In this document: positions 1 to 37,999 of the stretch, one piece after another
How positions within the stretch are numbered: the first letter of the stretch is position 1
Layout: each line of letters opens with the position of its first letter
Source: Candidatus Zixiibacteriota bacterium
Lineage (GTDB): Bacteria > Zixibacteria > MSB-5A5 > GN15 > FEB-12
NCBI GenBank assembly: GCA_016926795.1
Contig: JAFGNW010000038.1
Location: 1-37,999 of the forward strand
Direction: 5' to 3'
DNA: 37,999 bases
Notes under the pieces: generated by a model
What the model was told of the DNA's origin: nothing
The model's input: only the letters and a program-made list of their open reading frames with translations
Database searches by the model: none
Made by a program: the position numbers and the translations under genes

Positions 1-596
1 CCGCCGGCATCGCCCACGCATACGCTGGGTGTGCCCGACTCGGTCGGGAAAAGTAAATCCTGGGTGATATTTATCAACGTGCCGTCAAAATACTCGTAAA
101 CGCTGTCGGAAAGAAAAAGAGTGTCACCGGTTTTCGACGACAGGGTATTGTTATTGCAGTTGTACCAGCGCCACCGGTAGGGTACGAAATCGCAACCATA
201 TTCGGCGGGGTTGACGACATCAAAATAAACCCGGGCCAGCTCCCCCGATGTCGAGGCGAAGCAGGAAGGATGATAGGCGCCGTTGTTGATGTCGGCCAAA
301 GCGATAATTTTGACGCCGTACGCGGAATTTTCGGTATGGGTGAAATATTCCCATTCACAGTCTTCCAAAAGCTGTCCCATCTGAACCGAACTCAGATGCA
401 GAGCCGAATCATATAAGAAATACAGTTCGAAACCGCCGATTTCCATGCCGGGGGAGGGATTATCGAAATTGATGACCGCCTCTACAAGATTGTCCGAATA
501 ACCGTTTTTTATAAGCGTGGTATAGATAGCGGGATTGGCCCAGACCGAACCCGTCAAACCGACGAGCGACAATATTATGAAAACAGCTTTTTTCAT
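1..596 (-). CDS. Secreted protein, N-terminal part (runs off the left edge); cohesin-like fold possible
   Basis: The minus frame is open from an ATG at 594-596 to the window edge, about 198 codons. It starts with a clear signal peptide (MKKAVFIILSLVGLTGSVWA, cleavage near Ala20). The mature part is rich in Asn, Asp, Tyr and Phe. Its stretch NFDNPSPGMEIGGFELYFLY followed by alternating hydrophobic strands resembles the cohesin-like domains of secreted, dockerin-bearing proteins in FCB-group bacteria. That likeness is by eye and weak. No Shine-Dalgarno is visible before the ATG, but base use at third positions and the signal peptide make the frame convincing. The C-terminus, where any anchoring or sorting domain would lie, is outside the window. 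A forward-strand ATG-free overlap and a 94-codon ORF in another minus frame are shadows of it. Confidence 0.75.
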   Translation of the reverse strand, partial: MKKAVFIILSLVGLTGSVWANPAIYTTLIKNGYSDNLVEAVINFDNPSPGMEIGGFELYFLYDSALHLSSVQMGQLLEDCEWEYFTHTENSAYGVKIIALADINNGAYHPSCFASTSGELARVYFDVVNPAEYGCDFVPYRWRWYNCNNNTLSSKTGDTLFLSDSVYEYFDGTLINITQDLLFPTESGTPSVCVGDAG

Positions 597-942
597 TACA
601 TTTTCATTCGATTTCAGATATTCTAAACAGCCTTATTCTTAAAACCGGGCTTTTTTAAACGAAAGAGGCAGCTATGTTATATAAATCGGAACCGGAACCT
701 GGTTCTTTATCGGTATAATCTTAAAACGGTAAGAAATGCTGATGTGCCCGTTCACAGTAAACTCGCCCAACGTTGCAATAGACCGGTACAATTCAATCAA
801 AGACAAAAGAATAAACTACCTTAAATACAATATAACTCTCTTTGGACTATATAGCAAGGCTTAAAAGACCGCGACCCTGACCGCCGGGAACTGAAGATAT
901 CTTTTGACAACCGGCTTCGGGTCTGTTACTATCGGATAACAT
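597..942. other. Intergenic region between divergent genes
   Basis: This 346-base AT-rich gap separates the secreted-protein gene (minus) from the permease gene (plus). No ORF with coding character is seen. It contains a promoter-like pair just before the permease, listed separately, and a TATAAT at 714-719 that lacks a recognisable -35 box. No convincing promoter for the minus-strand gene was found. Confidence 0.5.
904..932 (+). promoter_or_regulatory. Putative sigma70 promoter of the permease gene
   Basis: TTGACA at 904-909 and TACTAT at 927-932 are separated by 17 bases. The predicted transcription start falls near 939-943, at or next to the ATG at 943, which would give a leaderless or nearly leaderless mRNA. 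Confidence 0.5.
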
Positions 943-1827
943 ATGCGTTCAGCACCATCGAAATTGAAAGTATTTCTGGCCGATGCCGGTCTTTTTTACG
1001 CCGCCGCCATCTGGGGCGCGACCTTCATAATGGTCAAAGCCGCCCTGGCCGATATCGACCCGATCGTCATGGTCGGTTACCGTTTTCTCATAGCCGGTTC
1101 GGTGCTTCTGGTTTTCGTGCTGTTGACCGGTCGACGGTTGTTCGAAGGACTGGGCCGGGCTTTTGCCCTGGCGGTCATGCTCTGGTTCCTCTACGTCCCC
1201 CAGACGATGGGTCTTAAATACACCACCGCTTCCAACTCCGGTTTCATCACCGGTTTGTTCGTCATGTTTGTGCCGCTTTTTTTGAGAACCATCTTCAAAC
1301 GGCGACCGACCCTTATGGAAGTGACAGCTTCGTTTGTGTCACTGGGCGGTCTGTGGTTTTTGACCGGCGGCCTTCGCGATATCAATATCGGCGATATCCT
1401 CACCCTCTCGGCAGCCTTGACTTATGCCCTGCACCTGCTGTATTCAGACAAATACATGAAAGCCGGTATCGACCCCTTTTTAATAAGCTGCCAGCAGTTT
1501 TTAATCGTGGGGGGGTTGTGCTTGTTGACGGCACTGGTGATTGACCTGCCGTTTGGAGTAGGCTCGATGAAGGCGGGCGGGATAGTCGTTTTCCTGGCGC
1601 TTTTCCCCACCCTGTCGGCTTTCGTCATCCAGATGGTAGCCCAGAAAATAACTTCGCCCCTGCGGGTATCCCTGATATTCGCTCTCGAACCGGTTTTCGC
1701 CGCCCTTTTTGCCTGGACTCTGGGGGGCGAGACTTTCATTACTCACCGGGCACTGGGCGGTCTGTTGATTTTCGCCGCCCTCGTCATTTCCGGTCTGCCG
1801 GTACCCGGTCAGAAAAAAACCGGTTAA
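943..1827 (+). CDS. DMT-superfamily permease (EamA family)
   Basis: A 294-residue integral membrane protein with about ten hydrophobic segments arranged as two repeated EamA halves, the usual size for the drug/metabolite transporter superfamily. The first half begins near residue 17 with the family's typical AAIWGATFIMVK segment, and the second begins near residue 150. Family members export amino acids, metabolites or toxic compounds across the inner membrane, but the substrate cannot be read from the sequence. No Shine-Dalgarno precedes the ATG, and the promoter-like pair just upstream suggests a leaderless transcript. It ends 13 bases before the convergent iron-sulfur protein gene and stands alone, so context gives no hint of substrate. 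Confidence 0.9.
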   Translation: MRSAPSKLKVFLADAGLFYAAAIWGATFIMVKAALADIDPIVMVGYRFLIAGSVLLVFVLLTGRRLFEGLGRAFALAVMLWFLYVPQTMGLKYTTASNSGFITGLFVMFVPLFLRTIFKRRPTLMEVTASFVSLGGLWFLTGGLRDINIGDILTLSAALTYALHLLYSDKYMKAGIDPFLISCQQFLIVGGLCLLTALVIDLPFGVGSMKAGGIVVFLALFPTLSAFVIQMVAQKITSPLRVSLIFALEPVFAALFAWTLGGETFITHRALGGLLIFAALVISGLPVPGQKKTG

Positions 1828-1840
1828 ACGGAAAACTGCG

Positions 1841-3448
1841 TCAGTGTAATTCCCATTCGATAAAGCCCTCACGGACATCGGTCATACAGTTGACTATCAA
1901 TTCCACCAGCCCGCCGTAAAGAATCCGTGACCTCTCCCAGGCGTCGTAATAGGTCAGCAGGTCACGTATCTGTCCCTTACAGTTCGAGCAGGGGGCGCAG
2001 ACGTATTTATTGACCCCGGAATCGAATTCTTCTTTGGTAAAGGCGCCGAGTATCTGGGCGAATTTTTTTCGGCCCGGGATGGTCATACGCCAGCTGGGGA
2101 AATTGGCTCCCTGCATGATAGCAAAACCGCTCCCGCCGCCGCAGCAGTAATTGTGGACGCCGTGCGGTGTCATCTCCCGGAACTGCGGACATATTTTCTT
2201 GATTACCCGCCGTTGTGGTTGAATGATACCCATCGAGCGGGTAATATTGCACGGGTCGTGAAGAGTGACCGGGAAATTGTTCCGTTCCGGGTCAACCTTT
2301 ATTTTTCCGCTCATGATAATATCTTCCAAGGTGACAAAACAGGATTCGCGAGGGATATTGACATCGTCGACCCAGACCCGGTCACCGATGGCCATGATGG
2401 CCTTGTGAGCATGACCGCACTCGGCCACCACCACTTTTTTAACGCCCATCTTTTTAGCGATTTCGGCGTGCTTGAGGGTGACCCGCGCCAGTTGAACATC
2501 CTCATAGAACAAACCGTAGTTGACCGAATCATAACCCACCAAATCGCTGGACATGGTCCAGTTGAGACCGGCCAGCTCGAAAATAATTGCGAAGGCTTCG
2601 ATATTTTCCGGCCAGGACAGAAATTCCCCGGCGTTGTGAATCAGGAGAATATCCGCGCCGGCTTTGTCAAACGGCATTTTGATGTTCAGACCGGTACGTT
2701 CGGTGATGTCCTCTTCCATGAACTCGATCAGGTCCATCAGCGCCATCGGACTGATACCGGTCGAAGAGCCGGTTTCAAGTTGTTTGACGGTGCCTTCCTC
2801 GTGAAGTTCGGCGGGCACGATGCCCATCTCCTGGCTGAAGAGTTTCCTGATTTCACGGGCAATCAAGCCGTTGTCCACACCCATCGGGCAAGTCTGGGCG
2901 CAGCGGCGGCAGAGCGTGCAACGGTAAGCCAGTTGGGCTAGCCGCGCTACCGTTTCCCAGTTGAGGTCGATATCCGAGCCGGTAAATTTAGCCGTCAACT
3001 TCCCGCCCGGACTGATGTGCTTTCTTATTATCCGCCTCAAAATCTCGCTGCGGAAGAGGGGTCGGTATATTTCCGCCCGGCCGCTCATCTCGAATATGGG
3101 GCAGGCCTCGGCACAGGTGTTACAGCGCACACAGTTGTCTATCGAAAGCATGAACGGTTTGAGGAAGGTCCAGTTGTTTTCCACCGTCAGCAGTTTTTTC
3201 AAACCTTCAAGAAATTTGGCCACCAGACGTTCTTTTTCCTCGTCCGTTTCGGGGGCCGGTACCGGGACGTTGAGAATACCATCGAGAGATATATCCTTGC
3301 CCTTGCGCTTGATTTCGGCCACCTCGGGATACGGTGGGTCTTCCCAGTCTTCGTAGGGGTAGGGAAGTTTCGGAAGGTCTTTCGGGTCCAGCGTATATAA
3401 CCGGTCGGTCTTTTTACTGATGTCTTTTACTTTGATAAGCCTGCTCAT
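1841..3448 (-). CDS. DsrK/HdrD-like iron-sulfur protein
   Basis: A 535-residue cytoplasmic electron-transfer subunit. Two [4Fe-4S] ferredoxin motifs are visible: C106-x2-C109-x2-C112-x3-C116 and C177-x2-C180-x2-C183-x3-C187. The C-terminal half has a CCG-type domain, with HDPCN, then CCGGGSG (near residue 430), then CAPCSNC (near 483). This is the layout of heterodisulfide-reductase D-type proteins such as DsrK, HmeD and TmcB, which couple a membrane cytochrome to thiol/disulfide chemistry in the cytoplasm. Its ATG overlaps the TGA of the cytochrome gene upstream by ATGA, so the two are translationally coupled. GGAGATGAAG precedes it as ribosome binding site. No DsrAB, DsrC, DsrJOP or HdrABC gene is in the window, so the physiological partner is unknown. 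Confidence 0.88.
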   Translation of the reverse strand: MSRLIKVKDISKKTDRLYTLDPKDLPKLPYPYEDWEDPPYPEVAEIKRKGKDISLDGILNVPVPAPETDEEKERLVAKFLEGLKKLLTVENNWTFLKPFMLSIDNCVRCNTCAEACPIFEMSGRAEIYRPLFRSEILRRIIRKHISPGGKLTAKFTGSDIDLNWETVARLAQLAYRCTLCRRCAQTCPMGVDNGLIAREIRKLFSQEMGIVPAELHEEGTVKQLETGSSTGISPMALMDLIEFMEEDITERTGLNIKMPFDKAGADILLIHNAGEFLSWPENIEAFAIIFELAGLNWTMSSDLVGYDSVNYGLFYEDVQLARVTLKHAEIAKKMGVKKVVVAECGHAHKAIMAIGDRVWVDDVNIPRESCFVTLEDIIMSGKIKVDPERNNFPVTLHDPCNITRSMGIIQPQRRVIKKICPQFREMTPHGVHNYCCGGGSGFAIMQGANFPSWRMTIPGRKKFAQILGAFTKEEFDSGVNKYVCAPCSNCKGQIRDLLTYYDAWERSRILYGGLVELIVNCMTDVREGFIEWELH

Positions 3449-4359
3449 TTCTTCATCTCCTTAACCACCTCGGACCAGGGTTTGCCGGTTTGAATGTGGG
3501 AAGCGCTCCAGCCGACCTTCTTCTGGAGCAGTTCCATAATCCGCTTTTCGATTTTACTGCCGCGCTCGTTGGGAGTGTCGCTCCAGCGCACGGCGTGATA
3601 AAGAAAATACTTAGCCACGAAATGCGACATCCGCGTCAGCGGGATGTACATGATTAAAAGCGACATCGTCACTATCTCGAGAGTAAATAGAACGTTCGGT
3701 ATCGCGGTCGGTGAGAATGTCACCAGCGACCGAACATAACCGCGAAGAACAGCGAACGAAGGGTCGGAGCCGAAATGGAACGCAAGCGTTATTACGACGA
3801 CGACATCGAAAAAAAGCAGATTAAAATATTCGGCAAACGAGTTGTAAGCTTTTTGATTGCTGTCAAGGGCGCGCCAGAAAAACAGACCCAGAGCACCATA
3901 ACCGGCCAGTATCAAACCGACATAGCCGGAGATGACCGTCAGGTAATGAACCAGAGCGCCGAATGTCCCGGCATCAACGACCACCGCGGACCCGGCGGCT
4001 TCCATAATACCTCCCAGCAGCAAAAGGAACAGCCAGCCGATGCAAATATAAAGTCCCAGATGAAACGGCAGGGAGAAAAGCCACACCTTCTTGTTGTGAT
4101 GAAATACTCCCTTCAGAAGAAATATTTCCATCATCATTTCCTTAACTTCGTTGAACAGGTCGGAATGACGGGGTTTGCTCCACCAGTCGAGTTCTTCCAG
4201 ATAAGAACCGCCGTATTCCGCTTTCCCCCTTTCATGGGGAACCGGGTACAATTCCCAGCGAAAATTCTGAGGGGCTGTCATATACCTCAAGGCTTTGGCA
4301 ATCATGGCGACTATGGCAATTAAAATCGAAACATAGGTCACCCACTGGATTAACATCAT
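3445..4359 (-). CDS. NarI/DsrM-like membrane cytochrome b subunit
   Basis: About 304 residues with five or six hydrophobic segments. Family knowledge links NarI, DsrM and HmeC: they oxidise menaquinol and pass electrons through two b hemes to a partner iron-sulfur subunit. Candidate heme histidines lie in PFHLGLYICIGW, near VHYLTVISGYVG, in LAFHFG and in the C-terminal RMSHFVAKYFLYHAVRW stretch, which is very like DsrM. The open frame extends to 4416 inside the Rrf2 gene. ATG 4359 is preferred because AAAAGGAGTGG lies seven bases upstream, giving a 13-base gap after the regulator. A second ATG follows directly at 4356. The gene is coupled to the DsrK-like gene by an ATGA overlap, so the pair probably forms one quinone-linked complex. 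Confidence 0.85.
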   Translation of the reverse strand: MMLIQWVTYVSILIAIVAMIAKALRYMTAPQNFRWELYPVPHERGKAEYGGSYLEELDWWSKPRHSDLFNEVKEMMMEIFLLKGVFHHNKKVWLFSLPFHLGLYICIGWLFLLLLGGIMEAAGSAVVVDAGTFGALVHYLTVISGYVGLILAGYGALGLFFWRALDSNQKAYNSFAEYFNLLFFDVVVVITLAFHFGSDPSFAVLRGYVRSLVTFSPTAIPNVLFTLEIVTMSLLIMYIPLTRMSHFVAKYFLYHAVRWSDTPNERGSKIEKRIMELLQKKVGWSASHIQTGKPWSEVVKEMKK

Positions 4360-4372
4360 CAAACCACTCCTT

Positions 4373-4888
4373 TTACTTATTTTTAACCGCCGGACAACTC
4401 CGTTGATAGGAATCATCGGCTAAATATTTATCGGGATTTAAAAGTTTCATTTCCGGATATTTATTACGCATTTTTTCTTTGTAATGCCGGTCGATTAAAT
4501 CCGCCAGGGTGTACTCGTCAAATATCTCCATCATCTTTTCGCTGGCAATTACCCAGACCATCCGAGCCTCACAAAAACTGCTGTTGAGACAGATATCGGG
4601 ATTATAAACGCACTCCGTCAATTCCATCGGACCCTGGACAGCTTCCAGTATCTCCCGGACCTTTATCTCCCGGGGTGGACGGGCCAGTCGATAACCGCCG
4701 TTTTTCCCCGAAATACCAAAAATCAAGCCGTTATTTCTTAACGGGATAGCCAGTTGAACCAGGTAGTTGACCGACAGTCCGGTAATTTTGGCGACCCGCC
4801 CCAGATGGACCAGCTTTTTGTTTTGAAGTTCTCTCGCCAGCTCGACCATCATTCTTAAACCATATCTGGCTCGAGTAGAAAATCTCAT
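4373..4888 (-). CDS. Rrf2-family transcriptional regulator with three cysteines
   Basis: A 171-residue regulator. The N-terminal winged helix (residues 1-80) has the family signatures RYGLRMMVELA, the helix SVNYLVQL and the wing SGKNGGYRLAR. Three cysteines follow at C93, C100 and C106 (C-x6-C-x5-C). That matches the place and spacing at which IscR, NsrR and RirA bind an iron-sulfur cluster, so sensing of cluster status, nitric oxide or redox state is likely. The length slightly exceeds the usual 130-165 residues because of a C-terminal tail. It is the first gene of the operon with the cytochrome and DsrK-like subunits, which are the probable targets. A promoter and a small dyad lie directly upstream. 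Confidence 0.88.
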   Translation of the reverse strand: MRFSTRARYGLRMMVELARELQNKKLVHLGRVAKITGLSVNYLVQLAIPLRNNGLIFGISGKNGGYRLARPPREIKVREILEAVQGPMELTECVYNPDICLNSSFCEARMVWVIASEKMMEIFDEYTLADLIDRHYKEKMRNKYPEMKLLNPDKYLADDSYQRSCPAVKNK

Positions 4889-4933
4889 AATAAAATCCTG
4901 TTAAGATAAAATATTCTTCTCATTTATAAGTTA

Positions 4934-4951
4934 TACTACAAAACCTTAGTA
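4934..4951. promoter_or_regulatory. Candidate autoregulatory operator
   Basis: TACTA (4934-4938) and TAGTA (4947-4951) form an 18-base dyad with an 8-base spacer, lying on the predicted transcription start. The position suits repression by the Rrf2 protein encoded just downstream. It does not match a named Rrf2-family consensus that I can recall closely. Confidence 0.3.
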
Positions 4952-4953
4952 AA

Positions 4954-4982
4954 ATGATAAATTTAATAGGAGTATTTGTCAA
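4954..4982 (-). promoter_or_regulatory. Promoter of the Rrf2-cytochrome-DsrK-like operon
   Basis: On the minus strand TTGACA (4982-4977) is followed after 17 bases by TATCAT (4959-4954), a near-consensus sigma70 promoter. The predicted start is near 4947, leaving a leader of about 60 bases before the regulator's ATG. Confidence 0.6.
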
Positions 4983-5035
4983 GTGAATTCTTTCACAATA
5001 ATTTCAATTTTTTTCGGGTGAACTCATTTTTTTTC

Positions 5036-5065
5036 TTGCACTTATGAATCTTATTGGCGTATAAT
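5036..5065 (+). promoter_or_regulatory. Strong sigma70-type promoter of a short RNA
   Basis: TTGCAC (5036-5041), an 18-base spacer and a perfect TATAAT (5060-5065) predict a start near 5071-5073. It is divergent from the Rrf2 operon promoter and drives the short unit ending at the terminator near 5222. Confidence 0.65.
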
Positions 5066-5070
5066 ATAGT

Positions 5071-5222
5071 ACACAAGAAAGGAGGTGATCTTATTAAAAA
5101 TATAGATTTATGTGAGGTGGCTGCTACTTAGGCTGCCCCGGCGGTTTCGTTGGGGTACCCTGAGTAAATCCCAACAGTTTTACCGGCCTGACCTCTTTTT
5201 TATAAAGTGGTCAGGTTTTTTT
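5071..5222 (+). ncRNA. Short SD-led structured transcript, function unknown
   Basis: The predicted RNA of about 150 bases begins with AGAAAGGAGGTGATC (5076-5090), complementary over 15 bases to a typical 16S rRNA 3' end. No ATG, GTG or TTG sits at a workable distance. The codon seven bases after GGAGG is ATT (5093), which opens a 12-codon frame ending in TAG (5129-5131). The 3' half is structured: GTTGGG (5149-5154) pairs with CCCAAC (5170-5175), flanked by CCGG (5138-5141) and CCGG (5183-5186). A terminator hairpin follows. It could be a leader peptide from a non-standard start, a regulatory RNA, or an RNA that engages the 30S subunit. I do not recognise a named RNA family. The assignment as an RNA rests on the promoter, pairing and terminator only. 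Confidence 0.5.
5187..5222 (+). terminator. Rho-independent terminator of the short RNA
   Basis: CCTGACC (5187-5193) pairs with GGTCAGG (5209-5215). After one T-T mismatch, CTTT pairs with AAAG, closing a 5-base loop. Seven T residues follow (5216-5222). The hairpin overlaps the TGA of the convergent flavoprotein gene. Confidence 0.8.
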
Positions 5223-5741
5223 ATGTCCGGATTCCGATGGCTGCCATTGGCGAAGTTCCTGAAACCGGGAAACATGATAATATCTAGTCACGGAAACTTT
5301 AAAGAGGGTCGAGGTTTCGGCTTCGATAAATGCTTTCAAGTGGGGGTGGCGTTTACCCAGCAGAAGTGACCAGGTCTGGAGGCTGGTTTCTTCCTCGATT
5401 TCCCCGGCCCGACCAGTCACCGTCAGGGCTTCGACCCGGCTCATTTCATCGGGATGCTTTCCCCGGGTATCGATTACCAGCGCCACCCCCTCGTTTTTTT
5501 TCAGCAAGCTGTATTTCCGGGTTTCTTTCGGAGTGGCGAAAACGAAGGCGCTCAGGTCGTCGCTGAACGCGAAAGCCACCAGCGAACCGTATGGTTCCTC
5601 CTCTCCCTGGGTGCACAGCACGCCATAAGGCTCTTCGTTGACGAGACGACGGATACGTTCTGGCAGTTCCGGATCATCGATTATTTTTCGCGGCTTTATA
5701 GCCAGTTTATCATCAGGTTCGGATTTATCTCTGGAAGTCAT
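5211..5741 (-). CDS. Pyridoxamine 5'-phosphate oxidase-fold flavin-binding protein
   Basis: A 176-residue protein of the FMN-binding split-barrel (PPOX) fold, closest by eye to the HugZ-like branch. A charged N-terminus leads into IRRLVNEEPYGVLCTQGEEEPYGSLVAFAF, which is the first barrel strands with the usual short-chain 'low-residue, SLVAFA' pattern. FVFATPKETRKYSLLKK and VALVIDTRGKHPDE follow. Relatives bind FMN, F420 or heme and serve as oxidoreductases or heme-handling proteins, and the ligand here cannot be told. The start is the ATG at 5741. Its stop codon lies inside the terminator hairpin of the convergent short RNA, so transcription of the two could interfere. It stands alone on its strand. 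Confidence 0.8.
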   Translation of the reverse strand: MTSRDKSEPDDKLAIKPRKIIDDPELPERIRRLVNEEPYGVLCTQGEEEPYGSLVAFAFSDDLSAFVFATPKETRKYSLLKKNEGVALVIDTRGKHPDEMSRVEALTVTGRAGEIEEETSLQTWSLLLGKRHPHLKAFIEAETSTLFKVSVTRYYHVSRFQELRQWQPSESGHKKT

Positions 5742-5888
5742 ATTAGCCTCATTTTATTTTAAATTGTTTTCATCATCGAAAATATCAAACAAAGCGCTTG
5801 TCAGCAAGGCAACAATTCTTATATTTGAACACCAACTTAGCATTCGTTAAATATACATCGACGGTAGCGGACAGGAAAGGCTCTTCTG

Positions 5889-6662
5889 ATGAAAAGAATC
5901 AAGATGCTCTCATGGAACGTCAACGGCCTGCGCGCTATTCACAAAAAAGGATTTCTTGAATGGCTGGCCAAAACCAGTCCGGATATCCTCTGTCTTCAGG
6001 AAACCAAGGCTCATCCGGAACAGCTCCCCCCGGAATTGATTGCCGTCGACGGTTATCACACTTATTATGTCTCGGCTGAGCGCAAAGGTTACAGCGGTGT
6101 TGCCCTGTACACCCGGGAAAAAACCAACCGGATAAAATCCGGGCTCAGTATCGAGCGTTTCGATATTGAGGGCCGTACGCTTATCGCTGAATACGACAAA
6201 TTTATTCTGTTCAACATATATTATCCGAACGGCAAAGCCTCAAAAGAGCGCTTACAGTACAAACTCGATTATTATGAAGCGTTTCTCGAGTACGTCGTCA
6301 AGCTGAAGAAAAAAAGGAAGAATATCGTTATCTGTGGCGATGTCAACACCGCCCACAAAGCCATCGACCTGGCCCGTCCCAAAGAAAACGAAAAAGTATC
6401 CGGTTTCCTTCCCGAAGAACGGGCCTGGATGGACCGGTTTTTCGAACACGGCTTTATCGATACTTTTCGCCTGTTCAATGACCAGCCGGAGCAATATACC
6501 TGGTGGGATATGAAAAGTCGCGCCCGTGACCGGAACGTCGGCTGGCGGATTGATTATTTCTTCGTCAACGAAGCCCTGGAAAAAAACGTCAAAAAAGCCT
6601 TTATCCTGCCTGAAGTCCCCGGTTCCGACCATTGCCCGATCGGTCTGGAAATCGAGATATAA
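5889..6662 (+). CDS. xth: Exodeoxyribonuclease III (AP endonuclease)
   Basis: A 257-residue enzyme of the exonuclease III/EEP family, the normal length. All core motifs are present: SWNVNGLRA near residue 8, the metal-binding Glu in LCLQETK near 38, the GDVNTAH motif near 150, WRIDYFFV near 220 and the terminal catalytic [10 protein letters not shown]. The enzyme incises DNA 5' to abasic sites and removes 3' blocking groups during base excision repair in the cytoplasm. The ATG follows an AGGAAAGG stretch. The gene is a single transcription unit, converging with the crotonase gene five bases after its TAA. Confidence 0.95.
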
Positions 6663-6667
6663 TCCGC

Positions 6668-7420
6668 TCAGGGATGAATTAAAATCTGCTTAAGGTTCTT
6701 CATCGTCTCATCCGAGTACCAGATTTCCAGAAAATCCTCGATGGACTTATTTTCCAGACTATCAAATTCCGGGATTTCAATATTACGGGCCAGCCGTTTC
6801 ATGCTCCCGAACGCCTCGCCGTAATTTTTTACATAAATCTGAGCGACATCAAGGGCATCTTTTATAAGGTTCTCCTCGTCTGATATTTTATCCACCAGGT
6901 CCAAGGTAAACGCTTCCTCGGCCGAAAACAGGGCGCCGCTGAGAAGAACCTTCTCCGCATTGCGTTGCCCGACGCAGTTTCTCATCAAAGCCACCGCGCC
7001 AGCGAACAGCGATGCTCCAAAAGTAACCTCGTTGAGGGCAATTTTGGCCTTACCGGTCACCATTACCCGGTAATCGCAGGCGGTGGCCAGGATACATCCC
7101 CCGGCCACGGCATGACCGTTGAGGGCGGCGACCACCCCCTTGGGATATTGATACAGGTAAGCGTAAAAAGCCGTGAACTTGTGCAGAAAATCGATAAAAA
7201 CCTCCCTGGGCAAATCCAGAAACTCCGGGATATCAAAACCGAAAGAAAAGAATTTTCCCCGACCGGTCAGGATAACTGCCTTTACTTCGGGGGCGTCTTT
7301 TAATAAATCAAAACATTGTCGTAATTCCCCGACAACGGTCGTATTGAGAGCGTTAACTTTCCCCCGGCTCAGTGTTACAATCGCTGTTTGCTCTTTTTTT
7401 TCGATTGATACAAATTCCAT
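6668..7420 (-). CDS. Enoyl-CoA hydratase/isomerase (crotonase) family protein
   Basis: A 250-residue crotonase-fold protein. The oxyanion-hole segments are visible as GRGKFFSFGFDIPEFL (near residues 52-68) and ALNGHAVAGGCILATACDYRVM (near 100-120). The helix NEVTFGASLFAG carries a Glu at the usual first catalytic position. The second catalytic Glu of classical hydratases is not obvious, so an isomerase or other crotonase reaction on an acyl-CoA is as likely as hydration. GAGGAGATAAA precedes the ATG. It lies 29 bases downstream of the MutL-like gene on the same strand and could be co-transcribed with it. No other beta-oxidation gene is in the window. Confidence 0.88.
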   Translation of the reverse strand: MEFVSIEKKEQTAIVTLSRGKVNALNTTVVGELRQCFDLLKDAPEVKAVILTGRGKFFSFGFDIPEFLDLPREVFIDFLHKFTAFYAYLYQYPKGVVAALNGHAVAGGCILATACDYRVMVTGKAKIALNEVTFGASLFAGAVALMRNCVGQRNAEKVLLSGALFSAEEAFTLDLVDKISDEENLIKDALDVAQIYVKNYGEAFGSMKRLARNIEIPEFDSLENKSIEDFLEIWYSDETMKNLKQILIHP

Positions 7421-7449
7421 TTTATCTCCTCATTTATCTGCAATCACCT

Positions 7450-10233
7450 TTAGGGAACAATCACCCTCGGCCGCTGGACTCCGGCTCGAAGCTGGGTGGC
7501 CGGGTCGAGACAGACCAGACGGCCGTTATTCTCCTCAAACAAACGTTTTGTCTCCGGCGCAAGTTTGATATTCCCGAAGCCTTCAATTACTATTACGGAA
7601 GGAAGGTTATCAAGTTCATTGAAATCCTTCAGGCGCAGGCCGCCGGTAATCAAACCGGCCGCTTTTTTATCCGCCAGCTCTCGGAGAAACCCGCCATCGG
7701 CAGAATCCACAACCGCGACCCCGTTCGATTCGATTTTATCCAACGTCATTATCCCCGCAACCTGCTCGCCGCGGCCCCAGCTTCCGCGAACGATGGTTCC
7801 CTTGTTGATGATGGTGCCGCCTTTATCCGTAACGTTCTCAACCTTACCCGGCAGCCAGGCGGTTAGCTGAAGTTCCTCGAGCAGCGGTTCGATAATTATG
7901 ACCCCGAACTCATAATTTATTTCCTTCACTTTTCCGCGTACCGGTGAACGGCAGAGCAGTCCCTTCCCGGAACCGACGAAACCGGCCAGCACCTGACCCC
8001 GCTCGATTTCCTGCCCCTCCCGGCATTTGAGATATCCCTTTATCTCGTCCGGGGCGATATCCATTTCGTCGGCGACCTTGACCGAATACAGTTTTTTGGC
8101 GTATTCCAGTTTTTCGCGCACGATAACCGTGCCGTTGGGTAAAATCTTCTCCACCGTCCCGGTTACCGGCGAGCGGAAATATTTCGTCGCGCCCAGCACC
8201 CCGCGTTTCGTTTCAAGCAGGATATCCCCGGTGTTTATCTCGTCACCGATTTTTTTATTGAAATGTTTTTTGAATTCTTCCGGCTCCAGTTTCATGTCGT
8301 CGGCAAAGTGTAAGAAAAACGGGCGAAGAAAACTTCTTACGCTTTTGGCGATAAGGGTGTCGCTCCGCACGGTATCGCCGGGTTTAACGAAAACTTCACC
8401 GGGAATGGCCAGCTCCCGCTGTACGCGGATTTCGCCTCGCGTTATCCTCGGAGCGTTCTCGATATGAAAAGTACGCTGCGGCGACTGGAAGTCGGGTGGG
8501 ATAAAATAGGAACCGCTGCCGAACGGTGGCCGACCGCGGGCATCGATAATCAACCCGCCGGCCTTACCGTCGAGCTCCATTTGTTTCTCTGTTGCTTTCA
8601 TCCGGCCCGATTTTATCTTAACAATCGTCCGCATCTCCGGTCTTATATCGATAAACTTAACCTCGCCCACTCTGATTGTTTCGTTAAATAGTTGTTCATC
8701 CGAAACTGTGCCCGTCAACCTGACGGCGTCATCACCTTTAACGGCTCTGCCGGCAGGGACCATCACCCGGCCCAGCCGGACCAGACCGAACCGGTAGAAA
8801 AACTCCAGGGCCAGCTTTTCATCGGTTCGGGAAAGCACCCCCAGGTGGGGAAACATGAAGACGCTGTCCACAGCCAAATCCAAAGCGCGTTCGGGTCTCA
8901 GGGCGTTTATCAGAATCATAGCGGCTGTCGCCCGCGGCGAATGGGAAAGTATGCCGCCGCTGCCGACGACCAAATCGTAATCCTCAAGCGGCAGTTTTTT
9001 GAATGACACTTTTTCCCGCCGCTTTTTGGGACGGAACATGTGCCAGCCCAGTTCGTCGGCGGTTAGGCTCAACTTCTCACCGTGGAGAACCTGTAAATGT
9101 TCACTGACCGCTTCACGCACGGCCACCGAGGCCGCGGCACATTCGATAAGGGTATCTTCGATATCCAGAGGTAGTCCGGTCGGCTTGAGAAATTTATTGC
9201 CGATACGGTCATAAAGCTCCCGCTCGTCGATTTCGAAATCAAGAAGTTCCCGAACGGCTTCCAGTCCAGCCTGCCGGATAACGTTCAGGATGCTGTAGCT
9301 CATACCCAGGTTGGCGCTCACGGTGCGGAAAACCTTCCCCTTTTCGGCAGTAAAGACGTCGGTGGTGGCGCCGCCTATATCCACCGCCAGAATTTTGGCG
9401 TTCATATCCCTCGAGACCAACTCGAGTATGCGACTGACCGCCGCCGGAGTCGGCAGGATCGGCGAGTTTATCCAGGATTTGTATTTTTCATAGCCGGGCG
9501 CCCGCGACATGACATGTTCCATAAACACTTCATGCATTTTATGCCGGGCTGGTTCGAGATTTTCTTCGTTCGAGGCGGGACGTATATTGGGTACCGGGAA
9601 ACACAGGAACCGCTCTTGCAGGATTTCCTCTATATATTTTCGGGCGGCGACATTCCCGGCATATATAACCGGTAGTTTCATATCGCGGCTGAGTTTGGGG
9701 CGCAGATTCGACTGACTGAGGATCTCCGCCAGAAAAACCGGTCCGTGTATCGCACCGCCATCGAACCCACCGGCTAAAAGAATCATATCCGGACGCAGGG
9801 TTTTAAGCAGGTCGATTTTCTTATAGGGCGTGCGGCCGTCGTCGAGAGCGATTATTTCCTGAATAATCGAGCCGGCGCCCAGTGCCACTCGCTCGCCACT
9901 TTTGGCGGTTACCTCACCTATCAACCCGGCCACCACCACCGCCAGACCGCCGCCGGCGCTCGAGGTGGAAAAACAGGGAAGGCACGGCGCGCCCTTCTCG
10001 ACCAGTTTCTCCCCGGTGCTCTCCTGCAGGGCTTCCAGGGCATCAAGCACCCCGAAAGTCACATCCTCGTAAGGCGCTTCAACTGTGGTCGGTTTCTCTA
10101 CCCGAAAATATCGCCAGTCGGAATCCTTTTTGAAAAATATGGCTTTGGTCGTGGTGCTGCCGACATCGAGAACACAGAACCGAGCCAAATCCAACGACCC
10201 GGCATCTGGTTTTTTATTTAAACCGTAATTCAA
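7450..10233 (-). CDS. MutL/GlmL-like ASKHA-fold protein with long C-terminal extension
   Basis: A 927-residue protein. The first half (to about residue 470) is the GlmL/MutL family, known from glutamate mutase clusters. It has the ASKHA phosphate-1 motif VLDVGSTTTK (21-30), the GAGSIIQEI and LLAGGFDGG segments, a second nucleotide motif AVDIGGATTDVF near 285, and GSGGILSHSP near 430. Typical members are about 460 residues, so this one is twice the length. The C-terminal half repeats beta-rich stretches such as SPVTGTVEKILPNGTVIV and SPVRGKVKEINYEFGVIII, which look like barrel-sandwich hybrid (biotinyl-lipoyl-like) units without the modified lysine motif. Family knowledge suggests a chaperone or reactivase for a B12-dependent mutase, yet no mutase gene is nearby. 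The start is TTG, seven bases after AAAGGA. Confidence 0.85.
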   Translation of the reverse strand: MNYGLNKKPDAGSLDLARFCVLDVGSTTTKAIFFKKDSDWRYFRVEKPTTVEAPYEDVTFGVLDALEALQESTGEKLVEKGAPCLPCFSTSSAGGGLAVVVAGLIGEVTAKSGERVALGAGSIIQEIIALDDGRTPYKKIDLLKTLRPDMILLAGGFDGGAIHGPVFLAEILSQSNLRPKLSRDMKLPVIYAGNVAARKYIEEILQERFLCFPVPNIRPASNEENLEPARHKMHEVFMEHVMSRAPGYEKYKSWINSPILPTPAAVSRILELVSRDMNAKILAVDIGGATTDVFTAEKGKVFRTVSANLGMSYSILNVIRQAGLEAVRELLDFEIDERELYDRIGNKFLKPTGLPLDIEDTLIECAAASVAVREAVSEHLQVLHGEKLSLTADELGWHMFRPKKRREKVSFKKLPLEDYDLVVGSGGILSHSPRATAAMILINALRPERALDLAVDSVFMFPHLGVLSRTDEKLALEFFYRFGLVRLGRVMVPAGRAVKGDDAVRLTGTVSDEQLFNETIRVGEVKFIDIRPEMRTIVKIKSGRMKATEKQMELDGKAGGLIIDARGRPPFGSGSYFIPPDFQSPQRTFHIENAPRITRGEIRVQRELAIPGEVFVKPGDTVRSDTLIAKSVRSFLRPFFLHFADDMKLEPEEFKKHFNKKIGDEINTGDILLETKRGVLGATKYFRSPVTGTVEKILPNGTVIVREKLEYAKKLYSVKVADEMDIAPDEIKGYLKCREGQEIERGQVLAGFVGSGKGLLCRSPVRGKVKEINYEFGVIIIEPLLEELQLTAWLPGKVENVTDKGGTIINKGTIVRGSWGRGEQVAGIMTLDKIESNGVAVVDSADGGFLRELADKKAAGLITGGLRLKDFNELDNLPSVIVIEGFGNIKLAPETKRLFEENNGRLVCLDPATQLRAGVQRPRVIVP

Positions 10234-10275
10234 AGTTTCATCCTTTCGAATGGCACCGGATTACAAGTCTCCGTT

Positions 10276-10304
10276 ATTCTAAGGGAATTGTCGGTTATTG
10301 ACAA
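10276..10304 (-). promoter_or_regulatory. Promoter of the MutL-like gene
   Basis: On the minus strand TTGTCA (10304-10299), a 17-base spacer and TAGAAT (10281-10276) match the sigma70 consensus at five of six positions each. The predicted start is near 10269, giving a leader of about 35 bases before the TTG start codon. Confidence 0.5.
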
Positions 10305-10454
10305 GCCTTTTCTAAGCCTCTACCCGCAAAGGAATTAACCCGGGAAAAGAGAACATAAAAATACCTCGGAGAAGAAAATTGATAGGTCTGTGGCCGTGAA
10401 GCCGCCTAAAGTAGGGCTAAAAGAAACCGAAATACAGATAATAAGAGAAACAAC

Positions 10455-11438
10455 ATGGATAACAATTTCATACAACGGGTCCTGGACGAGAACAAGGAAC
10501 TGGCCTCACTGCCGCAGACGATGGCGGAGGTAATCCGTACCGCCCGGGATGAGAACTCCTCGGCCGAACAACTGGCGCGGGTAATGAAACGCGACCCGGC
10601 CCTGACAGCCCGGGTATTGCGGATGGTCAACTCGCCCTTTTACGGTCGAAGCCGCCAGATAAGTTCCATGACCGAGGCGGTGGTAACCATCGGCATGCGT
10701 CAGATTACCGCCCTGGCCCTGTCCACCTCGGTTTACCAGATGACCGACAGCTGGGAATCCGGCCTCGACCGGGTCCGCTTCTGGAGACATTCGCTCGAAG
10801 TTGCCATCGCCGCCCAGGCAATCGCTGAAAAGGCCGGCTATCGCAATGGTGAGGAAGTTTTCGCCGGCGGGCTCCTGCACGATATCGGCCTGCTGGCGCT
10901 CGAAAAATCATTCCCCGAACAGTTCGGCGAAGTCTGGAACCGGGCTGAACGCGAGGGGCACCTGACCGAACTGGAAAACGAATACTGGGGCACCGACCAT
11001 GCCCATGTCGGTCAGTTTCTGCTCGAACAATGGCAGCTCCCCGAATCCATTTGCACGGCGGTCGGCCGACACCATAAAGTTTTTGGCCCCGAAGATAAAA
11101 CACCCGAACTCATCCCCTGTATGATAGTTAATCTGGCTCATCTGGTTTCCAAGTTTTCGATTTCCACGGAACTGGCTATAAGTTCCGCTATCCTGGTCAA
11201 CAAGGAAATTCTCCGCAACAGCCTGGATATTCCCAGTACCGATTTGCTTACGGTCGAAAAAGAGCTTTTCAGCCGTACCATGGCTGAGGCTTCGTATCTC
11301 GAAATCGACGTCGGCTCCATCGACGATATCCTCCTGGAAGCCAACCGGATGCTCTTCGACCAGTATGTCACGGTCGAAAACCTCCTGCGCGAACTCCGGG
11401 ACCTGAAAAGCCAGGTCGCCCGATACCAGACCGCCTGA
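10455..11438 (+). CDS. HDOD-domain signalling protein
   Basis: A 327-residue protein. The HDOD domain covers about residues 10-210: SLPQTMAEVI at the start, then DPALTARVLRMVNSPFYG, the MRQITALALSTSVY helix, FWRHSLEVAIAA, and GGLLHDIGLLALE with the HD pair. Unlike many HDOD proteins the HD dyad is kept, together with a later GRHHK. HDOD proteins take part in output of cyclic-nucleotide, stress, motility or chemotaxis signalling, and no attached domain narrows this down. The last 120 residues are helical and charged, ending in a coiled-coil-like stretch. There is no strong Shine-Dalgarno before the ATG. It is divergent from the MutL-like gene and monocistronic. Confidence 0.88.
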   Translation: MDNNFIQRVLDENKELASLPQTMAEVIRTARDENSSAEQLARVMKRDPALTARVLRMVNSPFYGRSRQISSMTEAVVTIGMRQITALALSTSVYQMTDSWESGLDRVRFWRHSLEVAIAAQAIAEKAGYRNGEEVFAGGLLHDIGLLALEKSFPEQFGEVWNRAEREGHLTELENEYWGTDHAHVGQFLLEQWQLPESICTAVGRHHKVFGPEDKTPELIPCMIVNLAHLVSKFSISTELAISSAILVNKEILRNSLDIPSTDLLTVEKELFSRTMAEASYLEIDVGSIDDILLEANRMLFDQYVTVENLLRELRDLKSQVARYQTA

Positions 11439-11615
11439 TTTAAAGCCGGACCTTTCTTTCCGCCGCTCGCTCGCGAGCTTCTCAACCGTTAAAATATCAC
11501 CTCCCTAATCTCCTTTCTCAACAAACCGCTTGTGATAAGAGGGCGGAATATATACCTTTAGACTTTATGAAAAGCCCCCTTTCACCGCCAATAAATTCAA
11601 CCTTCTGGAGGTTTG

Positions 11616-13058
11616 ATGAAAGATAAACTCAAAGAATGTATCGCCTGGCTGAGCGGCAAGGGCGTTGATTATGCCGACTGCCGTTTTGTCCGGCGCGAGA
11701 GAGAATCATTGCAGGTAACCGACAGCCTGGTGGATTCTTTTTCGCGCGATTTGAATACCGGGGTGGGTATCCGGGTCCTGGCCAATGGTGCCTGGGGTTT
11801 CGCGGCCACCGCCATCGTCACTCCCGGTGAACTGAAAAAAACCGCCGCCAAAGCCCTGCAAATCGCGAAAGCCTCGGCTATGACCAAATATGAACCGGTC
11901 CGGCTGGCGGAGCAGGAAGCGTTTGTTGACCATTATCGTTCCGATTGCAAAAAAGACCCGTTTGCGGTCGGTACCGACGACAAGATTGACCTGCTGGTAA
12001 AAATCACGGGGGAGTTGAAAAAATCAAAAAAAATCAAAACCGCCGAGGCTTCGATGGTTTTCTACAAAACCAATAAGCTCTTTGTTTCGACTGAAGGAGC
12101 TGAAATCGAACAGGATATAATCGAATCGGGCGGTGGTTTTTACGCGGTGGCGTTCAAGGCCGGCGAGGCTCAAAAACGTTCTTATCCCAATTCGTTCGGA
12201 GGGGACTTCGCCACCCGCGGTTATGAATTTATCGAAGAGCTAAAGTTTCTCGACCATACCGAGCGGGTTCGCGAGGAAGCGATCGCCCTCCTCGACGCCG
12301 CTCCCTGTCCCGGCAAGGAGACGACCATCATCATCAGCGCCCCGCAGATGGCTCTTCAGGTGCACGAATCGTGCGGCCATCCAACCGAACTCGACCGCGT
12401 CCTGGGGACCGAGATTTCCCTGGCGGGGGGCTCGTTTATGACGCTCGAAAAGCTCAACAAACTCAAATACGGCTCTGACATTGTCAACATCACTGCCGAC
12501 GCCACTACCGCCGGGGGGTTGGGTACTTTCGGTTATGACGACGAAGGTGTTAAAGCTCAGCGGACACCGCTGGTCAAAAAGGGACTCTTCGTCGGTTACC
12601 TGACCAGCCGAGAAACCGCCCCGATAATCAAGCAGCGTTCCAACGGCACCATGCGCGCCGACGGCTGGAACCGCCTGCCCATAATCCGGATGACCAACAT
12701 CAACCTGGAACCCGGCGACTGGGAAGTCAAAGACCTCATCGCCGACACCAAAGACGGTATCTTCTTCGATTTGAATAAAAGCTGGTCTATCGACGATAAG
12801 CGGCTCAATTTCCAGTTCGGCGTCGAAGCCGCCTGGGAAATCAAGAACGGCGTGCTGGGCCGGATGTTTAAAAACGCCACTTACACCGGCATAACGCCCG
12901 AGTTCTGGAACTCCTGCGACGCCGTCTGCAATAAAAAACACTGGCATGTCTGGGGTGTACCCAACTGCGGCAAAGGGGAACCGATGCAGGTAATGCACGT
13001 TGCCCACGGTGCCGCCCCGGCTCGCTTCCGAAATATCAAGGTGGGGGTGAACAAATGA
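11616..13058 (+). CDS. tldD: TldD-type metalloprotease subunit
   Basis: A 480-residue member of the TldD/PmbA family. The zinc motif HExxxH is present as HESCGH near residues 250-255, followed by PTELDRVLG, and the C-terminal CNKKHWHVWGVPNCGKGEPMQV block is typical. TldD/TldE heterodimers are cytoplasmic proteases that degrade unfolded peptides, trim leader peptides of some ribosomal peptides and process antitoxins. A TTG at 11613 is directly before the ATG, but ATG 11616 lies a proper distance from GGAGG and is preferred. Its TGA overlaps the ATG of the tldE partner, as expected for subunits made in equal amounts. No peptide precursor gene was recognised beside the pair. Confidence 0.92.
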   Translation: MKDKLKECIAWLSGKGVDYADCRFVRRERESLQVTDSLVDSFSRDLNTGVGIRVLANGAWGFAATAIVTPGELKKTAAKALQIAKASAMTKYEPVRLAEQEAFVDHYRSDCKKDPFAVGTDDKIDLLVKITGELKKSKKIKTAEASMVFYKTNKLFVSTEGAEIEQDIIESGGGFYAVAFKAGEAQKRSYPNSFGGDFATRGYEFIEELKFLDHTERVREEAIALLDAAPCPGKETTIIISAPQMALQVHESCGHPTELDRVLGTEISLAGGSFMTLEKLNKLKYGSDIVNITADATTAGGLGTFGYDDEGVKAQRTPLVKKGLFVGYLTSRETAPIIKQRSNGTMRADGWNRLPIIRMTNINLEPGDWEVKDLIADTKDGIFFDLNKSWSIDDKRLNFQFGVEAAWEIKNGVLGRMFKNATYTGITPEFWNSCDAVCNKKHWHVWGVPNCGKGEPMQVMHVAHGAAPARFRNIKVGVNK

Positions 13059-14407
13059 TTGGAAAAGAAAAACTGTTCGCTAAGCTGGAAGATGTTCTGG
13101 CTCAATCCAAGGCCGACCAGACCGAAATCGTGTTTATCGGCAGCGAGTCGGCTCTGACCCGTTACGCCAACTCGCACATCCATCAGAACGTATCGGAAAA
13201 CAACAGCAAAATTTATTTTCGGAGCGTGGTCGGCAAACGCGTCGGCGTCGCCTCGACTAACTCCCTCGCCGCGGCTGACTTGAAAAAAACTCTCGCTGAT
13301 TCCTATACCATCGCCGGAACCCAGCCGGAAAATCCCCATTTTCCCGGCCTGCCGAAACCGGCTAAATACAAAAAACTGGTTACGTTCAGTGAAACCACCG
13401 CCGGTACCACCCCCCGCGACCGGGCCGGAATCGTGAAAAAAATCATATCGCACGCTTCGAAAAAGAAATTCACCATGGCCGGCTCGCTGTCGAACTCCAC
13501 CGATGAAATCGCCGTCCTTAACTCCCTCGGGGTGCGGGCTTACCAACCGGTTACGGTCGCCTCGGTCAACATGATCGCCATGTCGGACACCTCGTCCGGT
13601 TACGCCGCCGGCACCGCCCGTGACATTACCGAGATCGATTTCGACGCCCTGGCCGCCCGGGCGGTTGAAAAATGTAACCGTTCGCAAAACCCGGGAGAAA
13701 TCAAACCCGGCGATTATGAAGTTATCCTGGAACCCCCGGCTGTCTCCGAGATGCTGGAATGGCTCAACTATGTCAGCTTCAACAGCAAACCCTATCTGCA
13801 GGGCACCTCTTTCCTGTCGGGTAAAATCGGCAAAAAACTGACCTCGAACCAGATCACCGTGTACGACCATGCTCTCGATGACAAATCGCTGGCTTTCCCC
13901 TTCGATTTTGAGGGTGTGCCCAAAAAGAAAGTGGTCATTCTCGATAAGGGTGTCGCCAAAGGAGTCGTGTACGACCGCGCCATGGCTTTGAAAGACAAAA
14001 CCAAATCAACCGGTCATGCTCTTACGCCGGACAATGCCGCCGAGGGCGCCCTGGCGTTCAATCTCTTCATGGCACCCGGCAAAGTGAAACGCGAGAAGAT
14101 GATCACCGGCATGAAAAAAGGCATCCTCGTTACGCGCTTTCACTATCTCAACGGCTATATCGACCCGCGTAACTCGGTGCTGACGGGGATGACCCGCGAC
14201 GGCACCTTCCTGGTGGAAAACGGCGAAATCGTGGGCGGCCTGAAAAACCTGCGCTTCACCGACTCGTTTCTCCGGGCGTTTGATTCGGTCGTCGCCATCT
14301 CGAAAGAAGTCGAGCGGCATGCGTCCTGGTGGTCGGCGGTCGGCTGCATGACCATCCCGACGGTGCACCTCGGCTCGTTCCGCTTCTCCGGCAAAACCGA
14401 CTTCTAA
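13055..14407 (+). CDS. pmbA: TldE/PmbA, partner of TldD
   Basis: A 450-residue TldD/PmbA-family protein without the HExxxH zinc motif, as expected for the TldE (PmbA) subunit. Recognisable blocks are SALTRYANSHIHQNVSENN near residue 30, KPGDYEVILEPPAVSEMLEWL near 220, the SFLSGKIGKKL and FDFEGVPKKK stretches, and near the end RFHYLNGYIDPRNSVLTGMTRDGTFLVENGEIVGGLKNLRF. It overlaps tldD by four bases (ATGA), giving translational coupling. Together they form the heterodimeric protease, with TldD holding the metal. A strong terminator starts 17 bases after its TAA, so the transcript ends here. Confidence 0.92.
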   Translation: MIGKEKLFAKLEDVLAQSKADQTEIVFIGSESALTRYANSHIHQNVSENNSKIYFRSVVGKRVGVASTNSLAAADLKKTLADSYTIAGTQPENPHFPGLPKPAKYKKLVTFSETTAGTTPRDRAGIVKKIISHASKKKFTMAGSLSNSTDEIAVLNSLGVRAYQPVTVASVNMIAMSDTSSGYAAGTARDITEIDFDALAARAVEKCNRSQNPGEIKPGDYEVILEPPAVSEMLEWLNYVSFNSKPYLQGTSFLSGKIGKKLTSNQITVYDHALDDKSLAFPFDFEGVPKKKVVILDKGVAKGVVYDRAMALKDKTKSTGHALTPDNAAEGALAFNLFMAPGKVKREKMITGMKKGILVTRFHYLNGYIDPRNSVLTGMTRDGTFLVENGEIVGGLKNLRFTDSFLRAFDSVVAISKEVERHASWWSAVGCMTIPTVHLGSFRFSGKTDF

Positions 14408-14423
14408 AATTAAGCTGCTTGGC

Positions 14424-14449
14424 AAAGCCCCCGTATCCCGGGGGCTTTT
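14424..14449 (+). terminator. Rho-independent terminator after the tldD-pmbA operon
   Basis: AAAGCCCCCG (14424-14433) pairs with CGGGGGCTTT (14439-14448), with a five-base loop and a short T run. The GC-rich stem sits directly after the pmbA stop. Confidence 0.85.
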
Positions 14450-14475
14450 CTCATGGTCTTAATTTCATGTCAGTC

Positions 14476-14503
14476 TTGACAAGTTCATCTTTTTAGGTAA
14501 ATT
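14476..14503 (+). promoter_or_regulatory. Possible promoter of the TonB-dependent receptor gene
   Basis: TTGACA (14476-14481) is followed after 16 bases by TAAATT (14498-14503), a weak -10 box. Two ACCTATA/TATAGGT-type inverted segments lie just downstream (14504-14533). Confidence 0.35.
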
Positions 14504-14551
14504 ACCTATAAGCATTCCATATATAGGTATATTCAAAAAAGTACATGAGGG

Positions 14552-16936
14552 ATGACAAAATATTTTAAAAACATAACCGGTCGGTTTGCAATTTGTCCGA
14601 TAATTTTATGCCTTATTATATTATTACCGCTTGTCGGTCAAGGTCAGACAGCGGATGAAAACACCGGCGTAAGCGGAGCTATAAAGGGTAGGGTAACCCG
14701 CGCCGATACCGGCCGACCATTGGCGAATGTGAATATTTTAACGTCCGATTCGATTAATTTAAGAAGTGATGAAAGTGGTGTCTTTTTCATAAACAATATT
14801 TCGCCCGGTAAATATGTTTTAAAGTTCAGCCATGTCGGGTATGAAACGGAGCCGTTAGAATTAATTGTTATAATTGGGGATACCCTGCATCTGAAAATAA
14901 GCATGCGCGAAACACCGGTAAATGTCGATGATATCACTGTCTTATCGAATAAACAAAATGTGTTAAACGAACTATCGACTCCACACCATACCCTGAAGGG
15001 CAATGAACTTGCAGAATCACCCAAAATCGGCGAGGACATTTACCGGGCGGTAACCCGGGTTCCGGGTGTGTCATCGAACGACTTTTCCGCGACCTTTAAA
15101 GTACGCGGCGGCGAGCACAACCAGGTTCTGGTGCTCCTCGACGGGCTGGAACTGTACGAACCGTTTCATATAAAAGACATCGACGGCGGTATATTGAGCA
15201 TTATCGATATGGACATCGTGGAAAGCATCGACCTGAGCACCGGCGCCTTCTCGGCGGCTTATGGAAATCATTTGAGCGGCGTTTTCAATATCAAAACCAA
15301 ACAACCCGAAACTGACAAAAAAAAACTATCCGCCAGCATCGATTTTCTTAACGCCCGCGTTCTGACATCGGGAACTTTCAGCAACAATAAAAACAGCTGG
15401 CTGGCGTCCGCCCGCCGGGGATATTTTGAAATGATAACCAAATTAACCGATGACTACGGAGATGCCTCTCCGGCCTTTTATGATATATTCGTTAAAAGCA
15501 GCTTCGAACCGAGACCGAATCAATCGGTGACCGTCAATTTCCTCCATGCCCACGATGATTTCCAATATACCGATGATGAGGGAAGTATTGACACCTCGAA
15601 ATCAATATATAACAATACGTACGGCTGGCTCACCCTGAATTCTCTGTTGTGGGAAAAGCTTCTCGTTCGGAATATAATTTCTTTCGGGATTATAGACAAC
15701 AAACGAAATGGAAGTAGTTTTTATGAATACTCCAAGGATCTATACTATGATGTAAAAGATTCAAGGAGATTCGGATATTACGGCTTTAAGCAGGACCATA
15801 TTCTTAACCTGTCGAATTTTTATTCATTACATTCCGGGATAAATTTCAATTTCGTGGAGGCTGAATATGATTATATCAGCGTTCAGGAAAACCGTTACCA
15901 GATCAACCCCCATGATTATCGAACTTATTATGATACTCTGAGATATAAAAGTGATGTCACCGGGCAGACATTCGGCGCCTATTTGTCAAACCAGGTTAGA
16001 ATCACACCCTTTATAAAAACCGAAATAGGCATAAGGTACGACCGCCAGTCTTACATCGGTGATGACTATTTCAGCCCCCGCATAAACACCTCTGTCGATA
16101 TTGGGAACAAGACTTCACTTCATTGCGGCTGGGGTTATTTTTATCAGTCGCAAAAGATTTACGAACTGGCGGTGCCCGATGGCGACACGACTTTTTATCC
16201 GGCCGAAAGAGCCGAACATTATGTCATCGGCCTTGAAAAAATATTTGATAATATTCAGCTATCCCTTGAGGGATATTTAAAAAAAACTACCAATCTTCGG
16301 CCCGACTATAGAAGTCTGTTATTTAGAACAAACTTGTACCCGGAAGCGAATTACGACAGAATTAAACTCATATTCGACAATTCACGTTCGAAAGGTCTGG
16401 AGTTATCTTTAAAAAGCGATGAAAACAAACCGTTAAATTGGAAAGCGGCTTATGCGCTTTCATACGTCGAGGAGCACCTCATACAATATACTTACGATGG
16501 TATCGATGTTCCCGTCAACGAGGATATACCAGGTGAGTATGACCAGCGTCATGCCCTGTTTATCGACCTCTCTTATCAACCGTCCTGCAACTGGAAATTC
16601 AGTTTATCCTGGGAATATCACTCCGGCTGGCCCTATTCCGAACAGGTAAAAGACGACTTCTGGCATTATATTGTATTCGGCATATTTGAAGGTCTTTACG
16701 AACAACAACTGCCGGCCTATCACCGCATGGACCTTAGATTCAATCGCACTTTCAATACTTCCAAAGGCAGGATAAACATCTTTCTGGATATCATTAACCT
16801 GTACGACCATGACAACCTTTTTGCCTTTGACTACAATATAGTATATAAAAAAGATGGTAATTATTACGAGAAAGATCCCCTATACTACCTGCACTTTCTC
16901 CCCTCGTTCGGTATTTCCTGGATTTGGGAATTTTAA
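14552..16936 (+). CDS. TonB-dependent outer-membrane receptor with carboxypeptidase-like regulatory domain
   Basis: A 794-residue outer-membrane protein. A signal peptide (residues 1 to about 32) leads into a carboxypeptidase-regulatory-like domain at about 43-120 (GAIKGRVTRADTGRPLANVN, then SPGKYVLKFSHVGYE). A TonB plug follows at about 130-245, with VPGVSSNDFSATFKVRGG and NQVLVLLDGLELYEPF. The rest is a beta-barrel rich in aromatic and polar alternation, ending in a terminal Phe (SWIWEF), the usual barrel-insertion signal. The pattern is like SusC/CirA-type receptors of the FCB group, though without the full SusC length. The substrate is unknown, and no SusD, TonB or ExbBD gene is adjacent. 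AT content in the first 500 bases is higher than in its neighbours. A bidirectional terminator follows. Confidence 0.9.
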   Translation: MTKYFKNITGRFAICPIILCLIILLPLVGQGQTADENTGVSGAIKGRVTRADTGRPLANVNILTSDSINLRSDESGVFFINNISPGKYVLKFSHVGYETEPLELIVIIGDTLHLKISMRETPVNVDDITVLSNKQNVLNELSTPHHTLKGNELAESPKIGEDIYRAVTRVPGVSSNDFSATFKVRGGEHNQVLVLLDGLELYEPFHIKDIDGGILSIIDMDIVESIDLSTGAFSAAYGNHLSGVFNIKTKQPETDKKKLSASIDFLNARVLTSGTFSNNKNSWLASARRGYFEMITKLTDDYGDASPAFYDIFVKSSFEPRPNQSVTVNFLHAHDDFQYTDDEGSIDTSKSIYNNTYGWLTLNSLLWEKLLVRNIISFGIIDNKRNGSSFYEYSKDLYYDVKDSRRFGYYGFKQDHILNLSNFYSLHSGINFNFVEAEYDYISVQENRYQINPHDYRTYYDTLRYKSDVTGQTFGAYLSNQVRITPFIKTEIGIRYDRQSYIGDDYFSPRINTSVDIGNKTSLHCGWGYFYQSQKIYELAVPDGDTTFYPAERAEHYVIGLEKIFDNIQLSLEGYLKKTTNLRPDYRSLLFRTNLYPEANYDRIKLIFDNSRSKGLELSLKSDENKPLNWKAAYALSYVEEHLIQYTYDGIDVPVNEDIPGEYDQRHALFIDLSYQPSCNWKFSLSWEYHSGWPYSEQVKDDFWHYIVFGIFEGLYEQQLPAYHRMDLRFNRTFNTSKGRINIFLDIINLYDHDNLFAFDYNIVYKKDGNYYEKDPLYYLHFLPSFGISWIWEF

Positions 16937-16954
16937 TAAAATAAACGAATAATA

Positions 16955-16988
16955 AAAAAACCCCCGAAGATTTCTCCAGGGGTTTTTT
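16955..16988. terminator. Bidirectional terminator between convergent genes
   Basis: AAAAAACCCC (16955-16964) pairs with GGGGTTTTTT (16979-16988). T runs on both strands let it end the receptor transcript (plus) and the propeller lipoprotein transcript (minus). Confidence 0.8.
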
Positions 16989-17010
16989 GTTGCATGAGCG
17001 GGCTGGATGG

Positions 17011-18066
17011 TTATTCAATCGCGCTTATCATGCTTTCTTTTGGCTCCTCGAACGGTTCGACGAGAGTCTTCAGGGTATTATTCGTTTTATAGAGGATGCC
17101 TTCGCGGTCGGTCCCGGCGATAATCCGCCCCTTGCGGATCGCAACGACGCTGACATCTTTGTCCTCGAGCTTATCAACCGCCATGAAATCACCATTGAAA
17201 TACGAGGTCACCCCTTTATCGGTGGCGATATAGACCACCCACTGCGAGGCGTCGATATCGCGGACGAAATCCGAGGGCAACCCATCGGATACACTCAGAT
17301 TCTCCCAGCGGCCGCCGTCGTAAATGTGCAGACCGTTATCCGTCCCGACATAGAGGTGCTGATGGTTGAACGCCAGGGTGTTGACCCGGTCGAACAAAGT
17401 CGAGTCGCGCAGCAGGAACCGCTCGTGGAATTCCTCGCCGTCCCAGCGGTACAGCCCCTGACCGTCGGTGCCGACCCAAATTCCGCTTTCATCAGACACC
17501 AGGGCCGTGACCGTGATATCGTCAAAAAGAAGTTCCTTGCCGAACACGCCGGTGGAATAAAGCCCGGTGGTAGTACCGACCATCAGCCGGAAACCGTAAC
17601 TGTAAAGCGAAGTGACGGTGCCCTCGAATTGCTCCTCGACTTTTTCCAGGCTGTTGTCGTTGACGGTATAGAGGTCGGACCCGCCGACAAAGATTTTGTC
17701 CTCGTGCACCGTTATCGCCTCGAGCCGGTCATCGACCCGGATAACCTGTTGTTCCTTGTTTAAGAAGTCATAGACAATCACGCCGCCGTCGAAAACCGCG
17801 TACATTTTCGACCCGTAGATTATCATATCGGCGATATCGATAATCGCGCCCTCGGGCGCTTCCTCAACCACCGTATCCACCGCCGCCACATTCTGAACCA
17901 GGGCTGTCTCCAAAACGTTTTGTACAAAAGCGCTGCCGATACTGTCAACGACTTCCTTGACCAAACCGGACTTGGGCGCCGGGTCGTTCGAGGTACAGCC
18001 GACGATTAAAAAGACTGCGACCGTCAAACCGATTCCCAGCGTGCTTAAAGTAATTTTTCCTTTCAT
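17011..18066 (-). CDS. Lipoprotein with two-component-regulator-type beta-propeller repeats
   Basis: A 351-residue lipoprotein. A signal peptide ends in a lipobox, IVGC with Cys24. From about residue 75 onward, repeated blades of about 40 residues carry the signature 'G(I/L)WVGTDGQGLYRWDG', 'LYVGTDNGLHIYDGG' and 'VYIATDKGVTSYFNG', with LPSDFVRDID between blades. These are the Reg_prop repeats usually found in the periplasmic sensor part of hybrid two-component proteins, here on a free lipoprotein with no kinase attached. It faces a signalling operon across a 248-base divergent gap that holds two perfect dyads, so it could be an accessory sensor or a regulated target of that system. The function is otherwise unknown. 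GGAGGATAAA precedes the ATG. Confidence 0.85.
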   Translation of the reverse strand: MKGKITLSTLGIGLTVAVFLIVGCTSNDPAPKSGLVKEVVDSIGSAFVQNVLETALVQNVAAVDTVVEEAPEGAIIDIADMIIYGSKMYAVFDGGVIVYDFLNKEQQVIRVDDRLEAITVHEDKIFVGGSDLYTVNDNSLEKVEEQFEGTVTSLYSYGFRLMVGTTTGLYSTGVFGKELLFDDITVTALVSDESGIWVGTDGQGLYRWDGEEFHERFLLRDSTLFDRVNTLAFNHQHLYVGTDNGLHIYDGGRWENLSVSDGLPSDFVRDIDASQWVVYIATDKGVTSYFNGDFMAVDKLEDKDVSVVAIRKGRIIAGTDREGILYKTNNTLKTLVEPFEEPKESMISAIE

Positions 18067-18187
18067 TTTATCCTCCTTCGTTAAGGTTAACTTTCGACCA
18101 ACCTTTTATCAAATCCGGTGCCAATAAGATAAGTCGTTGTAATACAATAAAATGTCTATTCTAAGGGCATTTTTCGATATTCATAAC

Positions 18188-18205
18188 CGTGTCAAATATG
18201 ACACG
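18188..18205. promoter_or_regulatory. Perfect dyad, candidate operator 1 (GTGTCA-N4-TGACAC)
   Basis: CGTGTCA-AATA-TGACACG is an 18-base perfect inverted repeat in the divergent gap between the propeller lipoprotein and the signalling operon. It lies about 50 bases before a start predicted from the TATAAT at 18235-18240. Confidence 0.6.
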
Positions 18206-18250
18206 TTTTTTAAATAAAATGAGCTAAGTGACGATATAATCATAAATGAG

Positions 18251-18270
18251 CTGTGTCATTTTTGACACAG
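18251..18270. promoter_or_regulatory. Perfect dyad, candidate operator 2 (GTGTCA-N4-TGACAC)
   Basis: CTGTGTCA-TTTT-TGACACAG is a 20-base perfect inverted repeat sharing the GTGTCA-N4-TGACAC core with operator 1. The two centres are 64 bases apart, about six helical turns, so bound dimers would lie on the same face of the DNA. Confidence 0.65.
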
Positions 18271-18314
18271 AAGGTGTGTAAAAAAACTTGTATTGAAATA
18301 TCTGGCCGGTTTTA

Positions 18315-19625
18315 TTGTATAAATCATTGGAGGTCAATATATTCTATAATTTTTTAAAATATTTGACGATACTCTTAGCGAGTTTGATTCTGACAGCGGC
18401 CGCATGCGAAGCCGATGAACACCGCTGCGAGATTCTTCAGTATAAACTCGACCGACTTTATTTCTCAGCCGGTGAAGAAGCTGATATTTTTTCCCACAGC
18501 AGCTTTAAAATTGTGTGCGGATCCGATACGTTATACCGGGGCTGGATAGACCAATCCATCGCAGGCGTAAGCTACAGCGATACAACCGGTGGTTTTTTTG
18601 ACAGCGTTGATTTGAGTTCCTGCTTTGCCCTTATCGCCACCGCCGAAAACGACAGCCTGGCGGTTATTATCGTTCACTTTCAAAATATGGCTGACGATGA
18701 AATAAAGTTTATCCTGTCCGACAATATCGCTGCTGAAGAAGACCTTTATGATACCCTGATTACCGAAGACGGCCGGGGGCTTCTAATTTCTAAACTCGAC
18801 GTTGATGATATTGTAACGAGCTATCAAGCGGCTAAAGAATATGATATACAAATCGCCTATGATTCGCAGTATATCACTGTGTTCGAGGTCGGGACTATAT
18901 CCGCGAGCGCCCCTTATATAGCGGTCCTGATGCCCAATCTTGCCAAAAACAGCTCCGCCGGCGGTGTGCTGACAACTTCGCTGTATTACAATTTCAGCGG
19001 TTTTCTTCTGCCGCACCTTTTCGACGGTGACAACCCATTGCCGGCATACTCATTGTTTGCTGAGGACGGTACCAGTCGGAGACCTTATGTTTATGACCCG
19101 GGAAAAGGCCGGGAACTTTATCGGGGTTTTCACGACCGGCCCGGGGAACTGAGCTTATATTACTCTGCCTTCAGCCTGCGGAAAGTGGCTGACTACTTTG
19201 CCGATATCCTGGCCCGCGAAAAAATAAAAGTAAATATCAGCGATACCGACCACGACGCCGATTTAATCCTGACCTATATCCCGACCGACAACCAAAAGCC
19301 TCAGAAAAGCCTGCGCTATCTTTACGAACTTTTAAGCAAAACCGAAACTTTCGATGCTTCCCGCAAAGAAACACTGACTATAATCGGAAATTATCTTGAG
19401 GCAGCCGAGGAAGCGGAAAAGCCTGAAACCGTTCTCAACTACTGCAGTCTGGCCGACCGGGGTTTCATCCATGACCTGGGGGTTTTCCCGCTCTTTCGTC
19501 CTCTGTTGTATGTGACTTTCGAGAAGAACATAAAGAACTGCGGATTCGACGCAAGCGGCCGCCTTGACGTTTATAATGTGACCAAATTAGTAATGCCGAC
19601 CGAAAATAAGGAGACCGACCGATGA
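18315..19625 (+). CDS. Secreted/lipoprotein-like protein resembling a reduced family-5 solute-binding protein
   Basis: Up to 436 residues. A signal peptide ends in LTAAAC (Cys31), possibly a lipobox. The middle and C-terminal parts follow the pattern of DppA/OppA-type (SBP_bac_5) proteins: APYIAVLMPNLAK, then YDPGKGRELYRGF, ELSLYYSAFSLRKVADYFAD, KIKVNISDTDHDADLILTYI and, near the end, FIHDLGVFPLFRPLLYVTF. The N-terminal lobe looks shortened, so peptide transport is doubtful and a sensory binding role is more likely. The TTG at 18315 has no ribosome binding site. GGAGG at 18329-18333 sits five bases before an in-frame ATA (18339), suggesting a rare start there. The stop overlaps the histidine kinase ATG by four bases. 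The family call is by eye. Confidence 0.7.
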   Translation: MYKSLEVNIFYNFLKYLTILLASLILTAAACEADEHRCEILQYKLDRLYFSAGEEADIFSHSSFKIVCGSDTLYRGWIDQSIAGVSYSDTTGGFFDSVDLSSCFALIATAENDSLAVIIVHFQNMADDEIKFILSDNIAAEEDLYDTLITEDGRGLLISKLDVDDIVTSYQAAKEYDIQIAYDSQYITVFEVGTISASAPYIAVLMPNLAKNSSAGGVLTTSLYYNFSGFLLPHLFDGDNPLPAYSLFAEDGTSRRPYVYDPGKGRELYRGFHDRPGELSLYYSAFSLRKVADYFADILAREKIKVNISDTDHDADLILTYIPTDNQKPQKSLRYLYELLSKTETFDASRKETLTIIGNYLEAAEEAEKPETVLNYCSLADRGFIHDLGVFPLFRPLLYVTFEKNIKNCGFDASGRLDVYNVTKLVMPTENKETDR

Positions 19626-21253
19626 GCCTGGCTGGACGCATTAGAATCTATTTGATTGTGGTGGCGGTGTTGCCGCCATTGATTGTCATGGCGGTGATAT
19701 ACTTCCACTCGGCCCGCCAGGCTGAGCTCGTCGGTCGTCAGCAGGCTTATGACAGCCTTCAGAAATATCTGGTTTACATCGACGCCCTGAAAGGCGATAT
19801 CGAAAACCGGACCGACAGCCTGCGCGTTTCCGGCGAATTCGAGAACGCCCTGCGCCTGATTAAAACCGGCCGGGCTGACCGCGCCCGCCTTGACCCCCGA
19901 CCGTACGGGTTGAACTTCATGGAAATACTCGACAGCAATTACACTGTCCTGGCAACCTATCACCGCCCCGGCCTGCTGGCCCAAAAAATAAATAACATTC
20001 CGCAAAATAATGATACCGCGCTTTCCTTACCCCTGGAGACGATGGAGTACGATATTCAGGGAGGTCACCCGGCCCTCACGTATATCATACCGGTAGACAA
20101 AAAACTGTTTCTTTATACCGGCCGATATATCGATGACCGGCTCCGGGAACAACTGGCGGAACTGATGGATGCCGATATCACCCTGTCTGCCGGCTCCTTA
20201 TCGGGCGCCGCCCCGTCCGGGATGGAGCCGGGAACGCTGTACCACAACAAAGACCTCTACCAGGCGGTACTGGCCGGTGGTGAAGACCGGGAGTTTTATT
20301 TGATGGCCACCTTCGACGTCACCGGTGACCGACCGCTGTTTGTTTCGCTTATCAAGCTGACCGGTTTGGTGGCTTTTTTCTCGGTTCTGATCGCTGTCGC
20401 CCTGGGCTTTTATATTACCGGTCGGGCCAAACGAGAAATAGACAACCTGGTCGCGGCCACCTCGCGGGTGGCCTCGGGTGATTTCAACACTCCGGTGATG
20501 GCATACGAAGAAGGGGAGTTCGCCCAGCTGGCGGATTCATTCACGGAAATGACGGTACGTTTGAAAGCGCTCAAGAGAGAGCTGGCCACGGTGGAGAAAA
20601 TTGCCGCCTGGGAAACGATTGGTCGGAAAATAGCTCATGAAATAAAAAATCCGTTGACTCCGATATCTATCAGCGTCGATGACCTGCGCCGGTCCTATTA
20701 CGAAAAGCTGCCCGATTTCGGAAAAATTCTCGAGGAAACGACCGCGACCATCAAAAGCGAGGTCACCCGCCTGACGCAGCTTCTCAATGAGTTTGTCAGC
20801 TTCGCCCGGATGAAAGCTCCGACTATAACCGATATCCCCGCCGCCTCTTTTTTGGATGGAATCCGCAACCTGTACAAACATGAAATTCTGAACGGACGGT
20901 TAGACATAACCGACCGTACGAGTCTGAAGAAATTCCGGTTCGACCCGGAAGCCGTCAAGCAGGTCCTTATTAACCTTATCAAAAACGGTTTCGAGGTCTC
21001 CGACGACAGCACCGTGACGGTCGCGTTCTCAAATACCGATAACATTTTAATTATCACCGTCGAGGATACCGGCCCCGGTTTCAGCGCGGCCAAACTGAGC
21101 GACAGTTTCGAACCGTTCGCTTCAACCAAGGTGGACGGTTCCGGGTTGGGGCTGGTGATTTGCCACCGGTTGGTTCACGACCTGGGCGGGACGATGGAAC
21201 TCTATAACCGCAAGCAGGGAGGGGCGGGCGTAAAAATAACGCTGCCCTTATAG
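19622..21253 (+). CDS. Membrane sensor histidine kinase (NtrY/NtrB-like)
   Basis: A 543-residue kinase. TM1 is at about residues 8-28, a periplasmic domain of about 210 residues follows, then TM2 (about 243-265), a HAMP linker (266-320), and the HisKA domain with phospho-acceptor His339 in AHEIKNPLTPIS. The ATPase domain has the N box N451/N455, DTGPGF (482-487) and GSGLGL (507-512). All catalytic motifs are intact. It should phosphorylate the sigma54 activator encoded directly downstream. The periplasmic domain could read the state of the solute-binding-like protein encoded upstream, with which it overlaps by ATGA. It ends in TAG. The next in-frame codons are AAT and the ATG of the response regulator, so the two genes share one frame. 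Confidence 0.92.
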   Translation: MSLAGRIRIYLIVVAVLPPLIVMAVIYFHSARQAELVGRQQAYDSLQKYLVYIDALKGDIENRTDSLRVSGEFENALRLIKTGRADRARLDPRPYGLNFMEILDSNYTVLATYHRPGLLAQKINNIPQNNDTALSLPLETMEYDIQGGHPALTYIIPVDKKLFLYTGRYIDDRLREQLAELMDADITLSAGSLSGAAPSGMEPGTLYHNKDLYQAVLAGGEDREFYLMATFDVTGDRPLFVSLIKLTGLVAFFSVLIAVALGFYITGRAKREIDNLVAATSRVASGDFNTPVMAYEEGEFAQLADSFTEMTVRLKALKRELATVEKIAAWETIGRKIAHEIKNPLTPISISVDDLRRSYYEKLPDFGKILEETTATIKSEVTRLTQLLNEFVSFARMKAPTITDIPAASFLDGIRNLYKHEILNGRLDITDRTSLKKFRFDPEAVKQVLINLIKNGFEVSDDSTVTVAFSNTDNILIITVEDTGPGFSAAKLSDSFEPFASTKVDGSGLGLVICHRLVHDLGGTMELYNRKQGGAGVKITLPL

Positions 21254-21256
21254 AAT

Positions 21257-22585
21257 ATGTCCAGAATACTGATAATCGACGATGAGGAAAAAATCCGCAG
21301 CTCCCTCAAGGCCGCTCTGGAACGCCGCGGCCATGAAATCGTCACGGCGGAGAATTTTAAAAAGGGCAGTGAGTACGCCGGGGGCGAGTTCGATGTTACT
21401 TTTCTCGATGTCTTGCTGCCCGACGGCAACGGCCTTGATTTACTCCGCGCTATCCTAACGCACGACCGTTGGCGGATAGTAGTGATGATCTCCGGCCATG
21501 CCAGCATCGACACGGCGGTCGAGGCTATTCGACTGGGCGCTTATGATTTCATCGAGAAACCCATCTCTCTCGACCGCGTACTGATAACCGTCGACAACGC
21601 CGCCAAAACCAGCAACTTGATTTCGGAAAAGAACCGCCTCGCCTCACAGCTTTACGGTGAGTTCGTCGGTGAGTCGGAACCGATACGCCGGTTGAAAAAC
21701 GATATCGCCCGGTCAGCGCCCAAAACCACCCGCTTTCTGATACTCGGCGAGAACGGTACCGGCAAGGAACTGGTCGCCCACCTGATTCACCACCGGGGAC
21801 AGTATGCCGAGGGACCTTTCGTGGCGGTCAACTGTGCCGCCCTGCCGTCGGAACTCGTCGAGGCGGAACTTTTCGGTCACACCGTCGGGGCTTATACCGG
21901 GGCGGGTAAAGCCCGCAAGGGGCGGTTTGTGGAAGCTCATCGCGGCTCCATCTTTCTCGATGAAATCAGCGAAATGCGTCCGGCCGCTCAGGCCAAAATC
22001 CTGCGCGTGGTGGAAACCCGGCAGGTAACCCCGGTCGGCGCCGACAAACCGGTCGAGGTCGAGGGAAACATTATCGCCGCCTCCAACCGCGACCTGGAAC
22101 ATCTTGCCGGCGAGGAGAAATTCCGGCAGGATCTGCTGTACCGCCTGAATGTGGTCCAGTTTAAAATCCCGCCCCTCCGGCAGCGACGGGATGATATTCC
22201 CCTGCTCGCGGAGTATTTCCTAAACCGCTTTACCGTCGAAACCAAAACCGGCCCCAAACGTTTCACCCCGGAAGCCCTGGCATACCTTCAAGCCCTGCCC
22301 TATCCCGGCAATACCCGGGAGCTGAAAAACCTGGTCGAGCGTTTGAACATATACACCGAGGCCGAGATAATCTCCCCGACCGACATAAAACGGCTCGCTC
22401 CTCCCCTGCCGGATGAGGACTTACCTAACCTCAAAGACGCCGTGAGCGCTTTCGAGCGGGACTTTATCCGGGCCGCCATCGACCACAACGGCGGAAATAT
22501 AACCATGGCCGCCCGAGAGCTGGGTTTGGAGCGCTCCCATCTCTACAAGAAACTGAAGAAACTGGATGACTCCGAAACATCCTGA
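21257..22585 (+). CDS. NtrC-family sigma54-dependent response regulator
   Basis: A 442-residue activator in three parts. The receiver domain (1-115) has acidic D8/D9, phospho-acceptor D51 and K101. The AAA+ domain (about 136-370) has Walker A GENGTGKE (165-171), the sigma54 contact loop GAYTGA (211-216, Tyr replacing the common Phe), Walker B FLDEIS (233-238) and the R-finger region FRQDLLYRL. A Fis-type helix-turn-helix is at about 413-434 (NITMAARELGLERSHLYKKL). It activates RNA polymerase with sigma54 at enhancer sites. No Shine-Dalgarno precedes its ATG, which lies three bases after the kinase's TAG, so translation depends on reinitiation or readthrough. The GTGTCA dyads upstream of the operon are plausible binding sites. 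No convincing sigma54 promoter was seen in the window. Confidence 0.93.
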   Translation: MSRILIIDDEEKIRSSLKAALERRGHEIVTAENFKKGSEYAGGEFDVTFLDVLLPDGNGLDLLRAILTHDRWRIVVMISGHASIDTAVEAIRLGAYDFIEKPISLDRVLITVDNAAKTSNLISEKNRLASQLYGEFVGESEPIRRLKNDIARSAPKTTRFLILGENGTGKELVAHLIHHRGQYAEGPFVAVNCAALPSELVEAELFGHTVGAYTGAGKARKGRFVEAHRGSIFLDEISEMRPAAQAKILRVVETRQVTPVGADKPVEVEGNIIAASNRDLEHLAGEEKFRQDLLYRLNVVQFKIPPLRQRRDDIPLLAEYFLNRFTVETKTGPKRFTPEALAYLQALPYPGNTRELKNLVERLNIYTEAEIISPTDIKRLAPPLPDEDLPNLKDAVSAFERDFIRAAIDHNGGNITMAARELGLERSHLYKKLKKLDDSETS

Positions 22586-22635
22586 TGGGTCCCGACCGTA
22601 ATCAAAACAAAATTATACCGGAACTTGTAATACCG

Positions 22636-22664
22636 TTGACATCCACCCCGCAAGTCGATAAAAT
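22636..22664 (+). promoter_or_regulatory. Strong sigma70-type promoter before a small ORF
   Basis: TTGACA (22636-22641), a 17-base spacer and TAAAAT (22659-22664). The predicted start is near 22671, about 41 bases before the ATG of the 54-residue ORF. Confidence 0.6.
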
Positions 22665-22711
22665 AAACGGTAACGTTATTTCACAGGTAGATAATTTACA
22701 GCACTGTTTAT

Positions 22712-22876
22712 ATGGCAGAACCCTTTTATGATTTGTTGCCCCGGCGGGGGCTGGGATTCAACGTTCACCTTCTGGATTTCTTCGACCTCGGCCGACCCAC
22801 CAAAGAAAAAATTCAGCACAATGTTTACGATATGATTACCGTACTCTACAAAATGATCGGGGAAACCGACTTCTAA
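22712..22876 (+). CDS. Small protein of 54 residues, unknown
   Basis: An ATG frame of 54 codons ending in TAA. It begins MAEPFYDLLPRRGLGFNVHL and ends in GETDF. The composition is that of a real soluble protein: an amphipathic C-terminal helix (KEKIQHNVYDMITVLYKMI), no transmembrane segment and no cysteine. Third-position use is C-rich as in neighbouring genes. It has its own near-consensus promoter but no clear Shine-Dalgarno. I recognise no family. It lies after the sigma54 activator and converges with the M1-like peptidase gene across 16 bases. It is too short for homology by eye, and chance openness cannot be excluded. Confidence 0.55.
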   Translation: MAEPFYDLLPRRGLGFNVHLLDFFDLGRPTKEKIQHNVYDMITVLYKMIGETDF

Positions 22877-22892
22877 ATTAATCCCCCCGATC

Positions 22893-25232
22893 TCACTGAT
22901 CAACTTTCGCCAGGACCGACTCGAACGGGTTCAGGATTATCTTTTTGGGTTTCTCGGGCAGGTCGGGGATGGTAAACTCGAATTCAGGTTTGTCGATTAA
23001 AAAGCGCAGGTATCCTTTGGCGTCGTTTTCGAATTGGACTTCCACCGGCACGTACATCCGGAAACCCTCACCGACATCCTCGGTGATAACCTTGCAGTAG
23101 GCGGTGTACCGGCCGTTGTCGATGGGGCGGCATTCATAAGAGAATTTATACGACGGCAACTCGGTGCCGTAAATCCATTGCTTGAAAAACCAGTCCATGT
23201 CGATGCCGGTGTACTTTCCCGTCAGCTTTTTGAAATCTTCGGTGGTAGCGTTCCGGCCGAAATATTCATGGTAAAACTCCCTGAGCATATCGAAAAAACG
23301 GTCCTCGTTCATGGTTCGGAAATCAATCAGCATATTTCTCAACATGTGCAATACCAGGGCGCCTTTTTTGTAGATAATCAGACCGTAATCCCCCTCCGTC
23401 TTGGTACTGGCCGTGCGGCGACCCATTATAATCGGCCCGGCCTCTTCGCCGGAGAGACCGAAAATATATTTGCGCACCGACAAAATATCCTTACGGTAGT
23501 CCTCAATTTTCTCCAGAAACTTTTTGCTGCCCAGGACAGCCTGAATATACAACAGGGCGCTGTATTCGGCGAAACCCTCGCTGAGCCACTGGTCGTGATA
23601 GGTCTCGTAACCGACCCCGATCCCCCACCATTGGTGCGCCACTTCATGGGCGCGGAACAGCCGCTCGTTACCCCAGGGGTCGGTGTTGTTCCAGGTCGGC
23701 AGACCCATATGGAGAAAGCCGGGGAAGGCTTCACCGTGGTCGGCCAAAATCTCACTGACGCGAATGCGATCGAAAGCGTAACTTCCAAACTGCCGTTCGA
23801 ATACTTTCATGGCGTTGATGACGTCATCGGACACCTGCCTTTCCATGTGTTTGCCGGTCAAAATCATTTCATACGCCAGCGCCCGCCCGATTTCCTCGTG
23901 CAGGTCGCTGGAATAATAAATCTCCACATGGCCCGTGTCCGGGTCGGGAAAAAGATACTTTCGCATGACACCGATACTGAACGAAACGTTACCGGCCGGT
24001 TGCTCCACCAGCCAGCGGGTGAACAGGGTGTCTTTGACCGTTTCACTTTCCAGTAACGTCCCGGTGGCTGCAAATTGATATTTCTTCGGCGTTTTGAAGC
24101 TCATCTCAAAAGTCGTGCGGGGGTTGTCGGTATAACGCGGGTACCACCAGGCTCCAGCGGTAACGTAAAACTGACCCATCTCCTGCCAGGCAATCTTGCC
24201 CTCGCAGTAAAAAGTCAGCATGGCGGAATCGCCGGGGGCAAAAGGTCGGTCAAAGAAAAGATACAGACCCGCATGCCAATCCGACCAGAGAGATTTGTCC
24301 TCATAACGAAAAACCCCGACCGAGCCGCCGCGGGAACACTTGACGCTGTCCACCCGCAGCAGGTTGTGCAGACTCAGGCGTAAAAGCTGAACCGGCTCCA
24401 GGACTTTAAATGACATATCGGTAGTACCGCGGTAAACGCCTTTCTGGTCGATGGCAGCCTCGATATCGTAATGCCCGATTTTAATCCGTGACTTAGCACG
24501 ACCGTTTAAATTGTTGAAATTGTCATCGGCGTACTGCGAATAACTGCTGACCAGCTCGGCCCGGTTCTCCAACCCCCGGTGGTACAACCGCCACAGGCGA
24601 ACTTCCTCCCGGGCGTACGGATTGAACTCGTAGAAAACCCGCTGGGTTTTGTCACAGTCAACGGTGAACAGGAGATAAGTTTGAACGGGAGTCTGGGCCA
24701 GGTTCTTCAAAACGTTGAAACAAAGGTCAAGATGGGCGAACATGGCCAGCCATTCGCGTTCCCCGGACGCCCGCTCGAGCCCGCCCCGGTCGAAAGAAAC
24801 CCTCGAAGGCGACGAGGAGGCGACTACCTGTTGATAGATATCGTCACTGAAGAACATAAAAATTTTATTGAAAGAGCAGTCGAGCGAATCGGACTCGAAA
24901 AAACGTTTCAACTGGTCCCGTTCGGTGGGCACCCGGGGATTAAAAAGCAGCCGCCCTTCGCCTTCGAAATAACCGCCGTAAACGTGCCTTACGGAATCAA
25001 AAAACAGCGGTTCGACAAAGGCCAGGCGGCCCGAGTCGAGCTCAAGCCGCAGGTCGTGACCGGATATCGTCAGGCTGTCCACAGTAACCGTGGAAGCGGT
25101 ATCAACCGTGCAACCGTGTATCCGGCCAAAAGCCGCAACCAGTTCACCGGCCCCTGCGGCTCCGACCGATGACGGGCAAACCGCTCCAATCAGAAGACTG
25201 CTTACTAACAGAATGAACATTATCGTTCTCAT
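22893..25232 (-). CDS. M1-family metallopeptidase, secreted, without a clear GxMEN motif
   Basis: About 779 residues from ATG 25232, chosen because GGGAGGAAGG lies just upstream and the first residues (MRTIMFILLVSSLLIGA) are a signal peptide. The open frame itself reaches 25295. The zinc site HEVAH (529-533) is followed after 18 residues by Glu552 in QWLSEGFAEY, the M1 pattern HExxH-x18-E. FKKLTGKYTGIDMDWFFKQWIYG marks the end of the catalytic part, and a beta-rich tail follows. The substrate-binding GxMEN motif expected ahead of HExxH is not obvious; GEAFPGFLHMGLP stands in its place. The first 230 residues are unlike classical aminopeptidase N. Probable location is periplasmic. It may cleave peptides or a special protein substrate. 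Confidence 0.85.
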   Translation of the reverse strand: MRTIMFILLVSSLLIGAVCPSSVGAAGAGELVAAFGRIHGCTVDTASTVTVDSLTISGHDLRLELDSGRLAFVEPLFFDSVRHVYGGYFEGEGRLLFNPRVPTERDQLKRFFESDSLDCSFNKIFMFFSDDIYQQVVASSSPSRVSFDRGGLERASGEREWLAMFAHLDLCFNVLKNLAQTPVQTYLLFTVDCDKTQRVFYEFNPYAREEVRLWRLYHRGLENRAELVSSYSQYADDNFNNLNGRAKSRIKIGHYDIEAAIDQKGVYRGTTDMSFKVLEPVQLLRLSLHNLLRVDSVKCSRGGSVGVFRYEDKSLWSDWHAGLYLFFDRPFAPGDSAMLTFYCEGKIAWQEMGQFYVTAGAWWYPRYTDNPRTTFEMSFKTPKKYQFAATGTLLESETVKDTLFTRWLVEQPAGNVSFSIGVMRKYLFPDPDTGHVEIYYSSDLHEEIGRALAYEMILTGKHMERQVSDDVINAMKVFERQFGSYAFDRIRVSEILADHGEAFPGFLHMGLPTWNNTDPWGNERLFRAHEVAHQWWGIGVGYETYHDQWLSEGFAEYSALLYIQAVLGSKKFLEKIEDYRKDILSVRKYIFGLSGEEAGPIIMGRRTASTKTEGDYGLIIYKKGALVLHMLRNMLIDFRTMNEDRFFDMLREFYHEYFGRNATTEDFKKLTGKYTGIDMDWFFKQWIYGTELPSYKFSYECRPIDNGRYTAYCKVITEDVGEGFRMYVPVEVQFENDAKGYLRFLIDKPEFEFTIPDLPEKPKKIILNPFESVLAKVDQ

Positions 25233-25402
25233 CCTTCCTCCCGTCTCAACGAGAATCCCCGGATTTCCGGCTTTCTCGATTCCTCCGGTAAGCACAAACT
25301 TTACATTTAAAGAAAAATATAAACGAACGTACTGTAAAGTAAAAATCCCCGAGTCTTAAGTACATATTCTGGGAAACTATGATTTTACAAGAAATTTCAA
25401 AA

Positions 25403-26026
25403 TCAGTATTGGGGTTTAAAGAAACCCTGCATTGAAGACCCGATCCGACGGGAGAAATTCACCGGTTCGTTTTTTAAAAGAGATATCATCACCTTGGTGC
25501 CCTGACCGACCTTACTGGAGACGGAAATCGAGCCTCCCGATATCTCGACAGCCTCTTTGACCAGAGTAAGTCCTAAACCGGTACCTTCTTCGGGCGTCTT
25601 GGTGGTAAAGAAAGGTTTGAATATTTTGGGAAGGTCCGAAGGTTTTATTCCCTTACCGTTATCGGCGACCTCGAGCAATAGATGGTTTTCCCGGTTAACG
25701 GTCGTAATTGACAGCTCGCCGCCTTCGGGCATGGCATCGATAGAGTTCAGGATAATATTGCCCAGGGAAGTATAGAGTGCGGTTTCATCGATGAAAGCGG
25801 TCGCGCCCGATTTTTCCAGATTCAATTGTAACTTTATCCCGGCGTCGGTTAAGCGGGTGGAATACTGTTCCATTACCTCGAGCACGATTTCGTTGACGTT
25901 AATGGGGGTAAAATCCGGTTCCTGAGGCTTATATATGTTTTTCAACTGTCGTCCCAGGTCGGCCACGCGGCGAAGGTGTGTCCGGATACCCTGAACCTCC
26001 CGGGTCAACTTTTTATTGTCCTGCAC
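25403..26026 (-). CDS. Histidine-kinase ATPase fragment downstream of the TAG
   Basis: The 207 codons from an internal GTG (26026) to TGA hold the second half of the dimerisation domain and the whole HATPase domain. The GTG has no ribosome binding site and lies inside the helix after the H-box, so independent translation would lose the phospho-acceptor His. It is better regarded as the C-terminal part of the interrupted gene. The frame is the same as that of the N-terminal part, and the 102 codons between (26027-26332, including the TAG) have no other stop. Confidence 0.45.
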   Translation of the reverse strand: MQDNKKLTREVQGIRTHLRRVADLGRQLKNIYKPQEPDFTPINVNEIVLEVMEQYSTRLTDAGIKLQLNLEKSGATAFIDETALYTSLGNIILNSIDAMPEGGELSITTVNRENHLLLEVADNGKGIKPSDLPKIFKPFFTTKTPEEGTGLGLTLVKEAVEISGGSISVSSKVGQGTKVMISLLKNEPVNFSRRIGSSMQGFFKPQY

Positions 26027-26329
26027 CAGATTTTCCAGACGGTCCAGGCAACAGAAAATACTCTGTATCGGATTACCGATCTGGTGGACATACGCCGCCA
26101 GCAGCCGGCCCGCCGCCGCCAGTCGCTCGTTGCGAAGCGCCTGACGGCTGCGCTCGTCAACCAGTTTTTTGAGGCGCTCGTTTTGACGTTGAATCTGAAG
26201 TTCCAGTTTCTTGCGTTCCGTTAAATTGCGGACGACGCTCAGCAGTGCCGATTTTCCCCTGTAGATAATATTCCGGGAAAATATTTCGACGGGGACTTTT
26301 GTTCCGTCTTTGGCGATAATGATATATTC

Positions 26330-27340
26330 CTAGGGGTATTCCGGGCCGCCGGTTAAAATATCATTAACGCGATGCAGAAGTTTTTCAGGATTCTCGAAAA
26401 AACGCGAGAAAGATTTGATGTCAAAATCGGCAATTTCTTTTTCCTCGAAACCGAACAGTTGTAAAAGTGAGGGGTTGACGTAAATCGGTCTATTTTCATA
26501 AATAAGAGCCACCGCGTCCGGCATGCGGTTCAGAAGCCTGCGAAAACGTTCCTCACTTTTTCTGAGCGCCTCCTCGACCTTTTTCCTTTCGGTAATATCG
26601 CGGGCGATACCGGTCAGACCGACAATCTCTCCCCGGGTGTCATAATTGAATTGGCTCCGCTCTTCCAGCCAGACGACATCACCGTCACCGCTCAGGATAC
26701 GGAACTCAATAGGCGGGCTTATTTCTTTTTCGACCAGAGATTTCTCAAAATCGGAAGCTACCATATTCCGGTCTTCGGGATAAATCATGTCCAAAAAATT
26801 CTTACCGATCAAAGCCTCCGGTTCATAACCGTAATACCTGATCCGCGGACTGATGAAGACGATACCCCCTTCGATATTCATGGAATAGACAATATCGCTG
26901 GTATTTTCAATCAGAGTACGATATTTCTCCTCATTGTTCCTGAGGGCTGTCTCGATCTCCTTCTGTCCCGTTATATCTACGGCTATGGTCAATAAAACCT
27001 CTTCGCCGTCATACTGAAAGGGGGTGATAGTGAGACTGGCAAAATACGGCGTGCCGTCCTTTTTCTTGAGTTTGACCTCGTAATCGCGGAGGAAACCCTT
27101 TTTACGGTAAGATTTAAATAACTTTGCCCGGTCTTTTTTATCACAGTAGGTATCGACAAGATTGAGGTTTCTCATTTCATGCGGCTCATAACCCATCATC
27201 CTGAGCATGGCATCGTTGTAAGCCAGAATCCGACCGTCGAAATGAGATACCCCGATACCGACCGGAGCGTTTTCGAACAACTCCCGGTACCTTTCAGGGT
27301 TCTCCGTCAAATTGATAACCAGTTCGCGCTTCAAGCCCAC
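26330..27340 (-). CDS. PAS-domain protein, N-terminal product of the interrupted kinase
   Basis: If TAG acts as a stop, translation gives a 336-residue soluble protein with two complete PAS domains and about two thirds of a third. It has no transmembrane segment and no catalytic domain. It would at most sense or bind a partner and could not phosphorylate the neighbouring receiver. See the whole-gene entry for the continuation. Confidence 0.6.
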   Translation of the reverse strand: MGLKRELVINLTENPERYRELFENAPVGIGVSHFDGRILAYNDAMLRMMGYEPHEMRNLNLVDTYCDKKDRAKLFKSYRKKGFLRDYEVKLKKKDGTPYFASLTITPFQYDGEEVLLTIAVDITGQKEIETALRNNEEKYRTLIENTSDIVYSMNIEGGIVFISPRIRYYGYEPEALIGKNFLDMIYPEDRNMVASDFEKSLVEKEISPPIEFRILSGDGDVVWLEERSQFNYDTRGEIVGLTGIARDITERKKVEEALRKSEERFRRLLNRMPDAVALIYENRPIYVNPSLLQLFGFEEKEIADFDIKSFSRFFENPEKLLHRVNDILTGGPEYP

Positions 27341-27444
27341 AAATTCCTTCCGACTTTCTTCTGATTTTTCAAATCACAGAGACGAAATAACGTCCAAAAC
27401 GATTTAAAAAACCGACGAAATAAAAGAAATGGCAATATATAAGC

Positions 27445-28269
27445 TCATCGGTTCATTTTCAGCAAAATAGGCAGCCAGACCCGGATAGTTTCCGAACTGA
27501 GCAAAGATTCTTCCAGAATTTCGGTCGGCTCCAATACCACCGACAGGGTCGGTTCAATAACGGTCGATTCAATTTTCCAGCAACGGAGATTATAACTTCC
27601 CCCGCCGATTTTGACCTTGCGGGTCGGAATATTATCCGAGGCGGTGTAGTCCCGGGCGGCCTCGATGTATTCTTTCAACTGCTCCGGCAGCATAATCACA
27701 TCGTTTTCATTATTTACGGTCTTCAAGGTATCGAAAAGCACTGTCGCCTTAAGGTTCGGCAGGATTATCCTATTATCGGCCATCACCATGAAAGCGGGAA
27801 ACGGGAGAGAATTGTAGGAATCCTGCAGCAACCTCCAGATATCGGTATGTTCGGTGAAGTATTCTTTCTCTCCGCGGAGGGTTTCCAACTCGTTTTCGAG
27901 CCGCTGTTTGTGAACGCAGTTTTGTACCAGGTCGACAATCAAATCCAGGGAAATTGGTTTCTCCAGATAAGCGAAAGTCCCCAGCGATTCAGCTTTTGAT
28001 TTATGTCGCGGGTCGGGAAACGCGGTGATGGCAAAAGAACCGGAACGGGGATATTTCTCCCTGGCGGCGGCGATTATGTCCCAGCCGTTGATGCTGCCGG
28101 GAAGACACAGGTCGGCGATGATGATATCGTAAGTCTCTCTCCGGCAGTTGTCCAGAGCTTCCTCACCGTTAACGACCGCGGTAATGTTATAGCCTTTGGC
28201 TTTAAGGCGACCGCTGAGGCTGTCCAAAAATTCCCGCTCGTCATCTACCAGCAAAACCTCAGTGCTCAC
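27445..28269 (-). CDS. Receiver-domain response regulator with a PAS-like C-terminal part
   Basis: A 274-residue protein. The receiver (1-125) has the acidic pair in LLVDDERE, phospho-acceptor Asp in IIIADLCLPG (near 53), the switch residue in SFAITAF and Lys in LEKPIS. The remainder (about 140-274) starts with a helical segment and continues with YNSLPFPAFMVMADNRIILPN, which looks like a reduced PAS fold. No DNA-binding domain is present, so output is by protein contact or ligand sensing. The GTG start lies eight bases after GGGAGG. It sits between an Rrf2 gene and the interrupted kinase on the same strand and is probably phosphorylated by that kinase when the kinase is made in full. Confidence 0.85.
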   Translation of the reverse strand: MSTEVLLVDDEREFLDSLSGRLKAKGYNITAVVNGEEALDNCRRETYDIIIADLCLPGSINGWDIIAAAREKYPRSGSFAITAFPDPRHKSKAESLGTFAYLEKPISLDLIVDLVQNCVHKQRLENELETLRGEKEYFTEHTDIWRLLQDSYNSLPFPAFMVMADNRIILPNLKATVLFDTLKTVNNENDVIMLPEQLKEYIEAARDYTASDNIPTRKVKIGGGSYNLRCWKIESTVIEPTLSVVLEPTEILEESLLSSETIRVWLPILLKMNR

Positions 28270-28314
28270 TCAATATCCTCCCATCTTTTCATTGATACTC
28301 ATAAATAATGTTCG

Positions 28315-28761
28315 CTATAAATCATTCTGTTTTATAGCGGCGGTATATACGGTTTCCCGCGACGAGGATAAATCGGCGATGGTTAATTTCTCCAATTTTC
28401 GTTTCAATTCCAGAGCCGCCTCCTGGAAGAGTTCATCGGTTCGGGAACAGAGGGCTTCATCCCCGGTGCCGCCCGGCATACCCAGTCCGTGCACCACCGG
28501 ACCGTCAACCGCCTCCACCACACTTAAGAGCGATATCTCCTCCGGCGGTCGGGTAAGTGAAAAACCTCCCTGGCAACCCCGGTGGGGTCGAACCAGACCG
28601 GCTTTGGACAGCTGCCGAAGTATCTTGAGGGAGGAATCGTATGGCAAGCCGTAGCGGTCGGCTATTTCCCGGGTCATTACCGGGGTGTGGCTGTTACAGG
28701 TTGCGATATAATGCAAAGCATGAATAGCATACCCGGCGGATGTACTCAATAATAAGTTCAA
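28315..28761 (-). CDS. Rrf2-family regulator lacking the usual cysteine triad
   Basis: A 148-residue regulator. The winged helix covers residues 1-75, with TSAGYAIHALHYIA, SSLKILRQLSKAGLV and the wing RGCQGGFSLTRPPEEI. In the region where IscR-type proteins carry three cysteines there is only GLGMPGGTGDEALC, so iron-sulfur binding is unlikely and another signal is probable. The start is a TTG (28761) with AAGGGGA upstream. The stop is TAG, used here as an ordinary terminal stop. It heads a likely operon with the receiver protein and the PAS kinase. The link of an Rrf2 repressor to a two-component system suggests that one input controls the amount of the other. Confidence 0.85.
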   Translation of the reverse strand: MNLLLSTSAGYAIHALHYIATCNSHTPVMTREIADRYGLPYDSSLKILRQLSKAGLVRPHRGCQGGFSLTRPPEEISLLSVVEAVDGPVVHGLGMPGGTGDEALCSRTDELFQEAALELKRKLEKLTIADLSSSRETVYTAAIKQNDL

Positions 28762-29101
28762 ATACTTCCCCTTGAAATTGACCTGTTGATAGAAAACATG
28801 ATAAAATTATGATATTACTTAACGTATCCCTATTAATAATACAAAAAAAGAACTCAAATTACAATAAAAAAAAATTATTGACGGATATCCCAAATAAATC
28901 CTTTATTTGCAGAGTAATTCCTGACAAGAGTTAAATTAAGTCTTTTTCGGGACGATATAATATGATATGTAAAAGGGATTTAAATGAAAAATCAACAACC
29001 GCCCGACACAGTTTATATATTTAATCTTTTAAGATGAAAAATTTTAGTGATAACAGAACCAAAAACAGGCGCCCGGATTCAAATAATCGGAAAGTTGTGA
29101 T
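28762..29101. other. AT-rich divergent intergenic region
   Basis: This 340-base gap separates the Rrf2 gene (minus) from asnB (plus). It is far richer in A and T than its flanks. TATAAT occurs at about 28956-28961 without a good -35 box, and TTGACG at about 28877-28882 without a good -10. No ORF or strong hairpin was found. Confidence 0.45.
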
Positions 29102-31090
29102 ATGTGCGGAATAGCGGGCTATTATCAACTGGAGGGTGAAGCCAAACCGGACCGTGACCTTTTACGGCGGATGGTGGCGATAATCCGTCACCGCGGACCG
29201 GACGAGTTCGGGGCTTATTTCGACCGCAAATGCGCTCTCGGTCAGGCCCGCCTCTCGATTATCGACCTCTCCACCGGCTCGCAACCCCTGGCCAACGAAG
29301 ACAATTCCGTCTGGGTGACTTTTAACGGTGAGATTTACAACTATGTCGAATTACGGCCGCAGCTCGAGAAACTGGGACACCGTTTCCGAACCCAATCGGA
29401 CACCGAGGTCATTGTTCATGCCTTCGAACAATGGGGCGTTGACTGCCTGCAGCATTTTAACGGCCAGTTTTCTTTCGTCATTTACGATAAAAAGAACGAC
29501 CGTCTTCTGGCCGCCCGTGACCGGATGGGTATTCGGCCGCTTTTCTACACCGTGCACAACGGCCGTTTTTATTTCGCCTCCGAAATCAAGGCCATTTTTT
29601 GTGATGAAAACATACCGAGAAAAATTGATCTCACCGGCCTGGATGAAATCTTCACCTGGTGGACCACCGCGCCGCCTCGTACCGCTTTTGAGAATATCTG
29701 CGAACTGGAAGCCGGCGGTTACCTCGAAGTGAAGAACGGGCAGATTAGGACCGGGCGCTACTGGCAGATGCAGTTCCCGGAATCTTTTGACCGAACCAAA
29801 AGCGTCGACTCCTGGGCGGAGGAGTTGCACGCCCTGCTGGTGGATTCGGTGCGGCTGCGGCTGCGGGCCGATGTTCCGGTCGGGGCTTATCTTTCGGGAG
29901 GACTGGATTCCTCGGTCACTACGGCCCTCATCAAGCATTTTACCGACACGCGAGTGGAAACCTTCAGTATCGCTTTTCACGACAAGGCATACGATGAATC
30001 GGAGTACCAGCTGCAAATGGCGGCTTATCTGGGCACCAACCATCACAAGGTCGCCTGCGATTATCGCGACATAGCGGAAAACTTCCCTCGCGTTATCTGG
30101 CACACCGAGCGGCCGATAGTCCGCACCGCCCCCACCCCGCTCTATATGCTTTCCCGGCTGGTGCGGGAGAACAATTTCAAAGTGGTTTTGACCGGCGAGG
30201 GGTCCGATGAAATCCTGGGTGGCTATGATATTTTCAAGGAAGCGCTGATACGAAATTTCTGGGCCAGAAATCCCGAATCGAACTGGCGGCCGCTGTTGTT
30301 GAAACGCCTCTACCCGACCCTGCCCCTTTCGGGGGCGCGGGCGCGGTTCTACCTCGAAACTTTCTACAAAGCGGGACTTTCCCAAACCGACGCTTACTAT
30401 TATTCACACCTTCCGCGAATCAACACCACCTCTAAAATCAAGGACTTCTTCACCCGTGAAGTTAAAGACCGCATCGGGAACCATGACTCACTCTCGGCTT
30501 TCGGTCGTGACCTGCCGGAGAATTTCAACCGCTGGCATCACCTGGCCCGGGCGCAGTATGTCGAAGCTCGCTCGCTTCTGGCCGGGTACCTGCTGTCCTC
30601 CCAGGGTGACCGGGTCAGCGCCGCTAATTCTATCGAGGGGCGTTTCCCGTTTTTGGACCACCGGCTGGTGGAGTTCGCCGCCGCCATCCCGCCGCTTTAC
30701 AAAATTTTCGGCCTGAAAGAAAAGTTCATTCTTAAAAGAGCCATGCGCCGGGAGCTTCCGAAGGAAATTATCGACCGGGTCAAACAACCCTATATGGCGC
30801 CGGACTCGAACAGTTTTATGCAGCCCGACCCGCCTTCGTATATTGACGAAATGCTCAACGAAAAAGCTCTCCAACGGAACGGTCTTTTTAATCCCGCCCC
30901 GGTCGCCAGTCTTCGGGAAAAATGCAAGCGCCTGTCGCACGCTCACCTGTCGTTCAAAGACAACATGTCCTTCATCGGGATTCTCTCCACCCAGCTTCTT
31001 CACCATCTCTATATCGATAATTTTAAAATTCCGGACGGCATCCCTGCGGATGCTTTTAAAGTCTGGCAGGATAAATCCGATAAAGCTTGA
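29102..31090 (+). CDS. asnB: Asparagine synthase-like glutamine amidotransferase
   Basis: A 662-residue two-domain enzyme. The N-terminal class-II glutaminase has the catalytic Cys2 (MCGIAGYY), RHRGPDEFG (30-37) and FNGEIYNY. The C-terminal synthetase has the PP-loop SGGLDSS (265-271) and TGEGSDEILGGY near 370. It transfers ammonia from glutamine to an adenylated carboxylate. AsnB makes asparagine, but many longer relatives amidate sugars or acyl groups in surface polysaccharide and exosortase gene sets. The acyl-ligase gene 42 bases downstream on the same strand favours such a role. GGAAAG lies before the ATG. Confidence 0.88.
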   Translation: MCGIAGYYQLEGEAKPDRDLLRRMVAIIRHRGPDEFGAYFDRKCALGQARLSIIDLSTGSQPLANEDNSVWVTFNGEIYNYVELRPQLEKLGHRFRTQSDTEVIVHAFEQWGVDCLQHFNGQFSFVIYDKKNDRLLAARDRMGIRPLFYTVHNGRFYFASEIKAIFCDENIPRKIDLTGLDEIFTWWTTAPPRTAFENICELEAGGYLEVKNGQIRTGRYWQMQFPESFDRTKSVDSWAEELHALLVDSVRLRLRADVPVGAYLSGGLDSSVTTALIKHFTDTRVETFSIAFHDKAYDESEYQLQMAAYLGTNHHKVACDYRDIAENFPRVIWHTERPIVRTAPTPLYMLSRLVRENNFKVVLTGEGSDEILGGYDIFKEALIRNFWARNPESNWRPLLLKRLYPTLPLSGARARFYLETFYKAGLSQTDAYYYSHLPRINTTSKIKDFFTREVKDRIGNHDSLSAFGRDLPENFNRWHHLARAQYVEARSLLAGYLLSSQGDRVSAANSIEGRFPFLDHRLVEFAAAIPPLYKIFGLKEKFILKRAMRRELPKEIIDRVKQPYMAPDSNSFMQPDPPSYIDEMLNEKALQRNGLFNPAPVASLREKCKRLSHAHLSFKDNMSFIGILSTQLLHHLYIDNFKIPDGIPADAFKVWQDKSDKA

Positions 31091-31132
31091 TAAAATGAAA
31101 ATAATTTTTGACTATGAACGGTTTGAATATAA

Positions 31133-32719
31133 ATGAAACTTTTTGACCTTTTAACCCGAGGGGCGGCACTCGCCCCGGACAAAGACGCCGTCGTGCACGG
31201 CGACAAAAAAATCACCTACCGCGAACTGCTCTTGAAAACGAACGTCCTGGCGCAGTACCTGGAAAAACTTAATCTCGCCCCCGGTTCGCGCGTGGCCGTT
31301 CTTTTCGAGAACAGCCTGGAATATATCATCTCCTTTTTCACCGTAACCCGTGCCGGATATGTGGTGGTGCCGCTTGACACTTCCCTTAGACCGGACAAAT
31401 TCCGTTTCATCCTCGACGATTGCGAGGCTAAAATATTGTTCATCCAGACCAAATTCACCCGCTACCTGCCCGAAATCATAAGCGAGAAATCATCGCTCGA
31501 ACTGGTCATATCAGACCGCGCCCTGGATTTGAGCAAGTACCGCCTGAAAAGTGAAAAGTTATCCGATATTATAGACCAAAGCGATTTCAAACCATCGTTT
31601 GAAGAGTTAATCGAGGGTATTGATGCTGTCGCACCGCTCGATAACCTGACCCATAAGACTCTGCCCTCCTGCCCCACTGAACTGGCGGCTATTTTCTACA
31701 CTTCCGGCAGCACCGGCACTTCCAAAGGAGTGATGCTGTCACATCTGAACCTGGTTTCCAACACGGTGGCGACAGTGGAATATCTAAACTTGACCGATAA
31801 GGATTCGATAATGGTCATCCTTCCGTTTTATTACATCTACGGCAACTCTCTGCTTCTGACCCATGTCCAGGTCGGCGGCTGCCTGGTCATCGATAATCGC
31901 TTCGCTTTCCCGCAGGTGATTCTGGAAACGATGATGAAGGAAAAGGTGACCGGATTTTCCGGGGTGCCGTCGAACTTCATGATTCTTCTCAACAACGCCA
32001 ATTTCTGTTCGGAGAAACTGCCCGCCCTGCGTTACCTGACCCAGGCCGGCGGGGCCATGGCGCCCAAAATCATTCAAAACGTTATCGATGTTTTCCCCGG
32101 CAAGGAAATTTATATCATGTACGGCCAGACCGAGGCCGCCCCGAGAGTGACCTGGCTGCCACCCGAAGAGTTGAAGGATCATATCAGTTCCATCGGTATC
32201 CCCGTGCCGGGCGTGACGGTGCTTTTGACCGGTGACGACGGCCGCGAAGTCGCCCCCGGTGAAATCGGTGAGATTACTGTTGTCGGTGACAATGTCATGC
32301 TCGGTTACTGGCATCAGCCCGACGAGGAAAGCCAGGTTCTCAAAGACGGCAAGCTTTACACCGGTGACCTGGCCCGACGCGATGAAAAGGGTTATCTGTA
32401 CGTAGTCTCGCGCAAGAAGGAAATCATCAAAGTCGGCGGCAACCGGGTCAGTGCCAAAGAGATCGAGGAGCGTATCCTGGAAAATGAAAAAGTCCTTGAA
32501 ACGGCCGTGGTGGGGGTAAGCGACGACATCCTCGGTGAGGCGATCAAAGCGGTGGTGGTATTAAAAGAGGGCTGCGCGGCCACCGAGGAAGAAATCCAGA
32601 ACCATATCGGTGCTCGTCTGGCCCGGCATAAAATTCCCAAGCACGTGATTTTCACCAACGCCCTGCCCAAGTACCCCTCGGGTAAAGTCAAAAAGCAGGA
32701 ACTGAGCAAGACGATTTAA
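31133..32719 (+). CDS. AMP-forming acyl-CoA ligase-like enzyme
   Basis: A 528-residue class-I adenylate-forming enzyme. Visible motifs in order: the P-loop-like FYTSGSTGTSKGVMLSH near residue 188, YGQTEAAP near 330, the YTGDLARRDEKGYLYVVSRKKEIIKVGG block near 415, and the catalytic Lys in PKYPSGKVKKQEL at the C-terminus. It activates a carboxylic acid with ATP, then passes it to coenzyme A or a carrier protein. No acyl-carrier gene is adjacent. It lies 42 bases after the AsnB-type gene, in the same order as the amidotransferase and acyl ligase of exosortase-A systems. It ends one base before the convergent lipoprotein gene, with no room for a terminator. Confidence 0.88.
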   Translation: MKLFDLLTRGAALAPDKDAVVHGDKKITYRELLLKTNVLAQYLEKLNLAPGSRVAVLFENSLEYIISFFTVTRAGYVVVPLDTSLRPDKFRFILDDCEAKILFIQTKFTRYLPEIISEKSSLELVISDRALDLSKYRLKSEKLSDIIDQSDFKPSFEELIEGIDAVAPLDNLTHKTLPSCPTELAAIFYTSGSTGTSKGVMLSHLNLVSNTVATVEYLNLTDKDSIMVILPFYYIYGNSLLLTHVQVGGCLVIDNRFAFPQVILETMMKEKVTGFSGVPSNFMILLNNANFCSEKLPALRYLTQAGGAMAPKIIQNVIDVFPGKEIYIMYGQTEAAPRVTWLPPEELKDHISSIGIPVPGVTVLLTGDDGREVAPGEIGEITVVGDNVMLGYWHQPDEESQVLKDGKLYTGDLARRDEKGYLYVVSRKKEIIKVGGNRVSAKEIEERILENEKVLETAVVGVSDDILGEAIKAVVVLKEGCAATEEEIQNHIGARLARHKIPKHVIFTNALPKYPSGKVKKQELSKTI

Positions 32720-32720
32720 T

Positions 32721-34112
32721 TTATTTTACCGAATAGGTCTCGATAAGATTAAAAGCGCCCTCCCGTACCTCAAATCCGGAGCGGTTGATGCGGTCGATTA
32801 AATTTCCCTCAAGGTCATAATATTCCACCGTGATATCGTAAACCCCGGGTGCGATTTCGAAATCACCGACATAAATCTTGCCGGGGAGATACTGGCTGGA
32901 GCGAAGGTCGGCGTTCTCGGAGATGTCGGTGCCGATATCGATGGCCACTTTCTTAAGCCAGCCGCCAAGACCGCCGGTGTCGGCTTCTTTTTTCATTTTA
33001 GTCGTCGCCAGAGCTTTGGCCAGCGCCCGCACCGCCGTGCGAATATAGATTAAAGACTTTTTAGCGGCGAAAGTTTCGGTGGCTACCTTTTCAACATCCT
33101 CCAGAAGCTGCAGCTCGCCGACTAACCGACTATCGGCTAAGACTCGGATATATCCGATCACCGAAGGCCGCGGTACCAGTTGCGGGATGGCGAATTTGAA
33201 ATACAAATCGTGCGATATGTTCGCCGGGAAATGACCGTACTCCGTGCTCTCTGTTCCGGGCAGGTCGTAAAACACCTGCACCAAATTAAGGTCCTTGTCA
33301 GTGCGCAGGCGAAGGTTGAGGGCGTCCTTGGTGGGAGCCAGTCCGGCCAGGCCAACCACACTGAGAACGGCCCCGGACTCGGATTGATACTTTACCTCGG
33401 GCAGGTCGAAATCATAAATATGCGCCTGGACGGCGAACGCCTTGCGCAGGAAATCCATATCGATGCGGGCATCGTCGTATTTGCCGTCGGCAGCGTAAAG
33501 GTGCAGGCTCAAATAGCGGGCGAAGGCGTCGTTGTGAAAGCGGACGCTGTCCACTTTGTATTCCACCTCTACCCGGTCGGTGTCGTCGGGATTGCCGCGT
33601 TGCAGAACTTCGGCCGCTTCGGCGTATTTCCGTTCCAGCTGGTCGAGCTTGAGGTTGGCGCGGCGGATTTCCACGAAGGCGTCGTCGAATGACCCCAGGG
33701 CAATATAGTTTAGGGCACTGATAAGGTTGGCGTAGAGGATTTCATGGTCCTCACCGGCATATTCGAGGACGTTGTCGTTGAGCAGCATCGACAGCGCCGC
33801 CCGGGAAATACTTTTCGTGAACAGTTCCTCGGCGGCGGCCTCAGCCAGGTGCAGCTTGTCGTTGCTGAGTTGGTAATCACCGGCGTAATGATAGAGAAGA
33901 CCGGCGTCGAGAAAATAAACCAGCCGGTCTTTCTGAGCGTACTTTTTCTTCTCCCGGGCGGTTTCCAGGAGCACGGCGGCGCTGTCCACATTGCCGGAGC
34001 GCAGCTCCGCCGTGATCGGTTCATAGAAACCTTTCCGGGTGGCGACCGAGCCGCATCCGGCCACAATCAGAAGCGGCACCAGCAGCCCGATAATCTTGCA
34101 AAAAAAAGTCAA
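32721..34112 (-). CDS. COG3014-like TPR lipoprotein, partner of LpoB
   Basis: A 463-residue lipoprotein. The signal peptide ends in a lipobox (IVAGC, Cys20). Residues 30-260 are helical and TPR-like (LLETAREKKKYAQKDRLVYFLDAGLLYHYAGDY, IRRANLKLDQL, ARIDMDFLRKAF). The C-terminal part is beta-rich and ends in DITVEYYDLEGNLIDRINRSGFEVREG. This matches by eye the uncharacterised COG3014 family, which is commonly encoded beside LpoB. Family neighbourhood implies an outer-membrane role linked to peptidoglycan synthesis, not proven. The start is a TTG (34112), 16 bases after the lpoB stop and without a good ribosome binding site, so translational coupling is likely. Confidence 0.75.
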   Translation of the reverse strand: MTFFCKIIGLLVPLLIVAGCGSVATRKGFYEPITAELRSGNVDSAAVLLETAREKKKYAQKDRLVYFLDAGLLYHYAGDYQLSNDKLHLAEAAAEELFTKSISRAALSMLLNDNVLEYAGEDHEILYANLISALNYIALGSFDDAFVEIRRANLKLDQLERKYAEAAEVLQRGNPDDTDRVEVEYKVDSVRFHNDAFARYLSLHLYAADGKYDDARIDMDFLRKAFAVQAHIYDFDLPEVKYQSESGAVLSVVGLAGLAPTKDALNLRLRTDKDLNLVQVFYDLPGTESTEYGHFPANISHDLYFKFAIPQLVPRPSVIGYIRVLADSRLVGELQLLEDVEKVATETFAAKKSLIYIRTAVRALAKALATTKMKKEADTGGLGGWLKKVAIDIGTDISENADLRSSQYLPGKIYVGDFEIAPGVYDITVEYYDLEGNLIDRINRSGFEVREGAFNLIETYSVK

Positions 34113-34128
34113 GACCGGCCCGCAACGA

Positions 34129-34731
34129 CTACCATTTGGTTTTGCCCTGGGCGATTCCCTTTTTAATCTTCTTGGTGCCGACCCACACCTTCTCCATCGA
34201 TTCGATATTGACCAGTTCCAGGTCGGTCTGGTAGAAGACTACCTGCTTGCCGCCTTCCTGGTCGGTGATGGTCTTGATGGCGCCCTGGAGCATGAAATCG
34301 GCGCCGGTTTCCTCGCGCAGGCGTTTGGCGGTCTCTTTCGAGGCGAACTCCTGTTGCTCGAACCGCTCCTCGCGTACCTCGGAACGCTGTTCCTTGCTGG
34401 CCACGAACCGAACATTGCCGTTATTGATAAGCTCCCGCTCGAAATCGGCAATGAAGGTTTCCATGGCTATGTGCTCGCTGGTGAGATTGCGAATCGTACC
34501 CACCGTCACCACCGGCTTGGCGCTCTTGGCGGCGGCATATTCGGTCAGCCAGGGTCTCGAGAGGCAGTCGCCGATCATTTCCTCGGCCACCAGCCGCGAG
34601 TCCGTATCGTTCCATTTACCGCTCAAATCGGTCACCGTCTCGGTATCCAGTCGGGTCACCGTCTTACCGCCCCCGCCGCAACCCAGCGGAATTACCGCCA
34701 GCACCACCAGCACAACTAAAAGCTTTTTCAT
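34129..34731 (-). CDS. lpoB: LpoB-like penicillin-binding-protein activator lipoprotein
   Basis: A 200-residue lipoprotein with lipobox PLGC (Cys18), followed by a Gly-rich linker. The globular part resembles LpoB: VTDLSGKWNDTDSRLVAEEM near 34, VVTVGTIRNLTSEHIAMETF near 74, EKELIN-type helix, then ETGADFMLQGAIKTI and YQTDLELVNIESMEKVW. In enteric bacteria LpoB activates PBP1B from the outer membrane, and in other phyla the role is presumed similar. AAGGAGT lies six bases before the ATG. The stop is TAG. It is the first gene of a two-gene unit with the COG3014-like lipoprotein. Confidence 0.8.
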   Translation of the reverse strand: MKKLLVVLVVLAVIPLGCGGGGKTVTRLDTETVTDLSGKWNDTDSRLVAEEMIGDCLSRPWLTEYAAAKSAKPVVTVGTIRNLTSEHIAMETFIADFERELINNGNVRFVASKEQRSEVREERFEQQEFASKETAKRLREETGADFMLQGAIKTITDQEGGKQVVFYQTDLELVNIESMEKVWVGTKKIKKGIAQGKTKW

Positions 34732-34883
34732 TTTGACTCCTTCTTCGTTAAATCAATCTGTTTTTTTCTTCTAAATTAATCGGCACTCCTACCGGGAAGC
34801 TATGGCCGGTTTTGTCAATTATCAACAACTTTTTATACCCATTCAATAAGCTATTGGCGGATAAAAATAACGTGCGAATCACT

Positions 34884-34917
34884 AAAAAAGCCCCGTTTAC
34901 AAAAAAACCGGGGCTTT
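34884..34917 (-). terminator. Rho-independent terminator of the POT-like transporter gene
   Basis: On the minus strand AAAGCCCCG (34917-34909) pairs with CGGGGCTTT (34895-34887) and is followed by a T run (34889-34884). It lies 28 bases after the transporter's stop codon. Confidence 0.8.
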
Positions 34918-34944
34918 GGTATTTTTCGATCAAATGGAAAAAAG

Positions 34945-36420
34945 TTATCCCTTTTCCCTGGGCTCGTATTTTTTCACCCAGAGCGAATAGAGATACATGC
35001 CGACAGCCGATACGATGCCGATAGCCGCGAACTGGTACCAGAGTTTATAGGGGTCATAAGCCGACCAGAGCATGTTGGTGGCGTCGACATGGTTCATCCC
35101 GGTGACCTCAACCAGCTTGTTCATGGCCTCGGTGCGGCTGACATCGGTGATACTGAAATTTTTCGACAGGTAATCGAGCGCCAGGTTAGCCTTGTCGCCC
35201 ATGTTCTCATAGACATGACCGGCGAAAATCGAGCCGACCCCCCAGCCGATCCCCTGCGGGATATTGGCGTAACCCATGTAGAGACCCTTCTTACCCTCCG
35301 GGGCGATAACGCCGAGATACTCGTTCATTTTGGGCGAGGAGAGCATTTCCCCAACGGAAAAAATCAATATCCCCATCAGGCAGAGATAACCCGACGTCGT
35401 AAAGCCGGCGAAAACGAGCCCTACCGAGGCGATCGTGATACCGATTAAGATGGAGTGTACCCGCCGCATGCGCGAAACCAGCCAGGATATGAACACCACC
35501 GCCAGGATAATCAGGCCGGGGTTGATGTTGATCATCCATTCCTGGGCGAGCTGGTCGCCGCGGGTGGAATTGGGCTGGAGCATAAAATCCGGCAGGTGCA
35601 AATCGTGCACCAGTTTGGAACTGTCCACCCAGTCCACAATGAAATTGGGCAGCATATCAAAAAGCTGCATGAACATCAGCCAGAACCCGGACATGATCAC
35701 GATAAAGACAATCAAGCGCAGGTTGAAGATGTTCAGGATGGTTTTCCAGAGCACCAGAAACGGATTGCCTTTCTGTTCGCCGCCGGCGGAAGGGTCCTTG
35801 TAGGTGAAGAGCATCAGGAAATTAAGCGAGACGATAGCGGCGCAGCCGTAGAAAACCGCCGGCCAGGAAATGCCGTACAGGAAGTGCGCCAGCGGCGGTC
35901 CGAGAAAACCGCCGATATTGACCAGCATATAGAACGTCCCCCAGCCGACCGAGGAGTTCTTGTGCGTCAGGCTCTGGCACATCGTTCCCTGGACACCGGG
36001 CTTGAAAATAGCCGTGCCCAGCGCCAGCGTACAGCAGCCCAACAAAAACGGGTAGAACTCCGTCTGGGTGGCCATCAAAATATAGCCGAGCATTTTAATC
36101 GCCACCGAGACGGCGATGGTTTTTTTGTAACCGTAACGGTCGGCGAAGCCGCCGGAAAGCATTGGCGTCAGCGATTGAAACAACGCCCACCATAAGAAAA
36201 TAATGCCCTTGTCGGTCTGCGAGAAATGCAGCCCGCCGATTTCATCGGCCTGGGCGATATAAATCGGAATCACCACCCGCACGCCGTAATAAGCCAGCCG
36301 CTCCAGCATTTCCATGATATTGACCATCCAGAACGGACGGCTCATGGAAAAGAGCTGCTGAAAAAGGCCGCCTTTGGCATCGTCGGGTAATGAGTTTGAA
36401 CCGGGGTTGGAAGTTGACAT
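34945..36420 (-). CDS. POT/PTR-like MFS transporter
   Basis: About 491 residues with roughly 12 hydrophobic segments. The N-terminal FWMVNIMEMLERLAYYGVRVVIPIYI segment resembles the EFCERFSYYGM start of proton-dependent oligopeptide transporters, though the ExxERFxYY signature is altered (EMLERLAYYGVR). GFADRYGYKKTI is the MFS loop 2-3 motif, and TAIFKPGVQGTMCQ follows. Substrates could be peptides or other solutes. A GTG at 36426 is in frame, but ATG 36420 is preferred. Neither has a clear ribosome binding site. A terminator follows the TAA. Confidence 0.85.
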   Translation of the reverse strand: MSTSNPGSNSLPDDAKGGLFQQLFSMSRPFWMVNIMEMLERLAYYGVRVVIPIYIAQADEIGGLHFSQTDKGIIFLWWALFQSLTPMLSGGFADRYGYKKTIAVSVAIKMLGYILMATQTEFYPFLLGCCTLALGTAIFKPGVQGTMCQSLTHKNSSVGWGTFYMLVNIGGFLGPPLAHFLYGISWPAVFYGCAAIVSLNFLMLFTYKDPSAGGEQKGNPFLVLWKTILNIFNLRLIVFIVIMSGFWLMFMQLFDMLPNFIVDWVDSSKLVHDLHLPDFMLQPNSTRGDQLAQEWMININPGLIILAVVFISWLVSRMRRVHSILIGITIASVGLVFAGFTTSGYLCLMGILIFSVGEMLSSPKMNEYLGVIAPEGKKGLYMGYANIPQGIGWGVGSIFAGHVYENMGDKANLALDYLSKNFSITDVSRTEAMNKLVEVTGMNHVDATNMLWSAYDPYKLWYQFAAIGIVSAVGMYLYSLWVKKYEPREKG

Positions 36421-36539
36421 ACACACCGTGAATTTAGGGGTTTGGTTTTCCCGGAAATAAACGGATTGGCTGTTATTCTGTCAACGAAAATAATTGCAGG
36501 AAAAATTGGCATTGTGGGCGGCACATCCTTCGAAAACTC

Positions 36540-36990
36540 AGGACCTGTGTCCATATGTGCCCCGTCGGGTACCCCACCTCTTCAGAGGTGGGTCTTTCTA
36601 TTGACGGGTGCCCCGTCTCTTTAGAGGTGGGTTTATTCTTTTCACTCCCACCGCTAAAGCAGTGGGCCGCCCGGATTATAAAAAGAAAAAATACAAGTTA
36701 TATTAAGTCACATTGAGCGGAGTCGAAATGTAACTTTTTCGTCAGTCATGCTTCGACTCCGCTCAGCATGACTTTTTTCTGTCATTCCCACTATGCCTGC
36801 GGCGCACCTTCGGCTTTCGCGGGGATGATAATCCAAGCAATTGAAGTGCAGGTGACCCGCACACCTGCCTATTAATTGGACGGCACATTTCAACATGTGC
36901 CTCTGTTTATGGCAGATGTGGACATCTGCCGGGCACAACAATGTCATTGCGAGGAGTCCGCTTAAGCGGACGACGTGGTAATCTCTGATA
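36540..36990. repeat. Island of assorted hairpin repeats
   Basis: The gap between the transporter and radical SAM genes holds at least eight inverted repeats of several kinds. CCCACCTCT/AGAGGTGGG (36573-36592). GACGGG/CCCGTC (36603-36617). CCCACCGCT/AGCAGTGGG (36647-36666, one mismatch). Two inverted copies of a 28-base unit with core TGAGCGGAGTCGAA (36707-36734 and 36745-36772). GCAGGTG/CACCTGC (36848-36868). GGCACAT/ATGTGCC (36882-36901). GGCAGATGT/ACATCTGCC (36911-36930). GTCCGCTTAAGCGGAC (36956-36971). The sequences differ, so this is a cluster of different interspersed repeat families. No transposase gene is seen. Confidence 0.8.
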
Positions 36991-36993
36991 TTC

Positions 36994-37887
36994 TCAAGTT
37001 ATATACACCAGCCCCAGCTTCTCGGCATAATCAACCGCTTCACGGAATTCCTCGGGCTTCAGACGGCGGTTGATGTCCTCGCATTTATCGGCCCGGTAGC
37101 AGGGACGGTACTGGTCCATCACGTTGACCACCGCCCGGTCCTTCATGTGCTCGGCGATAAAATCGAACACCGGCTTGGTGCAGCATTCGAAATGGTTCGG
37201 CAGAACCAGATGTCTTATCACTAACTCGGTGTCATCACAAGCCAGCAAATGGTTGCAGCCGACAATCTCGAAATAATTATCGATCCCGGAAAGTCTTTTA
37301 GCGCATGCATCGTTGCCGTACTTGAAATCGGACAGATATACATCGACCAATCCCTTCAACAGCGCCATCGATTGTCGAGACATGTAGAAATTAGAGTTCC
37401 ACACCACCGGCAGGGAGGATTTGACATGGGTAAGAGTCTCGAGAATAAACGGAAGGTACGGGGTCGGCTCCCCGCCGACAAAGTTCATGTTTTTGCAGTA
37501 ACCATGCTGGTCGATAAGTCGCGCCAGGTCGAGCGGGGTCATGGCCGGGAATATGTCAACATCGCTAACCTGGGACAAATCCGAGTTCTGGCAGAAGAGA
37601 CAGTGAAAAGTACACGAGGCGAAAAAAATCGTGTAAGAGGGAATGAAAAAAAACTCCTCCCCCATATGGTCGAACGCCGAGGCTACCCGCAAATCCATTC
37701 CAACCCTGCACTCCCCTTTTTCTCCAGCGGTACGGTCGATTTCACAAGCCCGCTCGCACAGCGTGCAGGATTTGAGAATCTCCAGCGCCTTATTCACCCT
37801 CTCAGTCAAATCAATGTTCTTGAATCTGGGCGGACGAGCGCCTTCGAGGATTTTAATGTAATTATCTAGTATATCGGATATGTCCAT
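36994..37887 (-). CDS. PflX-type radical SAM protein (COG1313-like)
   Basis: A 297-residue radical SAM enzyme. The N-terminal cysteine cluster C41-x2-C44-x3-C48-x11-C60 precedes the SAM-binding CTFHCLFCQ (C92-x3-C96-x2-C99). EMNFVGGEPTPYLP-like text (NFVGGEPTPYLPFIL) is the GGEP motif, and YLSDFKYGNDACAKRLSG and LVLPNHFECC follow. This is the layout of the PflX/COG1313 proteins, which resemble pyruvate formate-lyase activating enzymes but have no proven substrate in most genomes. No glycyl-radical enzyme gene is adjacent. The ATG is at 37887, with GCGGGA upstream. Confidence 0.85.
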   Translation of the reverse strand: MDISDILDNYIKILEGARPPRFKNIDLTERVNKALEILKSCTLCERACEIDRTAGEKGECRVGMDLRVASAFDHMGEEFFFIPSYTIFFASCTFHCLFCQNSDLSQVSDVDIFPAMTPLDLARLIDQHGYCKNMNFVGGEPTPYLPFILETLTHVKSSLPVVWNSNFYMSRQSMALLKGLVDVYLSDFKYGNDACAKRLSGIDNYFEIVGCNHLLACDDTELVIRHLVLPNHFECCTKPVFDFIAEHMKDRAVVNVMDQYRPCYRADKCEDINRRLKPEEFREAVDYAEKLGLVYIT

Positions 37888-37911
37888 AGATCCCGCAATC
37901 CAACTGATATT

Positions 37912-37970
37912 GTCGAAACCGCAAGAGTTTCGACCTACTGTAAATATCTAAATTAAGTTGTAGGTCGAAA
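37912..37970. repeat. Hairpin repeat at the right edge
   Basis: GTCGAAAC (37912-37919) pairs with GTTTCGAC (37927-37934). TTTCGACCTAC (37928-37938) is a perfect inverted partner of GTAGGTCGAAA (37960-37970). A further partial copy with TTTCGACTTC follows at 37981. It looks like an interspersed repeat of the island type, continuing beyond the window. Confidence 0.65.
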
Positions 37971-37999
37971 TGTCGAAGACTTTCGACTTCTTTAAACCG

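Follow-up and report, generated by a model that had tools for sequence, protein, structure and literature searches.

A short transcription unit in a 37,999-nucleotide stretch of Candidatus Zixiibacteriota DNA (referred to here as the window) carries a homolog of the Ms_IGR-5 RNA (Rfam RF02471). The explanation we favor, with moderate confidence, is that the unit encodes a structured, ribosome-engaging sRNA that stands alone and has its conformation reset when a ribosome loads and translates it. Three bacterial groups keep the reading frame and several stems; the RNA therefore probably works through ribosome engagement and not through a useful peptide, and the encoded peptide is unlikely to be the actual product. 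At the level of sequence comparison, the conservation of the Shine-Dalgarno (SD) stretch, frame, stop, start and helices is established, as are the stand-alone organization and the low copy number.

Organization of the transcription unit

The unit consists of a promoter, ACACA (5071–5075), an anti-16S stretch, TT, an ATT frame, a long hairpin, and a terminator, in that order (Table 1). The original prediction described the promoter as a consensus element. In 40 Zixiibacteriota homologs, a TTG −35 and a TAT-like −10 likewise occupy roughly this position. The wording was generous for the −35 box, which matches only three of the six consensus positions, and the promoter is missing from the list of a generic promoter scan for this reason. 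The strong terminator held up, and a terminator-like hairpin with a T-run is found in 46 of 51 Zixiibacteriota homologs. RNA folding of the whole unit gives −55.5 kcal/mol (z = −4.4). No tRNA or tmRNA was found in the window. On the minus strand, a near-perfect divergent promoter (TTGACA-17-TATCAT, 4954–4982) lies ahead of the Rrf2-family regulator gene.

Table 1. Coordinates of the features in and around the unit
Feature	Position	Strand	Description
Rrf2-family regulator gene	4373–4888	−	Pfam
Promoter	5036–5065	+	TTGCAC 5036–5041, spacer 18 nt, TATAAT 5060–5065
Whole RNA	5071–5222	+	Divergent homolog of Rfam RF02471 Ms_IGR-5
PA helix, 5' strand CACA	5072–5075	+	Pairs with UGUG 5111–5114
Extended SD AGAAAGGAGGTGATC	5076–5090	+	Complement of the 16S 3' tail
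P0 hairpin	5087–5108	+	SD 3' end and start codon inside; from fold
Short ORF	5093–5131	+	ATT AAA AAT ATA GAT TTA TGT GAG GTG GCT GCT ACT TAG
P1, 5' strand GGUGGCUG	5116–5123	+	Pairs with 5175–5184
P2, 5' strand with UAG stop	5125–5132	+	Pairs with 5159–5166
GUUGGG, apical hairpin	5149–5154	+	Local pairing or pairing with CCCAAC 5170–5175 (alternative helix/pseudoknot)
Intrinsic terminator	5185–5222	+	Hairpin and T-run ending at 5222; from fold
PNPOx-like gene	5211–5741	−	Pfam; next gene, convergent to the unit

The anti-16S stretch

The extended SD is the sole exact site for AGAAAGGAGGTGATC in the window, where the other sites carry three mismatches. It is also the only site in the source genome, a 3.29 Mb metagenome assembly, when up to one mismatch is allowed. 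The 16S rRNA of a sister genome from the same genus (G001) ends in GGATCACCTCCTTTCT, which is the exact complement of AGAAAGGAGGTGATC; the match is therefore exact for the type of anti-SD that the organism itself has, and it is the 15-base match close to the 5' end that had been noted originally. Among the 201 distinct homologs described below, 198 can form 15–16 contiguous pairs with the 16S 3' tail. Binding of the 30S subunit by the RNA is strongly implied by sequence.

Relation to RF02471 and distribution

RF02471 is titled 'Actinobacteria sRNA' and is an orphan family first seen in Mycobacterium smegmatis. Rfam returned no match in the window at gathering thresholds. A covariance search in E-value mode aligned RF02471 end to end with 5071–5224 (model positions 1–184), and the score of 40.2 bits (E 7.1e-8) is just under the gathering cut-off of 45 bits. 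Scores reach 63 bits among relatives from the same family and order, and across the phylum 25 of 133 genomes lie above the cut-off, with a maximum of 63.1 bits. The RF02471 core is present in the window unit as the SD, TGTGAGGTGGCTGC, the stop-codon stem, and AAU..CAG..ACC. The homology is clear, and the unit is therefore filed as a divergent RF02471 variant. Its host belongs to the Zixiibacteriota, outside the Actinobacteria of the family title, a criterion that concerns the name of the family and not the structure. The window copy shares with Ms_IGR-5 the 5' ACACA, the extended SD, a P0-type stem, the GAGGTGRCTG core, the stem over the stop codon, the AAU-CC-CAG-ACC segment, and the terminator. 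It differs in phylum, in its AUU start, in a shorter apical region, and in the GUUGGG/CCCAAC option. The RF02471 alignment and the open papers found, a limited literature, make no mention of an ORF, an AUU start, or the PA helix.

A DNA pattern scan covered 84,980 species. Among the matches listed are Mycobacterium, Streptomyces, Saccharopolyspora, Kitasatospora, Nocardia, Nocardioides and others, together with several Candidatus Zixiibacteriota, one Candidatus Binatia, and MAGs filed as Deltaproteobacteria or Proteobacteria; match L089 is G001:C32, a contig from the genus of the window. A model built from 40 Zixiibacteriota sequences identified homologs in 47 of 133 genomes of the window's phylum. 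Homologs are also present in 58 of 148 genomes of the class that includes the L143 genome (Binatia/'Deltaproteobacteria' MAGs), which also holds the genomes of L084, L090 and L135, and in at least 68 of 297 Actinomycetota under strict filters. Three of 198 sampled genomes from the wider phylum of L084 were positive, and none of 14 control genomes was positive at the same thresholds. The source genome has one RF02471-type copy. In nearly all positive genomes there is likewise only one match; second matches are few, and they are weak or partial.

The homolog set consists of 201 distinct sequences (129 Actinomycetota, 46 Zixiibacteriota and 26 Binatia-type) that were gathered partly with a search pattern containing the core, so retrieval itself accounts for some of the conservation of the core. 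The set was inspected for homologs with neither conserved pairing nor a conserved SD, the finding that was to count against a functional RNA. Both are conserved, and the functional RNA of the original prediction is not refuted.

Reading frame and start codon

The predicted frame opening at ATT has 12 sense codons followed by TAG (5129–5131) and reads M K N I D L C E V A A T if ATT initiates. The start and stop codons lie outside the search pattern. A stop codon is located exactly five codons after the start of GAG in 200 of 200 checkable homologs (183 TAG, 9 TGA and 8 TAA). An in-frame ATG, GTG or TTG occurs 7–13 nt after GGAGG in 189 of the 201 homologs, at the place equivalent to the window ATT; in a 140-sequence subset, the other two frames have none of these codons at SD spacings of 5–13. 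The 12 remaining homologs all have an in-frame near-cognate codon at an SD spacing of 7–9, with ATT in seven Zixiibacteriota genomes and CTG (three), ACG (one) and ATC (one) in Actinomycetota. This pattern supports a rare start, as originally suggested. The seven ATT cases, which include the window, come from five genera by genome labels only, and each ATT is exactly 7 nt from GGAGG. ATT at 7 nt was found in six of six Zixiibacteriota sequences without a normal start compared to 9 of 33 with one (Fisher p 0.0015, on six of the seven cases). The frame and the stop are kept and the near-cognate codons are found at SD spacings of 7–9; therefore, the frame is real, and the window ATT at 5093 is very probably the start of the 12-codon ORF.

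Divergent Actinomycetota homologs (L267, L269, L270, L272 and L275) have CTG, ACG or ATC as the start behind the same extended SD. GAGGTG was considered as a second SD with its own start and was rejected, since it is not followed by a start codon in any of the sequences inspected. A literature search with the peptide string returned nothing relevant.

Helices and covariation

Alignment of the homologs indicates that several paired stems are kept along with the ATT frame. PA joins the four nucleotides at positions −9 to −6 relative to GGAGG with the codon that precedes GAG and the G of GAG. The complete pairs seen are CACA/TGTG, CACG/CGTG, CAGT/ACTG, CAGC/GCTG, CGGT/ACCG, CTTC/GAAG, CAGG/CCTG, CCAG/CTGG, CGTA/TACG, CCGA/TCGG, and others. 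Both sides of PA were changed in 39 cells over 73 distinct rows compared to 10.8 in shuffles, a count in which rows shifted by one register were scored as unpaired. PA covariation was 0.374 compared to 0.136 for shuffled rows, and 0 of 500 shuffles were as high; the covariation counts, for PA as for the other helices, take related sequences as independent. The PA pairing means that the codon before GAG tracks its RNA partner. This codon is TGT, CGT, AGT, ACC, GCT, GAA, TAC, CCT or TCG, and the residue before Glu is C, R, S, T, A, E, Y, P or L. GAG GTG has no synonymous change in the 201 sequences, which is partly enforced by retrieval, and the model-based sets agree.

An equivalent of P0, a GRTCC/GGAC stem around the start codon, is present in the RF02471 consensus and in Actinomycetota and Binatia sequences. 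P1 is GGTGRCTG/CAG..ACC, with a compensatory CCG/CGG in L212/L213, and is redrawn as GGTGGTG/CACCACC in Binatia-type genomes. P2 pairs the stop-codon strand with CTAAGTA, and six of its eight pairs have changed on both sides. For the whole structure, none of 500 shuffles was as high on any measure. A Binatia-type subgroup (L219, L223, L225, L237 and similar loci) combines GAGGTGGTG..CC, an ORF ending in E-V-V-A-S/P-stop, and the redrawn P1.

The GUUGGG/CCCAAC pairing in Zixiibacteriota is above that in shuffled loops, and such pairing is partly supported in Binatia-type loci; L084 has a different sequence with the same apical-downstream pairing. Pairing of this type is not supported in Actinomycetota, and the pseudoknot was rejected as a general feature on this ground. 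The covariation-supported fold of the window copy, with PA, P0, P1 and P2, has an energy of −52.4 kcal/mol, 3.1 above the computed minimum of −55.5, and is predicted to leave most SD bases in a loop. The SD bases are partly paired in the unconstrained ensemble. The invariant wobble positions and the helices over codons suggest a constraint on the RNA and not on the peptide.

Proposed mechanism

Homologs are expressed: published reports describe a transcript validated by RNA-seq in S. lividans, a transcription unit mapped in S. avermitilis, and a transcript in M. smegmatis (PMC8079986, PMC8780764, PMC10454040). Ribosome-protected reads lie on the homologs in M. abscessus and M. smegmatis, and the authors caution that such reads are common on many non-coding RNAs (PMC4974804).

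In the model that we favor, the extended SD would be displayed in a single-stranded loop between PA and P0, open to the whole 16S 3' tail, and the 30S subunit would dock by pairing of its 16S tail with this loop. Initiation would take place on a poor start codon held in the P0 hairpin; most homologs have UUG there, and the window copy has AUU. We propose that commitment is slow and sensitive to IF3 and 30S availability because the start codon is both weak and structured. Translation of the 12 codons would open PA, P0, P1 and P2 in turn, with the stop codon in P2. In the Zixiibacteriota copies, translation would free the 3' segment GUAAAUCCCAACAGUUUUACC to re-pair with GUUGGG or another partner, and the AAAUCCCAACAG segment is a candidate site for an RNA partner. 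The RNA would thus alternate between two states, one folded and empty, the other open and occupied by a ribosome, and the open state or the occupied 30S may be the signal. AUU initiation, slow docking, the importance of the open state, and the nature of the output are inferred.

A broader and more tentative proposal is that the Ms_IGR-5-type RNAs are widespread translated structural RNAs whose function lies in ribosome loading and a dozen elongation steps and not in a peptide or a downstream gene. They might act as a free-30S/IF3 sensor or a ribosome-gated sRNA, with the entire 16S tail as the ligand, across Actinomycetota, Zixiibacteriota and a Binatia lineage. Comparison shows that this orphan Rfam sRNA, present at about one copy per genome in three major groups, carries an ORF and matches the 16S tail over its full length. 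The family features that comparison brings out are a start and stop that are never out of frame, repeated near-cognate starts, and stems over codons. The function is directly testable in M. smegmatis, S. coelicolor or S. lividans, and the homologs provide a natural set of near-cognate initiation sites (AUU, CUG, ACG and AUC).

Alternative explanations

The conserved frame could instead mark a small mRNA whose product is a 10–15 residue peptide (x-E-V-A/T-x-x) that acts as a signal or binds a protein partner. The start and stop are always in frame, Glu-Val is invariant, and Cys precedes Glu-Val in most sequences. What is conserved, however, is the nucleotide sequence, with wobble bases fixed as well; the residue before Glu tracks its RNA partner, and both the last residue and the N-terminal half are free to vary, which makes a peptide product unlikely. 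Less likely again is a purely non-coding 30S decoy, a ribosome-sequestering RNA with an untranslated ORF. The 15–16 nt of 16S-tail complementarity far exceeds the needs of initiation and the start codons are weak; both points favor a decoy. Against it, a stop codon (TAG, TAA or TGA) is kept in 200 of 200 checkable homologs, and the start stays in frame although the SD spacing ranges from 7 to 13. The original suggestion of a non-coding RNA that binds the 30S subunit is thus borne out in part: 30S binding is strongly implied and there are footprints on the mycobacterial homologs, but a non-coding RNA is improbable because the start and stop are kept in frame.

The original prediction also offered a leader peptide with a rare start, and of these the rare start is supported and the leader is not. 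An attenuator of a downstream gene has its appeal in the SD, short ORF, overlapping stems and terminator, which resemble amino-acid leaders; these leaders and transcription attenuators likewise place a short ORF over mutually exclusive stems followed by a terminator. The window unit differs from them in having no regulated downstream gene and a peptide that is not rich in one amino acid. No conserved downstream gene was found among the Zixiibacteriota homologs, where the neighbors vary from genome to genome, and the gene that follows in the window is convergent. In the homologs inspected, no competition between the terminator arms and P1 or P2 was seen. These points leave an attenuator very improbable, and the lack of a common downstream gene indicates that the RNA acts independently. 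A type I toxin mRNA would also be a short, structured, stand-alone ORF; the peptide here is hydrophilic and about 12 residues long. That reading and a chance arrangement are together the least credible, since the unit is conserved over three major bacterial groups, and this conservation excludes chance.

Comparison with other RNAs

CC2171 (RF01867, a Caulobacter sRNA) shares with the window unit a full anti-16S GAAAGGAGGUGAUCC near the 5' end, and its consensus has a GUG 7 nt further on, a structured body, and a terminator. The CC2171 alignment has no clear GAGGTGRCTG core, unlike the window unit, and CC2171 had no match in the window up to E 10. The best CC2171 score among the homologs was 30.8 bits for L222 (1507–1671) against a cut-off of 75, and this weak similarity may reflect the shared anti-16S stretch alone. 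Some CC2171 matches in Zixiibacteriota genomes lie opposite a 16S 3' end. CC2171 was rejected as the family of the unit on the basis of these matches and the low scores; it may be another ribosome-docking RNA, either analogous or a distant relative.

The infC gene (IF3) has long been known for rare start codons controlled by IF3. In S. aureus cvfC1, an AUU start behind an extended SD has been demonstrated, and this serves as a precedent (PMC13009471). The cvfC1 and infC mRNAs (AUU/AUA starts; S. aureus, PMC13009471) have in common with the window unit an extended SD that backs a weak non-canonical start, but they encode proteins and are not stand-alone structured sRNAs. The source-genome infC (locus L284) has no in-frame ATG, GTG or TTG after the preceding stop codon, and its apparent start is an ATA behind AGGAGG (G000:C129, ~30 nt before 1131).
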